Shown in pieces: positions 1 through 64,000 of a stretch of 64,000 bases of DNA (the stretch's first letter is position 1; every line of letters starts with the position of its first letter). This stretch comes from Natronomonas halophila (GTDB taxonomy: Archaea; Halobacteriota; Halobacteria; Halobacteriales; Haloarculaceae). Below the pieces are notes generated by a model. The model did no database searches and had not been told where the DNA came from. It worked only from the letters and a program-made list of their open reading frames with translations. The stretch is from positions 1,178,001-1,242,000 of the forward strand of contig NZ_CP058334.1 in assembly GCF_013391085.1 (NCBI RefSeq). Reading direction: 5' to 3'. A program made the position numbers and the translations under genes.

Positions 1-282
1 CTCGCCGAGGTCGGCGCGCCCTCGCTTTCGGTGACGAACGTCTCCGGTCGCGGCTCTCAGCCCGCGAAGAAAGGTCAGTGGCGCGGCGAGGAGTTCACGG
101 TCGACCTCCACCAGAAGGTGAAGGTCGAATGCGTCGTCGCGGACATCCCGGCCGAAGACGTCGCCGAGGCCATCCGCGACTCCGCCTCGACCGGCGAACC
201 GGGCGACGGGAAGGTGTTCATCCTCCCGGTCGAGAACGCCTACCAGATCCGTACCGGTGAGGTCGGTCCGAACGCGGTCTAA
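1..282 (+). CDS. glnK: P-II nitrogen regulatory protein, 5' end missing
   Basis: Carboxy-terminal 93 residues of a P-II signal protein; the reading frame is open to the left edge, so the start lies outside the window. P-II trimers sense ATP/ADP and 2-oxoglutarate and control ammonium transporters and glutamine synthetase. Seen here are the T-loop (GRGSQPA followed by QWRGEEF), the [11 protein letters not shown] strand and the C-terminal TGEPGDGK and RTGE signatures. The T-loop position that carries the uridylylated tyrosine in enterobacterial P-II (YRGAEY) is tryptophan here (WRGEEF), so that modification is not possible at this site. An lrp gene follows after one base. An amt gene would be expected just upstream (inference). 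Confidence 0.95.
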
Positions 283-283
283 C

Positions 284-727
284 GTGACCGACTCGCTCGA
301 CAGGCGGCTCGTCGCCGCGCTCTGTGCGGACGGCCGCGCCGATGTCCGGTCGCTCGCCGCCGAAACCGACACGGCCGCGACGACGGTTCAGGACCGCCTG
401 CGGGCGCTCGAAGACAACGGCGTCATCACGGGCTACACCGCCCGGCTGGATTACGACCGACTCGGCTACGAGACGGCCATCTTCCAGTTGTCGGTCGACC
501 AGCAGGACGTCGACGACGTGGCGACTCGGCTCCGCGAGCGGCCGGAGTTCGTCACGGTCTACGAGACGAGCGGTCGCCACACTGTCGTCGCCGTTGGCAA
601 GTTCGGCGACGAGAACGCCATCGGCTCCTGTTTGCAGGAACTGCACGCCGATGCCGCGATTCGGGCCGTCGACATCGCCCGCGCCGACGTCGTCAGCGAG
701 GCCAACTGCCCGCTGGCGCCCGAATAG
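284..727 (+). CDS. Lrp/AsnC family transcriptional regulator
   Basis: A 147-residue Lrp-type regulator. Residues 1-50 form the HTH (LDRRLVAALCADGRADV, then the TTVQDRLRALEDNGVI recognition region), followed by an RAM/AsnC ligand-binding domain. I chose the GTG at 284, which directly follows the stop of the P-II gene; the frame also opens earlier, inside glnK, but the Lrp-family N terminus begins at VTDSLDRR. The one-base spacing suggests co-transcription with glnK and a role in nitrogen or amino-acid control. It is a different protein from the Lrp beside glnA at 47.8 kb. The effector is not evident from the sequence. Confidence 0.9.
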   Translation: MTDSLDRRLVAALCADGRADVRSLAAETDTAATTVQDRLRALEDNGVITGYTARLDYDRLGYETAIFQLSVDQQDVDDVATRLRERPEFVTVYETSGRHTVVAVGKFGDENAIGSCLQELHADAAIRAVDIARADVVSEANCPLAPE

Positions 728-736
728 CGGCCCTTT

Positions 737-853
737 TTATTTCGACGCACGCGCCGATAGCAGCGCGCGCACGACGTATCCGAATCCGACCAGCACCAGC
801 AGGACGGAACCCCACGTGAGAACGGCAAACGTCGTCGCTCCGACGGCGCTCAT
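737..853 (-). CDS. 38-residue symporter accessory membrane peptide
   Basis: A very short ORF whose ATG (851-853) overlaps the stop of the upstream symporter gene as ATGA, a classic translational-coupling arrangement. The 38-residue product is one hydrophobic segment (VLTWGSVLLVLVGFGYVV) with a basic tail (RALLSARASK). Small single-helix partners of sodium/solute symporters are annotated in haloarchaea as symporter small accessory proteins, and this peptide fits that class in size, position and topology. It probably binds or stabilises the SSS transporter in the membrane (inference). It ends 9 bases from the convergent lrp gene. Confidence 0.75.
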   Translation of the reverse strand: MSAVGATTFAVLTWGSVLLVLVGFGYVVRALLSARASK

Positions 854-2388
854 CGGTCGGTCGCCTCCGTTTCTCCGTCGGCAAGTTCGACGCCGCCGTC
901 GGCGACCGGCTCGTCGAGCGTCCGTATCCGCCGATCCAGCGCATCGAGGTCGACCCCGGCGCTTCCGGCGAGCGTACCGAGGACGGTACCGACCGCGGCG
1001 ACCCCTGTCGCGCCGACGAAGGCAACCAGAAACGAGGGTGCTGGAAGGCTCTCGGTGAGGCCGGGCACGAACGCCAGCGGGCCGCGCAACAGCGGGAAGA
1101 AGGCGACGCCGACGGCTACCCCCGCGACGCTGGCGGCGACGGCACCCACCCCCGAGAGGTCACGAGTGTAGAGGCCGGCGATGAAGGGAACGAAGACGGC
1201 CGCCGCCAGCAGGTCCGCCGTCAGGAAGAGTTCGAGGACGCTGTAGCCCCGCGAGCCGATGGCGATGGCACCCAACGCGACGGCAACGGTCAGGCCACGG
1301 CCACCGAGCCAGAGCGTCCGCTGGTCCGGGTTATCGAGCAGGCGTGCGAGGTCCGCGGTCACGACGCTGGCGATGGCGTTGACCATCGTATCGGCGGAAC
1401 TCATCACGAGCAGAACGGCGAGGACGACGACAGCGAGGATGACCCACGGCGGGAACGCCTCCTGCAACACGAGGAAGAAGGCGATGCTCGCGGTGTCGGA
1501 TTGGGTGAGGCCGAGCGCGGCCGCGGCGACGCCGAAAAGCCCCGCAAGCAGGACCATCGGGACGACGAGCGCCGCCGCGGCGCCGAAACCCGACCGGAGC
1601 GTCGCCTCGCTGTCGGCGGCGTAGACGCGCTGCCAGACGCCCTGGTTCAGCATATTGGCGCCGATGACGGCGAAGACGACGTAGGCGCCGAACGCCAGCC
1701 CCGGCCGAAAGCCGGGGTCCAGCAGGGCAGCGTCGGCCGCGGTCGCCGAGGCATGGATTTCGCCGGGACCGCCAAGCGCGAGCAGGGCGCCGCCGAAGCC
1801 GACCGCCAACAGCGGCAGGACGACGAGCGTCTGGACGGTGTCGGTGACGATGCTGGCGACGAGGCCGCCGTAGACTGTATAGACGAGGACGAACCCGCCG
1901 ATGAGCAGGGAGGTGACCCACAGCGGGACGCCCGCGACGAGCGACAGCGCGCTCGCGATGCCCGTCATCTCGGCGGCGAGGAAGACGAACATGTAGAAGA
2001 CGGAGACGGCGAGGACGAAGACGTACATCACCGGCCCGAACCGGGCGTAGGCGTACTCGGTCAGCGAGTGGCCCGCCGGGAGGAGTTTCCGGATACGAAG
2101 ACCGACCGGGATGAAAAGCAGGAACGGAATCGCGCTCCCGATGGCGTAGCCGAGGATAGCGGGCAGGCCGCCGAAGGCCGCCCCCGCCTCGGCGGGACTG
2201 AAGAGTATCCAGACGCCCATCGACGAGGCGACCAGCGTCGCGGTGAGGGTGCCGCGGTTCGCCGAGTCCCGGGCCGAGATGAAGTCCTCGACCGAGCGAA
2301 CCCGGCCCCGTGCCGCGAGCAGGCCGACAGCGCTGAACGCGAGGACGGCGGCGACGGTCGCGCCGAGGGCGACGGTCGTCGAGACCAT
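850..2388 (-). CDS. sodium/solute symporter (SSS family)
   Basis: A 512-residue transporter of the sodium:solute symporter family with about 13 hydrophobic helices. The N terminus reads VSTTVALGATVAAVLAF, followed by the family feature SVEDFISARDS and later VYTVYGGLVASIVTDTVQ, the characteristic SSS segment. I placed the start at ATG 2388: the frame continues upstream to 2631 but reads there as arginine-rich antisense of tenA. It lies 37 bases after tenA and overlaps the 38-residue accessory ORF by ATGA, so the three genes look like one operon. The tenA linkage suggests uptake of a thiamine-related pyrimidine, but the substrate is inference; SSS proteins also carry proline, pantothenate and other solutes. 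Confidence 0.85.
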   Translation of the reverse strand: MVSTTVALGATVAAVLAFSAVGLLAARGRVRSVEDFISARDSANRGTLTATLVASSMGVWILFSPAEAGAAFGGLPAILGYAIGSAIPFLLFIPVGLRIRKLLPAGHSLTEYAYARFGPVMYVFVLAVSVFYMFVFLAAEMTGIASALSLVAGVPLWVTSLLIGGFVLVYTVYGGLVASIVTDTVQTLVVLPLLAVGFGGALLALGGPGEIHASATAADAALLDPGFRPGLAFGAYVVFAVIGANMLNQGVWQRVYAADSEATLRSGFGAAAALVVPMVLLAGLFGVAAAALGLTQSDTASIAFFLVLQEAFPPWVILAVVVLAVLLVMSSADTMVNAIASVVTADLARLLDNPDQRTLWLGGRGLTVAVALGAIAIGSRGYSVLELFLTADLLAAAVFVPFIAGLYTRDLSGVGAVAASVAGVAVGVAFFPLLRGPLAFVPGLTESLPAPSFLVAFVGATGVAAVGTVLGTLAGSAGVDLDALDRRIRTLDEPVADGGVELADGETEATDR

Positions 2389-2425
2389 CAGGCGTCCACC
2401 CCCGCAGCGTCGGCGTCGGCGCCGC

Positions 2426-3085
2426 TCACAGTCCCCACCCCTCCTGCGTGTAGGCCATCTCCCAGAAGCGATATTCGAGTTTCGCGCTCGTGAGGAAGGC
2501 CCGCTCCATCGCGTCGTGTTCGCCGGGGAAGCGCTCCCCACAGCGGTCGACGAAGGCGCGTGACCACGCCACCGAGTCGCGGAACTCCTCGCTGGTGTAG
2601 TTCTCGATGAACGGGGTGTACTGGTGGTCACCGTCGGCTAACTCGGCCATGTGTTCGGCGACGTCGAGATACCCCTGCATGCAGGGGTACAGCGCCGCCG
2701 CGATTTCGGCGATGGACCCCTCGTGGGCCGTCCGCAGCAGGAAGTTGGTGTAGGCGACACAGGTCGGCGCCTTCTCGGTGGCCTCCAGTTCCCGTTCATC
2801 GAGCCCGTAATCAGCCGCGAAGGAGCGGTGGAGGTCCATCTCCTCGTCGAGTACCTGATGAGCGATCCCCAACAGGTGTGTCATCGTCGCCTCGTCGCGG
2901 GCTTTCGTGCCCGCAATCGCGAAGAGGCGGGCATAATCCAGCAGATACCGGTAGTCCTGCCGCATCCACGTTTCGAAGGCCGCCGAATCGAGTGTGCCGG
3001 CGGCGAGTTCGGTCACGAACGGGTGTTCCTTCTGTGCCTCCCAGATGTGCTCGCCTGCATCGAGCAGGTGATCGCTGAACGCCAT
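2426..3085 (-). CDS. tenA: TenA/thiaminase II family aminopyrimidine salvage enzyme
   Basis: A 219-residue all-helical TenA family protein. Enzymes of this family release the aminopyrimidine (HMP) from degraded thiamine. Features seen are the N-terminal HPFVTELAAGTL, the MRQDYRYLLDYARLFA helix with DYRYL, PTCVAYTNFLL, AALYPCMQGYLDVA with its cysteine, and the C-terminal EYRFWEMAY with the conserved glutamate and tyrosine. I chose ATG 3085 (MAFSDHLL); four residues further upstream are open but lie outside the family. It is the first gene of an apparent operon with the symporter and its accessory peptide. An AT-rich promoter lies just upstream. Confidence 0.9.
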   Translation of the reverse strand: MAFSDHLLDAGEHIWEAQKEHPFVTELAAGTLDSAAFETWMRQDYRYLLDYARLFAIAGTKARDEATMTHLLGIAHQVLDEEMDLHRSFAADYGLDERELEATEKAPTCVAYTNFLLRTAHEGSIAEIAAALYPCMQGYLDVAEHMAELADGDHQYTPFIENYTSEEFRDSVAWSRAFVDRCGERFPGEHDAMERAFLTSAKLEYRFWEMAYTQEGWGL

Positions 3086-3097
3086 ATCGTTCCACAC

Positions 3098-3150
3098 TGG
3101 GACGGCATTCGTGATATAATCTAGTGGTACAACCTAGTTATATTACGTAA
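3098..3150 (-). promoter_or_regulatory. tenA: promoter region of the tenA operon
   Basis: AT-rich stretch ahead of tenA. Read on the minus strand it contains TAATATAAC and GATTATATCAC, either of which could serve as TATA box; the second is about 25-30 bases from the start. Between them is an imperfect palindrome, CTAGGTTGTACCACTAG, a possible operator. Nothing is known about its regulator from the sequence. Confidence 0.45.
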
Positions 3151-3219
3151 CAGAAGGAACCGCGACGGCGAGTCGACCCGACGGGCACGAAACCAGTCGC
3201 TCGAAAATAGCGGACAGCG

Positions 3220-3288
3220 TCAGTCGTCGCCAGTTTCGAACAGTTCGGGCGCGGCGTCGAATGGTGCCGCCGTCTCCTCGTCAATCAT
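3220..3288 (-). CDS. 22-residue acidic ORF after nirA
   Basis: A tiny ORF overlapping the last 8 bases of nirA. Its ATG is preceded, within the nirA 3' end, by a strong Shine-Dalgarno match (GGAGGTG on the minus strand, 3296-3302), 7 bases before the start. The product begins MIDEETAAPF and ends ELFETGDD and is strongly acidic. Most genes here are leaderless, so a good ribosome binding site in front of an overlapping ATG argues that translation re-initiates here. I do not recognise the peptide. It might be a small partner of nitrite reductase or a non-functional leader. Confidence 0.4.
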   Translation of the reverse strand: MIDEETAAPFDAAPELFETGDD

Positions 3289-5041
3289 CGCTCGCCACCT
3301 CCGCGGCCGAGGTGCCCGTCTCCTCGGCGAAGGGGTACCACGCCTGCTTGCCGTCGTATAGGCAGGGGTCCTCGTAGCTGGTTTCCTCGCCCTCACAGAG
3401 TTCGACGAGGGGTTCCGTGCCCATCCGGCCGACCCACTGCCGGAAGGATTCGCCCTCCTCGCGGTGGGCGGCGAAGGCCTCCACGAGCGTCTTGATGGCG
3501 CCCGGCGCCTCGTCGGCAGGGACGCGCTGGTTGATCCACTCGATGAACTCGGGGTTCTCGCCCAGTCCGCCGCCGACGCCGATGTCGACGGCCTCGACCA
3601 TCTCGCCGTCCTTCCGGGCACGCATCCCCTGCAGGCCGATGTCGGCGGTCATCGCCTGTCCGCAGTCGGCGGTACAGCCCGAGAAGTGCATGTGGATGTG
3701 TTCGACGTCGTCGGGCAGCTCGACGTTGTCGCGGAGCCACCGGAGCATACGGGCCATCCGGGCTTTCGTCTCCGTCAGCGCGAGCGAGCAGAACTCGGTG
3801 CCGGTGCAGGCGATGGCACCCCGCTGGAAGGGGTTGGGCTTCGGCGCGTGTTTGTCCAGCAGGTCCTCGTTCAGCAGGTCGGGCAGATTCGCGTCGGGAA
3901 CGTCGACGATGACGGGGTTCTGCCGGCGGGTCAGTCGAACCTCGCCGGAGCCGTACTCGTCGGCGAGGTCGGCAATCTTGATTGCGTCTTCGGCGGCGAG
4001 CCGGCCGACGGCAACCGAGAGGCCGATGTAGTTCTTGCCGTCGGCCTGGTCGCCGACGCCGACGTGGTCCGCGCGGCCGGCGTCGGAGGGCAGGCCGGCG
4101 TTGTAGGTGTATTTCTCACGGAAGTCCTCGCCCGCGGGTTCGAGGCTGCCGACACGGTCTTCGAGTTCGTCACGAATCCAGTCGGTACCGTGTTCGTCGA
4201 CGAAGAAGCGCGCGCGGTTCTTGTTGCGGTTCTGCCGGTTGCCCTCCTCGTGGTAGAGTTCGACGAAGGCCCGGACCACCTCGTAGGCCTCGTCTTCGCC
4301 CTCGACGAAGACGTCCAGCGAGCGGGCACGCCGGGGCTGGCGGCCGCCGGTGCCGCCGCCGACGCGGACGTTGAAGCCGCGGCGGACGACCGTTTCGCCC
4401 TCGTCGTCCTCGGTGACCTTGCGGGCCGGTTCGAGGCCGATGTCGTTGATGGAATCCTGCGCACAACCCTCGTGACAGCCCGTCGCCGAGATATTGAACT
4501 TCCGGGGGAGGTTCGCCAGTGCGTCATCGCCGCGCAGTTCCTCCTGGAAGCGGTCCAAGAGAGGCTGGGTTTCGACGTACTCCTCGCCCTTGCCGGCCAG
4601 CGGACAGCCGGCGATGTTACGCATCGTGTCGCCGCCCGCGGAGCGAGAGGTAACGCCGACGGATTCGAGTTTCTCCCAGATCGCGGGGATGTCCTCCAGT
4701 TTGAGCCAGTGCAACTGCACGGACTGTCGGGTCGTCAGGTCGATGTAGCCGTTGCCGAACTCGGGGTTCTCGATGGGGCCGGTCGCGTAATCGCGAGCGA
4801 CTTCGCCGATGGCACGGAGTTGGCCCGGCTCCAGCACGCCGTTGGCGTTCGACAGCCGCATCATGAAGTAGCTCTCCTGACCGTCGCGCTGGTGGAAGAG
4901 CCCCCAGAACTTGAACCGGGAGAACCACGCCGCCTTCTCGTCGTCCGGGATGGAGTCGAAGCCGTCCTCGGCGAACTCCAGAATCTTCTCCCGAACCTCG
5001 TCGCCGTAGCAGTCCTCCTTGTATTCCTCTTTCTTGTGCAT
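3281..5041 (-). CDS. nirA: assimilatory ferredoxin-nitrite reductase
   Basis: A 586-residue siroheme and [4Fe-4S] nitrite/sulfite reductase family enzyme, which reduces nitrite to ammonium with six electrons from ferredoxin. Two half-domain repeats are visible (ferredoxin-like halves at about 55-125 and 335-400). The cofactor ligands are C412 and C418 (ACTGTEFCS) and C456 and C460 (SGCTADCGQ), the CX5C...CX3C pattern of the family. TGCHEGC near 188-193 matches the first catalytic half. Linkage to nasA and mobA points to nitrite rather than sulfite (inference). The gene has its own promoter (TATA near 5144-5152) and a palindrome over the likely transcription start. Haloarchaea often call this gene nasD. 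Confidence 0.93.
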   Translation of the reverse strand: MHKKEEYKEDCYGDEVREKILEFAEDGFDSIPDDEKAAWFSRFKFWGLFHQRDGQESYFMMRLSNANGVLEPGQLRAIGEVARDYATGPIENPEFGNGYIDLTTRQSVQLHWLKLEDIPAIWEKLESVGVTSRSAGGDTMRNIAGCPLAGKGEEYVETQPLLDRFQEELRGDDALANLPRKFNISATGCHEGCAQDSINDIGLEPARKVTEDDEGETVVRRGFNVRVGGGTGGRQPRRARSLDVFVEGEDEAYEVVRAFVELYHEEGNRQNRNKNRARFFVDEHGTDWIRDELEDRVGSLEPAGEDFREKYTYNAGLPSDAGRADHVGVGDQADGKNYIGLSVAVGRLAAEDAIKIADLADEYGSGEVRLTRRQNPVIVDVPDANLPDLLNEDLLDKHAPKPNPFQRGAIACTGTEFCSLALTETKARMARMLRWLRDNVELPDDVEHIHMHFSGCTADCGQAMTADIGLQGMRARKDGEMVEAVDIGVGGGLGENPEFIEWINQRVPADEAPGAIKTLVEAFAAHREEGESFRQWVGRMGTEPLVELCEGEETSYEDPCLYDGKQAWYPFAEETGTSAAEVASDD

Positions 5042-5113
5042 CGTTCAGGCAACCCCCGCTAGTGGTGGCTGTCCGTCCACCGATACCGCGAATTCATGTC
5101 CGAATACGACCTT

Positions 5114-5152
5114 CATCACGTGTGATGGGTATCGTCTTTTCGAGTATAAGGA
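5114..5152 (-). promoter_or_regulatory. nirA: nirA promoter with palindromic operator
   Basis: On the minus strand a TATA-like CTTATACTCG lies at about 5144-5152. Some 25 bases downstream, where transcription should begin, is an inverted repeat CATCAC-GT-GTGATG (5114-5127, 6-base arms). The position suits a repressor or activator controlling nitrite reductase. The leader to the nirA ATG would be about 75 bases. Confidence 0.45.
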
Positions 5153-5259
5153 TACGCGTTGACGGACGTCCATAATAAGTCGAGTAGTCCGTTCGGACGT
5201 GGCGTATTAGGACGAATATAGGGAATATAAGTTGTATGAAACGGCGGTTTCGGTTCCGA

Positions 5260-5859
5260 TTATTGAACGGGCGTTCGTCGTTCGAGCGCGTCGGCCGCCG
5301 CATCGATTTCGTCGGGGCAGTTGCAGTTGCGCACCGCGCGCGCGTCAGCATCGACCGAAGCGATATCGAGGCGGGCAACGGCATCGACTAGTCGTTTCGA
5401 ACCGCAGGCAAGCGTCGTCTCGCAGGCTTCGCGAGCGGGGGCGACGCGATAGGCGGCCCCGAGTGGCTGGGGTTGCCCCTCGACATCGACCAGCGCCGCG
5501 TCGGCGTCATCGAGCGTATCAGCCAACGCGCGTGCGGTCGCACGGTCGAAGAAGGGCATGTCACAGGCGACGACGATGGCCCGGTCGGCCGCAGTCAGGC
5601 GGAACGCCGTCAGCAGGCCCGCCAGCGGCCCCCGGTCGGGCACGGGGTCGACCGCGAACCGGGGGTTCAGACCGCCGAGGGCCTCCCGGAGCGCCGGCCG
5701 CTGGTCCTCCCGGCAGTTCACCACGAGTTCCTCGCCGGGTAAGCCGGCGACGACACGTCGGCACATCGGCTGGCCGCCGAGTTCGACCAGCGCCTTGTCG
5801 CCGTCCGGATAGCGCCGCGAGCGACCGCCCGCAAGCAGGACGACGGCAGGGTCAGCCAT
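5260..5859 (-). CDS. mobA: molybdenum cofactor guanylyltransferase
   Basis: A 199-residue nucleotidyltransferase that joins GMP to molybdopterin to give the guanine dinucleotide cofactor needed by NasA. The diagnostic N-terminal signature LLAGGRSRRYPDGDKAL is intact (residues 8-24), followed by DPVPDRGPLAGLL and the metal-binding VVACDMPFF segment. The C terminus has NCNCPDEID in place of the usual N-NTPED. It lies in the nasA transcription unit: its ATG overlaps the stop of the 34-residue ORF, which in turn overlaps the nasA stop. Cofactor supply is therefore coupled to nitrate reductase synthesis. Confidence 0.92.
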   Translation of the reverse strand: MADPAVVLLAGGRSRRYPDGDKALVELGGQPMCRRVVAGLPGEELVVNCREDQRPALREALGGLNPRFAVDPVPDRGPLAGLLTAFRLTAADRAIVVACDMPFFDRATARALADTLDDADAALVDVEGQPQPLGAAYRVAPAREACETTLACGSKRLVDAVARLDIASVDADARAVRNCNCPDEIDAAADALERRTPVQ

Positions 5860-5956
5860 CGGCTCGTTCCACCTCGGTTCCGGACCAGATGAGAGAGGAG
5901 TGGGCGAATCCGGCGGTCGCCAGCGGGAGCGTCCACCATCTCGTCATCGAGGTCAC
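5852..5956 (-). CDS. 34-residue ORF between nasA and mobA
   Basis: A short ORF that exactly fills the gap between nasA and mobA. Its GTG start overlaps the nasA stop (GTGA) and its TGA stop lies inside the first codons of mobA (ATGGCTGA). Overlap at both ends is the pattern of translational coupling. The product starts VTSMTRWWTLPLATAG, has a short hydrophobic stretch with three tryptophans (two of them WW), and ends EVERADG. I know no family for it. It could be a small NasA-associated peptide or simply a coupling relay that carries ribosomes to mobA. Confidence 0.45.
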   Translation of the reverse strand: MTSMTRWWTLPLATAGFAHSSLIWSGTEVERADG

Positions 5957-8025
5957 GCGATTGCCTCCGCTTCGGCGCGCTTCTCGCGGTCCTCGTCGAC
6001 GAGCAGTCGGACGGCACACTGCTTGAAGTTCGGTTCGCCGGTCGGGTCCCGCTGTTTCGTCGTCAGTTCGTTGGTTCGCGGGTGGTGGATGGGCAGCCAG
6101 ACGACGCCCTCGGGGACCGCCGCATCGGGTTCGACGACGGCCGGAATCGACCCGCGACGCGATTCGACGTGGACCGTCTCGCCGGCCTCAGCCGGCGCGG
6201 TATCGGGATGGACCCGAACCGTCACCGCTTCGGGGGCGGTCGACCGCGACCGGATGCCGGTGTTGTAGCCGTCGGCCTCGCGTGCGGTCGTCAGCGTCAG
6301 CGGGTACGCCTCGGAAACGGGTTCGGCGAGGCCCTCGAAGCCGGCCGTCGAAAAGCGTGCCTTCCCGGACGGCGTCGGGAACGACCAGTCGGCGGCGCTC
6401 GCGTCCTCGCCCTCGTAGTAGCGGTAGCTCCCGCGGCTTTCCGCGTCCGGCGCGGGCCACCGGACGGCGTGTTCGGCGTCGAGTCGCTCGTAACTGATGC
6501 CCGAGCAGTCGGCGACGGTGCCACGGGTGAGCGCGGCGAACTCCTCGAAGACGGCGGCGGGGTCGGACGACTCGATGAGCCCCGGTTCCAGCGCGTTGGC
6601 GACCGTCGCGATGAGTTCGAGGTCGGTCTTGACCCCCGACGGTGGGTCGGTCACCCGGCGGACCCGAGAGATTGTCCGCTCCATGTTCGTCGTCGTGCCG
6701 TCGCTTTCGCCCCACGTCGCCGCGGGCAGGACGACGTCGGCCAGTTCGGTCGTTTCGGTGTGGAAGGCGTCCTGCACGACGAGGAAGGCGTCGTCGAGGG
6801 CCTCCCGAACGGCCGTCGCGTCGGGCATCCCCGCCGCGGGATTGGTGGCGACGGCGTAGATGGCCTCGACTTCCTCACCAACTGACTCGAACATACCGAC
6901 CGGGCCGGGACCGGGGTCGTCCGGCAGGCGCTCGACGGGGACGCCCCACGCGCTCGCGACGTCGCGACGTGCGTTCGGGTCGTCGAAGTCCCGGTGGCCG
7001 GGCCAGGTGCCCTTCGAGGAGCAGACCCGGGTTCCCATCGAGTTGGCCTGCCCGGTCAGCGAGAAGGGGCCGCTTCCGGGGCCCATGTTCCCCGAGGCGA
7101 GACAGAGGTCGACCAGCGCACTGGCGGTGTCGGTACCCTGAACGTGCTGGTTGATGCCCATGCCCCAGTAGAGGAGCGTCGGTGCGTCGAGCGCCGCACA
7201 GAGTCGGTCGAGGTCGGCCACGTCGACGCCGGCTTCGCGGGCGGCCGTCTCGGGTGTCGGCAGCGACTGGCGGAGTTCGTCGAAGCCCTCTGTGTGGGCC
7301 TCGACGAACGCCTCGTCGATGCCGTCGCGTTCGACCAGTCGCGCGAGGACCCCGCGGGCCAACGCGAGGTCGGTCCCGGGATCGGGAGCGATGTGGTCGT
7401 CGGCCGCGCCCGCCGTCTTCGTCTCGACGGGGTCGACGACGATGAGTTCGCTGTCGTCCTCCTGGGCCGAACCGTGTATCCATCGGAAGAGCACGGGGTG
7501 GGCGACGGCGGGATTGGCGCCCCAGACGAGATGGGTTTCGGCGTCGGGGACGTCGTCGTAGGTCGGCGGCGGCGCGTCGCTGCCGAAGGCGTCGTAGTAG
7601 GCGGCGACCGCGCTCGCCATACAGAGCGTGGTGTTGGCGTCGTAGTTGCGGGTGCCGATGGCGCCGCGGGCGAGTTTCCCGAGCGCGTAGGCCGCCTCGT
7701 TGGTCTGTTGGCCGCTGCCGAGGACGGCAACGCTGTCGGGGTCTTGGGCCGCCTGCTCGCGAAGCCCGGTGACGGCCTCACCCAGCGCGATGTCCCACGT
7801 CGTCGGGACGAGTTCGTCGCCGCGGCGGACCATCGGGCGGGTGAGCCACTCGCCGTCGGGGTCGGTGCTCTCTCTGAGTCCCCGACCGCAAGCCAGTCCC
7901 TCGTTGGTCGGGTGGGCGGGGTCGCCGCGGGCGACGTCGACGCCGACGCCGAGGTCAACACCCTGATGCACGTGGCCACAGCCGACCGCACACCGCATAC
8001 ACGTCGTCGGCACGGGGTCAGTCAC
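5953..8025 (-). CDS. nasA: assimilatory nitrate reductase, molybdopterin subunit
   Basis: A 690-residue molybdopterin oxidoreductase that reduces nitrate to nitrite in the cytoplasm. The N-terminal [4Fe-4S] site is C9, C12, C16 and C46 (TTCMRCAVGCG ... GLACGRG). Further blocks are the NYDANTTLCMASAVAAYY pterin region, MGINQHVQGT, SLTGQANSMGTR and a C-terminal molybdopterin dinucleotide-binding domain with LTTAREADGYNTG and HHPRTNELT. There is no Tat signal, as expected for an assimilatory enzyme. I chose GTG 8025, preceded by GGGGAGGGG, over the upstream frame opening at 8091. Nitrite reductase and mobA follow, but no nitrate transporter or electron-donor subunit is encoded nearby. Confidence 0.92.
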   Translation of the reverse strand: MTDPVPTTCMRCAVGCGHVHQGVDLGVGVDVARGDPAHPTNEGLACGRGLRESTDPDGEWLTRPMVRRGDELVPTTWDIALGEAVTGLREQAAQDPDSVAVLGSGQQTNEAAYALGKLARGAIGTRNYDANTTLCMASAVAAYYDAFGSDAPPPTYDDVPDAETHLVWGANPAVAHPVLFRWIHGSAQEDDSELIVVDPVETKTAGAADDHIAPDPGTDLALARGVLARLVERDGIDEAFVEAHTEGFDELRQSLPTPETAAREAGVDVADLDRLCAALDAPTLLYWGMGINQHVQGTDTASALVDLCLASGNMGPGSGPFSLTGQANSMGTRVCSSKGTWPGHRDFDDPNARRDVASAWGVPVERLPDDPGPGPVGMFESVGEEVEAIYAVATNPAAGMPDATAVREALDDAFLVVQDAFHTETTELADVVLPAATWGESDGTTTNMERTISRVRRVTDPPSGVKTDLELIATVANALEPGLIESSDPAAVFEEFAALTRGTVADCSGISYERLDAEHAVRWPAPDAESRGSYRYYEGEDASAADWSFPTPSGKARFSTAGFEGLAEPVSEAYPLTLTTAREADGYNTGIRSRSTAPEAVTVRVHPDTAPAEAGETVHVESRRGSIPAVVEPDAAVPEGVVWLPIHHPRTNELTTKQRDPTGEPNFKQCAVRLLVDEDREKRAEAEAIA

Positions 8026-8099
8026 GGACGCCCCTCCCCACTGGGCGTGTGCCCCGCGAACGGCGAGTGTTCGTCCGTTTTTCGCCCCCAAACTGCACA

Positions 8100-8141
8100 G
8101 ACGTCTCCAAATAAATCGTATCTAGCGTCGAACGACGTCTC
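8100..8141 (-). promoter_or_regulatory. nasA: nasA promoter with repeated GACGTCTC boxes
   Basis: Two identical GACGTCTC octamers (8100-8107 and 8134-8141, direct repeats 34 bases apart) flank an AT-rich segment that reads GATTTATTTGG on the minus strand and is a plausible nasA TATA box. The first octamer is part of the palindrome AGACGTCT. Paired boxes around a TATA element suggest a regulator of nitrate assimilation, but the binding protein is unknown. Confidence 0.4.
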
Positions 8142-8330
8142 TGTCATCGGATAAGGAAACAGACCGCCATCACTAAACCATACTCGTTGCCGAACACCCA
8201 GTATCTCGCCCCGAAGGCGCGTGTTTGCCTGATTTATGTGTGAGTATTACGACTTAATATCCGTTTAGCGGAAATATCCGGACGGATGTTTGGACGGACG
8301 TACGCAAGTGGCCGAGGAGACGCCGGATAA

Positions 8331-8490
8331 CCATACGACCCCCTATCAGACGGTATGGGCCTCGTAGAAACGAACGAGGGGCCGGCCGGGCCCCTCCGGA
8401 GGAACCGTTGGATGCCAGCCGAACGGTCGTGTCGTCCTGAGCGATCGATACAGCCAGCCGCGGTTGCCCGCGACAACCGGTGATACGACA
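8331..8490. ncRNA. candidate structured RNA: four consecutive hairpins
   Basis: The 647-base gap between nasA and hemL (8026-8672) holds no convincing gene, but its centre contains four successive hairpins. They are CCATAC/GTATGG (8331-8336/8353-8358), GAGGGGCC/GGCCCCTC (8376-8383/8389-8396), ACCGTT/AACGGT (8404-8409/8422-8427) and TGTCGT/ACGACA (8430-8435/8485-8490), the last enclosing CGGTTG/CAACCG (8461-8466/8474-8479). CCTCGT (8360-8365) can pair instead with ACGAGG (8374-8379), which excludes the second hairpin. Transcription strand is undetermined; a TATA-like TTAATATCC lies upstream on the plus strand near 8255. It could be a small RNA or the leader of either flanking gene. Confidence 0.4.
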
Positions 8491-8540
8491 TCCATCCTAA
8501 ATACGCTGATTAGTGCGGCAATATCTAGAACTAGACCGAG

Positions 8541-8590
8541 TATTCAAGCATGAATATCTAATTCTGTCCCGATACCTTTCGATTTTATCC
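8541..8590 (+). promoter_or_regulatory. hemL: hemL promoter with palindrome
   Basis: A TATA-like GATTTTATCC (8580-8590) precedes hemL by about 85 bases, implying a leader of some 55-60 bases with a small TCCCT/AGGGA hairpin. Upstream at 8541-8556 is a perfect palindrome TATTCA-AGCA-TGAATA, positioned as an upstream activator site. Its regulator is unknown. Confidence 0.35.
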
Positions 8591-8672
8591 AGTTTCTAGG
8601 CTCACAGCAGCGAGAGGTCCCTTCCACAGGGAGACGGTAACGCCTTTCGGGCGGGCAATCCAACGGCAGTGT

Positions 8673-10013
8673 ATGAATCACGAAGCCTCGCGTTCGCTGT
8701 ACGGCCGGGCGCTGTCGGTTATGCCGGGCGGTGTCAACTCGTCGGTGCGGGCCGCCCCGCAGCCGTATCCCCTCTTCGTCGAGCGCGGCGACGGCGGCCA
8801 CGTCATCGACGCCGACGGCAACCGCTACATCGACTGGGTGCAGGGACTCGGGCCGCTCCTTCTGGGCCACGATATGCCCGAACCCGTCCAGTCGGCCGTC
8901 CAGTCGCGGGCCGCCGAGGGGCCGATGTACGGCATGCCCTCGGAGATCGAGGTCGAACACGCCGAGTTCGTCTGCCGGCACGTCCCCGGCGTCGAGATGA
9001 TTCGCTTCGTCAACAGCGGCACCGAAGCGACCGTCTCCGCGTGCCGCCTCGCCCGAGGAGTAACCGAACGGAACAAAATAGTCGTCATGCAGGGCGGCTA
9101 CCACGGCGCCCAGGAGACGACCCTCGTCGAAGGCGACGCCGACCACCCCAAGCCCTCGACGTCGGGAATCCCACAGTCGTTCGCCAAGCACACCCTGCCG
9201 ATTCCGTTCAACGACACCGAGGCCGCCCGCGAGGTTTTCGCGGAACACGGCGACGATATCGCCGCCGTCCTCGTCGAACCCGTGCAGGCCAACATGGGCA
9301 TCGTCTACCCCGAAGACGGCTACCACGAGACGCTGCGGGAGTTGACCGACGACCACGGCGCCTTGCTCATCTTCGACGAGGTCATCACCGGGTTCCGGGT
9401 CGGCGGCCTCCAGTGTGCGCAGGGCAAGTTCGATATCGACCCCGACATCACGACGTTCGGCAAGATCATCGGCGGCGGCTACCCCGTCGGCGCCATCGGC
9501 GGCAAGACCGAATACATCGAACAGTTCACGCCCGCGGGCGACGTCTTCCAGGCCGGCACCTTCTCCGGCCATCCCGTGACGATGGCCGCCGGGCTGGAGA
9601 CCCTGAAATACTGCGCCGAAAACGACGTCTACGAGCACGTCAACGAACTCGGCCGGCAACTCCGGGAGGGCCTGTCGGATATCGTCGCCGACCAGGCGCC
9701 CGAGTACACCGTCGTCGGCACCGACTCCATATTCAAGGTCGTCTTCACCCGCGGCGAGGACGGCCCGCAGGACGAGTGTTGCGCCAACGGCTGTCGACAG
9801 GACCACTCCTGTAGCCGGTACGGGTCGTGTCCGAAGCGGGGCACCGACGTCAAAGGCGCCGAAACCGAACGGTACGCACGGCTGTTCCGCCCGCAGATGT
9901 TAGAGGAAGGGGTGCTGGTCTCCCAGAACCAGTTCGAGTCCAACTTCGTCTCCTACGGCCACACCGAGGAAGACGTCGAGGAGACGCTGGAAGCCTACAA
10001 GTCCGCGCTGTAG
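8673..10013 (+). CDS. hemL: glutamate-1-semialdehyde 2,1-aminomutase
   Basis: A 446-residue PLP enzyme that converts glutamate-1-semialdehyde to 5-aminolevulinate, the entry to heme, siroheme and cobalamin synthesis. Family blocks are [46 protein letters not shown] and the PLP lysine K264 in TFGKIIGGG. Unusually, the C-terminal part carries a cysteine-rich insert (C369, C370, C374, C380, C386, around [15 protein letters not shown]) that bacterial HemL lacks; a metal site is possible. Being next to the nitrate genes is consistent with siroheme demand for NirA, though hemL is transcribed separately and away from them. Confidence 0.95.
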
Positions 10014-10018
10014 ACGCG

Positions 10019-10273
10019 TCAGGCCTCAGCGCCGTAGGTCTCGTCGAGGTACTCGACGATGTCGTCGGATTCGGGCATCCCCTCGATGCCGTGTTCCTCG
10101 TCGACGATGACGGGCACGCCCGTCTGACCGCTTACTTCTTCGACTTCGTCGCGTTCGCTGTGTGCGCTCGGGACCTCGATGCTGTCGTATTCGAGGCCGA
10201 GTTCGTCGAGTTTGTCGATGACCTTCGCGCAGTACGGACAACCGGGCAGTTCGTAGAGGGTGATGTTCGCCAT
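10019..10273 (-). CDS. glutaredoxin-family thiol-disulfide protein
   Basis: An 84-residue thioredoxin-fold protein with the glutaredoxin CPYC active site (LPGCPYCAKVIDKL, residues 8-21), the cis-proline TGVPVIV, and EGMPESDDIVEYL where the family has a glycine-rich substrate site. ATG 10273 was chosen (MANITLYEL); seven residues upstream are in frame but atypical. Haloarchaea use gamma-glutamylcysteine rather than glutathione, so the reductant is probably that thiol or a thioredoxin-reductase-like protein (family knowledge). It is convergent with hemL, with only 5 bases between stops. Confidence 0.9.
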   Translation of the reverse strand: MANITLYELPGCPYCAKVIDKLDELGLEYDSIEVPSAHSERDEVEEVSGQTGVPVIVDEEHGIEGMPESDDIVEYLDETYGAEA

Positions 10274-10377
10274 CACCGTCGAATAGACGACCATCGGTTA
10301 AAGGGCCGACGGTGGTGTGTCGGCCGGCGACCAGACCGCGAAAACCGTGGGCCAGGACTGCCGAAATCGACCCGAGG

Positions 10378-11799
10378 TTACGGAAGCCGACGCTGGACAC
10401 CGCGGCGAAGTCGCTTGCGGTTGACGACGAGTTCGCTGAGGCCCCACCCGACGGCGACCAGCAGGCCGATAACCGCCGAGAGGAAGGCCCACGAGCCGAC
10501 GCCGACCGGGCGGAACCACGGTTCGACGTGGGCGTACGTCGAGGCGAGCGACCGGAACTGCGCCTCAAAGGGCGTGTAGGACCCGAGGTCGTTGATGGCG
10601 TTGGCGACCTGATAGCGGGAGGCCGGCCCCGTATCGCCGCCGCCGGAGACGGTGTAGGACCCCGTCGTTCCGAAATCGGCCATCGCGGGGCCGTGGCTGT
10701 CGTCGGTCCCGCGTTCGGCGTTGTACGGCGCCCACGCGGCGTAGAACTCCCAGACGACTTCGCCCTCCGGCGTGATTTCGACCACGCGGTGGTTGAGCGT
10801 GTCCGTCACCAGCGTGTTGCCGTTCGGGAGCCGGTCGGCGTCTCGCGGCCAGTTGAATCCCTCGACGGACCACACGAGGTTCCAGTCGCACTCCGAGGGC
10901 GGCGTTCCGGCGCCGAGGCGTGGGTCGGCGTCGCCGCAGTCGCGTTCGTATTCGACGACGCGGTCGTTTTCGCTGTCGGCGACGATGAGGACGGGCGTGC
11001 CGTCCTCCCGTTCGATGTAGTCGGGGTTGTGCTGCTCGTAGAGGGTGCCGTGGTCGCCGTCCTCGCCGAGGCGCATGACGATAGCATCCGTTTCGCGGTC
11101 GATGACGATGACCTGGTCGAAGTTCCGGGGCGAGGTGAGGATGTAGCGGTCGTCCTCGCCGATGGTATCGAGGTCGTTGACGTGGGTCCAGTCGGCGTTG
11201 AACCCGCCGTCGGTGCTGTTGGGGTAGTGTTCGTGGAAGACCCACTCCCACTCGGTTTCGTTCGTCTCGGTGTTCTCGATATAGAGGCGGTCACGGCTGA
11301 CCTCTCCGTCGTACTCGCGCATGTTGGCGACGAGGATGCGGTTCTCCGAGAGGCGGTCGACGTTGTGGGTGTCCATGTCGCCGGGCAACCGATGGCTCCA
11401 GACCGCCTCCCGAGTCTCGGGGTCGAACTCGAAGACGACGGTCCCCCCGCGGTACGTCGAGGTGACGAAGAGGTTACCGTTCTTCTGGAGGTCGATTTCG
11501 TAAAACCAGTCGGCGCCGACGTCGTCGCCCTCGAAATGCCACTTCAGGCTCGCGTTCCCGTCGGCGGCCACGAGACGGGCGGGCTTTTTGGCCGCGCCGT
11601 AGCCGGCGAGGTGAAAGCCCTGTACGCTGACGTAGGTCGTGTTGTCTGCGGGGGCTTCGACCTCGCCGGGGCCGAGTTCCAGCGTGTCGGAGTCGGCATA
11701 CGAGACGGCCGCCGGAAGGAGCAGCGCGACGACAAGCAGGGCGAGGCCCGCGCGAAGCAGGGTACGACGAGGGTAGTCGGCCGGACGCGGGCGCTCCAT
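10378..11799 (-). CDS. arylsulfotransferase (ASST)-like membrane-anchored protein
   Basis: A 473-residue protein with an N-terminal membrane anchor (RTLLRAGLALLVVALLLPAA), a long extracytoplasmic beta-propeller-like region, and a C-terminal helix (WAFLSAVIGLLVAVGWGL). The middle matches the arylsulfotransferase family: WSHRLPGDMDTHNVDRL, TWHVN-like DWTHVNDL, and repeated N-G-N-x-L-V/F-V propeller motifs such as KNGNLFVTS and PNGNTLVTDT. Bacterial ASST moves sulfate between phenols; whether this haloarchaeal relative does so, or acts on surface glycans, cannot be told. It stands alone between glutaredoxin and the purine permease. Confidence 0.75.
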   Translation of the reverse strand: MERPRPADYPRRTLLRAGLALLVVALLLPAAVSYADSDTLELGPGEVEAPADNTTYVSVQGFHLAGYGAAKKPARLVAADGNASLKWHFEGDDVGADWFYEIDLQKNGNLFVTSTYRGGTVVFEFDPETREAVWSHRLPGDMDTHNVDRLSENRILVANMREYDGEVSRDRLYIENTETNETEWEWVFHEHYPNSTDGGFNADWTHVNDLDTIGEDDRYILTSPRNFDQVIVIDRETDAIVMRLGEDGDHGTLYEQHNPDYIEREDGTPVLIVADSENDRVVEYERDCGDADPRLGAGTPPSECDWNLVWSVEGFNWPRDADRLPNGNTLVTDTLNHRVVEITPEGEVVWEFYAAWAPYNAERGTDDSHGPAMADFGTTGSYTVSGGGDTGPASRYQVANAINDLGSYTPFEAQFRSLASTYAHVEPWFRPVGVGSWAFLSAVIGLLVAVGWGLSELVVNRKRLRRGVQRRLP

Positions 11800-11881
11800 A
11801 CCCTCTCTGGGAGCAGAGCGATAGGAATGTGTTACGGTTCAGCAAGGAAAGAACGGACGTAGAAAACGGGGACGGGTCGGG

Positions 11882-13360
11882 TTAGAACGACAGTTGGCCG
11901 GCCTGCGCGCTGAAGTAGACGACGAAGTAGAGGACGAAGACGGCCGCAAGCGTCCACTGGCCGAGCGAGACGTCCTCGCGCTCGCCGACGGCAGCCTTGA
12001 CGAGCGGGTAACTCATGATACCGGCCGCGAGCCCGTTGGCGATGGAGGTCGTCAGCGGCATGACGGTGATGGTAAGGCCCGCGGAGACGGCCCACGCGGG
12101 GTCCTGCCAGTCGATGTCGGCGACACCCTGCAGCATGATAATCCCGACGACGACCAGCGCGATGTAGGTCGCGTACTGCGGAATCGCCGACACGAGCGGG
12201 ACGACGAGCAGGGAGGCCGAGAAGAGTAGCCCGACGACCAGAGCGGTAAACCCGGTCCGGCCGCCCTCCTCGAGGCCCGTCGCGGATTCGATGTAGGTGG
12301 TGACCGTCGAGGTTCCCATGACGGCGCCGGCGGTCGTCCCGATGGCGTCGGCCATCAGCGGCTTGTCCATCTCGGGGAGGTTGCCGTCCTCATCGAGGAA
12401 GCCGCCAATCTGGGAGACGCCGATGAGCGTGCCCGCGGTGTCGAAGAAGTCGACGAAGAAGAAGGTGAAGACGACCAGCGCGAAGGTAAGCGGGTCCTGT
12501 GTGATGAGGCCGAGACCCTCGATGAAGCCGTATACCAGCGGCGTGAAGTCGTACTGGACGCCGAACAGCAGCGCGCCGATGCCCCCGGATTCGACCTGAC
12601 TGACCGTGCCAGGTTCGAGGACGCCGCGCTCGACGACGCCGGCCAGCGTGAGGGCGTAGCCCGTGATGGCCGTCGTCAGGATACCGATGACGATAGAGCC
12701 CTTCACGTCACGCGCGTACAGCAGCAGCGTGAGCGCGAGGCCGAGCAGCGACAGGGCTGCCGGGGGACTCTGGAGGACGTTGCCCAGCGTCACGAGCGTG
12801 TCCGGATGGTTGACGACGATACCCATGTTCTGGAGGCCGAGGAACAGGAGGAAGATACCGATACCGGCCCCGACCGCGAACTTGACTGGTTCGGGGAAGA
12901 GTTCGATGACGTAGGTCCGCGCGCCGACCGCCGTGAGCGCGATGAAGATGAGGCCTTCGACGAAGACGGCCGCGAGAGCGACCTGCCACGGGACGCCCAG
13001 CGTGAGGACGACGGTGAAGGTGAAGAAGGCGTTCAGCCCCATTCCGGGCGCCAGCCCGAAGGGTCGCTTGGCGTAGAAAGCCATCACGAAGATGGCGATG
13101 GCGGACGCCAGAATCGTGACGACCGTCAGCATCTCGACGACCTGGAAGTAGTCGTAGGTAGCGCCGTTGATAGTCGTCGTCGGGATGCTGTCACCCTCCG
13201 GGAAGCCGCCGACGATGGCCGGCGCGAGGATACCCGGATTGACGACGATGATGTAAGCCATCGCGAGGAACGTGGTCACGCCCGCGAGGCTCTCGGTTCG
13301 GAAGTCGGTGTCGTGCTCGTCGAACTCGAAGTAGTCCGCGAGCGATTCAGTAAGACCCAT
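11882..13360 (-). CDS. NCS2 family purine permease (AzgA/PbuG type)
   Basis: A 492-residue permease of the guanine/hypoxanthine branch of NCS2. The N terminus GLTESLADYFEFDEH leads into ESLAGVTTFLAMAYIIVVNP, the hallmark of AzgA-type proteins. Later are PFGLAPGMGLNAFFTF, FVDFFDTAGTLIGVS and MGTSTVTTYIESATGLEEGGRTG, all conserved in this family, across about 12-14 helices. It follows gfcR and pyrE on the same strand, so it sits in a nucleobase-related neighbourhood, although a separate promoter (CTTAAG region near 13390) is likely. The substrate is probably guanine, hypoxanthine or adenine (family knowledge). Confidence 0.9.
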   Translation of the reverse strand: MGLTESLADYFEFDEHDTDFRTESLAGVTTFLAMAYIIVVNPGILAPAIVGGFPEGDSIPTTTINGATYDYFQVVEMLTVVTILASAIAIFVMAFYAKRPFGLAPGMGLNAFFTFTVVLTLGVPWQVALAAVFVEGLIFIALTAVGARTYVIELFPEPVKFAVGAGIGIFLLFLGLQNMGIVVNHPDTLVTLGNVLQSPPAALSLLGLALTLLLYARDVKGSIVIGILTTAITGYALTLAGVVERGVLEPGTVSQVESGGIGALLFGVQYDFTPLVYGFIEGLGLITQDPLTFALVVFTFFFVDFFDTAGTLIGVSQIGGFLDEDGNLPEMDKPLMADAIGTTAGAVMGTSTVTTYIESATGLEEGGRTGFTALVVGLLFSASLLVVPLVSAIPQYATYIALVVVGIIMLQGVADIDWQDPAWAVSAGLTITVMPLTTSIANGLAAGIMSYPLVKAAVGEREDVSLGQWTLAAVFVLYFVVYFSAQAGQLSF

Positions 13361-13471
13361 AATTCACGTTCGGGCATACCACAGGACGTGGACTTAAGAG
13401 TTGTCGTCTAAATTTTCAATTAAATATACACATATATGCAACACCGCGCCGCGGCGGTGGGGACTGACCGT

Positions 13472-14185
13472 TCAGTCCAGTTCGATGAGCGCGCCGACGG
13501 GGGCGTCGGTGTGGCGCTTTGCGCGGTCGATGCCCTCGTCGCCGACGGCGATAAGCGCGAAGACGCCGGCGACCTCCGCGTCGGCGGATTTGGCGATATC
13601 CAGCAGGAGTTCCTGTGTCTCGCCGGACCGGATGAGGTCGTCGACCACGAGGACGGATTCGCCGGACTCGATGGCGTTGGCGGGGAGGTAATAGTCGATT
13701 TCGATGCCCGAGGAGAGCCGCTGGCGGGCCTCGATGAACTCCTCGACGGCCGTCTCGCGGGACTTCTTGGCGTAGGCACACCGGGCGCCGAAATACCGGG
13801 CCATCGCCGCGGCCAGCGTGATGCCGTCCGTCGCGGCGGTCAGTACGGCATCGGGCGGTTCGATGTCGAGTTTCTCCGCGGCGACCGGCGGGACTAGCGA
13901 GAGCAGCGACTGGTCGAAGACGACACGCGAGTTGTCGACGTAGCCCTCGTCGTCGACGGCGATGCGGGCGTCGAGTTCCTCGGCGAGCAGCGTCTCGCCG
14001 ACGCCTTCGACGACGTCGCGGGCGCGGGCCTCGCTTGGCAGGACGTGCCCGTTGACGTAGCGATTGAGGTCGCCGGCCGGCAGACCCGTCTCCGCGGCGA
14101 GCTCCTCGTAGGTGCGCGTCTCCTTGAGCGTCCGCAACACGTCGACGGCACGCAACTGGAGGGCTGCCTTCTCCGAACGGTTCAT
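13472..14185 (-). CDS. gfcR: GfcR/PyrE-like phosphoribosyltransferase-fold transcription regulator
   Basis: A 237-residue protein with an N-terminal HTH (TYEELAAETGLPAGDLNRYVNG, residues 24-45) followed by a type I phosphoribosyltransferase domain. That domain contains the PRPP-binding motif SVLVVDDLIRSGETQ near residues 178-192. The architecture is that of haloarchaeal GfcR, a DNA-binding regulator of glucose and fructose catabolism built on a PRTase scaffold. Here it sits between pyrE and a purine permease, so regulation of nucleotide genes is also thinkable (inference). A promoter with GTATTCATAC about 27 bases upstream suggests a near-leaderless transcript. Confidence 0.8.
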   Translation of the reverse strand: MNRSEKAALQLRAVDVLRTLKETRTYEELAAETGLPAGDLNRYVNGHVLPSEARARDVVEGVGETLLAEELDARIAVDDEGYVDNSRVVFDQSLLSLVPPVAAEKLDIEPPDAVLTAATDGITLAAAMARYFGARCAYAKKSRETAVEEFIEARQRLSSGIEIDYYLPANAIESGESVLVVDDLIRSGETQELLLDIAKSADAEVAGVFALIAVGDEGIDRAKRHTDAPVGALIELD

Positions 14186-14287
14186 AAATAGAGGCCAACC
14201 CCCGCACGTGTATGAATACTTCGGTGTGTAATTCCGAGAAGATAGACAGATGAATGGATAGAACCGACGAACGACCGCGGACGAACG

Positions 14288-14833
14288 TTACTGTCGGTCC
14301 GCGTCGGCCAGCAACTCGGAGGCGGTCACCAGCGACTCCAGTTCGATGTCGTGTTCCGCGAGGTTCTCGCGGGCGCCCTCCTCGCGGTCGACGACGACCA
14401 TCACGCGGTCGACGACGGCGCCGGCATCCCGCAGGGCCTCGACGGCGTCGATGGCGCTTTGGCCCGTCGTGGCGATGTCCTCGATGACGATGACCTCCTC
14501 GCCGTCCTCGAATTCGCCCTCGATCTGATTTCCGGTGCCGTATTCTTTGGCCTTCTTGCGGACGATGACGTAGGGGTTGCCCGTCTCGACGGCCGTCGCG
14601 GCGACGAGCGGGACGGCGCCCAGTGCGACGCCGGCGAGTTTGGTGTCGCCAGCGCCGAGGTCGTCGAGTCGCTCGGCGAAGGCCTCGGCGATGCGTTCCA
14701 GACAGTCCGGGTTCGTCTCGAAGACGTACTTGTCGACGTAGTACTCCGAGGTGCCGCCGTGGGAGAGTTCGAACTCCCCGAACTTGACCGCGTCCGCGTC
14801 GCGGAGCGCGTCGATGAGTTGCTGGTCGGCCAT
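14288..14833 (-). CDS. pyrE: orotate phosphoribosyltransferase
   Basis: A 181-residue type I phosphoribosyltransferase that makes orotidine monophosphate from orotate and PRPP in pyrimidine synthesis. Markers are [18 protein letters not shown] at the N terminus, [18 protein letters not shown], the catalytic loop [16 protein letters not shown] and the PRPP motif [17 protein letters not shown] 14833 is chosen; the upstream extension reads through the promoter. It precedes gfcR by about 100 bases on the same strand. The SGGTS-like feature is HGGTSEYY, typical of archaeal PyrE2-class enzymes used as a selectable marker in Haloferax. Confidence 0.93.
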
Positions 14834-14900
14834 ACTGGGAACTGGCGGCACCGGGTAAAAAGCGGCGTGGAATTGGGCGGGCGGAGAACCTCCGAGGGTG

Positions 14901-15407
14901 CTACTCAAGGAACAGCCGGATATCATCTCCGAGTTCGTCACTCGTTCCTTCGGGCACCTCGGCGAACCAGCCGATGTCCTGAACCTCCGTATGACCGAGC
15001 GTTGGCTCCGAGGCGACTGGACGCCCGTCCACGGGCGATGCGCGAAGGATTACGTTGTACATGCTGAACTGCCGCGCGTCGTCACCATCCGACCGAAACT
15101 CGATGTGACGGACCCGCTCCGGGCAATCGAGACTAATCGAGATTCCCGTCAGATTTTCGAGGGCCTGCCGGGCGGTCACCGCCGCATCCTCGGCTGATTC
15201 GAGCGGGAAGGCGGCCAACGTCCATCCATGAGACCCGTCGTTCACCAGCAGGACCTCCCCCGAATCGTTCGTGACACCGACCACGATATGGCTATCTACG
15301 TTCTCGCGAGTGGCATCGAACTCCTCTCGGTCGACGACGTGTGTTTCCTCGTGGAATGAGACATCAGCGCGGTCACGTAACTGCTCAGGGTCGTGGAGGG
15401 ACTTCAC
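14901..15407 (-). CDS. Nudix-like protein with degenerate Nudix box
   Basis: A 168-residue protein with a Nudix fold signature, [19 protein letters not shown], followed by a weak Nudix box (residues about 67-90, [19 protein letters not shown] then TGI). In the normal GX5EX7REUXEEXGU box the REUXEE core supplies the metal-binding glutamates; here it reads RQALEN and the opening glycine is missing. Hydrolase activity is therefore doubtful. The C-terminal half keeps the usual YNVILRA and [12 protein letters not shown] elements. It starts at a GTG. Function may be ligand binding rather than hydrolysis (inference). Confidence 0.7.
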
Positions 15408-15471
15408 ACAACACCCTCGCGCCGCCAGACTGTAAAACCGTCTAAGGCCACGATGGGACCGGTCTTATAAT

Positions 15472-15661
15472 AAGCGTCCGCGCGAGCGAAGCGAGCGCGG
15501 TTCCCGGCGCCGACCGCAGGGAGGCGCCGTAGTGCCCGACGACTACCGCGGCGCCGTCAGGCGCCGCGACTGGAGGAGGGCGCGCATACTTTCACCACGT
15601 TTTTGCCGAGAACCGGGGTCGCGCCCCTTCGCGGGCGCGACCCGCGTTCTCGTGCAAAAAG
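15472..15661 (+). repeat. modular intergenic element, copy A
   Basis: Member of a six-copy family in this window. Order of conserved blocks: AGCGTCCGCG, hairpin, CGGTTCCC, GGCGCC hairpin, GTAG...GACTACCGCGG, GCGCC hairpin, GGAGGAGGGCGCGCATA, TTTCACCACGTTTTTGCCGAG, a long hairpin (GGGTCGCGCCC arms), and CGTGCAAAAAG. The last block lies 5 bases from the stop of the minus-strand gene ending at 15667. Copies E and F share the same blocks while the palindromes differ in sequence. The 64 bases between it and the upstream gene (15408-15471) hold a TATA-like CTTATAAT. Confidence 0.8.
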
Positions 15662-15666
15662 TGGTT

Positions 15667-16263
15667 TCAGAAGGAAACGTTCGTCTCCATCCCGTCGGTG
15701 GCGTCCTGCAGGCCGTCTTCCTTCATGTCGGTCGTCAGGCGGGCGGTCAGGTCGGCGTCGGCGACGACGTCCTCGAACTCGCTGCGGAAGCGCTCGCTGA
15801 CGCTACGTGCTTCCTCACGTGCGCGGAGAACGCGTCGATAGCGGCGGACGGTATCCGGAGCGACGTCGAGTTCCGCGGCGATATCGCCCGTCGAGGCGTC
15901 CTCGCCGAGCAGGTTCCGGAGGTCGGCGAGGTCGAAGGGGGCGTCGGCGTCGCGGTCGCGAATCAGATGGAGGTCGAGGCGAGCGCGGAAGACGGTATCC
16001 GGAGCGACGCCGAGTTCCTCGGCGATGGCCGTGTCGGAATCCCCACCGTAAAACCCCTCGACGACGGTGACGAGGTCGTCGTCGGAAAGCGAGGTGTCGA
16101 AGCCGAATTCCTCGCGCATACGAGCGACGATATCGCCGAGACGGCCGTCGTCGGAGCCGTCATCGGCAATGGAGCCACGGGGGTTTTCCTGTTGCTCCGT
16201 TACGGTCTCCGCGTCCGTAACGTCGACGAACAACTCCCGAAGCTCCTCGGTTTTTTCGTCCAT
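15667..16263 (-). CDS. double-HTH regulator, conditioned medium-induced protein 4-like
   Basis: A 198-residue acidic protein with two tandem helix-turn-helix motifs: DSDTAIAEELGVAPDTVFRA (about residues 89-108) and STGDIAAELDVAPDTVRRYR (about 132-151). The N terminus MDEKTEELRELFVDVT matches haloarchaeal proteins annotated as conditioned medium-induced protein 4 (from memory, family name moderately sure). It is probably a DNA-binding protein linked to growth phase. ATG 16263 lies 28 bases from a TATA box (TTTTATA, minus strand) with an inverted repeat at the expected transcription start, so it may regulate itself. It is divergent from bioY. Confidence 0.75.
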   Translation of the reverse strand: MDEKTEELRELFVDVTDAETVTEQQENPRGSIADDGSDDGRLGDIVARMREEFGFDTSLSDDDLVTVVEGFYGGDSDTAIAEELGVAPDTVFRARLDLHLIRDRDADAPFDLADLRNLLGEDASTGDIAAELDVAPDTVRRYRRVLRAREEARSVSERFRSEFEDVVADADLTARLTTDMKEDGLQDATDGMETNVSF

Positions 16264-16266
16264 AGT

Positions 16267-16288
16267 GGAACGAAACGTATGTCGTTCC
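16267..16288 (-). promoter_or_regulatory. inverted repeat at the start of the double-HTH gene
   Basis: GGAACGA (16267-16273) and TCGTTCC (16282-16288) form a perfect 7-base inverted repeat with an 8-base spacer. It lies between the minus-strand TATA box (16291-16297) and the ATG at 16263, over the expected transcription start, where a bound protein would block transcription. Autoregulation is the simplest reading. Confidence 0.5.
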
Positions 16289-16315
16289 CATATAAAACCC
16301 TTCGCCGAGTTTGTC

Positions 16316-16343
16316 GTCAACCGACACTACCAAGGTAGTTGAC
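16316..16343 (+). promoter_or_regulatory. bioY: BirA-like biotin operator upstream of bioYMN
   Basis: GTCAAC (16316-16321) and GTTGAC (16338-16343) are inverted half sites separated by 16 bases; inside them CTACC/GGTAG adds a second inner pair. Half-site sequence and spacing resemble the BirA operators described in bacteria and archaea (TTGTAAACC, about 15 bases, GGTTTACAA). It ends 15 bases before the bioY ATG, so occupancy would cover the promoter of the biotin transporter. Confidence 0.55.
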
Positions 16344-16358
16344 TGAAACAGGTTGGGT

Positions 16359-16943
16359 ATGAGTCAGACCTCGACCGCCGACGTCGACCTCGTCGGCGAG
16401 GAGATAGCGGTGAACATCGCACAGTCGGCCGTGTTTGCGGCCCTCATCGGTGCGTTCGCGTACGTGGCGATTCCGTATCCCCTCTCGCCGGCGCCGGTAA
16501 CGCTGCAGGTACTCGGCGTCTTCCTCGCGGGACTCCTTTTGGGGCCGACGTGGGGGGCCGCCTCGATGGTGCTGTATCTGGCCGCCGGCGCCCTCGGCGC
16601 GCCGGTTTTCGCACAGGGGACGGCCGGCCTCGGGGAACTCCTCGGGCCGACCGGCGGGTACCTGTTCTCTTATCCCGTCGCGGCGGCCGCCGTCGGCTAT
16701 ATCGCCCACGGGGGCCTGGAGTTCCGTTCGCTCGCTGAGAGTTCCATCCCACGGATGGTCGCCGGGATGGCCGCCGGCACGCTCGTCATCTACGGGTTCG
16801 GTGTCCCCTTCATGTGGTGGAACCTCGACATGACGGTCCAGACGGCGATTATTAGCGGCGCCGTCGTCTTCGTTCCCGCCGAGGCGGCCAAGATGGCCGC
16901 CGCCGTCGGTCTCGTCCGCAGTAACGCGATTCGCGCCGAATGA
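16359..16943 (+). CDS. bioY: biotin transporter S component
   Basis: A 194-residue integral membrane protein of the BioY family, the substrate-binding component of an energy-coupling-factor transporter. Seen are six hydrophobic helices, the early PYPLSPAPVTLQVLGVFLAG (the family signature around PVTLQ), GAASMVLYLAAGALGAPVF and GPTGGYLFSYPVAA, the conserved G-P-T-G-G-Y motif. ATG 16359 was chosen; a TTG two codons upstream is in frame. The stop overlaps the bioM ATG by four bases, so bioY-bioM-bioN form one operon behind a BirA-like operator. Confidence 0.95.
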   Translation: MSQTSTADVDLVGEEIAVNIAQSAVFAALIGAFAYVAIPYPLSPAPVTLQVLGVFLAGLLLGPTWGAASMVLYLAAGALGAPVFAQGTAGLGELLGPTGGYLFSYPVAAAAVGYIAHGGLEFRSLAESSIPRMVAGMAAGTLVIYGFGVPFMWWNLDMTVQTAIISGAVVFVPAEAAKMAAAVGLVRSNAIRAE

Positions 16944-17638
16944 TTGCCGCCGAGGACCTGACGCATCGCTACGGCGAAACCGCCGCCCTCGACGGCGTCT
17001 CCCTTGCCATCGACGACGGCGAGTTCGTCGTCATCGCGGGCGCGAACGGCTCCGGCAAGACGACGCTGGTGCGGCATTTCAACGGCCTGCTATCGCCCGA
17101 CGAGGGTGAGGTCCGTGTCGACGGCGAGTCCGTCGAGGACAATCCCGTCCTCGCTCGGACGACCGTCGGGATGGTGTTTCAGAACCCCCGCGACTGCTTC
17201 GTCGCCGCGACGGTCGGCGAGGACGTCGCCTTCGGTCCCGAGAACCTCGGCCTACCGCGGGAGGAAATCGAATCACGCGTCGCGACCGCGCTCGAAGCGG
17301 TCGATATGGCCGACCAGCGGGCGGCCCGCATCGACCAACTCTCCGGTGGCGAACAGGCCCGCGTCGCCATCGCCGGCGCCCTGGCGATGGACCCCGACCA
17401 TCTCGTCCTCGACGAACCCTTTACGGGACTGGACTGGCCGGCCCAGAAGGCAGTCCTCGAACGCCTCGACGAACTCGCTGCGGCCGGAACCAGCATCGTC
17501 GTCGTTACCCACGGCCTGCGTGACCTGCTGGAACGGGCCGACCGCGTCGTCGCGCTCTCGGCGGGCCGAATCGCCTTCGACGAACCGCCGGAGCAGGCGC
17601 GTGACCGTCTCGCGGATGCCGATATTCGACCGTGCTGA
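16940..17638 (+). CDS. bioM: biotin ECF transporter ATPase
   Basis: A 232-residue ABC ATPase of the ECF (CbiO-like) branch that powers BioY. All motifs are intact: Walker A GANGSGKTT (residues about 35-43), Q-loop VFQNPRDCFVA, signature LSGGEQARVAIA, Walker B LVLDEPFTGLD and the switch histidine VVVTHGL. The FQNPRDCF Q-loop is typical of ECF ATPases. It overlaps bioY by ATGA upstream and bioN by 7 bases downstream, consistent with a tightly coupled complex. Confidence 0.95.
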   Translation: MIAAEDLTHRYGETAALDGVSLAIDDGEFVVIAGANGSGKTTLVRHFNGLLSPDEGEVRVDGESVEDNPVLARTTVGMVFQNPRDCFVAATVGEDVAFGPENLGLPREEIESRVATALEAVDMADQRAARIDQLSGGEQARVAIAGALAMDPDHLVLDEPFTGLDWPAQKAVLERLDELAAAGTSIVVVTHGLRDLLERADRVVALSAGRIAFDEPPEQARDRLADADIRPC

Positions 17639-18351
17639 CCTACGAACCCGGCGCCTCACTGGCCCACCGGCTCGACCCGCGGTCGAAACTGGCGGTACAG
17701 GTGACCTTCGCCATCGCCGCGTTCGTCTACACGACGCCGCGAGGGTTGGCGGTGCTGACGGTGCTTACGCTCGGTCTGCTGGGTGTGGCTCGAACCGCAC
17801 CCCATCGCGTCCTCTGGGAGTATCGGTTCGTCTTCCCGTTCCTGCTGGCGGCCCCGCTGCTTGACAGCGTGACGTGGGGGGCCCCGTGGTTCCTCGTCGA
17901 GAACGCCATCGCACCCGCACTTGCCGGCTACCGCGTCCTGCTGGTACTGCTCGTCGCGGCGGCCTACGTCCGGACGACGCCAGTCCGGGAGTCGCGGGCG
18001 GCAGTTCAGTGGGCCGTCCCGGGCAAGCCCGGACAGTTCCTCGGGATGGGCGTCTCCTTCGTCTTCCGGTTTCTGCCCGTCCTCCGGGCCGACCTCGGGC
18101 GGATTCGTGACGCCCACCGCGCCCGTCTCGGCACGGAACGCTCCTTTTCGGAACGGGCCCGAAACATCGTCATCGCGGCGTTCAATCGCGCGTTCGACCG
18201 GGCCGATACGTTCGCGCTCGCGCTACAAGCCCGGTGTTTCTCGTGGAACCCGACGCTTCCGGAACTCCGATTCGGTCGGTGGGATGGACCGGCGTTGCTT
18301 CTGGCAGCGGCGCTGCTCGTCGTTGCCGTCGTGCCGCTCGTACCGATATAA
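17632..18351 (+). CDS. bioN: biotin ECF transporter transmembrane coupling protein
   Basis: A 239-residue CbiQ-family T component that links BioY to the ATPases. It starts at a GTG inside the end of bioM. Seen are several membrane helices, LDPRSKLAVQVTFAIAAF at the N terminus (the family DPR(T/S)KL motif) and, near the end, DTFALALQARCFS, the region with the A-R coupling motif that contacts the ATPases (usual form A-R-G; here A-R-C). It ends 13 bases before the convergent ribB gene. Confidence 0.92.
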   Translation: MLTYEPGASLAHRLDPRSKLAVQVTFAIAAFVYTTPRGLAVLTVLTLGLLGVARTAPHRVLWEYRFVFPFLLAAPLLDSVTWGAPWFLVENAIAPALAGYRVLLVLLVAAAYVRTTPVRESRAAVQWAVPGKPGQFLGMGVSFVFRFLPVLRADLGRIRDAHRARLGTERSFSERARNIVIAAFNRAFDRADTFALALQARCFSWNPTLPELRFGRWDGPALLLAAALLVVAVVPLVPI

Positions 18352-18364
18352 ATAGACGAGAACC

Positions 18365-19090
18365 CTAGCCGAGGCGGGCGATGAGTTCGCTCCCCTCGAC
18401 GTAGGGGAAACCGTGCCGGTCGGCGTAGGTGCGGGCCGCGGCAGGCGAGAGCGCGCCGCCGGACTCGTCGTCCATCATCTCACAGACGACGACGGCGGGT
18501 TCGGTGTCGGCCGCTTCCGCGAGGACGAGGCCGAGTTCGGTGTGTCCCTCCCGGTCGCCGAGCAGGTCCGGCGCGGCACGGAGGAGGTGGACGTGGCCCG
18601 GCGCGCGGAACTGCTGGGCGAAGGCCTCCGCGTCGGGAGCGATGGCGTCCTCGGCGGCGTCGCCGGCGATTTCGCTCGCGCGGCGGACGCTCGCGGCGGC
18701 CTCGCCGAGTTTCGAGATGGTGAGCGCACGGTCCTCGTCGGTGATTCCGGTGAACGTGTCGCGGTGGTTGACCGTCAGCGAGAACGACGAGCGCTCGTCG
18801 TAGCCGAGTTCATGGGAAGCACCGGCCGGGTGGTCGATGACCTCCTGCACGAAGGGCAACTCCCAGCGCTCGCAGACGTCGTCGGCCAGCGCGACACAGA
18901 TGAGGCCGCCCGCGTCGTTGCGCATCCGGGCGACGGCGTCCGAATCGACGGCCGCGGCGGGGTAGACGAGGTCGACCTCGCCCTCGCGGTCGGCGGCGTC
19001 GTGGACGAGGACGGGTCGGCCGGCGGCGAAGGCCGCGATGGCGTCGTCGACGCCGCGTTTCGGCTGGGTGGTATTACTGCTCTGAGACAT
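18365..19090 (-). CDS. ribB: 3,4-dihydroxy-2-butanone 4-phosphate synthase
   Basis: A 241-residue enzyme that makes the four-carbon precursor of riboflavin from ribulose 5-phosphate. Seen are the acidic metal site [12 protein letters not shown] (E-x-E-x-D in the family DxExEgD), [22 protein letters not shown] with the substrate-binding region, GHVHLLRA, and the C-terminal GHTELGLVL and [13 protein letters not shown]. The usual D-R-E-N-E-G-D reads D-R-E-G-E-V-D, an archaeal variant. Its first 17 bases overlap the end of rbkR, its regulator and the riboflavin kinase, so both are made from one transcript. Confidence 0.93.
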
Positions 19091-19775
19091 GGATGGTGAC
19101 GTGGTCGTCGTCTTCGAGGTCTAGTTCCTCGCGGAGTTTGTCCGGGGCGATGATTTCGAGTTGGTCCTCGCCGTGGTGGGTCCGTTCCGGCGCGATGACG
19201 TGGGCCTGCTCGTAGCGGCGGCCGTCCGCCGTTTCGATGGTGGCGGGCCAACAGAAGGCGGGCCCGTAGGTGCGTTCGTCGTCCTCCCAGCCGTCGATAC
19301 CGACGGGGTCCAGAGCGTCCATCCGAGCGCGGGCGCGGACGCTGTCGTCGTCGAGGTCGACGTTGAGCGTGCCCTCGAACGGTTCGTAGTCGAGGCGCTC
19401 GCGGAACTGCTCCATGTAACCGGGCAGGGAGATGTAGTGGCGACCCTCGCCCATGCCGCTGGTGACGATACCGGTGAGTTCGACGTCGGCGTCGCCCTCG
19501 AAGAGGCGGCGATAGTCGGCGTATTCACGCTGGAGGGCGCGTTCGCCGGCCTCCGTGACGGCGACCCGCTGGCCATCGCCGGCCATCTCGCGTTCGAGGA
19601 GGTCGGCGTCTTCGAGTCGCTGGAGGCGGCGGGAAGCGGTCTGGTTCGAGGCGTCGAGTCGGTCGGCGAGTGTCGCACACGTCACCGTGACCCGACCCTC
19701 GAGCGCGCCATCGAGGGCGACGAGTTTCAGCGTCGCCAACTCGTCGTGTCCGACGCGCTCGGTTGACTGTGACAT
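19074..19775 (-). CDS. rbkR: bifunctional riboflavin regulator / CTP-dependent riboflavin kinase
   Basis: A 233-residue fusion. Residues 1-90 are a winged HTH ([20 protein letters not shown], then [12 protein letters not shown]); residues 98-233 are the archaeal CTP-dependent riboflavin kinase ([29 protein letters not shown], and the [15 protein letters not shown] region). Such RbkR proteins phosphorylate riboflavin to FMN and repress or activate riboflavin genes according to FMN. It lies directly ahead of, and overlapping, ribB. A palindrome in its promoter may be the binding site. The ATG at 19775 was used; the frame extends upstream only through intergenic DNA. Confidence 0.93.
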
Positions 19776-19786
19776 AGCCGTGGCTA

Positions 19787-19815
19787 CGAGGTTCCCTCGC
19801 ATAAGTATAACGAAT
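19787..19815 (-). promoter_or_regulatory. rbkR: rbkR-ribB promoter with palindrome
   Basis: A perfect palindrome CGAGG-TTC-CCTCG (19787-19799) lies 12 bases upstream of the rbkR ATG, downstream of a TATA-like CGTTATACTTATG (minus strand, about 19801-19813). A bound regulator here would block the transcript of rbkR and ribB; RbkR itself is the natural candidate. The rest of the gap to the methyltransferase gene (19816-19997) shows nothing further I can assign. Confidence 0.4.
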
Positions 19816-19997
19816 GTGGAAATCGTTCCAGAACTGAGAAAGGTAGCGGCGAGCCGACAGCAGTACCCGTGTTTGGTAACTCGCCACATAAGAAAGCGTC
19901 GTTTCTGGCGACATCGACCGACTCGGTATCCGTCGGCCCTCCTGAAACGGGGTGAAATCCCGAAAGCGGTTTTTTCCGGTCCGGCGATGAGTCGTCC

Positions 19998-20582
19998 ATG
20001 GACGAATTCGGGCGGACCCGTTCGGGCTATGAATCCGCCTCCGAGGCGTACGTCGAAAAGTACCTCTCGGAGTCGATTGCCGCACGCTTCGGTGAGGCGT
20101 TTCTCGATGCTGTCGACGGTCCCCAACTGCTGGATATCGGATGCGGTCCGGGCGCCGATATCGAGACGTTCGCCGCCGACGGCTTCGACGTAACCGGCCT
20201 CGATATCACGCGACCGTTCCTCCGGGAAGCCGACGACCGCCTTCCCGAGTCCGCGCTCGTGCAGGGCGATATGCGACGACTCCCGTTCGATGCGGCGGCG
20301 TTCGACGGCGTCTGGGCCAGCGCGTCCTTCCATCACGTCCCTCGCCGGGCGGCTACGGCGACGCTCCGGGAGTTCCGACGAGTCCTGCGGTCAGACGGTG
20401 TCGCCTACATCTCCGTGAAACGAGAGGGCTACCAGAAACCGGCCGACCAGGACCGGCATTTCGAATATTATCGGCCCGACGGCTTCCGGTCGCTGATAGG
20501 GGAGGGTGGACTCCGCGCTGTCGAGTTCCGTACCGGGGAAAACTGGCTTTCGGCGCTCGCAAAACCGGATGCCTCGCCGTAG
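19998..20582 (+). CDS. class I SAM-dependent methyltransferase
   Basis: A 194-residue Rossmann methyltransferase. SAM-binding motif I is [16 protein letters not shown] (residues 44-59), the acidic end of strand 2 is [11 protein letters not shown], and motif II-IV are [31 protein letters not shown]; the pattern matches UbiE/YcgJ-like enzymes (Methyltransf_11). The short size and lack of a substrate domain leave the target unknown. It stands alone, with the convergent MaoC gene 19 bases away. Confidence 0.85.
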
Positions 20583-20601
20583 CCGGGCGTGAAACTATCG
20601 G

Positions 20602-21057
20602 CTACTCCTCGGCCGTCCGACGCCGCTGCATCCCGAGGCCGACCCACTCGATGACCGGGTCGTCGTCCTGATTGAACCCGGTCGTCCGCATCCGGACGTG
20701 GCCCATCGCCGGATTGCTCTCTGAGGGGCGCTTGTCGATGATTTCGACCTCGACGCGGAGCGTATCGCCGGGATGGACCGGCTGTTTCCACCGCAGTTCG
20801 TCGACGCCGCGGGCCCCCATCGACGTCTCTTCCTCGAGGAAGTCATCCACCAGCAGGCGCATACACATCGACGCGGTGTGCCATCCGGAGGCCGCCAGCG
20901 AGCCGAAAATCGACTCTTCGGCCGCCTCCTCGTCGAGGTGGAACGGCTGAGGGTCGTACTTCTCTGCGAACTCCGTTATCTCCTCTTCGGTCACCTCATA
21001 GCGACCGTCGAGTTCGTACACGTCGCCGACCTCGATATCTTCGAAATAGCGTGCCAT
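20602..21057 (-). CDS. MaoC family dehydratase (hotdog fold)
   Basis: A 151-residue hotdog protein of the MaoC/R-specific enoyl-CoA hydratase family. The catalytic motif is present: EFAEKYDPQPFHLDEEAA (Asp and His in the D-x-x-P-x-H pattern), followed by GSLAASGWHTASM. These enzymes hydrate enoyl-CoA; in haloarchaea many paralogs act on branched or hydroxy-acyl-CoA and the substrate is not readable here. ATG 21057 (MARYFEDIEVGD) was chosen over an upstream in-frame opening. It is divergent from the DUF460 gene. A second, shorter MaoC-like protein lies at 38.7 kb. Confidence 0.85.
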   Translation of the reverse strand: MARYFEDIEVGDVYELDGRYEVTEEEITEFAEKYDPQPFHLDEEAAEESIFGSLAASGWHTASMCMRLLVDDFLEEETSMGARGVDELRWKQPVHPGDTLRVEVEIIDKRPSESNPAMGHVRMRTTGFNQDDDPVIEWVGLGMQRRRTAEE

Positions 21058-21162
21058 CGATGGAGTCTCGACGCCCGGCGATAAAAAGCCGCCCGCCCCG
21101 GAAACCCGCACACGGTACCCCCGGCACGGAGTTTATATCGACACACTCCCTACCCGGGGGTA

Positions 21163-23142
21163 GTGAGTACGCGAACGAGCGCCCTCGACTCCATCATCTT
21201 CGGGGTCGACATCCAGAGCGGCGATATTCGGGGGGATTCGCCCTCCTACGCCCTCGTTACCTTCGACGGTGAGTCCATCGAGCGCGACGTGGTCTCCCAC
21301 CGGAAACTCCGCCGGCGCATCGACGACGAGGGGCCCGCCATCGTCGCGACGGACAACACCTACGAACTCGCCGAGGACAAGGCCGGTCTCGTCGGCTTCC
21401 TCCGCGAGTTGCCGACCGAGACCAAACTCGTCCAGGTGACCGGCGACGAGCGCCCGGAACCCCTCTCGCGGGTCGCCTCCCGGCACGGCGTCCCCTACGG
21501 CAAAAAGCCGATGCAGGAAGCCGAGGCCGCCGCCCGGCTTGCGGCCCACAACGTCGGCTACGAGGTGTCGGCCTTTACCAACACCACCGAAATCAAGGTC
21601 GCCAGAGGGCGCTCGACCGGCGGCGGTGGCGGCTGGAGCGAGGACCGCTTTACCCGCCGCATCCACGGGTCGGTCAAGACGACCGCCCGCGACGTCGAGT
21701 CGAAACTCGACGAGGCCGCCCTCGACTACGAGAAGGACGTCACCGAGAAGTACGGCGGCTACTCCCGGGCCATCTTCGAGGTCGAAGCCAAGCCCTCCGA
21801 GATACCCGTTTCCGCCCGTCGCTCCGGCGATACGCGCATCGAAATCGAGCGAGAACGACGCGACGGCATCGAATACCGCCCGCTGGCCCAGCGACAGGAC
21901 CACGTCGTCGTCGGCATCGACCCCGGGACGACGACCGCGGTCGCGCTGCTGGACTTGGACGGCCAGACCCTCGACGTCTGGTCGAGTCGGACCAGCGACA
22001 CCGCCGAGGTCATCGAGTGGATTATCGAACACGGCCGGCCGGTCGTCGTCGCTGCCGACGTCGAACCGATGCCCGAAACCGTCGAGAAGATACGCCGGAG
22101 TTTCGATGCGGCCGGCTGGATTCCCGAACGCGACCTGCCGGTCGACGAGAAACTCCACCGCACGCGCGATGAGAGCTACGACAACGACCACCAGCGGGAC
22201 GCGCTTGCCGCCGCGCTCTTCGCCTTCGACGGCCACGAGGACCAGTTCGAGCGCATCACCGCGAAAACGCCGCCGCAGTTCGACCGCGGGGAAGTCATCG
22301 ACCGCGTCGTCGCCGGCGAGGAAAGCGTCGAAACGGTCCTCGAGGACCTCTCGGAGGACGGCGAGTCCGACGAGGAGACGACCGAACACGACCCCCGCGA
22401 GTTGACCGACGACGAGAAGGAAATCAAGCGCTTGCAGGCCCGTATCGACCGCCTCGAGGACCACGTCGAGGACCTCAAGGACACCATCGCGAGCAAGGAC
22501 GACCGCATCGACGAGCTCGAATCCGAACTCTCCGAGGCCAAACGCGAGGAGCGCAAGGAGGCTCGCGAGCGCCGCGAGGTCACCCGCCTCGAACGGGAAA
22601 ACGAGCGGCTCAAGCGCGAACTCGCCGAGGCCGAGCAGGCCAACGAGGAACTCGACGGCAAACTCGAACGCCTCAAGGAACTGTGGAAAATCGACCACTC
22701 GAACTTCGCCGAGGTTTCGGAGGCCAAGGAGGGCCTCGTTCCCGTCAAGCCCATCGCGCAGTTCACCAAGGACGCCATCGAGACGGCCGACGAGGAATAC
22801 GGCATCGCGTCCGGCGACGTGGTCTACCTCCGGGATGCCAGCGGCGCCGGTCGGGCGACTGCCGAACTGCTCGCCGAGCGGACTCCCCGCGTCGTCCTCC
22901 GTGACGGCGGCCTCTCCGAGCAGGCCGACGAGGTGCTCTTCGACCACGAGATTCCGGTCGGCCCCGCCGACGACGTCGACATCCAAGAAATCGACGAACT
23001 CGCCGTCGCCGAGGAGGGCGACATCGAGGCCGTCATCGACGACTGGGAGGCCCGCGCCGAGGAGCGCCGCAAGGAGGAGAAATCCGAGCAGCTCGACCAG
23101 CTCATCAGCGAACACCGCGCTCGCGACCCGGAGCACGGCTGA
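21163..23142 (+). CDS. DUF460 protein: RuvC-like nuclease fold plus coiled coil
   Basis: A 659-residue archaeal protein of unknown function. The N-terminal part (about 10-60) has an RNase H-like opening IIFGVDIQSGD. The second domain starts with VVVGIDPGTTTAVALLDLDG near residue 247, a clear RuvC-type motif, and continues with VVVAADVEPMP and the Asp-rich DESYDNDHQRDALAAALFAF, which resembles the last RuvC motif. Residues about 420-505 are a charged coiled coil; the C terminus is a small alpha/beta domain. This is the DUF460 architecture. DNA or RNA hydrolysis is likely from the motifs, but no activity is established to my knowledge. It uses a GTG start behind a TATA box (GTTTATATCG). Confidence 0.85.
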   Translation: MSTRTSALDSIIFGVDIQSGDIRGDSPSYALVTFDGESIERDVVSHRKLRRRIDDEGPAIVATDNTYELAEDKAGLVGFLRELPTETKLVQVTGDERPEPLSRVASRHGVPYGKKPMQEAEAAARLAAHNVGYEVSAFTNTTEIKVARGRSTGGGGGWSEDRFTRRIHGSVKTTARDVESKLDEAALDYEKDVTEKYGGYSRAIFEVEAKPSEIPVSARRSGDTRIEIERERRDGIEYRPLAQRQDHVVVGIDPGTTTAVALLDLDGQTLDVWSSRTSDTAEVIEWIIEHGRPVVVAADVEPMPETVEKIRRSFDAAGWIPERDLPVDEKLHRTRDESYDNDHQRDALAAALFAFDGHEDQFERITAKTPPQFDRGEVIDRVVAGEESVETVLEDLSEDGESDEETTEHDPRELTDDEKEIKRLQARIDRLEDHVEDLKDTIASKDDRIDELESELSEAKREERKEARERREVTRLERENERLKRELAEAEQANEELDGKLERLKELWKIDHSNFAEVSEAKEGLVPVKPIAQFTKDAIETADEEYGIASGDVVYLRDASGAGRATAELLAERTPRVVLRDGGLSEQADEVLFDHEIPVGPADDVDIQEIDELAVAEEGDIEAVIDDWEARAEERRKEEKSEQLDQLISEHRARDPEHG

Positions 23143-23198
23143 GGCGAGGGGGGCTGACGGCCAGCAGTCTTTTTAAATAGACGTTACTCACTTCGGGT

Positions 23199-23426
23199 AT
23201 GCTACCGCTACAGGCAGGACCGGGACCGCTTGCTGGTGTGCTGGGCCTTCTCGGGACGCTCATCGTCTTGGTCATCGCCTTCCTCGTCGGTCGGTGGGTC
23301 TACCGGGACGCGCAGGGCAGGGGTATGAACGCGATGCTGTGGGGCCTCGGTACCGGCATCGCGATATTCGTCGGCCTTATTCCGGGAATCGTCGTCTTCG
23401 CCATCTACTACGTCCTGCGAGACTGA
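23199..23426 (+). CDS. small two-helix membrane protein, paralog 1
   Basis: A 75-residue protein with two hydrophobic helices (VLGLLGTLIVLVIAFLVG and GLGTGIAIFVGLIPGIVVF) joined by a loop with YRDAQGRGMNAMLWGL. The loop pattern Y-x-D/Y-A-x-x-R-G-x-N-A-x-L-W is shared with the next two genes, so the three are paralogs. It has its own promoter (TTTTTAAATAG, about 25 bases upstream). Function is unknown; the layout recalls PLDc_N-like small membrane domains. Confidence 0.8.
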   Translation: MLPLQAGPGPLAGVLGLLGTLIVLVIAFLVGRWVYRDAQGRGMNAMLWGLGTGIAIFVGLIPGIVVFAIYYVLRD

Positions 23427-23460
23427 TATTTTATAAGGAGGGACGCAGAATCCGGTAACG

Positions 23461-23706
23461 ATGCTTGCCCTCCAGCTCGGTATTCCCGGTGGTCCAGAAC
23501 TGCTGTTACTCGGCCTGCTGTTCCTCATCCTGCCGTTCGTGTTCGCGTACTACGTCTACACGGACGCGGAGGAACGCGGCGAGGAAAACGCCGCCCTGTG
23601 GGCAGTCGTGGCCGGCGTGGTGAGTTTCATCGCCTCGCCGTTCGCGGGACTGCTGGTCGTAATCGTCTACATCTGGCAGCGTGACGAAAAGGAAACCGGG
23701 GTGTAA
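23461..23706 (+). CDS. small two-helix membrane protein, paralog 2
   Basis: An 81-residue paralog of its neighbours, beginning MLALQLGIPGGPELLLL, with the shared loop YVYTDAEERGEENAALWAV and a second helix ending IVYIWQRD. A TATA box (TATTTTATAAGG) lies 25 bases upstream, giving it an independent, leaderless start. The sequence is close to paralog 3, which suggests a recent duplication. Function unknown. Confidence 0.8.
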   Translation: MLALQLGIPGGPELLLLGLLFLILPFVFAYYVYTDAEERGEENAALWAVVAGVVSFIASPFAGLLVVIVYIWQRDEKETGV

Positions 23707-23708
23707 CC

Positions 23709-23933
23709 ATGTTCCCGCTTCAACTCGGCGTGCCGGGCGGCCCGGAGTTGCTCGTCATCCTGCTCATCGTCCTGATTCCGATAGCCATCGGCTACGCCAT
23801 GTACCAGTACGCGGCTTCACGCGGTGACGAGAACGCAGCGCTGTGGGCAGTCGTCGCTGCCGTCGCGAGTCTGGTCGCGACGCCCATCGCCTCACTCGTC
23901 GTCTTCGTCGTCTACATCTGGCAGCGCGATTAG
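23709..23933 (+). CDS. small two-helix membrane protein, paralog 3
   Basis: A 74-residue paralog starting two bases after the previous stop, therefore co-transcribed with paralog 2. It shares the N terminus QLGVPGGPELLV, the loop ASRGDENAALWAVVAA and the end VVYIWQRD. Its stop codon overlaps the stop of the convergent 69-residue gene by 3 bases. Function unknown. Confidence 0.8.
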   Translation: MFPLQLGVPGGPELLVILLIVLIPIAIGYAMYQYAASRGDENAALWAVVAAVASLVATPIASLVVFVVYIWQRD

Positions 23934-24139
23934 GTCAGGTCGGAAAAGCCCATTCCCATTTCCTTGAGGAACTGGCCGAACAGTCCGAAAATGACGAGCA
24001 CGGCCCCCGAGCCGATGGCGAGCGCGCCGAGGCCCTCACGGAGACTCTTCCGGCCGAATACGACGACGCCGACGGCGACCAACAGGAGGCCGACGGTTCC
24101 GGTATCTCCGACCGACTTCCGTACGAGTTCGATGTCCAT
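23930..24139 (-). CDS. small two-helix membrane protein
   Basis: A 69-residue protein with two hydrophobic helices (VGLLLVAVGVVVFG and GLGALAIGSGAVLVIFGLF) joined by a short basic loop (RKSLRE). It starts MDIELVRK and ends MGFSDLT. It is convergent with, and overlaps the stop of, the third paralog but is not obviously related to it. Similar small conserved haloarchaeal membrane proteins exist; no function is known to me. Confidence 0.7.
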   Translation of the reverse strand: MDIELVRKSVGDTGTVGLLLVAVGVVVFGRKSLREGLGALAIGSGAVLVIFGLFGQFLKEMGMGFSDLT

Positions 24140-24215
24140 ACCTTGGGGTTTCCCGACCGTATTCTAAAAAGGCGCGGTCGGCAGTTGCTACGCGAAGGGA
24201 AACAGGCACCCAAAA

Positions 24216-24360
24216 AGCATCCGCGAGCGCCCGGAGGGCGCGAGTGGTTCTCCGCGCGACCGGAGGGAGCGCGGGACCAAGGGCCGACCGTAGGGAGGCC
24301 CGCAGTGTCTTTTTCATCGAAGTTTTTGCCGGCGAGCCGAAGGCTCGCCGTGCAAAAAGT
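24216..24360 (+). repeat. modular intergenic element, copy B
   Basis: Blocks in order: AGCATCCGCGAGCGCCCG, a hairpin, GCGCGGGACCAAGGGCCGAC, GTAGGGAGGCCCGC, TGTCTTTTT, GTTTTTGCC, the short hairpin GGCGAGCC/GGCTCGCC, and CGTGCAAAAAGT. The last block stops 3 bases before the stop codon of the alcohol dehydrogenase gene. Copy C is nearly the same sequence in the opposite orientation. Confidence 0.8.
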
Positions 24361-24363
24361 TCG

Positions 24364-25467
24364 CTAGAATTCGTCGCAGACCGGAATCCCGATGGTGTCG
24401 AAATCGCCCATCGAGGCGATGGTCTCGGGGACCTCATCGAGCGAGACGGTCTTCGAGACGATTTTGCCGGGGCTGATTTTGCCCTGCTCCATCATCGAGA
24501 AGATTTCCTCGTACTCGTGGGGCGGCATGCCGAAGGAGCCGATGAACTCCCGTTCGTCCATGACGATGTTGTCGACGGGCAGGGAGACCTCGCCTTCCTC
24601 CTCGCTGGTGGTGAGACCGATCTGGAGGTTCTGACCGCCCTTCCCGAGAGAGTTGACGGAGTTGCGGCAGGTCTCGGCGACGCCGAGGGCGTCGACGCTG
24701 ACCTCGACCCCGCGGCTGCTCGGGGTGTGACCCTTGACGGCCTGCGGGACGTCCTGAACGTCCTTGACGTTGACCGTCTCGTCGGCGCCGAGTTCCTCGG
24801 CCTTGCGGAGTTTGTCGTCGTCGAGGTCGACGGCGATGACGTTGGCGCCGAGGGCGTCGGCGATGTGGACCGCCGAGAGGCCGACGCCGCCACAGCCGTG
24901 GACGGCGACCCAGTCGCCGGCGGTGACATCGACGCGGTGGACGAGGCCGTGGAAGGCCGTTGCGAACCGACAGCCGAGGCCCGCGACCTCGACGGGGTCG
25001 ACGCCGTCGGGGAGTTTGATGACGTTGTGGTCGGCGTTGCGGACGGGGAACTCCTCGGCGAAGGCGCCGGGCTGGAAGGAGACGAAGCCGAGCGGGACGA
25101 CTCGTTCACAGATGTTCGCGCGGCCCTGTTTGCAGTAGCGGCAGGTGCCGTCGCTGAGGTTGAAGGGGACGCAGACGCGGTCGCCAACGCTGAAGTTCTC
25201 GACGTCCTCGCCGACTTCCTTGACCGTGCCGACGGGTTCGTGGCCGAAGATGAGGCCGGGCGTGGGCATGACGCCGACCCAGTCCCAGTCGCCCTGCCAG
25301 GCGTGCCAGTCCGAGCGGCAGACGCCGCAGGCCTCGGTTTCGACGACGATGCCGTCCGCGTCCGGTTCGGGGCGGTCGACCTCCTCGACTTCCATCATCT
25401 CGCCGGCTTCCTGGAAGACGACCGCTCGCATGCTGTCCGAATCTTGCTCCGTGTCGGCTTTGCTCAT
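24364..25467 (-). CDS. zinc-dependent alcohol dehydrogenase (MDR family)
   Basis: A 367-residue medium-chain dehydrogenase using NAD(P). Catalytic zinc ligands are in CGVCRSDWHAWQ and GHEPVGTVKEVGE; the nucleotide site is VHGCGGVGLSAVH (GxGxxG) with a following acidic strand end VDLDDDK that favours NAD. In the structural-zinc lobe, DGTCRYCKQGRANIC supplies only three cysteines; the first is replaced by aspartate. I give the longest start, but MRAVVFQEAG at 25431 is also plausible. Likely substrates are alcohols or aldehydes; none can be assigned. The 3' end touches repeat copy B. Confidence 0.85.
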   Translation of the reverse strand: MSKADTEQDSDSMRAVVFQEAGEMMEVEEVDRPEPDADGIVVETEACGVCRSDWHAWQGDWDWVGVMPTPGLIFGHEPVGTVKEVGEDVENFSVGDRVCVPFNLSDGTCRYCKQGRANICERVVPLGFVSFQPGAFAEEFPVRNADHNVIKLPDGVDPVEVAGLGCRFATAFHGLVHRVDVTAGDWVAVHGCGGVGLSAVHIADALGANVIAVDLDDDKLRKAEELGADETVNVKDVQDVPQAVKGHTPSSRGVEVSVDALGVAETCRNSVNSLGKGGQNLQIGLTTSEEEGEVSLPVDNIVMDEREFIGSFGMPPHEYEEIFSMMEQGKISPGKIVSKTVSLDEVPETIASMGDFDTIGIPVCDEF

Positions 25468-25585
25468 GACGCGCGTACACTACCTCGCCACCGGTTTAAC
25501 CCTTGTCACCGCCTATTAATGCCCCGCGGTTGGCAGGCCCCGGGGTTATGTAGCGAATTCCCGCTGGCCGAACAACCAGATATAT

Positions 25586-25595
25586 TTACCGGTAA
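25586..25595. promoter_or_regulatory. palindrome next to a TATA box
   Basis: TTACCGGTAA, a perfect 10-base palindrome, directly follows ATATA (25581-25585) in the 239-base gap between the dehydrogenase and aIF1A genes. It could serve the minus-strand dehydrogenase or an upstream aIF1A promoter. A separate TATA-like TAATAAAGGG near 25670 fits the aIF1A start better. Otherwise the gap shows no gene. Confidence 0.3.
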
Positions 25596-25706
25596 CCGAT
25601 GCCGTTCGGACACCCGTTGTGAGTCGCGCGCGGAGTCGGGCGGGCCGCACGGCGGCGTTTCGACCCGTAATAAAGGGTTAAAGGGCTGCCTATCCAACCC
25701 TCGGGT

Positions 25707-26000
25707 ATGAGCGACAACGAGGGGCGTAAGAACCTCCGGATGCCTGACGACGACGAGGTATTCGCTGTCGTCACGAACATGCTCGGTGCGAACCGGGTCA
25801 AAGTCCGCTGTATGGACGGGACGGAACGAACCGCCCGGATTCCGGGCCGGATGCAGAAACGCGTCTGGATTCGTGAGGACGACGTGGTCCTCGTCGAGCC
25901 GTGGGACTGGCAAGACGAGAAGGCCGACATCACCTGGCGCTACGAGAAGCAGGAGGCCGACCAACTCCGCGAGGAAGGCCACATTCAGGACAGCGTCTAG
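25707..26000 (+). CDS. eif1A: translation initiation factor aIF-1A
   Basis: A 97-residue OB-fold initiation factor that binds the A site of the small ribosomal subunit. Typical features are [40 protein letters not shown] and the C-terminal [13 protein letters not shown]. It is followed 49 bases downstream by rio1 on the same strand. In many archaea eif1A, rio1 and a KH protein gene form one conserved cluster; here the first two remain adjacent. Confidence 0.97.
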
Positions 26001-26049
26001 TTCTCCCGACCGGTGGGGCTTTCCGTCCCGCGCGTCTACCTATTATATA

Positions 26050-26931
26050 ATGAGCGAGGAGTACGGCCTGCTTGAACCGGACGAGGAGGGCGCCCCCGGC
26101 GACGAGTGGGAGGAAATCGACGTCGCCGACACGGAGGCCGACCGAATCGCCCGCAAGCAGGACCGCGAGTTCCTCGAATTCCGCAAGCGCATCAAGAACA
26201 CCGAGCAGTTCAAAGTCGAGGCGTCGGTCTTCGACGACGCCACGCTCGGTGCCCTGTATAAGCTCGTACAGGACGGCTACATCGACGCCTTCGGCGGCCC
26301 CATCTCGACCGGCAAGGAAGCCAACGTCTACACCGCCCTCGCACCGGACGGCGAGGTGGCGGTCAAGGTCTACCGCATCAACGCCTCCGATTTCAAGCAG
26401 ATGCGGGAGTATCTGGAAGGCGACCCCCGTTTCGAGGGCATCGGCTCCGACAAGAAGAAGGTCGTCGTCGCGTGGACCAAAAAGGAGTACGCGAACCTCA
26501 TGCGCGCACGCAAGGCGGGCGTTCGCGTGCCCGAACCCCTCGCCGTCGAGCGGAACGTGCTGGTGATGGAGTACCTCGGCGGCGAGACCCAGCGTGCCCA
26601 GCGGCTCAACGAGGTCCACGTCGAGAACCCCCAGACCGCCTACGAGGTCGTCCGGGAGTACACCAGGCGACTCTATGCGGCCGGGCTCATCCACGGCGAC
26701 CTCTCGGAGTACAACATCGTCGTCACCGAGGGCGAACTCTGCTTTCTCGATTTGGGTCAGGCCATCACGGTCCACCACCCGAACTCCCGGGAGTACCTCG
26801 AACGGGACTGTCACAACGTCGCCGCCTTCTTCCGCCGGCAGGGACTGGAGGTCAGCGACCAGGACCTCCTCGACTACGTGACCGAGGCCGACCCGACGCC
26901 GAACGAGGACCTCGACGAACCTCAGTCGTAG
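26050..26931 (+). CDS. rio1: Rio1 serine/threonine protein kinase
   Basis: A 293-residue atypical kinase/ATPase of the RIO1 family, involved in small ribosomal subunit maturation. Kinase features: the RIO signature ISTGKEANVYTAL (nucleotide loop), the lysine in VAVKVYRI, LVMEYLGG hinge region, the catalytic loop IHGDLSEYNI and the metal-binding CFLDLGQAI. An acidic N-terminal tail precedes it. ATG 26050 lies right after a TATTATATA stretch. The last 10 bases overlap the convergent DUF2237 gene. Confidence 0.96.
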   Translation: MSEEYGLLEPDEEGAPGDEWEEIDVADTEADRIARKQDREFLEFRKRIKNTEQFKVEASVFDDATLGALYKLVQDGYIDAFGGPISTGKEANVYTALAPDGEVAVKVYRINASDFKQMREYLEGDPRFEGIGSDKKKVVVAWTKKEYANLMRARKAGVRVPEPLAVERNVLVMEYLGGETQRAQRLNEVHVENPQTAYEVVREYTRRLYAAGLIHGDLSEYNIVVTEGELCFLDLGQAITVHHPNSREYLERDCHNVAAFFRRQGLEVSDQDLLDYVTEADPTPNEDLDEPQS

Positions 26932-27308
26932 GCGTGGGCCTGTAGCGTCTCCAACTCGACGGTATCCAGTACGGCCTCGTTCGTCGCTTCGAGGATGACC
27001 GGCGGGACCGTCGTCTCGGGGATGTGTCGCCGCCGGACGGCCTCAAGCGTCTCGACCCACCGTGGAACGCAGAGACACCAGCAGTCGCCGGGTTCCAGCC
27101 CCGGGAAGTCCAGTTCGGGCCGCGGCGTCACGAGGTCGTTGCCCTGCTGTTTGCTGAACTGCAGGAAGTCCTCGGTCATCATCGCACAGAGTTCGTGCCG
27201 GCCGTGGTCGGCGTCGTGACACGAGCAATGGCCGTCGCGTTCGAAGCCGGTCGTGGGGTCGGTGCTACACGGCTGGAGCGGTTCGCCGAGGACGTTCTTT
27301 TCGGGCAT
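26922..27308 (-). CDS. DUF2237 family protein
   Basis: A 128-residue protein of the DUF2237 family, widespread in bacteria and haloarchaea. The N terminus MPEKNVLGEPLQPCSTDPTT, then DGHCSCHDADHG, CAMMTEDFLQFSKQQGNDL, FPGLEPGDCWCLCVPRW and the C-terminal LEATNEAVLDTVELETL are all family hallmarks. Six or more conserved cysteines suggest a metal or redox role; function is unknown. The family starts exactly at ATG 27308, although the frame runs upstream as antisense of the phosphoesterase gene. Confidence 0.88.
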   Translation of the reverse strand: MPEKNVLGEPLQPCSTDPTTGFERDGHCSCHDADHGRHELCAMMTEDFLQFSKQQGNDLVTPRPELDFPGLEPGDCWCLCVPRWVETLEAVRRRHIPETTVPPVILEATNEAVLDTVELETLQAHAYD

Positions 27309-27404
27309 ATCGAGGCGACGGCCGCCGGCCTCAAAAGCCCCGGCGCCTCCGGGGTGCTGAGGCCCGCCCGAGGCTTCTTTTCGGAGCGCACAGAATCCCC
27401 GAAC

Positions 27405-27917
27405 ATGAACGTCGGCATCATCTCCGATACCCACGACAACGTGCCCGCGATTCAGGATGCGATGGATATCTTCGAGGACCGCGGCGTCGAGACGGTCGTC
27501 CACTGTGGCGACTTCGTCGCACCGCCGGCCGTCCGCCATCTGGAACGGGAGGGCATCGACGTTCACGCCGTCCGCGGGAACAACGACGGCGAGCGGGAGG
27601 GGCTCGTGTCCGCATTCGAGAACCTGCAGGGCGGCGAGTTGCACGGCCGCTTTGCCGAACTCGAACTCGGCGGCCGCGAGTTCGCCGTCCTCCACGGCGA
27701 GGACAAGCCGCTCATCGAGGCGCTGGCGGATTCCGACGAGTACGACTACGTCCTCCACGGCCACTGGCACGTCCGCGAACACCGGGACGCCGACGGGACG
27801 ACGGTCATCAACCCCGGTGGCCACTTCCCGACGATTCCGGAAGAACACCGGACGGTCGCCATCGTCGAGACCGACAGCGACACCGTCGAGTTCGTCGACG
27901 TCGAGGAGTCGGTATGA
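27405..27917 (+). CDS. YfcE/MJ0936-type metallophosphoesterase
   Basis: A 170-residue calcineurin-like phosphoesterase. Metal ligands are all visible: GIISDTHDN (D and H), VVHCGDFV (D), VRGNNDGE (N, with the GNND form of GNCD), LHGE, and VLHGHWHVRE followed by NPGG. Such enzymes hydrolyse phosphodiester bonds in vitro; the physiological substrate is unknown. Its stop overlaps the ATG of the acetyltransferase gene (ATGA), so the two are coupled. It lies within the block that separates rio1 from the KH gene. Confidence 0.9.
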   Translation: MNVGIISDTHDNVPAIQDAMDIFEDRGVETVVHCGDFVAPPAVRHLEREGIDVHAVRGNNDGEREGLVSAFENLQGGELHGRFAELELGGREFAVLHGEDKPLIEALADSDEYDYVLHGHWHVREHRDADGTTVINPGGHFPTIPEEHRTVAIVETDSDTVEFVDVEESV

Positions 27918-28408
27918 GCGCCGACGTGCGACCCGCCACCGACGACGACGTCGAGGCGATTCAGGACGTGGCGTGGGACGCGTGGTACGCCGCCTACGGA
28001 GGGTTTCTGTCGCCGTCGACCATCGAGAGCGGCCTCACCGAGTACTACGACGAGGAGTTGCTGGCAGCGGCAGTCGACCACGACGACATCGCCTTCTACG
28101 TCGCCGAACGCGACGGCGAGGTGGTCGGCTTCGCCAGCGCCGAACAGACGTGGGCCGACGAAGTCGAGTTACACACCATCTACGTCGACCCCGACTACTG
28201 GGGCGAGGGAATCGGACCGGAACTCTTCGAGGAAATCGAGGCGTGGGCCGACGAGCAGGGCGTCGACCGCATCGCGTGTGCCGTCTTTTCGGACAACACC
28301 GTCGGGACCCAGTTCTTCGAATCCCTCGGCTTCGAGGAGGGAACCGAGGCAAGCGGCGAGGTGGCGGGGGAACTCCACCCAGAATACGAGTTCGAGTACG
28401 AGCTATAG
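27914..28408 (+). CDS. GNAT family N-acetyltransferase
   Basis: A 164-residue acetyltransferase. The acetyl-CoA loop is DPDYWGEGIGPELFEEIEAW (the R/Q-x-x-G-x-G/A pattern here as W-G-E-G-I-G), preceded by the strand ELHTIYV and followed by NTVGTQFFESLGFEE, the usual GNAT helix. The acceptor is not predictable. It overlaps the phosphoesterase upstream by ATGA and the convergent DUF5518 gene by 6 bases. Confidence 0.88.
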   Translation: MSADVRPATDDDVEAIQDVAWDAWYAAYGGFLSPSTIESGLTEYYDEELLAAAVDHDDIAFYVAERDGEVVGFASAEQTWADEVELHTIYVDPDYWGEGIGPELFEEIEAWADEQGVDRIACAVFSDNTVGTQFFESLGFEEGTEASGEVAGELHPEYEFEYEL

Positions 28409-28798
28409 GTCGAACTCGTCTTCGACGTAGATGCCGACGATGCCGCCGAGCGCCGAGAGGCCGACCGTGTAGATGGCGACGAAAAATAGGAAGACGGCGA
28501 GGAGCGGGACCAATCGGACGGCGCCCGGCGCGATGAGGATGACGGCGGCGAGCATGCCGAAGAGGACGAAGGGAATCAGCGCGATGACGCCGGCAATCGT
28601 GCCGACGACGAGGCCGTCTCGCTGGTCGCCGCCTTCGAGATAACCGGCGACTGCGCCGCCGAGAATCGGCGAGAGCGGGATGAAGGAAAGGACGACCGCG
28701 ACGACGCCGCCGATGACGCCGTTCAATATCGTGTTGGGCGCGCGCTCGTCGGCATCGGTGGAGGGGGTTTCGGGCGGGGTTGTATCCGGGCGTGACAT
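28403..28798 (-). CDS. DUF5518-like membrane protein
   Basis: A 131-residue protein with a polar N terminus rich in T and P, then four hydrophobic segments (NGVIGGVVAVVLSFIPLSP, GGAVAGYLEGG, GTIAGVIALIPFVLFGML, LLAVFLFFVAIYTVG), ending GIYVEDEFDL. The glycine-rich G-A-V-A-G-Y-L pattern is common in haloarchaeal DUF5518 proteins. Function unknown. ATG 28798 was chosen; nine upstream residues are in frame. Confidence 0.7.
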   Translation of the reverse strand: MSRPDTTPPETPSTDADERAPNTILNGVIGGVVAVVLSFIPLSPILGGAVAGYLEGGDQRDGLVVGTIAGVIALIPFVLFGMLAAVILIAPGAVRLVPLLAVFLFFVAIYTVGLSALGGIVGIYVEDEFDL

Positions 28799-28990
28799 GG
28801 TGCTCCAAAGGCGTGGCTGCCTCATATACGCACCGCAGCAGCGCTACGGATCATTGTAGTCTTTTACCGGGGAGCGCCGAACCGAATCGGACACTCGCCG
28901 GTAAATCGTTACAATGGTCCGTAGAAAGCGTGTGATACGGCAACGTCCGAATCGGCGAACCCTTAAAAGGAGGGACTTCCAAAGACTGGT

Positions 28991-29539
28991 ATGAAACACG
29001 TCACGATTCCTGGCGACCGTATCGGCGCGCTCATCGGCGACGGAGGTGAGACCATGCGCGAAATCGAATCGCGCGCCGAGGTACGTCTGGATATCGACTC
29101 CGAGACGGGGTCGGTGAAGGTCGAATCCGTCGGCGACCCGATTCTCGGTCTGAAGGGCCCCGACATCGTCAAGGCCATCGGTCGCGGCTTCGCCCCCGAG
29201 GACGCGATGCGCCTGCTCGAGGACGACATGCAGATGTTCGAGATGGTCGACCTCGATGCCGCCACCCGCAACAAGAAGGACCTCCGCCGCAAGAAGGGTC
29301 GACTCATCGGTGAGGACGGCCGCACCCGCGAACTGATGGAGGAACTCAGCGGTGCCGACGTCGTCATCTACGGATCGACACTGGGCGCCATCGGCAAGCC
29401 CGAACAGGTCGACGCCGTCCGCAGCGCCACCGAGATGATCCTCGACGGCGCGCCCCACGGCGCGGTCTATTCGTTCCTCGAACGGCGGCACAACGAGATG
29501 AAAGCAAACGACATCAGTTACACCCAGCGGACCGGATAA
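28991..29539 (+). CDS. KH-domain protein, Pno1/Dim2 homolog
   Basis: A 182-residue protein with two KH domains: TIPGDRIGALIGDGGETMRE (the GxxG loop is IGDGG) and KKGRLIGEDGRTRELMEE. It corresponds to archaeal homologs of eukaryotic Pno1/Dim2, a 40S assembly factor acting with Rio1 and Nob1. The promoter has CTTAAAAGGAGGG about 25 bases upstream. In most archaea this gene is next to rio1; here four genes (DUF2237, phosphoesterase, acetyltransferase, DUF5518) lie between. It is convergent with the GMC gene, 7 bases apart. Confidence 0.93.
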   Translation: MKHVTIPGDRIGALIGDGGETMREIESRAEVRLDIDSETGSVKVESVGDPILGLKGPDIVKAIGRGFAPEDAMRLLEDDMQMFEMVDLDAATRNKKDLRRKKGRLIGEDGRTRELMEELSGADVVIYGSTLGAIGKPEQVDAVRSATEMILDGAPHGAVYSFLERRHNEMKANDISYTQRTG

Positions 29540-29546
29540 CGCGGTT

Positions 29547-31175
29547 CTATCGGTCCTCGCGAATCATATCGACCGCCTTTTCTGCGATCATCATCGTCGG
29601 CGCGTTCGTGTTCCCGCCCGTGAGCGTCGGCATTACCGACGCGTCGACGACCCGCAGGCCGTCGACGCCGTGGACGCGCAGTCGGTCGTCGACGACGGCC
29701 ATCTCGTCGTCGCCCATCTTGCACGTCCCGACGGGGTGATAGACCGTGTGTGCGGTCTCGCGGACGTGCGCGGCGATTTCCTCGTCCGACTGGACGTCCT
29801 CGCCGGGCCAGACTTCCTCGCCGCGGACGTCGTCGAAGGCCTCGGCCTGCATGATTTCTCGGCCCCGCTTGACGCCCTCGACCAGCACGTCGAGGTCCTT
29901 CTCGGCGTCGAGGTAGTTCGGGTCGATAACCGGGTCCTCGAAGGGGTCGGCCGACTGCAAGGAGATGCGGCCCCGACTCTCGGGGCGTAGTTGCGTGGCG
30001 CCCACGGAGAGGCCGTGGCCGTCCTCGGGGTTGTCGAAGCCGTGGTTCATGAAGTAACCCGGCGCGAAGTGGAACTGCAGGTCGGGCGCGTCGAGGTCCG
30101 GGTCAGTCCGAGCGAACCCGCCTGCTTCGGCGATGTTGGAGGTAAGGAGTCCTCGCTTGAGCAGGAAGTATTTCGCGAAGTCACGGATTCGGCCGGCGTC
30201 GTCGAGCGTCCCGGACCGGGTCGATTCGTAGGCCACGAACGAGAAGAGATGGTCCTGAAGGTTCCGGCCGACGCCGGGCAACTCGGCGGTCGGGTCGATA
30301 TCGTGGTCCGCGAGGTGGTCGGGGGCGCCGATGCCCGACAACAGCAGCAACTGCGGGGAGTTGACCGCGCCAGCGGAGACGATGACCTCCTCGGTGGCCT
30401 CCGCATAGAGGTCCGTCCCGTTCTGCTGGAACGCGACGCCGGTAGCCCGGTCGCCGTCGAAGCGGACTTCGGTCGCCTGCGCGCCCGTTTCGACGGTGAG
30501 GTTTCGCCGGTCAAGCGCGGGCTTGAGATACGCGTCGGCGGCGCTGTGGCGTTTGCCGTCCTTCTGGGTGAGGTGGTACTTCCCGATGCCGGCCTGCGTT
30601 TCGCCGTTGAAATCCGTGTTGCGGTCGTAGCCGACGTCGACGGCGGCCTCGACGAATTTCTCGGAGATCGAATGCAGCGATTTGGGGTTCGAAACCGCCA
30701 GCGGGCCGTCGGTGCCGTGGTATGCCTCGTCGGCGCCGCTCGCGTTCCGCCCGAGAAGGGAGCGTTTCCCGGCGGGGCGGAACCGCTCGCTTCGCTTGAA
30801 GTAGGGAAGGACGTCCTCGTAACCCCAGCCGTCGTTGCCGAGTTCGGCCCACGTATCGTAGTCGTGGGCGTGTCCGCGGATGTATATCATCGCGTTAATC
30901 GAACTGGAGCCACCGAGCATCTTCCCGCGGGGCCAGTAGAGTTCGCGGTCGTTCAGTCCCGATTGCGGTTCGGTGTAGTACTCCCAGTCGTACTCCGTCT
31001 TGAACAGATCCGAGAAGGCGGCCGGAATCCCGATTTCGCGTTTCTCGTCCGGTTTGCCCGCTTCGAGCAACAGGACCGAGGTATCCGGCTGTTCGCTGAG
31101 CCGCCCCGCCAGCACACACCCCGCCGACCCGGCACCGACGACCACGTAATCGTAGGCCGCTGTCTTGGTTGCCAT
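29547..31175 (-). CDS. GMC family FAD-dependent oxidoreductase
   Basis: A 542-residue flavoenzyme like choline or alcohol dehydrogenases. The FAD site is YVVVGAGSAGCVLAGRLSE (residues 10-28) with the E of LLLEAGK; WPRGKMLGGSSSINAMIYIR is the GMC signature 1 and GAVNSPQLLLLSGIG is signature 2. The active-site pair is in TVYHPVGTCKMG (His) and LTGGNTNAPTMMIAEK (Asn, where many members have His). Substrate unknown; betaine synthesis from choline is one possibility. A TATA box (TTATATAAAC, minus strand, 31194-31203) gives a near-leaderless start. Confidence 0.9.
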   Translation of the reverse strand: MATKTAAYDYVVVGAGSAGCVLAGRLSEQPDTSVLLLEAGKPDEKREIGIPAAFSDLFKTEYDWEYYTEPQSGLNDRELYWPRGKMLGGSSSINAMIYIRGHAHDYDTWAELGNDGWGYEDVLPYFKRSERFRPAGKRSLLGRNASGADEAYHGTDGPLAVSNPKSLHSISEKFVEAAVDVGYDRNTDFNGETQAGIGKYHLTQKDGKRHSAADAYLKPALDRRNLTVETGAQATEVRFDGDRATGVAFQQNGTDLYAEATEEVIVSAGAVNSPQLLLLSGIGAPDHLADHDIDPTAELPGVGRNLQDHLFSFVAYESTRSGTLDDAGRIRDFAKYFLLKRGLLTSNIAEAGGFARTDPDLDAPDLQFHFAPGYFMNHGFDNPEDGHGLSVGATQLRPESRGRISLQSADPFEDPVIDPNYLDAEKDLDVLVEGVKRGREIMQAEAFDDVRGEEVWPGEDVQSDEEIAAHVRETAHTVYHPVGTCKMGDDEMAVVDDRLRVHGVDGLRVVDASVMPTLTGGNTNAPTMMIAEKAVDMIREDR

Positions 31176-31258
31176 AGTATGTCACACACGTAGTGTTTAT
31201 ATAAGCAGTAGGGAGGCGGAAGGCACCGACGGCCCCGCGATTATCGAACCGCGAAAAC

Positions 31259-31350
31259 ATCATATATAAACCTTGTTCGTCATCTCTTCACACGCGTGTT
31301 CCGCCCCCGTACCGTGGTTTTTCGCTCCCGTTTCAGCAAACTTTATATAG
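31259..31350 (+). promoter_or_regulatory. thermosome promoter region with two TATA boxes
   Basis: ACTTTATATAG (31340-31350) is a strong TATA box about 28-35 bases before the thermosome ATG, giving a very short leader. A second box, CATATATAAACC (31259-31270), lies 80 bases further upstream on the same strand and would give a longer transcript. Dual promoters would suit basal and heat-induced expression of a group II chaperonin. Confidence 0.55.
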
Positions 31351-31376
31351 AACCACAGACAATCTTTCGAGTGACT

Positions 31377-33068
31377 ATGGCTCAGCAGATGGGTAACCAG
31401 CCCCTCATCATTCTCGGGGAGGACAGCCAACGTACCTCCGGACAGGACGCACAGTCGATGAACATCACCGCCGGCAAGGCGGTCGCCGAGTCCGTACGGA
31501 CCACGCTCGGCCCGAAAGGGATGGACAAGATGCTCGTCGACTCGACGGGCAACGTCGTCGTCACGAACGACGGCGTCACCATCCTCAAAGAGATGGACAT
31601 CGAGCACCCGGCGGCCAACATGATCGTCGAAGTCGCCGAGACCCAGGAAGAAGAGGTCGGCGACGGTACGACCACCTCCGTGGTCGTCGCCGGTGAGCTC
31701 CTCTCGCAGGCCGAAGACCTGCTCGAGCAGGACATCCACGCCACCATCCTCGCACAGGGGTACCGCCAGGCCGCCGCCGAGGCCAAGGACATCCTCGAGG
31801 ACATCGCCATCGACGTCGATGCCGACGACACCGACATCCTCGAATCCATCGCCGCGACGGCGATGACCGGCAAAGGCGCCGAGGCCTCCAAGGACCTGCT
31901 GGCCGAACTCGTCGTCGACGCCGTCAGCGCGGTCGCTGACGAGGACGAAGTCGACACGGACAACATCAAAGTCGAGAAGGTCGTCGGCGGCGCCGTCGAC
32001 GAATCCGAACTCGTCGAGGGCGTCATCGTGGGCAAGGAGCGCGTCCACGACAACATGCCCTACTTCGCCGAGGACGCCGACATCGCGCTGCTCGACAGCG
32101 CCATCGAGGTCAAGGAGACCGAAATCGACGCCGAGGTCAACGTCACCGACCCCGACCAGCTCGAGCAGTTCCTCGAACAGGAAGAACAGCAGCTCCGCGA
32201 GATGGTCGACCAGCTTAAGGAAGTCGGCGCCGACGTCGTCTTCTGCCAGAAGGGCATCGACGACATGGCCCAGCACTACCTCGCACAGGAGGGCATCATC
32301 GCCGTCCGCCGTGCGAAGAAGTCCGACATGAAGGCCCTCTCGCGTGCGACCGGCGCGCGCATCGTCTCCAACCTCGACGACATCACCGCCGACGACCTCG
32401 GCTTCGCCGGCTCCGTCGCCCAGAAAGACATCGCTGGCGACGAGAAGATCTTCGTCGAGGACGTCGACGAGGCCCGCTCGGTCACGCTCATCCTCCGCGG
32501 TGGCACCGAGCACGTCGTCGACGAGGTCGAACGCGCCATCGAGGACTCGCTGGGCGTCGTTCGCACCACCCTCGAGGAGGGCAAGGTCCTCCCCGGCGGT
32601 GGCGCCCCCGAGACGGCCCTCGCGCTGGGGCTGCGTGACTACGCCGACTCCGTCGGCGGCCGCGAGCAGCTGGCCGTCGAGGCCTTCGCCGACGCAGTCG
32701 ACGTCATCCCGCGCACCCTCGCCGAGAACGCCGGTCTCGACCCCATCGACTCGCTCGTGGACCTCCGCAGCCAGCACGCCGACGGCGAATCCGGCGCTGG
32801 TCTCGACGCCTACACCGGCGACGTCATCGACATGGAGAACGAGGGCGTCGTCGAGCCCCTCCGTGTCAAGACCCAGGCTATCGAGTCCGCGACCGAAGCA
32901 GCCGTCATGATCCTCCGCATCGACGACGTCATCGCTGCCGGCGACCTCAAGGGCGGCGGCACCGACGACGACGATGACGAGGAGATGCCCGGCGGCCCCG
33001 GCGGCGGCATGGGCGGTATGGGCGGCGGCATGGGCGGTATGGGCGGCGGCATGGGCGGCATGATGTAG
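31377..33068 (+). CDS. thermosome subunit (group II chaperonin)
   Basis: A 563-residue chaperonin subunit; these form double rings that fold proteins with ATP. Family motifs: [17 protein letters not shown] near residue 40, [19 protein letters not shown], the ATPase [15 protein letters not shown] (catalytic Asp), and [14 protein letters not shown]. The C terminus carries the haloarchaeal glycine-methionine tail, repeats of GGMGGM after a DDDDDEE run. Haloarchaea usually have two or three subunits; which one this is cannot be decided here. Only 3 bases after the stop begins repeat copy C. Confidence 0.97.
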
Positions 33069-33070
33069 AA

Positions 33071-33226
33071 CGTTTTTGCACCTCACTCGCGGCCCTTCGG
33101 GCCGCTCGTTCGGGCAAAAACGTTCATCAAAAAGACACGGCGGGCCTCCCTACGGTCGGCCCTTGGTCCCGCGCTCACTCCGTTCGCGCGGGGAACCGCT
33201 CGCGCCCCTCGGGCGCTCGCGGATGC
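33071..33226 (-). repeat. modular intergenic element, copy C
   Basis: Inverted counterpart of copy B. Read on the minus strand: GCATCCGCGAGCGCCCG, hairpin, GCGCGGGACCAAGGGCCGAC, GTAGGGAGGCCCGC, TGTCTTTTT, CGTTTTTGCC, a hairpin with GGCCCGAAGGGCC, and TGCAAAAACG. The last block abuts the thermosome stop by 3 bases. The remaining gap to the next gene (33227-33347) contains TTTATATACG near 33317, the promoter of the SprT-like gene. Confidence 0.8.
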
Positions 33227-33347
33227 CTCCTCCGCTGTCAGCCCACCCGCACCGCCTTCCGAACGCTTCTCTTATTTATTCACCGCGTAGCGATAGCCTC
33301 GCTCGGAGCCGATTCTTTATATACGAAACCGACGGACGTACACCCGA

Positions 33348-34094
33348 GTGACGGGACGTTCGAGCGGTCGACGGCGAGGCAGTCTGCGTGACGACCACCA
33401 CCTCTCCGAGCGAGCGCGAACGTATGGGGAAGCCGTGGTCCGGAGCGACGGCTGGCCGCTGTCGGCGCTCGACTGCTCCGATATCGCGTGGGCGACCACC
33501 ACACGTACCCGACGGCGAAACGGTCGCTGCGCCTACGAACCCGACGGCGGGTGTGTCATCACCATCGGCGAACACGTCTACGAGCGGGGCGGCTTCGCGG
33601 CCTGCGAGGAAATCATCCGCCACGAACTCGTCCACGCGTGGCAACACCAGCACCGCGGTGAACGGGTAGTGATTTCCGACGACGTCGCAAGCATCATCGA
33701 CGGAGACACGACAGCCGAAACCGTCCGTATCGAACCGGGCCACGGCCCCTCGTTTCAGACGTGGGTCGAGCCGCTGGACCTCTCTGGGCGGTGTTCGACG
33801 CCCTACGAGCGAGAGCGTGCCGACTACAACTACGTCGTCGAATGTCCCGACTGCGGCGAGTGGTGGGGGAAGTTCCGCCTCTGCAAAACCGTTCGACAGG
33901 CCGCTCACGGCCGGGTCGGCACGACGGGCTATCGCTACTGTACGGACTGCGAGACGCTTCTGTATCTCCGTTCGGGCGACCGGTATCTCGACCACGGACC
34001 GCACGACGACGAGGCGATTCGTGCTTTCACTGAGGAGGAGATAGAGACCGTTCCGACGACACCCGTTAGGCTGCTAGAGCCAGCCAGTCGGTAA
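33348..34094 (+). CDS. SprT-like zinc metalloprotease
   Basis: A 248-residue protein with a SprT-type protease core: EEIIRHELVHAWQHQ has the HExxH zinc site (H92, E93, H96), with GHGPSFQTW supplying a further histidine. A C-terminal zinc ribbon is formed by ECPDCGEWWG and YCTDCETLLY. This layout matches haloarchaeal SprT-like proteins related to Spartan/SprT, which in eukaryotes cleave DNA-protein crosslinks; the role here is inferred. Start is GTG 33348, about 27 bases after a TATA box. Confidence 0.85.
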   Translation: MTGRSSGRRRGSLRDDHHLSERARTYGEAVVRSDGWPLSALDCSDIAWATTTRTRRRNGRCAYEPDGGCVITIGEHVYERGGFAACEEIIRHELVHAWQHQHRGERVVISDDVASIIDGDTTAETVRIEPGHGPSFQTWVEPLDLSGRCSTPYERERADYNYVVECPDCGEWWGKFRLCKTVRQAAHGRVGTTGYRYCTDCETLLYLRSGDRYLDHGPHDDEAIRAFTEEEIETVPTTPVRLLEPASR

Positions 34095-34129
34095 ACCGAG
34101 TGCATACGACGCGCCGAGAAAACATCTGG

Positions 34130-34171
34130 AGCATCCGCGAGCGCCGGTGGCGCTCGCTCGCGTGCAAAAAG
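34130..34171 (+). repeat. modular intergenic element, copy D (short form)
   Basis: A minimal copy lacking the middle of the element: AGCATCCGCGAGCGCC, a loop, GGCGCTCGCTCGCG and TGCAAAAAGT, so the first and last blocks enclose one hairpin. It lies between the convergent SprT-like and carS genes, 3 bases from the carS stop. Confidence 0.65.
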
Positions 34172-34174
34172 TTT

Positions 34175-34720
34175 CTACCACGGCTCGTCTTTCAGCCCGA
34201 ACGCGTAGGCGAGCATGTTCGTGCCGACGTGTAGGACGGGCGTGAGCACGAGGATGGCGACGATAACTGGGAGGGTGAAGGTAGCGCGGAACCAGCCGGT
34301 CGCGACGATGAACGTCAAGAGGAGCGAGACGACGACGAAATCGAGTTGGTCGACGCCCGGGAAGACGGCGCCTCGTTCGCGGCCGGTGCGGCGCTTGAGG
34401 AACGAGGCGAGGATGTCGCCGAGCATCGCACCGAAGGCCAGTGCGACGGCCGCATGGAGGGGGAATTCGGGGACGCCGACGCCACTGAGGCTGGCGAATC
34501 CATCATGGAGTTGATTGAGCAGGAGGGCGACGACGACGCCGGCCGCGGTACCGAAGGCGGTGCCGCGCCAGGTCTTGCCGTCCCCGAGGATGCGTTTGCC
34601 GTCATCGAGCGTTCGACCGCCGTCGATGGGGCGGCCCCCACCCGCGAGGACGGCCACGTTGTTCGGGATGTAGGCGGGCAACATGGCCCAGAAGGCGATG
34701 ACGACCGTCTCGACTACCAT
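34175..34720 (-). CDS. carS: CDP-archaeol synthase
   Basis: A 181-residue membrane enzyme that activates unsaturated archaetidic acid with CTP for archaeal phospholipid synthesis. Family motifs seen: [20 protein letters not shown] near the N terminus, [13 protein letters not shown], and [21 protein letters not shown] followed by [10 protein letters not shown], the conserved cytidylyltransferase-like acid/basic stretch. Five hydrophobic segments are present. ATG 34720 was chosen; the frame upstream is antisense of the proline dehydrogenase gene. It is divergent from that gene. Confidence 0.93.
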
Positions 34721-34807
34721 ATCCCGTCTGCACCCGGCGGGAGTATAAGAACGGCGGAACGCGGTCCGAGGGGTACGCTCTTGGGGCCGCCGGCAGTAGT
34801 TGGACGC

Positions 34808-35644
34808 ATGATACCGCCAATCGCCCGGCGGTTCGTTGCCGGCGAATCGGCCGCGAGCGCGATGGACCACGCGCGGGGGCTCAACGACGACGGCATCGGC
34901 GCGATACTCAACCTCCTCGGGGAGCATTACGACGAACGGCGGCCCGCCGACGAGGATACCCGAACCTACTGCGACCTCCTCGATGAGATTGGCGAGACGA
35001 GCCTCGATGCCTGCATCTCGGTCAAGCCTTCCCAGTTGGGTCTCGACGTCGGTGAGGGCGTCTTCCGGGAGAACCTCGAACGAATCGTCGAAGCCGCGGC
35101 GGCCAACGAGGCGTTCGTCTGGATGGATATGGAGGACCACACGACCACCGAGGCGACGCTGGACGCCTTCGAGGCACAGGTCGAAACGTACCCCAAGATG
35201 GGCCTGTGTCTGCAGGCGAACCTCAAGCGGACCCCGAGCGACATCGAGCGACTGGCTGACCGTCCCGGGCGGATGCGGCTGGTCAAGGGTGCCTACGACG
35301 AGCCGCCCGAAGTTTCGTACACCGACAAGGCCCGGGTCAACGAGGCCTACCGTGAGAACCTCGAATTCGCATTTCAGGAGTTCGACGCCGGCGTCGCCGT
35401 CGGCAGCCACGACCCCGAAATGATCGACTACGCGAAGGACCTTCACGAGGAGTACGGCACCCCCTACGAGGTGCAGATGCTGATGGGCGTCCGCGAGGAA
35501 GCCCAGCGGGACCTCGCCGCCGACGGCGTCACCGTCTACCAGTACGCGCCCTACGGCGATAGATGGCTCTCGTATTTCTACCGGCGCGTCATGGAGCGCA
35601 AGGAAAACGCGCTGTTCGCCCTCAGAGCCGTCCTGGGGCGTTAA
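34808..35644 (+). CDS. proline dehydrogenase
   Basis: A 278-residue single-domain FAD proline dehydrogenase, converting proline to pyrroline-5-carboxylate. Seen are [13 protein letters not shown] (substrate/FAD region), [42 protein letters not shown] and the C-terminal [16 protein letters not shown], whose R-x-x-E-R end belongs to the active site (YRRL-x-ER in the family). It lacks the P5C dehydrogenase domain found in bacterial PutA. Its TAA stop overlaps the stop of the convergent DUF502 gene (TTAA). Confidence 0.93.
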
Positions 35645-36282
35645 TCCTGGTCTCGGTCGTCACGGTCGTCCTCGGAGGCCGACATCTCCTCGGTCACGTC
35701 GATGTGGATGCCGTGGTCGCGGCTCTCACCGAACCCGGCGCTGAGGATTCGTGTGAGTGCGTCCTCGACGTTCTCGTCGACCTCGGTGTAGCGGTCGGGT
35801 TCGACTTCGACCACGTAGCCGGTGGTGATGTTGGGTGCGGTCGGCAAAAAGAGTACATCTCGTCCGTCTTCGGTCTGTTTTCCGGTTTTGAACGCGGTCA
35901 TACGCATGCCGTCCCACGTTTCCAGTTTCACGGGCGTCTGCAGGTCCTCGGGACCCGAAACCGCGGTTTCGACTGCCATCTTCGAGGCGTTGTAGACGAT
36001 TCGAAGCCCGGGCAGTCGATTCATCATGCCGTCGAGGGCGCCTTCGAGGAAGTCCCCAACTGCGGTCCGCATCAGATAGCCGACAGAGAGGACGAGCAGG
36101 CCGAAAAGCACCAGCGTAATCGCGACCCGGGCCTCCACGGGCTGGCCCTCAAGGGTGGATTCCAGAAACGGGAGATTGGCGATAGCCTGATAGATGAACG
36201 CGACCACGTACGCCGTCACCAGAATCGGGACGAGAACGATGAGCCCGCTCGCAATATCACGTTTCCAGGAGGACGACAGCAT
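35641..36282 (-). CDS. DUF502 family membrane protein
   Basis: A 213-residue protein with two N-terminal membrane helices ([19 protein letters not shown] and [17 protein letters not shown]) and a soluble C-terminal part containing [16 protein letters not shown] and [17 protein letters not shown], which are DUF502 hallmarks. DUF502 proteins occur in bacteria, plants and archaea; function is unsettled. The acidic tail ([16 protein letters not shown]) is typical of halophiles. Confidence 0.85.
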
Positions 36283-36406
36283 TCGTTCATAGATTTACCT
36301 GCCGCGTATTCAGCGCTTCGACCGAGCGACGTCCAAAAGACGGGGATCGGACATGCTACGATGATGCCGCCTACTGAGGCGGAGGTGGGCAAGCCCACGG
36401 AAGAAA

Positions 36407-37768
36407 TCAGGGTGCGCTGCCACGTTCTGCGAGCATCGACGCTGCTCGTTCCGCCCACCCGCCCCGGTGGAAGCTCACGACGACGACCACAGCCATCCAG
36501 ACGTAGGCCAGACCGATGCCGAAATACGCGCCGATGACGCCGTAGTCGAGTACGACGCCGACGAGATAGGTAAAGCCGAGCATAAATATCGCAAGCCCCG
36601 ACGTTCGGGCGACGAACGGGATTCGCGTTTCGCTCGCCCCGGCGAAGGCACCCTGTAGGATGGCGAAGGTAACGAGGAAGACAGCGGTGAGTCCGTAGAC
36701 CCGCGCGAACCCGGTCGCGTAGGTAATCGTCGCCACGTCGTCGGTGAACACCGATACGAAGGGTTCGGCAACGAGCGCCAGTATCGCACCGAAACCACCG
36801 ACGAGCAGGGCCCCGAGTCCGGCCGTCGCCCATCCCTGAAACCGTGCGAGTTCGGCGTCGCCGTCGCCGAGCGCCTGCCCGACGAGGACGCTCGCACCGA
36901 CGTGGAATCCGCGGGATATCGGTCCCGTCAACTGCTGATAGAGTCGGCGGCCGATGTGGAACGCCGCGTTGATTTCGGTCCCGAAGCCGAGCAGGATGGC
37001 GTTCAACGGGAACTCAACGAGCGTCGAGATGAGCCCCTCACCGACGGACGGCGCGCTCACCTGTAGCAGTTGTTTGGTGATGACGAGGTCCTGCGGTCGC
37101 GCCAGGTTGGCATCGGCCCACCCCGTCGCGAGCGCCACGAGCAGCATGACGGCGGTGAAGACGTTGGCGGCGGCCGTCGCCAGACCGACGCCGACGACCG
37201 AAAGCCGTGGCGCGCCGAGCAGACCGAGGCCGAGCGTCACCGAACCCGCGATGTTGAGGACGTTGGCGACTATATTGACGTACATCGGCGTTCGCGTATC
37301 CCCGGTTCCCTGCAGCGACCGGGCCGCGATGAGGCCGACGTGGCGGGCCGGCGCGGTCGCCAGCACGATGGCGAGATACGTTCCGCCGAGCGAGGCGACA
37401 TCGTCCGGGGCACCGAGCAGCGCGATGGCTTGCTCGCCGAAGAGGATACCGCCAACTGCGAACGGAACGCCGATGACCGCTCCGACGACCAGTGCCTGTG
37501 AAATCGCCTCGTCACGATTGGCGATGGCACCGCTGCCGGTGTCCTGTGAGGACAGCGCGATGGCGCCGCTACCCATCCCGAGGCCGACCCATAGCGGAAA
37601 CCGCGCATAGAGATCGGCCAGCCCGATGGCGGCGACAGCGATGGGCGAAAACAGCGCCGTCACGAGGATGTCGACGGTCCGCATCAGCGTCCGGGTGGTC
37701 TGTTCGACCATCACCGGCCACGACAGCGAGAGGACCTGACGCCACACCGACAGCAGTCGCTCGCGCAC
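36407..37768 (-). CDS. MATE family efflux transporter
   Basis: A 453-residue transporter with 12 predicted helices in two homologous halves. The N-terminal half begins LSLSWPVMVEQTTRTLMRTVD and includes GLADLYARFPLWVGLGMGSG; the second half begins near LLQVSAPSVGEGLISTLVEFP. These are MATE features; the proteins export drugs or metabolites against Na+ or H+. The substrate is unknown. No regulator is nearby. Confidence 0.9.
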   Translation of the reverse strand: MRERLLSVWRQVLSLSWPVMVEQTTRTLMRTVDILVTALFSPIAVAAIGLADLYARFPLWVGLGMGSGAIALSSQDTGSGAIANRDEAISQALVVGAVIGVPFAVGGILFGEQAIALLGAPDDVASLGGTYLAIVLATAPARHVGLIAARSLQGTGDTRTPMYVNIVANVLNIAGSVTLGLGLLGAPRLSVVGVGLATAAANVFTAVMLLVALATGWADANLARPQDLVITKQLLQVSAPSVGEGLISTLVEFPLNAILLGFGTEINAAFHIGRRLYQQLTGPISRGFHVGASVLVGQALGDGDAELARFQGWATAGLGALLVGGFGAILALVAEPFVSVFTDDVATITYATGFARVYGLTAVFLVTFAILQGAFAGASETRIPFVARTSGLAIFMLGFTYLVGVVLDYGVIGAYFGIGLAYVWMAVVVVVSFHRGGWAERAASMLAERGSAP

Positions 37769-37884
37769 GGCGGGGGCTTCGCTCGCCGCCGATTTTACAC
37801 TTCTGTATCTGCTGGCCGAACGAGGGTTACATCAGCCGTACGGACCGACGTATCGAGCGATAGCGAGCAGGCGGAACGACCGCT

Positions 37885-37927
37885 CCGACAGTCCGTGTTC
37901 CACGCTCCGGCCCCGGCGGACTGTCGG
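37885..37927. terminator. long hairpin in the gap after the Cas4-like gene
   Basis: CCGACAGTCCG (37885-37895) and CGGACTGTCGG (37917-37927) form a perfect 11-base inverted repeat with a 21-base loop. It lies 64 bases beyond the stop of the minus-strand Cas4-like gene and so may terminate its transcript. The rest of the 222-base gap holds no gene I can support. Confidence 0.45.
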
Positions 37928-37990
37928 CTGATTCTCAGCGCATAGCGCCGATGGTCGCGTTTCCGTACTTAAATCCACGCCGTCGACTGC

Positions 37991-38644
37991 TCACAGCGAT
38001 AGCCGTGACCGCAGCGACCGCGTTTTCATCCCGCATTCCTCGCGGTACTCGCAGGCACCACATCGGGCATCGTCGTGGAGCCGAGGCGGCGGCCCATCCA
38101 GCGATTCCGCGGTTCGGAGCGCACGCCGGTACAGCGCCTTCTTCCGCGTGGTCAGCCGAACCTCGCGAACGATGCCGTGGGTGGGATACTCGATAAAACC
38201 CCGTTCTATCGGCTCTTCGCGCTCCCACGACAGCGCCTTCGCGGCCGCCGTCAGGTGGACCGACTGTGGCCCCCAGACCCCCTGTTCGGGCGGCTCCCCT
38301 GTCGATACTAGAACCGGGACCGCCGGCTCGTCGAGCAGTTTGTGCGCGATGCCGCGACAGTCCTTGCCCTCCAGCAGGACATCGCGATTCGGCGGGTCAG
38401 CGAGGTGCTCCCAGCAGTCGAGTCGAGCCTTCACGCTGCCGAGGTTGGCGCGGTACTGCGTCGGCGTGACGTCGATTGGTTCGTCTGCGAGGTCCGTTTC
38501 AGGAGCTAGCAGTTCCTCGTACCGAAAGGCGAGTTCGCGTATCCGCTCGATGCCCTCGGGTGGCGCGCCGTCGTCGTGTTTGCGCCGGTAGTAGAGCTTT
38601 CGCGGACAGTAGGCCGCAGTCGCGAGGTCGGTAAAGGTCTGCAC
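37991..38644 (-). CDS. Cas4-like protein with lost catalytic lysine
   Basis: A 217-residue RecB/Cas4-family protein standing alone without CRISPR genes. The iron-sulfur cysteines are kept: C13 (YCPRKLYYRR) and C195, C198, C204 (CGACEYREEC). The nuclease core, however, is altered: where active Cas4 has a P-V-E-Y-K-x-G strand this protein reads PVLVSTG, and the following VHLTAAAKAL aligns with the Q-L-x-A-Y helix. The catalytic E and K are therefore missing. A DNA-binding but non-cutting role is likely (inference). Solo Cas4 homologs are common in haloarchaea. Confidence 0.75.
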   Translation of the reverse strand: MQTFTDLATAAYCPRKLYYRRKHDDGAPPEGIERIRELAFRYEELLAPETDLADEPIDVTPTQYRANLGSVKARLDCWEHLADPPNRDVLLEGKDCRGIAHKLLDEPAVPVLVSTGEPPEQGVWGPQSVHLTAAAKALSWEREEPIERGFIEYPTHGIVREVRLTTRKKALYRRALRTAESLDGPPPRLHDDARCGACEYREECGMKTRSLRSRLSL

Positions 38645-38699
38645 GCGGCGTCTGGGCGCTCTTTTGTATATAAATAGGCGGCGTGAGGCGACGAGCGGG

Positions 38700-39089
38700 C
38701 TACTCCTTCCAGATGATGCCGTCGGTTTCGCCGGTCATGACCTCGGTTCCGGTCTCGTTCGTACAGGAGAGGGAAACCGATAGTTCGTAGCGGTCCGGTC
38801 GTTCGGTGACGTCCTCGTTGGTCCAAATGCAGGTAATCGTCTCGCCGGTGTAGACGGGCTTGTGGAACTCGTATTCCATCCGAGTCGCCAGCACTTCGAG
38901 GTCGCCCCCGATTTTCGTCGGGAGGGTCGCGGTCAGAAGCCCCTGGACGACGAGACGGCCCTCCTCGTCGGGGTCGGTGTGGATGGCCTGTGTATCGCCC
39001 GACAGTTCGCCGAATCGCTCGACGTCCTCGGCGGTAAAGGTCCGTTCGTAGGTGTGGGTATCCCCGACAGCAGGTGTGTCATCGCTCAT
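38700..39089 (-). CDS. MaoC-like hotdog protein
   Basis: A 129-residue hotdog-fold protein with the MaoC pattern ERFGELSGDTQAIHTDPDEE (the D-x-x-x-x-H catalytic pair) and VVQGLLTATLPTKIGGD. It is shorter than the MaoC protein at 20.6 kb and probably acts on an acyl-CoA, with unknown specificity. It is on the same strand as, and just downstream of, the Hdr-like oxidoreductase gene, 63 bases after it, so they may be co-transcribed; a link through acyl-CoA oxidation is possible (inference). Confidence 0.8.
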   Translation of the reverse strand: MSDDTPAVGDTHTYERTFTAEDVERFGELSGDTQAIHTDPDEEGRLVVQGLLTATLPTKIGGDLEVLATRMEYEFHKPVYTGETITCIWTNEDVTERPDRYELSVSLSCTNETGTEVMTGETDGIIWKE

Positions 39090-39152
39090 GAAAGAGCGCT
39101 ACGGTGGCAGGAAAAAAGACGTTCGCGTTGGGTTGTGTCGTCAGTTGGTTCG

Positions 39153-41330
39153 TTAGTCGTCAGCAGGGGCGGCGCCGGTGCCGCTCTCGGCGGAGGCAGC
39201 GATGGTCGCACCGTTGGATTCCAGCGCCTCGACGATGAGTTCGGCCACGTCGACGATTTCGATGTCGTCCTCGAAGCCGCCGGTCTTGCGACCGTCCTCG
39301 TACATCGTCATGCACATCGGGCAGGCAACGACGAACTTCTCGACGGCCTGGCCCGCTTCGGTGTCTTCGAGTGCCTCGCGGAGACGCTCCTCGCTGGGCT
39401 TGGTTTCCTCTTCGAGGTCCATCCAGAGGCCGCCGCCACCGCCGCCACAGCAGAAACTGTTGTCGCGGTTGCGGGGCATCTCGTGGAGGTCACACCCGGT
39501 CGCACGCACGAGTTCGCGCGGCGCCTCGTACTCGTCGTTGTACCGGCCGAGGTGACAGGGGTCGTGGTAGGTGACCGTGTAGTCGAGTTCGGTCCCGGAG
39601 AGGCCGAGGACGTTGGCCTCGACCAGTTCCTCGACGGTCTGGGTCCAGTGCTGGACCTCGACGTCGCCGTCGCGGTTCCAGTAGCCCTCGATGGCGAACT
39701 CCATCATCGGGTCGTCGGCGAACTCGTCGAAGTCGACCTCGGGGTACTCGTTCTTGAACGTATTGTAGGAGTGGGGGTCCGTACAGACGATTTTGTCGTA
39801 GTCGCACTCCTCGAAGGTGTCGACGAGCGTGCCGGCCTGCTCGACGAAGAGGAACTCCTCGCCGATACGCCGGATGTCGTTGCCGTCGTAGACCTCGTCC
39901 TCGTAGAGGATGCCGACCTCGACGTCGGCGTGTTCGAAAATCTTCGCCAGCGAACGGGCGACCTTCTTGTTCCGTTCGTCGTAACTCGGGTAGTCGCCGA
40001 CGTACCAGAGGTATTCGACCGATTCCTCGCGGGCGTCCGTGACCTCGAACTCCAGTTCCTCGGTCCAGTTGCCGCGGTCCGAGGGGGAGTCACCGAAGGT
40101 GTTGCCCTTCTGCATGACGTTCTGGAAGGTGTCCTGGATTTCGGGGCGGATGTCACCCTGGTCGGCCATCTGGCGATTGAGTCGGGTGAAGCTCTTGAGG
40201 TGCTCGATTTCGACGGGACAGGCGTCCATACAGGCCATACAGGCCATGCAGGATTCCATCGTCTCGGTGTCGATGACGCCGCTGCCGTCGGCGACGATTT
40301 CCTTGGTGTCGCCGCCGGCATCGATCTCTTCGCGGTACTCCTTGAGGTCGAGAATCACGTCACGCGGGTCCAGCGGCCGGCCGGAGGCGTTGGCGGGACA
40401 CACGGAGGAACAGCGACCACACTTCGTACAGGCGTCCTGGTCGAGCAGTTCCTTCCAGGTGAAGTCGTCGATGGATTCGGCGTTCGTGGCGTCGAGGTCC
40501 GAGGGGACGCCGGGCAGGCGGGCGCCGGCCTTCTCGTCGCGGGTGACGACGTTGGCGAACGACGAGAACATGTGGAACGGCTTGGCGTAGGGGATGGCCG
40601 CGATGAAGACGAAGGCCAACAGCGCGTGGGACCACCAGGCCAGCGGGTAGACGGCCGCGGCACCGGAGGCATCAAGGCCGATAGCAGCGAGGGCGCCAGC
40701 GACGGCCATGCCGACGAAGCTCACCGATTCGGGGCCCTGCCCGATGATGCGGATGCCTTCGAGCAGGAAGCCGCCGATGCCGAGGAAGAACAGCGACCAC
40801 ACGAGGAAGGCGTCCTCCCAGTTGGTGTGTTTGCCCCACAGGCGGTCGTTGCGGGCGACGTAGCGGCGCCAGATGGCGACGCCGAGACCGACCACGAACA
40901 GGAGGCCGAGAGCGTCGGTCACCAGCTGATAGGAGAGATAGAAGTCACCGACCCAGAAGGACTCGCCAGTAGCGACGCGGTAGACGTCGACATCGATGGT
41001 GAGGATGGCGGTCGCGATAAACAGGGTCAGAAAGCCCCACAGGATGAAGGCGTGCATCAGCCCGCCCACCAGATCGCGGTTGAACTGTTTCTCGTTCGAT
41101 GCGACGATTTTCGCCGCGCTGATGACCCGGTTCGGCAGGTCATCGAGGCGGTCGAACCAGTCGTCTTCACCCTCGGCATAGCGCGCGAAGCGCCCATAGA
41201 TGCCGATGGCGGCGACCAGAACGGTCAGCGCGGCGAGGAAGTAGAACACGACCTTCTGAACGGGGCCGATCTGCCAGTAGACCTCGCGGGCAACGCTTTC
41301 TCCCGCCTGAATCGGAAGCGCCGGTAGCAT
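39153..41330 (-). CDS. membrane-bound Hdr-like iron-sulfur oxidoreductase
   Basis: A 725-residue fusion. The first 280 residues form six membrane helices like the gamma/cytochrome b subunit of respiratory oxidoreductases. Next are two [4Fe-4S] ferredoxin sites, ACTKCGRCSSVCP and SCMACMACMDACP, and then two CCG-type domains as in heterodisulfide reductase HdrD; the second is complete (HDPCHLGRYN ... SFCCGGGGGG ... ACPMCMTMY). Such proteins pass electrons between a soluble donor, often electron transfer flavoprotein, and membrane quinone. The donor here is unknown. A MaoC-like gene follows. Confidence 0.88.
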   Translation of the reverse strand: MLPALPIQAGESVAREVYWQIGPVQKVVFYFLAALTVLVAAIGIYGRFARYAEGEDDWFDRLDDLPNRVISAAKIVASNEKQFNRDLVGGLMHAFILWGFLTLFIATAILTIDVDVYRVATGESFWVGDFYLSYQLVTDALGLLFVVGLGVAIWRRYVARNDRLWGKHTNWEDAFLVWSLFFLGIGGFLLEGIRIIGQGPESVSFVGMAVAGALAAIGLDASGAAAVYPLAWWSHALLAFVFIAAIPYAKPFHMFSSFANVVTRDEKAGARLPGVPSDLDATNAESIDDFTWKELLDQDACTKCGRCSSVCPANASGRPLDPRDVILDLKEYREEIDAGGDTKEIVADGSGVIDTETMESCMACMACMDACPVEIEHLKSFTRLNRQMADQGDIRPEIQDTFQNVMQKGNTFGDSPSDRGNWTEELEFEVTDAREESVEYLWYVGDYPSYDERNKKVARSLAKIFEHADVEVGILYEDEVYDGNDIRRIGEEFLFVEQAGTLVDTFEECDYDKIVCTDPHSYNTFKNEYPEVDFDEFADDPMMEFAIEGYWNRDGDVEVQHWTQTVEELVEANVLGLSGTELDYTVTYHDPCHLGRYNDEYEAPRELVRATGCDLHEMPRNRDNSFCCGGGGGGLWMDLEEETKPSEERLREALEDTEAGQAVEKFVVACPMCMTMYEDGRKTGGFEDDIEIVDVAELIVEALESNGATIAASAESGTGAAPADD

Positions 41331-41505
41331 ACGGAGAAATCCGTGGTGCTATCCGCTTAAGCTTTGTTACACAGTCCCGCGAGAGCGCCGCCGTCCGGCA
41401 AATATTGGGGTTTGAGAGGCCGGGACTGTGAATAGCCGGCTAGTTTATATTGCCGGGGATAGGCGGTGGTCCGCGACGGTCCACCAGTGGGGCGAATCCG
41501 ACGGT

Positions 41506-41853
41506 TCAGATGAACTCACGAACCTCGGAGTACCACATATCGTGGTGGTCCAAGGCGTCGATGTTGCGAGCGATTTTCGCCGCGATAACGTGCCAACAGA
41601 GGTCCGTCGGGTCCTCGGGGTCGAGGTTGTAGCGGGAGTCCTCGCACTCGCAGGTGTCGTCCTCGACGACGTGTTCCTCGGAGTGGCCGACGACGACGGT
41701 GAAATCCCGGTATTCCTTGACTCGCTTTTCGCCGACGGCTTCGATGGCCTTCACGCCGCGGTCGCCGTGGGTGGCGATGATGCGGTCGACGGCGTCGCTA
41801 CTCAACTCGCCGTCGGCTTCCAGTATCGCCTCCCACTCATCGACCGCTGTCAC
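41506..41853 (-). CDS. SWIM zinc-finger protein
   Basis: A 115-residue protein with one SWIM motif: [13 protein letters not shown] then [12 protein letters not shown] gives C-x-C...C-x-H. SWIM fingers bind DNA or proteins and are numerous in haloarchaea. I chose GTG 41853, because the frame upstream of it reads through the promoter shared with trm1. A hairpin GGTGG/CCACC (41465-41485) beyond the stop may be its terminator. Confidence 0.75.
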
Positions 41854-41941
41854 TATCGGAGACGTGTGTGCCCGGGAGGAAAACAGGTTCGGTCGGCCGA
41901 GGAACCCGTTGCTTTTCTTGCCGGACCGACCAACCACAGAC

Positions 41942-43042
41942 ATGGAAGTCCGCGAGGGGGACGTCAGAATCGAGGTGCCCGAGGAACGCCACGGCGCCAG
42001 CGAAGGCTCCGGGTCAGGCGTTTTTTATAACCCCGTTCAGGAATTGAATCGCGACATCACGGCGGGCGTCCTCCGTGCGGTCGCCGACGATTGTGAGACG
42101 TATCTCGATGCCATGACTGCAAGCGGCGTGCGAGCAGTTCGGGCCGCCGAGGCCGGCTACGAGGCGACTGGGTGTGACGTCGACCCCGACGCGGTCGAAT
42201 TGGCACGCCGGAACTTCGAGTTGAACGACCTCGACGGCGACGTCGTCCATCGGAACGTCAACGCGCACATGCACGAGACGGATTACGACGTCATCGACCT
42301 GGACCCCTTCGGGACGCCGATTCCCTTCGCTGACGCGGCGTTTCAGAGCGGCCGCGAGTACGTCTGTGTCACCGCAACCGATACCGCCCCGCTCTGTGGC
42401 GCCCACTTCGAAAGCGGCGTCCGGAGTTACGGTGCCGTCCCCCGGAACACCGAGTTCCACAGCGAGATGGGCCTGCGCGTGCTGCTGTCGGCGCTCGTCC
42501 GGACCGCCGCCCGCTACGACGTGGCTGCCCGGCCCGTCTTGAGCCACGCGACAAGCCACTACGTGCGCACGTATCTGGAACTCGAATCAGGCGCGAAAGC
42601 CGCCAACCGACTCATCGAGCAGTTGGGCTACCTCGACCACTGCCAGCAGTGTCTCTGGCGCGAGAGCGAGCAGACGCTCATCGCCGACCCGACTCACGAA
42701 TGTCCGAACTGTGGGCAGTCGACGTGGACGGCCGGCCAGATATGGCTCGGCCCCGCCCACGACGCCGAGTTCGTCGAACGGGTGTCCGAAGCGATTCCGC
42801 CAACCTTCGGCACTGCCGAGAAATCGAAGGATCTGCTGGCGACGATTGCCGACGAACTCCACGAACCGACCCACTACGACCAGCACAAACTCTACAAGCG
42901 GTGGGGCGAACCCAACCCCGCGATGGACGACTTTCTGGAGGACCTGCGAGCGGCCGGCCACGAAACCTCCCGGACGCACTTCGGCGGAACGACGTTCAAG
43001 ACGGACGCCGACGTGACCGAGATTCGCGACGCGGTCGAGTAA
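41942..43042 (+). CDS. trm1: tRNA (guanine26-N2)-dimethyltransferase
   Basis: A 366-residue SAM-dependent enzyme that dimethylates G26 of tRNA. Seen are [14 protein letters not shown] near the N terminus, the SAM site [20 protein letters not shown] with [14 protein letters not shown], the catalytic [11 protein letters not shown] motif and a C-terminal zinc site (HCQQCLW ... HECPNCGQ). ATG 41942 begins MEVREGD; the open frame upstream is antisense of the SWIM gene. Confidence 0.95.
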
Positions 43043-43102
43043 CGGCGACATACCCTCCGATAGCGCTCATCTAACTATGGACCGCCCACGAGAACACCCG
43101 CC

Positions 43103-43927
43103 GTGTCGTTCCGTAAAAGGCTCCGAAACACCGCCTACGCGGAAACGCTTTTCGAGACGGTGGCGGTCGCTCGGCGCGCACAAATTTCCCTCCTGGCTGC
43201 CAGCCTCGCGTACTTCGGCTTCCTGTCGCTGTTTCCCTTCGCGTTGCTCGTCGTCATCGTCCTGACGACTCTCGGGGGCGAATACGTCGGCGACGTTGCC
43301 GCCGACGTGCTGGCCGACGTCCTCGGCGAGCAAATCAGTCGCCAGTTCGACGACGAGGGATTCATCATGAGCGCCGGCCTGCCCAGCACCCTCGGCAGTC
43401 TGGCGGTGCTCCTCTGGGGTGCGATGCGTCTCTACTGGAGTTCCGACCAGGCGTTCGCTGCCATCTACGGCGAACACGGCGATACCACCCTGATATCGAC
43501 GCTCCGGAACGCGACCCTGGTCTTCCTGACGAACCTGGTCGCGATAGTGCTGTTGGGCGGTATCGGCATCTGGTTCGGCCTCGCCGGCCGGGTCGCCGCG
43601 CTGGCCGCCTCGATTCTCCTCTTTCTCGCGCTCATCGTCGTCTTCCTGCCCATCTTCTACATCTTCCCACACGTCGACGTGACCGTCCGCGAGGTGCTCC
43701 CGGGCACCGTCCTCACGGCGGGGGTCTGGTCCGTCGCGAGTTCCGGCTTTCGAGTCTACGCGGGGACCGCGAGCACGGTGGCCTACGGGACCGCGGGTGC
43801 CATCGTCCTGTTGCTCTCGTGGCTCTACGTCGTCGGTCTCGCCACGCTCGTCGGAGCAGCGCTGAACGCCGTCCTCGGCGGCCACATCGACCCCGACGAC
43901 GAATGGGTTCCCACCGATTATATGTAG
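43103..43927 (+). CDS. YihY/virulence factor BrkB family membrane protein, copy 1
   Basis: A 274-residue protein of the YihY family with six helices. Markers are ISLLAASLAYFGFLSLFPFA at the first helix (the family A-A-x-L-x-Y-x-x-x-L-S-L-x-P), WSSDQAFAAIYG, and FLPIFYIFPHVDVTVREVLPG. Members are often mis-annotated as ribonuclease BN; the true role is unknown, with transport or envelope functions proposed. It uses a GTG start and is followed by a second copy 17 bases later. Confidence 0.85.
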   Translation: MSFRKRLRNTAYAETLFETVAVARRAQISLLAASLAYFGFLSLFPFALLVVIVLTTLGGEYVGDVAADVLADVLGEQISRQFDDEGFIMSAGLPSTLGSLAVLLWGAMRLYWSSDQAFAAIYGEHGDTTLISTLRNATLVFLTNLVAIVLLGGIGIWFGLAGRVAALAASILLFLALIVVFLPIFYIFPHVDVTVREVLPGTVLTAGVWSVASSGFRVYAGTASTVAYGTAGAIVLLLSWLYVVGLATLVGAALNAVLGGHIDPDDEWVPTDYM

Positions 43928-43943
43928 TGTACGGGTACAACCG

Positions 43944-45212
43944 ATGAACGTGAAAGGGCATCTCGACAGGGCTGTGACGGTGACACGGGGCGTCGTCAAC
44001 GGCGCCCAGTCCGACCGGATTACCTTCATCGCCGCCAGTCTCGCCTACTATGCGTTCATCTCGCTTCTGCCGCTCGTTTTGCTGGCGCTGGTGGCGGCGT
44101 CGATACTCGGCGACACCGAAATCGTCGACACGCTGGTGACCGCGGCCGCCGAGACGCTCGGCGAACAGGCCGGCACGCTCGTACAGGACGCCGTCACGGG
44201 GGCTGCCGGCCGCGGCGGCGCGACCGTCCTCGGTGTCGTCGTTCTGCTGTGGTCCGGCCTCAAGCTATTCCGCGGCCTCGATATCGCCTTCTCGGAAGTC
44301 TACGGTACCCCGGGGCCGGAATCGCTGCTCGACCAGGTCCGCAACGGCGCCGTCGCCCTCGGCGCCGTCGCGCTGGGCGTGGCCGGCACCATCGCCGTCG
44401 GTGCCGCCATCGCCTTCCTCGGCGTGAGCGCCATCGCGCAGGGACTCGACGTCATCGGCCTGCTCGGTACGCTCGCGCTCATCGTCGGCCTCACGGTTGC
44501 CTTCGTTCCGCTCTACTACGTCCTGCCCGGCACCGACGTCGACCTCCGGGAGGCGCTGCCGGGCGCCGTCTTCGCCGCCGTTGGCTGGGCCGTCCTCCAG
44601 ACCGGCTTTCGTATCTACGCCGCCAACGCCGGCAGTTACGAGGCCTACGGCGTGCTCGGGGGCGTCCTCCTGCTCGTTACCTTCCTCTATTTCGGCGCGC
44701 TCGTATTGCTGCTTGGGGTCGTCCTCAACGCCGTGCTGGCGGGGCGTGCCGACGAGGAAACCGGCCTCGCCGAACCCGACGAAGAACCCGAACCGAAACC
44801 GACCGCGATACTCGACGGAATCATGACACGGGACCGCATCGACGACGACGCATCGGACGAGGAGTTGCGCGATGAACTCGAAACGCTCTACGACGAACTC
44901 GACCGCTTCGAGGAGCGCATCGACGACCGAACGGTTCACCGCGAGGAGGTCGAAGCCGACCTGAAACGCTACGTGCGCCAGCAGGTCCGCCGCGGGAAGG
45001 CCCGCGGCTGGGGGCCGTATCTCGTCTTGCTGTACGGCACCGCGATGACCCTCGGCGCCTTCGCGTACCTCTCCAGCGGCTGGGCCGTCCTCGCGATGCT
45101 CGTCATCTGGCTGTCGACGCTCGGCCTCTATGCCCTGATGCTCATCGTCGGCGGAACCGCAAGCGCCGCTCGCCTGCCATTTAGCCTGAAAGAGCGCTTC
45201 GAAGACCGATGA
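43944..45212 (+). CDS. YihY family membrane protein, copy 2 with coiled-coil extension
   Basis: A 422-residue paralog of the preceding gene. Residues 1-265 match it (TFIAASLAYYAFISLLPLV, FSEVYGTPGPESLLDQVRNG, FVPLYYVLPGTDVDLREALPG). The extra C-terminal part has a charged helical segment (about 305-345, DELETLYDELDRFEERIDDR) and two more membrane helices. The duplication followed by extension suggests distinct partners. The stop overlaps the ATG of the PAP2 gene (ATGA), so the three genes form an operon. Function unknown. Confidence 0.85.
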   Translation: MNVKGHLDRAVTVTRGVVNGAQSDRITFIAASLAYYAFISLLPLVLLALVAASILGDTEIVDTLVTAAAETLGEQAGTLVQDAVTGAAGRGGATVLGVVVLLWSGLKLFRGLDIAFSEVYGTPGPESLLDQVRNGAVALGAVALGVAGTIAVGAAIAFLGVSAIAQGLDVIGLLGTLALIVGLTVAFVPLYYVLPGTDVDLREALPGAVFAAVGWAVLQTGFRIYAANAGSYEAYGVLGGVLLLVTFLYFGALVLLLGVVLNAVLAGRADEETGLAEPDEEPEPKPTAILDGIMTRDRIDDDASDEELRDELETLYDELDRFEERIDDRTVHREEVEADLKRYVRQQVRRGKARGWGPYLVLLYGTAMTLGAFAYLSSGWAVLAMLVIWLSTLGLYALMLIVGGTASAARLPFSLKERFEDR

Positions 45213-46105
45213 ACGACCGCGGCATCGGCGAATCCGAAATCATCGCCGCCCTCCCGGAGTTCGTCCTCGTCCTCGCGGCCCTCGTCACGCAACTCGGCGA
45301 CGTGTGGTTCCTCTTCGGCATCGTCGGCCTGCTGTACTGGTTCGGTGAGACGCTTCCGGGGCCGGTGGCCTTCGACCGGCGCCGAGCGGCCTTCGCTCTG
45401 GCGCTCACCATGGGCTACCGTGCGACCGCGACGACGCTGAAGGAGTGGCTGGCGTATCCCCGCCCGCCGGGCGCGGACGTTCCGCCGGCCACCGACCTCG
45501 TGCCGGCCGCCATCGAACCGCTGTATGCCGCCGCTTCGACCGGTTCAGGGTTCGGCTTCCCGAGCGGCCACGCGGTCGGTGCGACGGTCGTCTTCGGTGG
45601 TATCGCCCTACTGGTCGGTACCCGGCGCGCCTACGCCACCGCCGCTGCTTTGACGGCCATCGTTGCCCTCTCGCGTGTGGTCCTCGGCGTTCACTACTTC
45701 GTCGACGTGGTCGCCGGAACCGCCGTCGGCCTCCTCTTCCTCGCGGCCGCCTACCGCGGTTGTGGCGAGGGTTCCAAGCCCGGCCGCGTGTTCTCCATCG
45801 CGCTCGCTATCGCCCTCCTCGGCCCGGTTTTGGGCAGTTTCTCCTTCGATTCGATGGCCGTCCTCGGACTCACGCTGGGGGCGCGTATCATGTGGGGCGC
45901 CCTCGGTGATGCGGTCCTCCACGAGGAGACGACCCGCGTGGGCGGCGTCGCTTCTGCCGTCTTCGGCGGTATCCTCGCCGCACCGGGCGGTGTCGCCTAC
46001 GCTATCGACGCCGAACCGTACGTCGCCTTCCTGACGATGGCGGTCGGCCTCGGTGGCGTCATCGCGGCGCCAGTCGTCGGTGAAGCCGTCGCTCGACGTC
46101 TGTGA
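45209..46105 (+). CDS. PAP2 superfamily phosphatase
   Basis: A 298-residue integral membrane phosphatase. The three PAP2 motifs are present: KEWLAYPRPPG (KX6RP), FPSGHAVGATVV (PSGH) and SRVVLGVHYFVDVVAG (SRX5HX3D). About eight helices surround them, with an additional C-terminal membrane region of unknown role. Natural substrates may be lipid or polyprenyl phosphates. It is translationally coupled to the YihY copy 2 gene. Confidence 0.88.
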   Translation: MNDRGIGESEIIAALPEFVLVLAALVTQLGDVWFLFGIVGLLYWFGETLPGPVAFDRRRAAFALALTMGYRATATTLKEWLAYPRPPGADVPPATDLVPAAIEPLYAAASTGSGFGFPSGHAVGATVVFGGIALLVGTRRAYATAAALTAIVALSRVVLGVHYFVDVVAGTAVGLLFLAAAYRGCGEGSKPGRVFSIALAIALLGPVLGSFSFDSMAVLGLTLGARIMWGALGDAVLHEETTRVGGVASAVFGGILAAPGGVAYAIDAEPYVAFLTMAVGLGGVIAAPVVGEAVARRL

Positions 46106-46153
46106 GAAAGGCCCGCGAAACCGACCACGGAGGCGCGGGCAGATGTTTTAGAA

Positions 46154-46330
46154 AGCATCCGCGCGAGCGAAGCGAGCGCGGTTCCCGGCGCCGAACGCAG
46201 TGAGGCGCCGTAGCGAGAGCCTCCAGCCGCGGCCTGCGGGCCGCGTTAGTCGGCTCTCGCGCATATTTTCACCACGTTTTTGCCGAGTGGGTCGCGGCTA
46301 CGCCGCGACCCGCGTTCTCGTGCAAAAAGT
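46154..46330 (+). repeat. modular intergenic element, copy E
   Basis: Blocks in order: AGCATCCGCG, CGAGCGAAGCGAGCGCGG hairpin, TTCCCGGCGCC hairpin, GTAGCGAGAGCC, CCGCGGCC hairpin, CTCTCGCGCATA, TTTTCACCACGTTTTTGCCG, a hairpin with GGGTCGCGG arms, and CGTGCAAAAAGT. Its right end stops 4 bases before the glnA stop codon; the left end begins 48 bases after the PAP2 stop. Closest to copy A, with different palindromic arms. Confidence 0.8.
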
Positions 46331-46334
46331 GGGC

Positions 46335-47708
46335 CTAGAACGTCTCGAGGTACCGGTCGAGTTCCCACTGGGAGACGTCGACGAGGTACTCCTCGAATTC
46401 CTGGGTTTTGGCTTCGACGAACTTCTCGCCGATGTGTTCGCCGAGGGCGTCGAGGATGACTTCGTCGTTCTCGAGTTCTTCGACGGCTTCGCCGAGGTTG
46501 CTCGGGAGCGTCTCGATGCCATACTCCTCGCGTTTCTGCTCGTCGAACTCGTAGATGTTCTCGCGGACGGGGTCGGGACACTCGAGGCCCTTCTCGATGC
46601 CGTCGAGACCGGCGTGGATGAGCGCGGCGAAGGCGAGGTAGGGGTTACACGACGGGTCGGGGAAGCGGGCCTCGATACGGGAGGCGGCCGGGACGCGGGC
46701 GGCCGGTTTCCGGATGAGGGCCGAGCGGTTGCGGTCCGACCATGCGACGTAGACCGGCGCCTCGTAACCGGGGACGAGGCGCTTGTAGGAGTTGACCGTC
46801 GGGTCGGTGACCGCCGTGATGGCGGGCGCGTGTTCGAGGATGCCAGCGGTGAACTGCTTGGCCGTCTCGCTGAGGTTGAACTCGTCGTCCGCGTCGTGGA
46901 AGGCGTTCTCGCCGTCCTCGGTGAAAAGCGAGAGGTGGGTGTGCATCCCCGAGCCGTTGATCTTCGGGATGGGCTTCGGCATGAACGTCGCGTGGAGGTC
47001 GTGCTGGGCGGCGATAGCACGGACGACGGTCCGGAAGGTGCCGACGTTGTCGGCGGTGGTCAGGGCGTCGTCGTACTCGAAGTTAATCTCGTGCTGGCCG
47101 CGGGCGACCTCGTGGTGGCTGGCCTCGATTTCGAAGCCCATGTCCTCCAGTCCGTAGATGATGTCGCGGCGGACGTCGCTCGCGAGGTCCTTCGGCGCGA
47201 GGTCGAAGTAGCCGCCGGCGTCGTTGGTCTTGGTCGTCGCGCGGCCGTCCTCGTCTTCCTCGAAGAGGAAGAACTCGGGTTCGGGCGCGGCGTTGACCTT
47301 GTAGCCCATGTCGTGGGCACGCTGCAGGGCGTTCTTCAGGACGCGGCGCGGGTCGCCCTCGAAGGGTTCGCCCGTGGAGGTGTTGTAGACGTCACAGATC
47401 ATCCGCGCGGAAGCGCCTTCTTCGCGGTCACGCCACGGGAGGATGGCGAACGTCGTCGGGTCGGGCATGAGCCGCATGTCGGATTCCTGGATGCGGACGA
47501 AGCCCTCGATAGAGGAACCGTCGAAGTAGATGCCCTCGGTGAAGGCTTTCTCCGCCTGTTCGGCCGGCACGGAGACGTTCTTCACCGTGCCGAGGATGTC
47601 GGTGAACTGCAGGCGAAGGAAGTCGACGTTCTCTTCCTCGATCTCGTCGAGGACGTTCTGTTCTTCCGGGGAAAGGCCACCGTCAGTGGCTACGTTTTCG
47701 TTCGTCAT
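46335..47708 (-). CDS. glnA: glutamine synthetase type I
   Basis: A 457-residue enzyme forming glutamine from glutamate, ammonium and ATP; with NasA/NirA it completes nitrate assimilation. Motifs: [17 protein letters not shown] (N-terminal signature), the ATP-site [27 protein letters not shown], and [16 protein letters not shown]. There is no adenylylation-type NLYDLPPE tyrosine site, as usual for archaeal enzymes of this group. ATG 47708 is used. It is divergent from lrp and may be regulated by it and by P-II. Confidence 0.96.
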
Positions 47709-47810
47709 CTTTCTCGTCACCTGTTTCGTTGAGAGCCATTACTAAAGCCTTGCTCCTTTGCGCAAACCTTCCCTCTATTGCTGTGAAAATGAATATTCGT
47801 AAAGTTCTAA

Positions 47811-47832
47811 ACCCCAGGGGTAGTATTGGGGT
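47811..47832. promoter_or_regulatory. lrp: inverted repeat between glnA and lrp
   Basis: ACCCC (47811-47815) and GGGGT (47828-47832) form an inverted repeat separated by 12 bases, with an inner palindrome CCCCAGGGG. It lies immediately before the lrp ATG (47836), over the start of a near-leaderless transcript, with GTTCTAAA as TATA candidate just upstream. Autoregulation by Lrp is the obvious hypothesis. The region 47709-47810 otherwise carries the glnA promoter. Confidence 0.5.
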
Positions 47833-47835
47833 GTA

Positions 47836-48288
47836 ATGACGTACGAAAATCTCGACCGCAAGTTGGTAAACGCGCTATTGGCTGACGGCCGCGCCTCGCT
47901 GCGCTCGCTCGGAGAGGACCTCGACGTCTCGGTGACGACCGTCTCGAACCACATCTCCGACCTCGAAGACCAGGGCATCATTCAGGGGTACAGCCCCGAA
48001 ATCGACTACGGTGAACTGGGCTACGACGTGACCGCGGTCATCCAGATGAAAGTCGAGGGGAGCGCCCTCCCCGAAATTACCGACCGTCTCTCGGACCACA
48101 AACACATGGTCTCGGTCTACGAGGTCACCGGCGACCACGACATCATCGCCATCGGCAAATTCACCGACACCGACCACATGAACGAGCAAATCAAGGAACT
48201 GCTCATCGACCCCGACATCAAGGAGTCCAACACCTCGGTCGTCCTCAATACGGTCACCGAACACGAACAGTTCGACCTCGACTTCTGA
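47836..48288 (+). CDS. lrp: Lrp/AsnC family regulator next to glnA
   Basis: A 150-residue regulator: HTH at about residues 18-46 ([21 protein letters not shown]) followed by the ligand-binding domain ([18 protein letters not shown]). Haloarchaeal Lrp genes next to glnA are known to control glutamine synthetase and their own expression (family knowledge). The start is near-leaderless. It is convergent with hisH. Confidence 0.92.
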
Positions 48289-48351
48289 ACGCGGACCGAA
48301 CGCCCGCCCGACCGTTTCCCACGGCGTCACGCGGGCGCTTGCGAACACGAA

Positions 48352-48996
48352 TTATTCCAGGCAGTAGTCGACGAAGTTCCGCAGAATGCGGAGCCCCGTC
48401 TCCCCGGATTTTTCGGGGTGGAACTGCGTGCCGAAGACGTTGCCCGCCTCGTTGGCGACGATTGCGGGGAACTCCACGCTGTAGTCCGTGCTGACGACGA
48501 CGGCATCGTCGTCGTCGGGGTCGGCGTAGTAGGAGTGGACGAAGTAGGCGTACTCGCCGTCGATGCCCTCCGCGAGCGGGTGTTCGCGCTGGACGTTCAG
48601 TTCGTTCCAGCCCATGTGCGGGACCTTCTGGCCCTCGGCGAAGCGGACGTTGGTACCCGGAATCAAATCGAGGCCCTCGACGTCGCCCTGGCCGACGCGT
48701 TCGGCCTCCTCGCTGGACGTGAGCAGCATCTGCATGCCGAGACAGATGCCGAAAAGCGGCTTGCCCTCTGCTGCGGCGTCGGCCAACGCGTCACGGAACG
48801 GCCCGGCGTTTTCCATCCCCTCGCTGAAGGCGCCGACCCCGGGCAGGACGATGCCGTCCGCCGAATCGAAATCCGCCGGGTCGTCGGTTATCGTCGGCTC
48901 GGCGCCGGCGCGTTCCAGCCCCCGCGTCACGCTCCGAAGGTTGCCGAGCCCGTAATCGACGAGGACGACCTCGGCGGTCCGCTGGGTGATGCTCAT
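48352..48996 (-). CDS. hisH: imidazole glycerol phosphate synthase, glutamine amidotransferase subunit
   Basis: A 214-residue class I amidotransferase supplying ammonia to HisF in histidine synthesis. Seen are LVDYGLGNLRSV, GIVLPGVGAFSEGM, the nucleophile site FGICLGMQMLL, and the catalytic His/Glu in GTQFHPEKSG. ATG 48996 was chosen. hisF is not in the window, so the his genes are dispersed, as usual in haloarchaea. Confidence 0.95.
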   Translation of the reverse strand: MSITQRTAEVVLVDYGLGNLRSVTRGLERAGAEPTITDDPADFDSADGIVLPGVGAFSEGMENAGPFRDALADAAAEGKPLFGICLGMQMLLTSSEEAERVGQGDVEGLDLIPGTNVRFAEGQKVPHMGWNELNVQREHPLAEGIDGEYAYFVHSYYADPDDDDAVVVSTDYSVEFPAIVANEAGNVFGTQFHPEKSGETGLRILRNFVDYCLE

Positions 48997-49071
48997 ATCC
49001 GAAGATGGGCGGCCACACGCCAAGTGGGTTTCCATCGCGACAGAACGGCGAGAACGGAAAACGGGCGGGCG

Positions 49072-50127
49072 TTACTTCATGAGCGATTCGGCGAACCGCT
49101 CGGGGAACCCGAGGATGAGTTCCTTGATGCTCATCGCCTCGGTGTCGGCCCGCAGTCGCGCGCGGACGCGCTGGCTGAGCAGTTCGACGGAGATGATGAG
49201 CAGGAAGATACACAGCAGCGTCGCCATGGCGTTGGTGAACTGGAAGAGGCCGACCTGCGTCTCGACGACCTGCCCGAGTCCGCCCGCGCCGTAAACGCCC
49301 AGCGACACCGCGATACGGACGTTAATCTCGAAGATGTAGAGCGTCCACGCGATGTAGGGCGTGGTCACCTGACTCAGCATGCCGAAGGTGACCGTTTGGG
49401 GGCGGTCGGCGCCGGTGGTCTTCATGGCCTCGATGGGGCCGTCCTCGATTTCCTCGAGTTCGTCGGTGAACAACCGACCGAGGTTCCCGACGGTGTCCGT
49501 CGCGATGGCGAGCACCGCGGAGACGGGCGTCAGCCCCGCCAGCGGGATGTAAATGAGAATCCACACCAGCGCCGGAATCGCGCGGATGGCCGACATCGTG
49601 CCCCGGAAGATGAAGTTGAAGGGGAACGGCGTGACGCGCTCGGAGCCGATGACGCCGAACAGCAGCGCCAGCGGGAAGCCGAGAATCGTCCCGGCAAAGC
49701 CCATCGCGAGCGTGATGCCGGCGACGCCGAACACCGAGAAGATACCCTCGTCGGCGATGAGCGCCGACACCTCGGAAGCCAACTGGACGGGGTCGGTCCA
49801 CAGCAGCGAGATGTCACTGGCGAAAAGCAGGTTCCGCTGGCCGATGTAGTCGAGATACTGGCCGAAGTCGATGAAGGGTAGAAAGCCGAAGTAGGTCGTC
49901 AGCGGGAAGAAGTCCCGCAGGGATTCGAGGAAGAAGCCGGAGGTGTATTGGGTAGAAAGCGTCCCCGCCGCGCTCAGCGACTGGACGAACAGGATGCCGA
50001 GGAGCGCGAGAAGCGCAACCCCGCCGACCGCGCGTCGTTTCCGCGCCGTCCGGATTCGGTCGAGTTGCTCGCTCAGACGCCCCTCGTCGGCGGTGGCACC
50101 GGCCGCAGCGTCGTCCGTTTCGGCCAT
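49072..50127 (-). CDS. phnE: phosphonate/phosphate ABC transporter permease
   Basis: A 351-residue PhnE-type permease. The core contains TLAMGFAGTILGFPLALLFG, RAIPALVWILIYIPLAGLTP and EMKTTGADRPQ-like IEAMKTTGADRPQTVTFGM, the EAA loop, followed by GVYGAGGLGQVVE. The N-terminal 100 residues hold one helix and an extracytoplasmic segment. Its start codon overlaps the phnC stop by one base. phnC, phnD and phnE make a complete uptake system. Confidence 0.92.
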   Translation of the reverse strand: MAETDDAAAGATADEGRLSEQLDRIRTARKRRAVGGVALLALLGILFVQSLSAAGTLSTQYTSGFFLESLRDFFPLTTYFGFLPFIDFGQYLDYIGQRNLLFASDISLLWTDPVQLASEVSALIADEGIFSVFGVAGITLAMGFAGTILGFPLALLFGVIGSERVTPFPFNFIFRGTMSAIRAIPALVWILIYIPLAGLTPVSAVLAIATDTVGNLGRLFTDELEEIEDGPIEAMKTTGADRPQTVTFGMLSQVTTPYIAWTLYIFEINVRIAVSLGVYGAGGLGQVVETQVGLFQFTNAMATLLCIFLLIISVELLSQRVRARLRADTEAMSIKELILGFPERFAESLMK

Positions 50128-50945
50128 TATACGGCACCCCCTTCGCTCTGAATGCGGCTTCCGCTTGTGGTGTCGCCGCCGCCGGCGTTGTCGTCGTCGA
50201 CGTCGGTTTCGGCGAGCATTCCTTCCGTGTCGATATCACCGTAAATCTCGTCGATAACGTCCATAGTCATCTCGTCGCGGTAGCCGTCGAAGACCTTCTC
50301 GCCGTCCCGGAGGCCGATGAAGCGCTGGCCGAACTTCCGGGCGAGGTTGACCTGATGGAGGCTAATCATCGTCGTGAGGCCGCGTTCGGAGGCAGCGGTG
50401 CGGAGATACCCCATCACCTGCTGGGCGCTGCCGGGGTCGAGGCTGGCGACGGGTTCGTCGGCGAGCAGGACGTCGGGTTGCTGGACGAGCGCACGGGCGA
50501 TGCCGACGCGCTGTTGTTGGCCGCCGCTCATCTGGCGGGCCTTCTGTTGGGCCTCGTCAAGCAGGCCGACGGTATCCAGCGCCTCCAGCGCGCGGAGTTT
50601 CTCCTCGCGACTCTGGAGTTGTAGGAGGCTCTCGACGAATCCCGAGCGGTTCAGGGTGCCGGTCAGCGCGTTCGAGTAGGCGCTCAGTTGTCCGATGATG
50701 TTGTGCTGTTGGAAAATCATGGCCACGTCGTCGCGCGGTTCGGTCACCGGGTCCCCGCCGATGGAGACGGAGCCATCGGTGGGTTGCGTCAACCCGTTGA
50801 GACAGCGCAACAGCGTGGATTTTCCGGAGCCGGAGACGCCGAGGACGATGGTGAACTCTCCTTCGGGAATCTCGAACGAGACGTCATCGAGCGCCACGAC
50901 ATCGCCGTACTCCTTCGTGAGGCTATCGACCGTGATGCGACTCAT
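50127..50945 (-). CDS. phnC: phosphonate/phosphate ABC transporter ATPase
   Basis: A 272-residue PhnC-family ATPase. Walker A is GVSGSGKSTLLR, Q-loop IFQQHNIIGQLSAYSNALTG, signature MSGGQQQRVGIA, Walker B VLLADEPVASLDPGSA, with H-loop SLHQVNLA. The signature and the S-L-H-Q-V-x-L-A motif are typical of PhnC. A 45-residue acidic tail extends beyond the catalytic domain. Substrate may be phosphonate, phosphite or phosphate. Confidence 0.93.
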   Translation of the reverse strand: MSRITVDSLTKEYGDVVALDDVSFEIPEGEFTIVLGVSGSGKSTLLRCLNGLTQPTDGSVSIGGDPVTEPRDDVAMIFQQHNIIGQLSAYSNALTGTLNRSGFVESLLQLQSREEKLRALEALDTVGLLDEAQQKARQMSGGQQQRVGIARALVQQPDVLLADEPVASLDPGSAQQVMGYLRTAASERGLTTMISLHQVNLARKFGQRFIGLRDGEKVFDGYRDEMTMDVIDEIYGDIDTEGMLAETDVDDDNAGGGDTTSGSRIQSEGGAV

Positions 50946-50971
50946 AAGATGGGATAGAGTAGTTTACGTCG

Positions 50972-51979
50972 TTACTCGAGGTCCTCGAATTCGAGACCGA
51001 GTTCGTCGAGGATGGCGGCGATGGGCTGGAAGTCTTCGTGGCTGCCTTCGTTGACGCCGGTGAACCAGAGTTCCTCGCCCTCGTAGTCCTCGCCGTGGGA
51101 GAGGTCTTCCTCGGTGGCGCTCAGGATGGCTTCCTCGACGTCCGAGCGGACGTCGGCCTCCCAGTCGGACCGGGACATAAGCGGTGCGCGCGGCAGCGGG
51201 TCCGAAACCGCCAGCAGCTTCAGTTCGGCCTCGTCGGTCGCCGACCCGGCGCTTTCGTACTCCGCGGAGATGTCGACGAAGTCCTGAGACATCTCGTCGA
51301 ACTGCTCTTGAGGGACGTGGGGGGCCGTCGAGAAGGCGCCGGTCGTCGCGGCCGCAATCGAGGGGTTCTCGATGAGCTGGTCGCGAGCGGTCGAGTGGTC
51401 GGAGTATCGCGCAGTGAAGTCGTTGGCTTCGCCGTCAGGAGCCGTGCCAACGTCGAGGCCGGCGTTTTTGAGCATGACCATCGGGGCCAGCGTGCCGCTG
51501 ACCGACAGCGTCGAGCCCATGGCGATCTCTTTGCCTTCGAGTGCGGACAGCGAGTCGACGCCGTTGTCGTCGGGCGTCGTCGTGATGAGCGAGAAGTACT
51601 GTGCGGCGCCGTAGGCGACACGGATGCCGATAACGTCGGCCTGGTCCTGAGCCGCGACGGCCGCCGAGGGCGAGGTGTCGGCGACTTCGCCGCCGCCACG
51701 ACGGATTTCCTGAATCGTCGCCGCGTAACTGGCCGTTTCGACGGGTTCGACCGTCGCGTCGGTCTCCGACTCGATGTGGTCGAACATCGGCTGGTACTGC
51801 TCGGAGATGTCGACGTCGGCTTCGGCCGGGTTGAGGATGAATCGAACCTCGTTGTTGCCGCCGGCGTCGCCGCGTGTGCCGTTGCCACCGTCGCCGAGGC
51901 AGCCAGCGAGACTGAAAATCCCCGCTGCACCGGTCGTTTTGAGAACCGTCCGTCGGGAAACCGAGGAGCCGTTGGACAT
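50972..51979 (-). CDS. phnD: phosphonate/phosphate ABC transporter substrate-binding lipoprotein
   Basis: A 335-residue PhnD-type binding protein with a Tat signal (SRRTVLKTTGAAG) and lipobox SLAGCLG, so it is a membrane-anchored lipoprotein outside the cell. Downstream come EVRFILNPAEADVD, VEPVETASYAATIQEIRRG, and ALEGKEIAMGSTLSVSGTLAP, which match the family ligand-binding loops. It is the first gene of the phnDCE operon. Confidence 0.92.
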   Translation of the reverse strand: MSNGSSVSRRTVLKTTGAAGIFSLAGCLGDGGNGTRGDAGGNNEVRFILNPAEADVDISEQYQPMFDHIESETDATVEPVETASYAATIQEIRRGGGEVADTSPSAAVAAQDQADVIGIRVAYGAAQYFSLITTTPDDNGVDSLSALEGKEIAMGSTLSVSGTLAPMVMLKNAGLDVGTAPDGEANDFTARYSDHSTARDQLIENPSIAAATTGAFSTAPHVPQEQFDEMSQDFVDISAEYESAGSATDEAELKLLAVSDPLPRAPLMSRSDWEADVRSDVEEAILSATEEDLSHGEDYEGEELWFTGVNEGSHEDFQPIAAILDELGLEFEDLE

Positions 51980-52080
51980 ACACGAGCCTATCACGAGCCG
52001 GAGTTAAGCGTTTCTGAATAGTTGCCGCGAACAGTACCGCTAACACGGGTGTGCGTATACCTCAGGGAGGAACCGGTCTT

Positions 52081-52665
52081 TCAAAAGTCCCCGAGTCGGG
52101 ACTGGCCCTCTCCGTCGTCGTCTATCAGCGCGACTGCTTCGTCGAGCGCCGCTCCGAACGTCTCCCGCTGGCTCGGGTCGTACAGCGTCGCTGCGGGGTG
52201 TACACAGACCAGCACGCGGCGGGGAGCCCCCGCGATGCGGGCGTCGTAGAGTTCTCCTGCCTCCTTCGTGACCGCGACCGACCGCTCCAGCAGGTGCTCG
52301 GAGGGTACCTTGCCGAGCGTGACGACGACCTCCGGGTCGACCGCGTCGATTTCGCGTTCGAGGTACTCCCGACAGTTCGCCAGCTCGTCGGTCGTCGGGT
52401 CGCGGTTCTCCGGCGGGCGACACCGCACGCAGTTGGTGATTCGGATATCCCGGCGGGCCAGTCCTCGGTCCCGGAGTGCATCGTCGAGGACGTCGCCCGA
52501 CCGGCCGACGAAGGGTTCGCCCTGTTCGTCTTCGTTCTCGCCGGGTGCCTCGCCGACGAAAAGCAGGTCCGCGTCGTCGGGGCCGACGCCGTTGACGATG
52601 CGGCTCCGGGAGGCACACAACTCCTCACACCGCGTACAGTCGATGACGGCGATGTCGTCGCTCAT
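52081..52665 (-). CDS. type 4 uracil-DNA glycosylase
   Basis: A 194-residue iron-sulfur uracil-DNA glycosylase that removes uracil made by cytosine deamination. The four cysteine ligands are around CTRCEELC (C10, C13), NCVRC and CVHPAAT. Motifs GEAPGENEDEQGEPFVGRSG (motif A, with D/E at the catalytic position) and CVHPAATLY (motif B) are clear. It is the third gene of an operon with DUF5786 and DUF99, starting 24 bases after the DUF99 stop. Confidence 0.93.
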   Translation of the reverse strand: MSDDIAVIDCTRCEELCASRSRIVNGVGPDDADLLFVGEAPGENEDEQGEPFVGRSGDVLDDALRDRGLARRDIRITNCVRCRPPENRDPTTDELANCREYLEREIDAVDPEVVVTLGKVPSEHLLERSVAVTKEAGELYDARIAGAPRRVLVCVHPAATLYDPSQRETFGAALDEAVALIDDDGEGQSRLGDF

Positions 52666-52689
52666 GGTTGGCGGTCGACCCGCCGCAAG

Positions 52690-53274
52690 TTAATCTCGCC
52701 GGAAGACGTCGCGGGCGGCGTCAGCACGACGGGCCGCCCGCTTTGCGACCCGAAGCGGTTCGGGGCGGCGTTCGTGGGTGTAGGCCCGAACCACCGTTTC
52801 GGTGGTTTCAGCGTCGAGGCCGACGCTCCGGACGAACAGGTCGCCACCGTCGCTGCCCGCCTCGATGCGGCGCCGCTCCGGCAGCGCCCCGTAGGCGTCG
52901 AGTCGTCGCCGCCGTTCCTCTCCCTCGAAGGCCTCGCGGATGGCGTCGCCGAGACCCTCGCTTTCCTCGAAGCTGACTGCGATAACGGGCCGGTCGATGG
53001 CCTCGGCGACGGCCTCGACGTCGACGATGTTGTACCACGCGGGGGCGATACCGGCGAGAAAACAGTACTGTACGTCGGGGCGGTCGAGACGCTGCCAGCA
53101 GTCGATGATGGCCTCGGTCGCATCGCGTCCACCGACGGTACAGGCGCCAAAAACGAAGTCGTCGACCGCCCGGTCGGCACGAACCACCGCACCCGCAAGG
53201 GTGCTTCTCGCGTGGTCGTCGTCGGTGCCCCGATACGATTCGGCGATACCGAGCGCCCGTCGCCCGGACTTCAC
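52690..53274 (-). CDS. DUF99 family protein (endonuclease V-like fold)
   Basis: A 194-residue archaeal DUF99 protein. GRRALGIAESYRG at the N terminus, LAGAVVRADRAVDDFVFG, ATEAIIDCWQRLDRPDVQY, LAGIAPAWYNIVDVEAVAEA and RPVIAVSFEESEGL are family features. DUF99 structures resemble endonuclease V (from memory), which acts on deaminated bases, and the next gene is a uracil-DNA glycosylase. I chose GTG 53274, which overlaps the DUF5786 stop as GTGA; the long frame upstream is antisense to the MBL gene. Confidence 0.85.
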   Translation of the reverse strand: MKSGRRALGIAESYRGTDDDHARSTLAGAVVRADRAVDDFVFGACTVGGRDATEAIIDCWQRLDRPDVQYCFLAGIAPAWYNIVDVEAVAEAIDRPVIAVSFEESEGLGDAIREAFEGEERRRRLDAYGALPERRRIEAGSDGGDLFVRSVGLDAETTETVVRAYTHERRPEPLRVAKRAARRADAARDVFRRD

Positions 53275-53447
53275 TGGTTCTGGTGCTCCCGGTAGGTCTC
53301 CAGGAGGTCCTCGCTCGAAGCGTCGTCGTACTCGAACTCGAAGTCGCCGTCGTGGGTCGGCAACGTGGACTGCTCGCTTTCGTCGATGTCGTCGGTATCG
53401 AGTTGCTGGTTGTCCTGTTCGGATTCGTCGTAACTGCCGAAGCCCAT
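53271..53447 (-). CDS. DUF5786 small acidic protein
   Basis: A 58-residue acidic protein beginning MGFGSYDESEQDNQQLDTDD, which I recognise as the haloarchaeal DUF5786 family. It continues with EFEYDDASSEDLLETYREH. It has no predicted structure beyond a short C-terminal helix. It is the first gene of the operon with DUF99 (GTGA overlap) and uracil-DNA glycosylase. Function unknown; a partner of the DNA-repair proteins is possible. Confidence 0.85.
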   Translation of the reverse strand: MGFGSYDESEQDNQQLDTDDIDESEQSTLPTHDGDFEFEYDDASSEDLLETYREHQNQ

Positions 53448-53598
53448 GCTTCATCCGAACGTAATGGCTCCTCCGAGTTAAGCGCCACGCCGACCCATGG
53501 GTGATGTTCACATGGCAGGGGCCGTAGGGTGGCGCTATCACCGACGGCACGCCATCGACAGCCGCCAGCGTGATTACGATGGGGGCCCGCCCATCGGT

Positions 53599-54213
53599 AT
53601 GAACGTCACCAACGTCACCGCGAACGCCGACGCGTTCACCTGTAACGCCTATCTCGTCGAGGGCGACCGGACCGTCCTCGTCGACCCCGGCGCGATGGAG
53701 GGCGTCGTCGACGTCATCGACGGACTCACCGACGAACTCGATGCCGTCGTGTTGACCCACCAGCACGGCGACCACGTCGCACAGCTCGACGCCGTCCTCG
53801 ATGCCTTCGACGCGCCGCTGTACGCCTACGGCGAACACCCCCGCCGGACGACGGAACTCGAAGACGACGACCAGGTCTTCATCGGCGACGAGGCCTTCGA
53901 CGTGGTCTACACCCCCGGACACGCCGACGACCACGTCTCCTTCGTCTCCGAGTCGACGCTGTTCAGCGGCGACGTGGTCGTCCACGACGACGGCGCCTTC
54001 GACTACGGCAGTTTCGGCCGAACCGACATGCCCGGCCAATCGCGGGAACGGCTCATCGAGAGCATCGAAGCCCTGCTGGAGCAAATGCCCGACGGCGTCG
54101 AACACATGTACGCCGGCCACGGCGACGACTTCCACGGTGACGTCCGTGACGTCGTCGAGACGGCGCTGGACCGGGCCGAAAAGCGCGAACCGAAATATCC
54201 TGACGACGAGTAA
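53599..54213 (+). CDS. MBL-fold metallo-hydrolase
   Basis: A 204-residue metallo-beta-lactamase fold hydrolase. The metal site is LTHQHGDHVAQ (HxHxDH as HQHGDH), with VVYTPGHADDHVSF and SGDVVVHDDGAFDYG, and HMYAGHGDD at the end. The arrangement resembles glyoxalase II-like proteins. ATG 53599 was chosen because the frame upstream to 53497 reads through the divergent promoter region with DUF5786. Confidence 0.87.
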   Translation: MNVTNVTANADAFTCNAYLVEGDRTVLVDPGAMEGVVDVIDGLTDELDAVVLTHQHGDHVAQLDAVLDAFDAPLYAYGEHPRRTTELEDDDQVFIGDEAFDVVYTPGHADDHVSFVSESTLFSGDVVVHDDGAFDYGSFGRTDMPGQSRERLIESIEALLEQMPDGVEHMYAGHGDDFHGDVRDVVETALDRAEKREPKYPDDE

Positions 54214-54269
54214 CCGAGGGCGAAGCCGTCGCTACGCGGCGAGAATTCGAAGTAAAAACGGAGCGAACC

Positions 54270-54419
54270 TTATGCGGCGCGGCGTTCCTTCGCTTTCGGG
54301 CGAAGCTTCTTGTAGCCGCACTTGCGGCACTGGTCGGCCCGCTTGGGGTTTCGGGCGTTACAGCGCATGCAGATCATCTTCTCGAGGGTGCGGTCCTCAG
54401 CCGGGTCGAACTTAGCCAT
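54270..54419 (-). CDS. rpl40e: 50S ribosomal protein L40e
   Basis: A 49-residue zinc-ribbon ribosomal protein: [20 protein letters not shown], then [20 protein letters not shown] and PKAKERRAA. The four cysteines (C17, C20, C31, C34) bind zinc. The N-terminal F-D-P-A-E and the basic tail are family features. Its promoter is TAGGTTTATCCG about 25 bases upstream. Confidence 0.95.
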
Positions 54420-54465
54420 ACTCGTAGCCAATCAGTGCGCGCGGATAAACCTAACCGTTCACAAC

Positions 54466-54713
54466 CACTTTTTGCACGCTCCGGCGGTTCGGCGCGTTTG
54501 CGCGCCGAACCCGCCTCCGCGGTCATCAGATTCCGTAGGAATCTGATGGGCAATCAGACCGCGTCGCGGTCTGATGACGGCAAAAACATGGGGAAAATAT
54601 GCGCGCGCTCCTCCTGTCGCGGGCCTAACGGCCCGCGGTAGTCGTCGCGCGCTACCGGACGCTCACTTCGTTCGCGTCCGGGGAAACGGCGCGCTTCGCG
54701 CGCCGTATGCTTG
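54466..54713 (-). repeat. modular intergenic element, copy F (largest)
   Basis: Inverted relative to copies A, B, D and E. Read on the minus strand: AAGCATA, GGCGCGC hairpin, TTTCCCC, a hairpin with GGACGC arms, GTAGCGCGCGACGACTACCG, GGCC hairpin, GACAGGAGGAGCGCGCGCA, TATTTTCCCCATGTTTTTGCC, then three further hairpins (CATCAGACC, CATCAGATTCC and GGTTCGGCGCG arms), ending CGTGCAAAAAGTGG. It fills the 320-base gap between L40e and the small membrane protein gene; unlike the other copies it is not next to a stop codon. Confidence 0.75.
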
Positions 54714-54740
54714 AAAACAGCAGGACTGCACCACCGTCCC

Positions 54741-54956
54741 CTATCCAAACAGAAGCGTCGACCAGACGACGACGGTCACGCTCACGACGATACAACAGAC
54801 CGAAACGATTCGGACGAGCCGTTCGTGGATACGGCGGTCCGTCGCGTCGGTCGGCGGTCCCCAGTACCGATGCATGACGATGAGCCCGAACACGGGGCGG
54901 AACCACAACACCAGCCCGATGACGAACACCACCCCCGAGAGGCTCAGTTCGTACAT
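54741..54956 (-). CDS. small two-helix membrane protein
   Basis: A 71-residue protein with two hydrophobic helices (GVVFVIGLVLWFRPVFGLIV and IVSVCCIVVSVTVVVWSTLL) around a basic loop (HRYWGPPTDATDRRIHERL). It starts MYELSLS. Size and pattern resemble small uncharacterised haloarchaeal membrane proteins; I do not recognise a family with certainty. Confidence 0.65.
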   Translation of the reverse strand: MYELSLSGVVFVIGLVLWFRPVFGLIVMHRYWGPPTDATDRRIHERLVRIVSVCCIVVSVTVVVWSTLLFG

Positions 54957-55046
54957 ACATTCACGAACGCCGACACGTTTCTAATACGTTCGCCCGGTTA
55001 CCAGCAGCGAACCAACGTCGAATAACCGCCTTCGGCACTCGGTCGA

Positions 55047-55565
55047 CTATTCGTCGGCTTCGAGGTACTCCTCTTGAACCGCGACGACCTCCGCCGAGTC
55101 CGAACAGTCGGCGTACCGCGCGAGCGGTTCCTCGTTCAATTCGAGGAAGGTGTGGCCCCACCGGAACTTGCCGAGGATGTCCTCGGCCTGCTCGCGATGG
55201 CCGAGGATACAGAGCGCGCCCGCGAAGGCCTCCACGGTGTTGAGTTGAAACGGCGTGCCGTAGTTGACGGGATTGGCGGCAACGAGGAAGGGGAGTGCGC
55301 GATGCGGGCCGTCGAGTTTGAACGCCTCCTTTTCGGCGGTCTCCCACGAGCAATCGAGGGCGACGAGGCGGTCTGCGGCGCTGCCGTGCCGCTCCGCATC
55401 CCCATCGGCCGGGGACAGCGCCTGTTCGGCGTAGGGGTCCAGCACGATACCCGCCGGCGTCTCGCGGGCCGTGTGATGCAACTCCGCGAGGTCGAACCGC
55501 GCGAGTTTGCGGGCCGAACACTTCTCGGGGTCGTCGTCGCCCTCGTACCGGACGTGGAGTTCCAC
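55047..55565 (-). CDS. tsr3: rRNA aminocarboxypropyltransferase (Tsr3/DUF367)
   Basis: A 172-residue SAM-dependent enzyme that adds an aminocarboxypropyl group to a hypermodified pseudouridine of 16S rRNA. Family features are [15 protein letters not shown] near the N terminus, [54 protein letters not shown] and [12 protein letters not shown]. Length and motifs are normal for archaeal Tsr3. Confidence 0.93.
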
Positions 55566-55665
55566 ACCGGAAACAGACGGTCGGGCGGCAAAAGTCGCTC
55601 GCCCCGCGCCCGTCCGAGTCTGCCGCTCCGACAGCGTATTTCCGTCCGGCGTTCCTACCGCCGGT

Positions 55666-56010
55666 ATGGACGGTCCTGCGCTGACCCGGACGTATTATCG
55701 CGCGATAGACGACGGTGACTACGAGGCGCTGCGCGCGGCCCTCGCAGCCGAGTTCGTCCACCGGCGGCCCGACATGACCATCGAGGGCCGCGAGGAGTTC
55801 GTCTCCTTTATGCGCTCGGACCGCCCCGACACCGAGACCGAACACGCCCTCGATTCGGTCTATGAGGCCGAAGACGGCGCCCGGGTCGCGGTTGAGGGAC
55901 GCCTGCTGCAGGCCGACGGGAACGTCTGGTTCCGCTTCGTGGATATGTTCGAGATCAGCGAGCGCGGCATCAAAGCCATCCGGACCTACACCGACGTCCA
56001 CGGCGACTGA
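55666..56010 (+). CDS. SnoaL-like NTF2-fold protein
   Basis: A 114-residue protein of the NTF2-like/SnoaL family: [49 protein letters not shown] and [20 protein letters not shown], the conical alpha+beta barrel pattern. Members act as polyketide cyclases, isomerases or ligand binders; none can be assigned. ATG 55666; the frame upstream is antisense of the tsr3 gene. Confidence 0.8.
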
Positions 56011-56099
56011 GAGGCGGTAACGCGGCCCAGCGGCCGCGTTAAAGCCGCCGGCAGAGCGTGGCGTTTACCACAAGCAACAACAGACCGACGTAATGAGTG

Positions 56100-56363
56100 A
56101 TGCTTTCCCTCTATATCCTGCTCGGACTCTGCGGGCTCGCGGGGCTGGTGTTTCTCCTCGAACCCCTCGTCCGCGACGAGGGTGACGTCCGGCGGCTGAC
56201 GGGGCGGCTGGAACGGTATCCCGACGTGGAGCTATCGGCACGCGAGAAAAACACGAACGACGACGCGGAGCCGCCGCACCGCTGTCCGCACTGTGGTAGC
56301 GAGGTAGAACGAGGATACACCTTCTGTGGGAACTGCGCCGAACCGCTCCCGGTTCCGGCCTGA
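56100..56363 (+). CDS. membrane-anchored zinc-ribbon protein
   Basis: An 87-residue protein with one N-terminal helix (LSLYILLGLCGLAGLVFLL), a charged linker (about 25-58) and a C-terminal zinc ribbon HRCPHCGSEVERGYTFCGNC with four cysteines. It resembles the zinc_ribbon_2 domain of many small archaeal membrane proteins. Its stop is immediately next to the stop of the convergent serS gene. Function unknown. Confidence 0.75.
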   Translation: MLSLYILLGLCGLAGLVFLLEPLVRDEGDVRRLTGRLERYPDVELSAREKNTNDDAEPPHRCPHCGSEVERGYTFCGNCAEPLPVPA

Positions 56364-57752
56364 TTACTCGCCGTCGCCGTCCCCTTCGCCGAGCGCCGAT
56401 TCGCCGACCGATTCCTGACCTTCGATGCGCTCCTGACCGCCCATGTAGGGTCGGAGCGGTTCCGGTACCGTGACCGTCCCGTCGTCGTTCTGGTAGTACT
56501 CCAGAATCGCGACCATCACGCGCGGAATCGCCAGTCCCGAGCCGTTCAGGGTGTGGATGTACTCGGCCGATTCGTGCTGTTCGGGCCGGTACTGAATCTT
56601 CGCCCGTCGGGCCTGGAAGTCCTCGAAGTTCGATACCGACGAGACTTCGAGCCACCGGCCGCCGACCTCGGGGCCGTCCTCCATGTCGTCGCCGGGTGCC
56701 CACACCTCGATATCGTACTTCTTGGCCTGCGTGAATCCCATGTCGCCAGTACACATCTCCAGAACGCGGTAGGGGAGGCCGAGGCGTTCAAGGATGTCGG
56801 TCGCCTCGCCGAGCAGGCCTTCGAGGCGGTCGTAACTGTTCTCCGGCCGGACGAAGTTGACCATTTCGACCTTGTTGAACTGGTGGACGCGGACGATACC
56901 GCGCGTCTCGGTGCCGTGTTCGCCCGCTTCCCGCCGGAAGTTCGGCGAGTAGGCCTGATGTTTCAGCGGCAGGTCGTCGTCGGTCAGAATCTCGTCGCGG
57001 TACATGTTCGTGACCGGTACCTCCGCGGTCGGCAGCAGCCACAGGTCGTCGTCATCGTAGGGTTCGTCGTTGTCGCCGCCGAGGCGGTAGGCGTCCTCGA
57101 CGAACTTCGGGAACTGGCCCGTCCCGCGCATCGACGCCGAGTTGACCGGAATCGGCGGGAAGACGTCCACGTAGTCGTGGTCCTCGCGGTGGACCTCCAG
57201 CATGTACTGGACCAGCGCGTGTTCGAGGCGGGCGCCCTCGCCCTTCGAGAAGTAGAACCCGCCACCCGAGACCTTCGCGCCGCGCTCGAAGTCGAGGATT
57301 TCGAGGTCCTCGCCGAGGTCGTAGTGCGGAATTACCTCCTCCGGGAGGTCTCGGCGGTCATCGAAGCCCCACCGCTCGGCCTCGACGTTGTCCGATTCGT
57401 CATCACCGACCGGGGCGTCCGGGTGCGGTACGTTCGGCAACCGGAGCAGCGCCTTCTCGAGTTCGGCTTCGAGTTCCTCGGCGCGCTCCTCGACTGCTTC
57501 GAGTTCCTCTTTCAGTTCCTGGGAGCGCTCGATTGCCTCCTCGGCCTCCTCGTCTTTGCCGTCGCGTTTGAGTTCGCCGATTTTGCTGGAGACCTCGTTG
57601 CGCTTGTGCCGGAGGTTATCGCCCTCCGCTTTCAGTTCGCGCCACTCCTCGTCGATGTCGAGGATCCGGTCGAGGTCGACGTTGACGCCCTTGGTGTCGA
57701 GCGCCCGCCGCACCTCGTCGGGATTCTCCCTGACGAACTGCCTCGATAGCAT
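56364..57752 (-). CDS. serS: seryl-tRNA synthetase
   Basis: A 462-residue class II synthetase. The N-terminal coiled coil (about 25-110, KAEGDNLRHKRNEVSSKIGE and EEAEEAIERSQELKEELEAV) binds tRNA; motif 2 is SPNFRREAGEHGTETRGIVR (Ser-adenylate site) and motif 3 is GSGLAIPRVMVAILEYY. Length and order are of the bacterial-type enzyme used by haloarchaea. It ends next to the zinc-ribbon gene. Confidence 0.96.
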   Translation of the reverse strand: MLSRQFVRENPDEVRRALDTKGVNVDLDRILDIDEEWRELKAEGDNLRHKRNEVSSKIGELKRDGKDEEAEEAIERSQELKEELEAVEERAEELEAELEKALLRLPNVPHPDAPVGDDESDNVEAERWGFDDRRDLPEEVIPHYDLGEDLEILDFERGAKVSGGGFYFSKGEGARLEHALVQYMLEVHREDHDYVDVFPPIPVNSASMRGTGQFPKFVEDAYRLGGDNDEPYDDDDLWLLPTAEVPVTNMYRDEILTDDDLPLKHQAYSPNFRREAGEHGTETRGIVRVHQFNKVEMVNFVRPENSYDRLEGLLGEATDILERLGLPYRVLEMCTGDMGFTQAKKYDIEVWAPGDDMEDGPEVGGRWLEVSSVSNFEDFQARRAKIQYRPEQHESAEYIHTLNGSGLAIPRVMVAILEYYQNDDGTVTVPEPLRPYMGGQERIEGQESVGESALGEGDGDGE

Positions 57753-57857
57753 TTGCCGGCGATTCGACTGGCCCGGGCAAAGTCGTGTCGGTACCGTGGC
57801 GAGGAGTTTCAGGGTCTGGTAATTTTTAAATAGAACATTTCGATATCCTGACCACGA

Positions 57858-58345
57858 ACAGCCGGAAAGCCCTCGGCGGGGAGGCGGTCGCTGAGCGGGA
57901 TACCCTCGCTTCGCTCGGGTAGAGCCCGCTCAGCGACTATATAAACGCCTCCCCGCCTCGCCCTTTCATTCCACCAGGGACCGTGCCGGGCCTGCCCTCC
58001 CCCGGGTCGCGAGGGCCGCCACGGGCGGCCACTCGCTCCCGGCCGAGTATCTTTTATAAATGGCGCGCGCTGGCCGACCGCCGCGAGCAGTAGCGAGGGT
58101 CGGAGCGTAGCGAGACCCTCGACCGCGAACGGCGGTCGGACGGAGCCGTGCGAGGGACGACCGACTGAGTGGAGCGAAGGAGGGAGTCGGTTGGGGAGGT
58201 GAGTGGTGCGGTCGCCGTCCCTGGTGGACTCGAAGGGCGAATCTGGCTGGCGTTCAGTTTAGTCGCTAATCAGGCCCTATCCAACCGAGCGGAGCGAGGG
58301 AGGATATCCTGATTAGCGACCGCCAGCCGGCTGAGGGCTTCGAAG
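57858..58345. repeat. two inverted copies of a structured unit around a central region
   Basis: Main content of the 716-base gap between serS and the 285-residue gene. Copy 1 (plus, about 57861-57983) contains AAGCCCTC, outer stem GGCGGGGAGGCG/CGCCTCCCCGCC (57875-57886/57946-57957), inner stem GTCGCTGAGCGGG/CCCGCTCAGCGAC (57887-57899/57925-57937), a TATATAAA bulge, then TCGCCCTT and TCCACCAGGGAC. Copy 2 (minus, 58345 down to about 58212) has the same order with stems GGCTGGCG/CGCCAGCC and GTCGCTAATCAGG/CCTGATTAGCGAC: paired substitutions. Between them are a GCGAGGGCCGCC/GGCGGCCACTCGC hairpin (58009-58036), TTTTATAAATGG (58052-58063) and a CCGACCGCCG/CGGCGGTCGG hairpin. The outer parts of the gap (57753-57857, 58346-58468) show nothing I can assign. 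Confidence 0.75.
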
Positions 58346-58468
58346 GTAGCGGTAGATTCGTTCGCGCAGACGAATACGGAACAACCACATCCAGACCGAC
58401 AAACAACGGAAATTCCAGAGTATCGAGTTGACGACAGACCGAAGTACGCGGAGGGAAACCGCACAGGT

Positions 58469-59326
58469 ATGATAGAGCAGTATCTCGAGCGGCTCTTCAC
58501 CTGGGGAAGCCTCGAAAACACGGAGCGGGGTGTCGAGTTCGAGTTGAAAAACCGGCTCATCGAGGCGGAGTTCCAGGGCGTCACGACGGCGAGGTTGGAC
58601 GAGGAACCCGTTGATAAAGGGAACATCATTCTCGAACTCTCCGAGGACGAACGCTACACGGCCGACGAAATCACGCCGGAGAACCCGCTGGAACTCGACC
58701 TTGCGGAGACAGTTCAGGTAATTCTGGACCGCGAGCGCCTGCGTATCGGCGTCCACGAAATCGAGATCGGCCTGCGCGTCGAGGGGTACGGCGAGGTGGG
58801 CTTCGTTACCGACGACGAAATCACGGCGGAGGACCTCATCGACATCGACCCCGGCGGGTTGACCGTCGAGGAGTTGCGCGAGTTGGCCGACGTGGTAACC
58901 GAACCGGTCTCGCTGGAGCGACTCATCGAACGCGAGGAGGCAGGCAAGGCCCGGAAGACGGCGCTCCAGCATCTGGAAACGCGCCTACAGGAGGCCGAAC
59001 CGCTGACCGAAGAGGAGATGGTCAAGGCGGAAGTCTCCACCAAGGACACCGGCGGCGGCCTCGTCAACGAGTTGCTCGTCGAGGTGCTGGAAAGCCCACA
59101 GCGGGTGTCGGTGTATCTGGCCGCCCAGACGCTCGGCAGCGGGACGCCCGAGGAAATCTCTAGTCGCGTCGTCTTCTCGGCGGACGTCGTCGAATCGACG
59201 CTAGAATCGCTGGAAAGCGAGGGACTGGCCGAAGAAGAGGATGGTGAATACAGTGTTGCCTCGCCGGTTGCCGTCCTCCAGAAGCGGCAGAACGACCTCT
59301 GGAACGTGCTCCGGCAGACGCTTTGA
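58469..59326 (+). CDS. unknown acidic protein with C-terminal winged helix
   Basis: A 285-residue acidic protein I do not recognise. Residues 1-135 are beta-rich (GVEFELKNRLIEAEFQGVTT, LELDLAETVQVILDRERLRI, IGLRVEGYGEVGFV). Residues 150-185 look helical and charged. The end resembles a winged helix: GTPEEISSRVVFSADVVEST then LESLESEGLAEEEDG. It may be a regulator or a structural protein. It starts after the structured intergenic element; a relationship between the two is possible but unproven. Confidence 0.7.
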   Translation: MIEQYLERLFTWGSLENTERGVEFELKNRLIEAEFQGVTTARLDEEPVDKGNIILELSEDERYTADEITPENPLELDLAETVQVILDRERLRIGVHEIEIGLRVEGYGEVGFVTDDEITAEDLIDIDPGGLTVEELRELADVVTEPVSLERLIEREEAGKARKTALQHLETRLQEAEPLTEEEMVKAEVSTKDTGGGLVNELLVEVLESPQRVSVYLAAQTLGSGTPEEISSRVVFSADVVESTLESLESEGLAEEEDGEYSVASPVAVLQKRQNDLWNVLRQTL

Positions 59327-59382
59327 GACGAACGACCCTCGAGAGCCGCTGGCTTTAGGGCCGCCGGGCGCCCACCACCAGT

Positions 59383-60282
59383 ATGGGAATCGGAGACGTT
59401 CACGAAGTCGACGCGGCGACGGACCTCTTCTACGTCGATACCGGGATGTACGACACGCCCCAGTACGGCGCGGTCTACATCCTCGATACCGAGAAACCGG
59501 CCATCGTCGACGCCGGCATCGGCAACTACGAGCGAATCCTCGACGCCTTGGAGACGGTCGGCATTGCGCCCACGGACCTGGAATCCATCATCGCCACGCA
59601 CGTCCATCTCGACCACGCCGGGGGCGCCGGCTTCCTCGCCGAGGAGACGGGCGCGGACGTCTACGTCCACGAGAGCGGCGCGAAGTTCCTCGCCGACCCC
59701 GACCCGCTCTGGGAGGGGACCAAGGAGGCGGTCGGCGACCAGATTCGCCACTACACGAAGCCGAAGCCCGTCCCCGCCGACCGCATCGAGCCGATTCACG
59801 ATGGCGCGACCCTCGACCTCGGCGACCGAGAGCTCCACGCCCACCACGCGCCGGGCCATGCCTTCCACCAGCTCGTCTTTCACGAACGCGAGGACGACGT
59901 GATGTTCGTCGCCGACGCGGCGGGCATCTACGTCCCTCAACTGGACAGCATGCGCGAGACGTCGCCCCCGCCGGGCTTCCATCTCGAAGAGGTCATCGAG
60001 GACGCCCGCATGATAGCTCGCATCGACCCCGAGATACTCTGTTATGGCCACTTCGGCCACGCGCCGACCGACGACCGAATCTCGGAGTACGTCGACGCGA
60101 TTACCGAGTGGGTCGAGGCGGTCGCCGAGAAACGCCAGGAACTCGACGACGACCAGGCGGTCATCGAGTATTTCGTCGCCGAAGACGACATCGGCGAGGT
60201 CTGGGGCGAAGAGAAGGCCGACGGCGAAGTCGCGATGAACGTCCGCGGCGTGTTACACTATCTGGACTCCCGCGAAGAGTAA
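59383..60282 (+). CDS. MBL-fold metallo-hydrolase
   Basis: A 299-residue metallo-beta-lactamase fold protein. Metal ligands: IATHVHLDHAGGAG (HxHxDH), HHAPGHAFHQLVF, FVADAAGIYV and the distal histidine in LCYGHFGHAP. It resembles haloarchaeal MBL hydrolases of unknown substrate. It is longer than the MBL protein at 53.6 kb and not closely related. It lies between the winged-helix protein and the proton antiporter, each with separate spacing. Confidence 0.87.
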   Translation: MGIGDVHEVDAATDLFYVDTGMYDTPQYGAVYILDTEKPAIVDAGIGNYERILDALETVGIAPTDLESIIATHVHLDHAGGAGFLAEETGADVYVHESGAKFLADPDPLWEGTKEAVGDQIRHYTKPKPVPADRIEPIHDGATLDLGDRELHAHHAPGHAFHQLVFHEREDDVMFVADAAGIYVPQLDSMRETSPPPGFHLEEVIEDARMIARIDPEILCYGHFGHAPTDDRISEYVDAITEWVEAVAEKRQELDDDQAVIEYFVAEDDIGEVWGEEKADGEVAMNVRGVLHYLDSREE

Positions 60283-60350
60283 GTACACCCTCGTCTTCTC
60301 GAGGGTTTATTCGACTGGCCGCAGAACCTGTAGTCGATGGAGTCGAAACC

Positions 60351-62201
60351 GTGTCGAGTCAACTAATCCCCCTCGTTGCGGCCATCATCGCCATCGGCGT
60401 CGCCGCACAGATACTCGCGGACCGATTCGAGATCCCGAGTATCGTCTTCCTGCTCGCCGCCGGTATCGCGCTCGGCCCCGAGGGACTCGGCATCGTCACC
60501 GAAGACTCCTTTGCCGCGCTGCCGGCTATCGTCGGCCTCTCGGTGGCGATTATCGTCTTCGAGGGCGCCTTCCACCTCCGTATCGAGAAGCTCCGGCAGG
60601 CGACCAGCGAGAGTTTCCGTCTCATAACCATCGGCGCGCTCATCGCGCTCGTCGGGACGGCCGGCGTCGTCAGGTTCGCGCTCGGGGTCGGATGGGGGAT
60701 TTCCTTCCTCATCGGCGCGCTGCTTATCGCGACGGGGCCGACCGTCATCACGCCGATTCTGTCGGTCGTGCCGGTCCGCGACCGGGTGCAGGCCGCCCTG
60801 GAAATCGAGGGCATCGTCAATGACGTGACGGCCGCGATTCTCGCCGTCGTCGTGTTCAAGACGCTTCGGCTCGACGAGCCGACGCTGTCGGCGTTCCTCG
60901 GCCTCTTCATCGAACGGTTCGGTGGTGGCGTGGCAGTCGGCCTCACCGTCGCGGTACTCGTCTGGCTGGTCCTCCGCTATATCGACCTTTCGCCGGGGAA
61001 CGCTCCACAGAACGCTCGCCTCGTGATTCTCGCGGGCGCGCTGGTCGCCTTCGGCGCCGCCGAGACGATAGCCAGCGAGGCCGGCGTCGCCGCCGTCGCA
61101 ACCGCGGGCGTCGTGCTCGGCAACCTCGATTTGCCCTACGAAAAACAGATTTCGGAGTTCAAAGGCGACATCACGCTCATCGTCCTCTCCTTCGTCTTCA
61201 TCGCGCTGGCTGCGCTCCTCGAATTCGAGGACCTGCTCGCCCTCGGGATGGGTGGCGTGGTCGTCGTTCTCGCGGTCATGTTCGTGATTCGACCCCTGCT
61301 GGTGTACCTCTCGACGCTCGGCGGGGACTTCACCCCCAACGAGCGACTGTTCGTCGGCTTCGTCGGCCCGCGCGGCATCATCCCCGCCTCGGTCGCGACG
61401 CTTTTCGCCATCGAACTGCAGGCGGCGGGCAACGGCGACGCCGCGTCGCTGCTGGTCGGCACCGTCTTCCTCGTCATCCTCTCGACTGTCGTCGTGCAGG
61501 GCGGGCTTGCCCGCCATATCGCGGAGTTCCTGGATGTGATACCAATGCGTGTACTCGTCATCGGCGGCGGTCAGGTCGGCCGCGAGGTCGCCCGCCGACT
61601 CGAAGACCGGGGAGAGAACGTCGTTATCATCGAAAACGACGAAACAATCGTCGAACGCGCTCGCGATGAGGGCTTTGCGGTCCACATCGGCGACGGGACA
61701 GATATCGATACCCTCCGCTCGGCCGGGGGTGACAACGCCCGAACGATAATCGCGACGACCGGTGACGACGAGGTGAACCTGCTTATCGGTCAGCTCGCCA
61801 CGACGAAATTCGACACCGAACGGATCATCAGTCGCGTGAACGACCCCGAGAACCTCGAGGCCTTCGAGGAGTTGAACGTCGACACCATCTCCTCGACGCT
61901 GGCGACCGCACAGGCCATCGACAACGCCATCGAGCGGCCCGCGATGGCACAGTGGGCCAGAAACCTCGACGAAGGGGGCGACGTTCAGGAGGTCATACTC
62001 GACAACGACGAGTTCATCGGCCGCCCCGTCCGCGAGGTCGGACCGGAACTCCCCGGCCGCTGTCTCATCGCGCTCGTGACACACGGCGACGAGACGTTCG
62101 TTCCGGAAGCCGACTACGTCCTCGAGCGCGGCGACCACATCACGCTCATGGGCGAACACGATTCGGTCCGGAAATCGATGGCCCGCTGCCGCGGCGAATA
62201 G
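60351..62201 (+). CDS. cation:proton antiporter with TrkA regulatory domains
   Basis: A 616-residue CPA-type antiporter (Na+ or K+ against H+). Residues 1-395 contain about 12-13 helices (ADRFEIPSIVFLLAAGIALG, TGPTVITPILSVVPVRDRVQ, FVGPRGIIPASVATLFAIEL). From residue 399 follows a TrkA-N domain (MRVLVIGGGQVGREVARRLE, binding NAD(H)) and near 540-616 a TrkA-C domain. This is the NhaP/KefB-like architecture with internal RCK regulation. I chose GTG 60351, the first start in frame after intergenic DNA. Confidence 0.9.
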   Translation: MSSQLIPLVAAIIAIGVAAQILADRFEIPSIVFLLAAGIALGPEGLGIVTEDSFAALPAIVGLSVAIIVFEGAFHLRIEKLRQATSESFRLITIGALIALVGTAGVVRFALGVGWGISFLIGALLIATGPTVITPILSVVPVRDRVQAALEIEGIVNDVTAAILAVVVFKTLRLDEPTLSAFLGLFIERFGGGVAVGLTVAVLVWLVLRYIDLSPGNAPQNARLVILAGALVAFGAAETIASEAGVAAVATAGVVLGNLDLPYEKQISEFKGDITLIVLSFVFIALAALLEFEDLLALGMGGVVVVLAVMFVIRPLLVYLSTLGGDFTPNERLFVGFVGPRGIIPASVATLFAIELQAAGNGDAASLLVGTVFLVILSTVVVQGGLARHIAEFLDVIPMRVLVIGGGQVGREVARRLEDRGENVVIIENDETIVERARDEGFAVHIGDGTDIDTLRSAGGDNARTIIATTGDDEVNLLIGQLATTKFDTERIISRVNDPENLEAFEELNVDTISSTLATAQAIDNAIERPAMAQWARNLDEGGDVQEVILDNDEFIGRPVREVGPELPGRCLIALVTHGDETFVPEADYVLERGDHITLMGEHDSVRKSMARCRGE

Positions 62202-62210
62202 TCGCCGGCT

Positions 62211-63176
62211 CTACAACTCGCCTTGCTGGACGACGGCGATATTCAGGCCGACGTCCTCGTTTGCCATCTCCTTGCATCGCTCGATAGTCGTCCCTGCCGT
62301 TCCCTGTGCCGTGAGGTGGGTCAGCGCGCCGGCCGCTACCGTCCCCTCGGGGTCGGCGGTCGGGTCCGCGCCCAAGATTGCGGACCCGGAATCGCCGGGG
62401 GTCCCGCGGAGGGCGGCATGCCAACTCCGGTAGTTGTCGAGGTCGCCAAGCGAGGCGCCACGACGGCCCTTCGTCGCGAACACTTCGCCGTTCCCGACGC
62501 CGTTTCCGTACTGGCAAATCGGCTCACCCGAGGGGAGCGCCCCCGAGTCGACGACGCCGGTCGGTCCGCCGAACTGCGGTAGCGAGGGGTTAACGACGCC
62601 CTCCCTAACCGCCGCGTCCGGTATTTCGACCAGCCCGAAGTCGTGGCCGACCTGCGTCCCGTCGGCGGCGGCCTGCCGTGCGTAGACCACGTCGCCGAGT
62701 TCGTAGGTCGTCCCGCGGAGGCCGTTCAGAGCGGTTAGCCCGCCGAAGGTGTAGTCGATACCGACACGGACGGTGACGTTTCTCAAGTCGTCGCCGTCCG
62801 GCGAGGTGTTGTCGCCGACGGCACCGTTTCCGAGGAAACAGTGGCCCGCCGCGCCGAGGTAGTAGGAGCCGCCATCCTCCCAGACGAAGTTCGCGGTACA
62901 ACCGGCGGTGGTGCCGTCGCGCTCGACGAGGAGCATCGACCCCGGACCGATACCCGAGGACCGTTCGGGGACCGACGCCGCGGTTACCGTTTCAGTGCGG
63001 TCGGTGACGCCGCTCAGGTCTCGCGGGCCGAGGCGTTCGGCGGAATCCCGCAACGCCGCCTCGTCCACGTCGGTCGGTTCCGCGGCCGATGCCGCGCCGA
63101 TACCGCCGAGTCCGGCAATCCCGGCGACTCCGGCACGAAGGACGTGCCGCCGTGTCGTTGAATCGTACTCGGTCAT
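62211..63176 (-). CDS. Tat-exported trypsin-like serine protease
   Basis: A 321-residue secreted protein. The N terminus has a Tat signal (TRRHVLRAGVAGIAGLGG) followed by AASAAEP, a possible cleavage site. The catalytic triad is visible: H112 in GAAGHC, D179 in VGHDFGLVEI and S263 in GTPGDSGSAIL. Cysteines C93 and C113 around the histidine, and C221 and C301, could form disulfides. The PA-clan fold is supported by these motifs; secreted haloarchaeal proteases are more often subtilisins. The target is unknown. It is convergent with the antiporter gene, 10 bases apart. Confidence 0.8.
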   Translation of the reverse strand: MTEYDSTTRRHVLRAGVAGIAGLGGIGAASAAEPTDVDEAALRDSAERLGPRDLSGVTDRTETVTAASVPERSSGIGPGSMLLVERDGTTAGCTANFVWEDGGSYYLGAAGHCFLGNGAVGDNTSPDGDDLRNVTVRVGIDYTFGGLTALNGLRGTTYELGDVVYARQAAADGTQVGHDFGLVEIPDAAVREGVVNPSLPQFGGPTGVVDSGALPSGEPICQYGNGVGNGEVFATKGRRGASLGDLDNYRSWHAALRGTPGDSGSAILGADPTADPEGTVAAGALTHLTAQGTAGTTIERCKEMANEDVGLNIAVVQQGEL

Positions 63177-63343
63177 TCGATAACGTTGTTCGCTGATTCC
63201 CGAATAGGCCTGCTGGTGGCCATAAGCGGGAGTTTTAGTGCTTGGTTGCGACGTCGCCGCGGAAACCGGATGCCCGTTTAAGAATGCCCTGTCGTCCAAC
63301 GGCGTACGCTTTATTGTGGGCGGGTGTAACCTACCCACAGAGA

Positions 63344-64000
63344 ATGATACACAGCGAGGGTCCGCTACTCACTATCGACGTCGGCGCACAGGAGACGACT
63401 GAGGAGGCAATCGACGACGTCCTCGAATCGTTCATCGGCGGCCGCGGCGCCGGGACGAAACTCGCCCACGACCGCATCCCCTTCGATGCCGACCCGCTCG
63501 GCCCGGAGAACCGACTGGTCTTCGCGGCCGGCCCCCTGCAGACCTCGATAATGAGCTACACCGGCCGGATGTCCTGTACGGGCCTCTCGCCGCTTACCGA
63601 TGGCCTGCTGTCGTCGAACGCCGGCGGCTTCATGTCCCGTCCGTTCATCGACACCGGCTATTCGGCGGTCGAAATCACCGGGTCGAGCGACGAACTCGTC
63701 GGCATCCACGTCACCGACGAGGGCGTCGAGTTCGAGACGGTCGACGAACTCGAAGCAGCCACCGTCGAGGAGACCATCGAGCACATCGAGGAGGCGACCG
63801 GCCTCGACAAGGAACACACCGCCGTCGTCGGTCCGGCCGGTGAAAACGAGGTGCGGTTCGCCTCGATTATGACCTCCGAATCCCGCGCGTTCGGCCGCGG
63901 CGGGCTGGGTGCGGTCCTCGGGTCGAAGAACGTCAAGTTCCTCACCTTCGACGGCGACTCCCGACCCGACATCGAGGGGCTGAACGACGACCTCATCCGC
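63344..64000 (+). CDS. aldehyde:ferredoxin oxidoreductase, 3' end missing
   Basis: First 219 codons of a tungsten aldehyde:ferredoxin oxidoreductase; the gene continues beyond the window. The N-terminal domain is clear: ESFIGGRGAGTKLAHDRIPF, FAAGPLQTSIMSYTGRMSCT, SSNAGGFMSRPFIDTGYSAV, AVVGPAGENEVRFASIM and AFGRGGLGAVLGSKNVK (the pterin-binding region). These enzymes oxidise aldehydes to acids and reduce ferredoxin. Haloarchaea hold several paralogs. The iron-sulfur cysteines would lie in the missing part. Confidence 0.95.
   Translation, partial: MIHSEGPLLTIDVGAQETTEEAIDDVLESFIGGRGAGTKLAHDRIPFDADPLGPENRLVFAAGPLQTSIMSYTGRMSCTGLSPLTDGLLSSNAGGFMSRPFIDTGYSAVEITGSSDELVGIHVTDEGVEFETVDELEAATVEETIEHIEEATGLDKEHTAVVGPAGENEVRFASIMTSESRAFGRGGLGAVLGSKNVKFLTFDGDSRPDIEGLNDDLIR

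Follow-up and report, generated by a model that had tools for sequence, protein, structure and literature searches.

What does a pair of facing, foldable sequence units represent when it lies between two divergently oriented genes of a haloarchaeal chromosome? The window analysed here, a 64,000-nucleotide stretch of the Natronomonas halophila genome (NZ_CP058334.1, positions 1,178,001 to 1,242,000), holds one such pair, unit A at 57864-57981 on the forward strand and unit B at 58217-58343 on the reverse strand. A preliminary description had placed the two units here at a distance of about 230 bases; the gap is 235 bases, and the stems, the loop and the common blocks it listed are all present in the window sequence. 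The left neighbour, serS (56364-57752, reverse strand; PF02403 at 1.8e-30 and PF00587 at 9.8e-36), and the right neighbour, a gene for a 285-aa protein (58469-59326, forward strand; HMG-CoA_red_N, PF25653, at 6.5e-27, and a weak TrmB-like HTH), both point away from the element.

The units share one order of folding. Inside an outermost stem (P1) comes an internal loop that does not vary (CCCTC/TCGCC), then the variable stem P2 and stem P3; a small internal loop separates P3 from P4, which bears the apical loop. A bulge of 8-9 nt lies on the 3' side of the unit between P2 and P3, a conserved tail (ANTCCRCCAGG) closes each unit, and some copies carry additional hairpin modules between P2 and the tail. 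In unit A, which matches the covariance model with 136 bits (E 3.7e-36), P1 pairs GAAAG (57865-57869) with CTTTC (57963-57967), the internal loop sets CCCTC (57870-57874) opposite TCGCC (57958-57962), P2 occupies 57875-57886 and 57946-57957, and P3 (57887-57899 and 57925-57937) encloses P4 and the apical loop, followed by the bulge TATATAAA (57938-57945) and, beyond the closing arms, the tail ATTCCACCAGGGAC (57968-57981). Unit B, likewise matched by the covariance model, repeats this architecture on the other strand, with P1 CGAAG/CTTCG (forward-strand positions 58338-58342 and 58231-58235), P2 GGCTGGCG/CGCCAGCC, P3 GTCGCTAATCAGG/CCTGATTAGCGAC and the tail at 58217-58230. The outermost stem thus covaries between A and B as well, and the blocks AAGCCCTC and TCGCCCTT consist partly of this stem and partly of the invariant internal loop. 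Against dinucleotide shuffles the folding z-scores are -5.3 (A) and -3.8 (B), with none of 200 shuffles equalling either unit.

Between the units lies a core (57982-58216) that is conserved in other copies of the same genome as CTGCCCT.CCCC.GGGTCG ... CTCCCGGCC ... TTTTATAAAT ... GAGGGACGACCGA ... GGAGGGAGTCGGTTGGGGAGG. The TATA-like TTTTATAAAT (58052-58061) is present in most own-genome copies and was not seen in the copies inspected from the genomes G010, G208 and G299. The core is flipped relative to A and B in two copies (L012, L015). Outside unit A, the forward-strand flank TTTTTAAATAGAACATTTCGATATCCTGACCACGAACAGCC (57823-57863) is a diverged version of one common to other copies, TTTATAAA..GAGCTTGGCGACT.CCTGACCGCAAACAGCC.

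The element belongs to a large and unevenly distributed family. A 24-base tail pattern occurs at 31 places in the 3.2-Mb genome that holds the window, where the covariance model recovers about 39 units, usually as an A facing a B around a core of ~190-280 nt; in G010 the facing units are both of A type, 24 nt apart, and the core is absent. The homologs expected in other haloarchaea do exist, with exact pattern matches in 104 of 392 genomes and 41 of 95 genera of the order, and a reversed-pattern control near zero. Single species show bursts (141 matches in G299 and 126 in G208, one mismatch allowed), while their congeners have none. Rfam returned no match at either threshold (best E 1.2, far below gathering), in keeping with the earlier statement that no described family fits, as far as Rfam goes, and we found no earlier description of the element in the literature (open-licence PMC papers). 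Tandem arrays of 50-70 bp occur in the outer flanks of nine copies (L088, L090, L143, L147, L148, L158, L179, L272 and L275); they are composed of flank joined to the initial ~18-20 nt of the unit (the P1 5' arm, CCCTC and half a P2 arm), and the joints read CTAG in the genus labelled g23 and in G012.

The compensatory change between A and B is no artefact of comparing two copies. Across 23 own-genome units, 96.6% of the cells in 37 pairs are paired, and 21 pairs are changed on both sides, in 113 such cells; none of 500 shuffles and no slid control came near the observed value.

Comparison of orthologous sites indicates that the units are acquired, and in some lineages retained for long periods. 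In relatives, serS and the right-hand gene are ~100 bp apart at the window site, with no element between them, and the window copy is therefore an insertion. No target-site duplication was seen, the nearest relatives being too diverged at this site. Within genus g23, the element occupies one locus in G310, G384, G402, G401 and G370 and is present there as a relic in G333, and seven other genomes of the genus have a short, element-free intergenic region there; a second element-bearing locus is common to G310, G370, G384 and G393. At these loci the element is ~85% identical and the flanking intergenic sequence is past alignment by eye. Their orthologous stems show compensatory changes (A-T to G-C, G-C to T-A and C-G to G-C) and also uncompensated ones. 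The preliminary description would have yielded if no other genome carried the blocks or if homologs had unpaired stem substitutions; the blocks are found in other genomes, and uncompensated changes exist, so that this test told against it in part only. At another locus (L169), collinearity was absent in relatives.

The likely meaning of the element changes with a plasmid homolog that the preliminary description, made from the window's letters, could not have seen. The G010 unit matches 92 plasmid records, and the ~570-bp noncoding region that it heads is present in 167 haloarchaeal plasmid records (83 with at least 80% coverage), conserved across more than 40 genera. Fourteen of 16 inspected copies adjoin a gene whose product has 286-299 aa and is variously annotated as replication factor A, OB-fold, DNA-binding or hypothetical protein; of the remainder, one abuts a TFIIB-family gene and one is partial. 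Three of the adjoining proteins match the NCBIfam replication factor A model at 2e-19, 2.4e-18 and 5.7e-14, all below its cut-off; Pfam OB-fold models are matched weakly by several, and a comparison of two members gave 60% identity. It is on its complement, the strand that serves as template for the RPA-like gene, that the plasmid unit folds well (94% Watson-Crick); folding of the written strand is poor. The plasmid region holds one unit and no facing pair, and the chromosomal core is without a recognised plasmid counterpart. A partial copy of this region, 80% identical, also lies in the window's own genome (G000:C1:2901563-2901945, L303).

On pJ7-1 (NC_018225.1), a single strand carries in succession TrbL/VirB6, a HerA-like ATPase, a primase, the hairpin region, the RPA-like gene, TFIIB and, later, ArdC, and these surroundings are a candidate haloarchaeal leading region. 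The same plasmid has a BREX-5 system around the hairpin region (L316, L317). An MPF_T tag is borne by 9 of the 16 inspected plasmids, PLSDB types the plasmids as non-mobilizable, and neither a relaxase nor an oriT was identified on them. A viral origin was considered and set aside: the 570-bp region is in no phage record and the tail pattern in no viral contig.

Could the whole be an ordinary MITE- or REPIN-like element, with long inverted repeats, subterminal hairpins and a transposase supplied in trans, that has no part in plasmid or single-strand initiation and of which the plasmid hairpin is merely a captured copy? The mobile-element option of the preliminary description gains from the ~39 units, the single-species bursts and the element-free orthologous sites, and the inverted pairing and intergenic siting fit this explanation, as do the IS-like terminal sequences TGTCATAGAACG and GTGTTCAGATAAG in the outer flanks of other species. 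Presence and absence at orthologous sites, as in MITEs, was observed directly; as to terminal inverted repeats shared with a transposon, IS-like ends were seen in some species. However, the flanking terminal sequences vary by genus while the hairpin unit stays constant, the unit has a fixed place beside the RPA-like gene on plasmids of many genera, the two g23 loci are kept across several species with compensatory changes arising in situ, and neither a target-site duplication nor a transposase partner was found. We therefore regard this explanation as a serious contender, yet on balance an unlikely one.

Several observations concern the ends themselves. In six loci of other species (L028, L035, L038, L078, L086 and L087), units lie within sequences that have the IS-like terminal repeats GTGTTCAGATAAG and TGTCATAGAACG, and it looks as if several MITE types carry one common hairpin. 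The shared terminal repeat GGTCAGTACAG was followed as a lead to a transposase and abandoned: it has 5 and 13 exact sites only, none tied to a transposase. CTAG, a rare word with a background of 0.36 per kb, occurs 30-130 bp outside 16 of 36 own-genome units (copies L009-L027); the distance is 47-73 bp in most cases, and the word frequently extends to CTAGG. We did not adopt it as an insertion target, because the enrichment at 47-73 bp holds in this genome and not elsewhere.

The units resemble REP/REPIN elements (BIMEs), the partners of RAYT transposases, in being two inverted palindromic hairpin units that are dispersed, intergenic and present in many copies in single species. They differ in being 110-240 nt long with several helices and variable stems, compared with the 20-40 bp given for REPs in the part of the source available (PMC3733652), and no GTAG or CGTC tag of REP elements was recognised in them. 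The MITEs, SMRs and PATEs of Haloquadratum, compared by description only, are likewise transposase-free haloarchaeal repeats, and the text available to us describes SMRs with unrelated terminal inverted repeats and no target duplication, and PATEs with near-terminal palindromes (PMC3119063). In that same portion of the source, SMR-A is ~110 bp, PATEs are without inverted terminal repeats, and an association with plasmid single-stranded-DNA genes is not described (PMC3119063).

Another possibility is a structured non-coding RNA made from the purine-rich strand (the complement of the strand as written), for example as two divergent transcripts off the central TATA-like site. Purine-rich internal loops with tandem GA mismatches on one strand, and the TATA-like site in the core of own-genome copies, would suit it. 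The pairing itself argues otherwise. GU makes up 2 of 828 cells and AC 5 of 828 in the own-genome units on the written strand, and GU 10 of 873 on the complement, that is, wobble in 0.2-1.2% of pair cells, compared with 10.6% (269 of 2529, with 210 both-sided cells) in 27 SRP RNAs of the clade handled in the same way; SRP RNA served as the control, the tRNA set being too small. Wobble stays at 1.0-1.4% on either strand among 62 units from several genera. On the complement it rises to 4.5-4.7% in plasmid units (GT in 21 of 466 cells) and in alternative-type units (38 of 808), in both of which GT exceeds AC on the purine-rich strand, a point in favour of RNA. The structures that RNAalifold selects are biased towards wobble on whichever strand it folds. 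In the own-genome units, GU wobble is scarcely used as an intermediate in the covarying stems.

Mismatches and loops bear on the same question. The mismatches tolerated in own-genome units, as written, are CC (12) and AC (10) versus GG (2) and GT (2), mainly those that are stable on the complement; in the wider set this strand asymmetry is weak, conserved CC mismatches apart. A raw count of perfect triloops is uninformative because the apical stems hold GA mismatches, so apical loops were recounted on the aligned set: on the complement, 45 of 50 odd loops are GNA, all four bases occurring as N, with C-G as the closing pair in nearly every case. Hairpins of the type d(GCGNAGC) are unusually stable in DNA. 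On the purine-rich strand, moreover, mismatches of the GA type stand where the written strand has the invariant internal loop and the apical TC/TC mismatches. The low wobble, the GNA loops and the GA-type mismatches thus indicate a DNA fold on the purine-rich strand, which we consider well supported, and the strand on which unit A folds is presumably the complement of the written one. Divergent RNAs driven by the central TATA were dropped as a general mechanism because the G010 copies, with spacers of 24 nt, have neither core nor TATA. With no Rfam match either, the structured-RNA option of the preliminary description is disfavoured, and an RNA reading of the fold seems quite improbable.

A further alternative holds that the covariation is mutational, arising by hairpin-templated (quasi-palindrome) correction or by recombination between copies, with the fold itself unselected. 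Intermediates are nearly absent, entire hairpin modules have been inserted and swapped between copies, and one unit in G310 is a hybrid whose arms derive from two lineages, all of which would follow. The preliminary description took covariation to mean that the folded form is selected; the fold is indeed conserved, but the claim was too strong, since hairpin-templated replication correction could match the changes. Nevertheless, this alternative leaves the invariant internal loop, the tail, the GNA loops and the plasmid location unexplained, and orthologs show the stepwise mismatched intermediates (AC, CC) expected of single changes, so we give it slightly less credence than the RNA explanation. 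A transcription terminator or gene-boundary element can be all but dismissed: several copies lie between gene 3' ends and most G010 copies between convergent genes, but other copies, that of the window included, have divergent genes on either side, and neighbours are unchanged in relatives without the element.

We tentatively favour, with somewhat less than even confidence, a single-stranded-DNA hairpin signal on the purine-rich strand, analogous to Frpo/ssi; on chromosomes, its facing pairs would make up a non-autonomous element with sporadic amplification. In the plasmid case, an incoming strand, once folded, would initiate either transcription or the synthesis of the complementary strand across the region that holds the RPA-like, TFIIB-like and ArdC genes; since the plasmid tail is directed at the RPA-like gene, a start at the folded strand would enter that gene. 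Because the chromosomal units face each other, either strand, once single, would bear one correctly folded unit, and because both tails point inward, each strand has one folding-sense unit at its 3' side. Synthesis or transcription from a chromosomal unit would span the core and the other unit. Some lineages would have amplified this non-autonomous paired form, and others would have kept it for long times. Both the initiation function and a mobilising enzyme are presumed in this proposal.

In bacteria, SSB genes directly follow Frpo, which SSB stimulates (PMC11541004). The plasmid homolog is similar in being noncoding DNA predicted to fold single-stranded, directly upstream of the gene for a putative single-stranded-DNA-binding protein; in pJ7-1, the one plasmid examined fully, ArdC follows further along the same strand, and transfer genes precede the hairpin region. 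This combination of foldable noncoding DNA, single-stranded-DNA-binding gene and conjugation genes was found at the plasmid homolog and not at the chromosomal window copy. The present hairpin differs in being archaeal, in its putative promoter role, in lacking a recognised duplex promoter mimic and in having dispersed, paired chromosomal relatives. Integron attC sites are recombinogenic single-stranded-DNA hairpins with variable stems and conserved unpaired positions. Our units share the last two properties, but differ in layout and show neither an integrase link nor R/L boxes.

The link of dispersed chromosomal hairpin pairs to a plasmid hairpin before an RPA-like gene is new. We know of no archaeal single-stranded-DNA promoter or single-strand origin. 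It is conceivable, if doubtful, that the plasmid unit serves conjugative haloarchaeal plasmids as a folded promoter or priming site of their leading region, the first archaeal single-stranded-DNA initiation signal, and that the inverted chromosomal pairs act on either strand, allowing the cell to copy or express chromosomal DNA that it has acquired single-stranded by uptake or transfer. Covariation that is poor in wobble and capped by GNA loops provides a usable criterion for separating DNA-level from RNA structure in genome scans. As the plasmid region is kept across many genera, beside a gene that points to single-stranded DNA, the question is directly testable. It bears on how haloarchaeal plasmids and mating cells handle DNA that enters as a single strand, and the hairpins may let cells cope with DNA arriving in that form.
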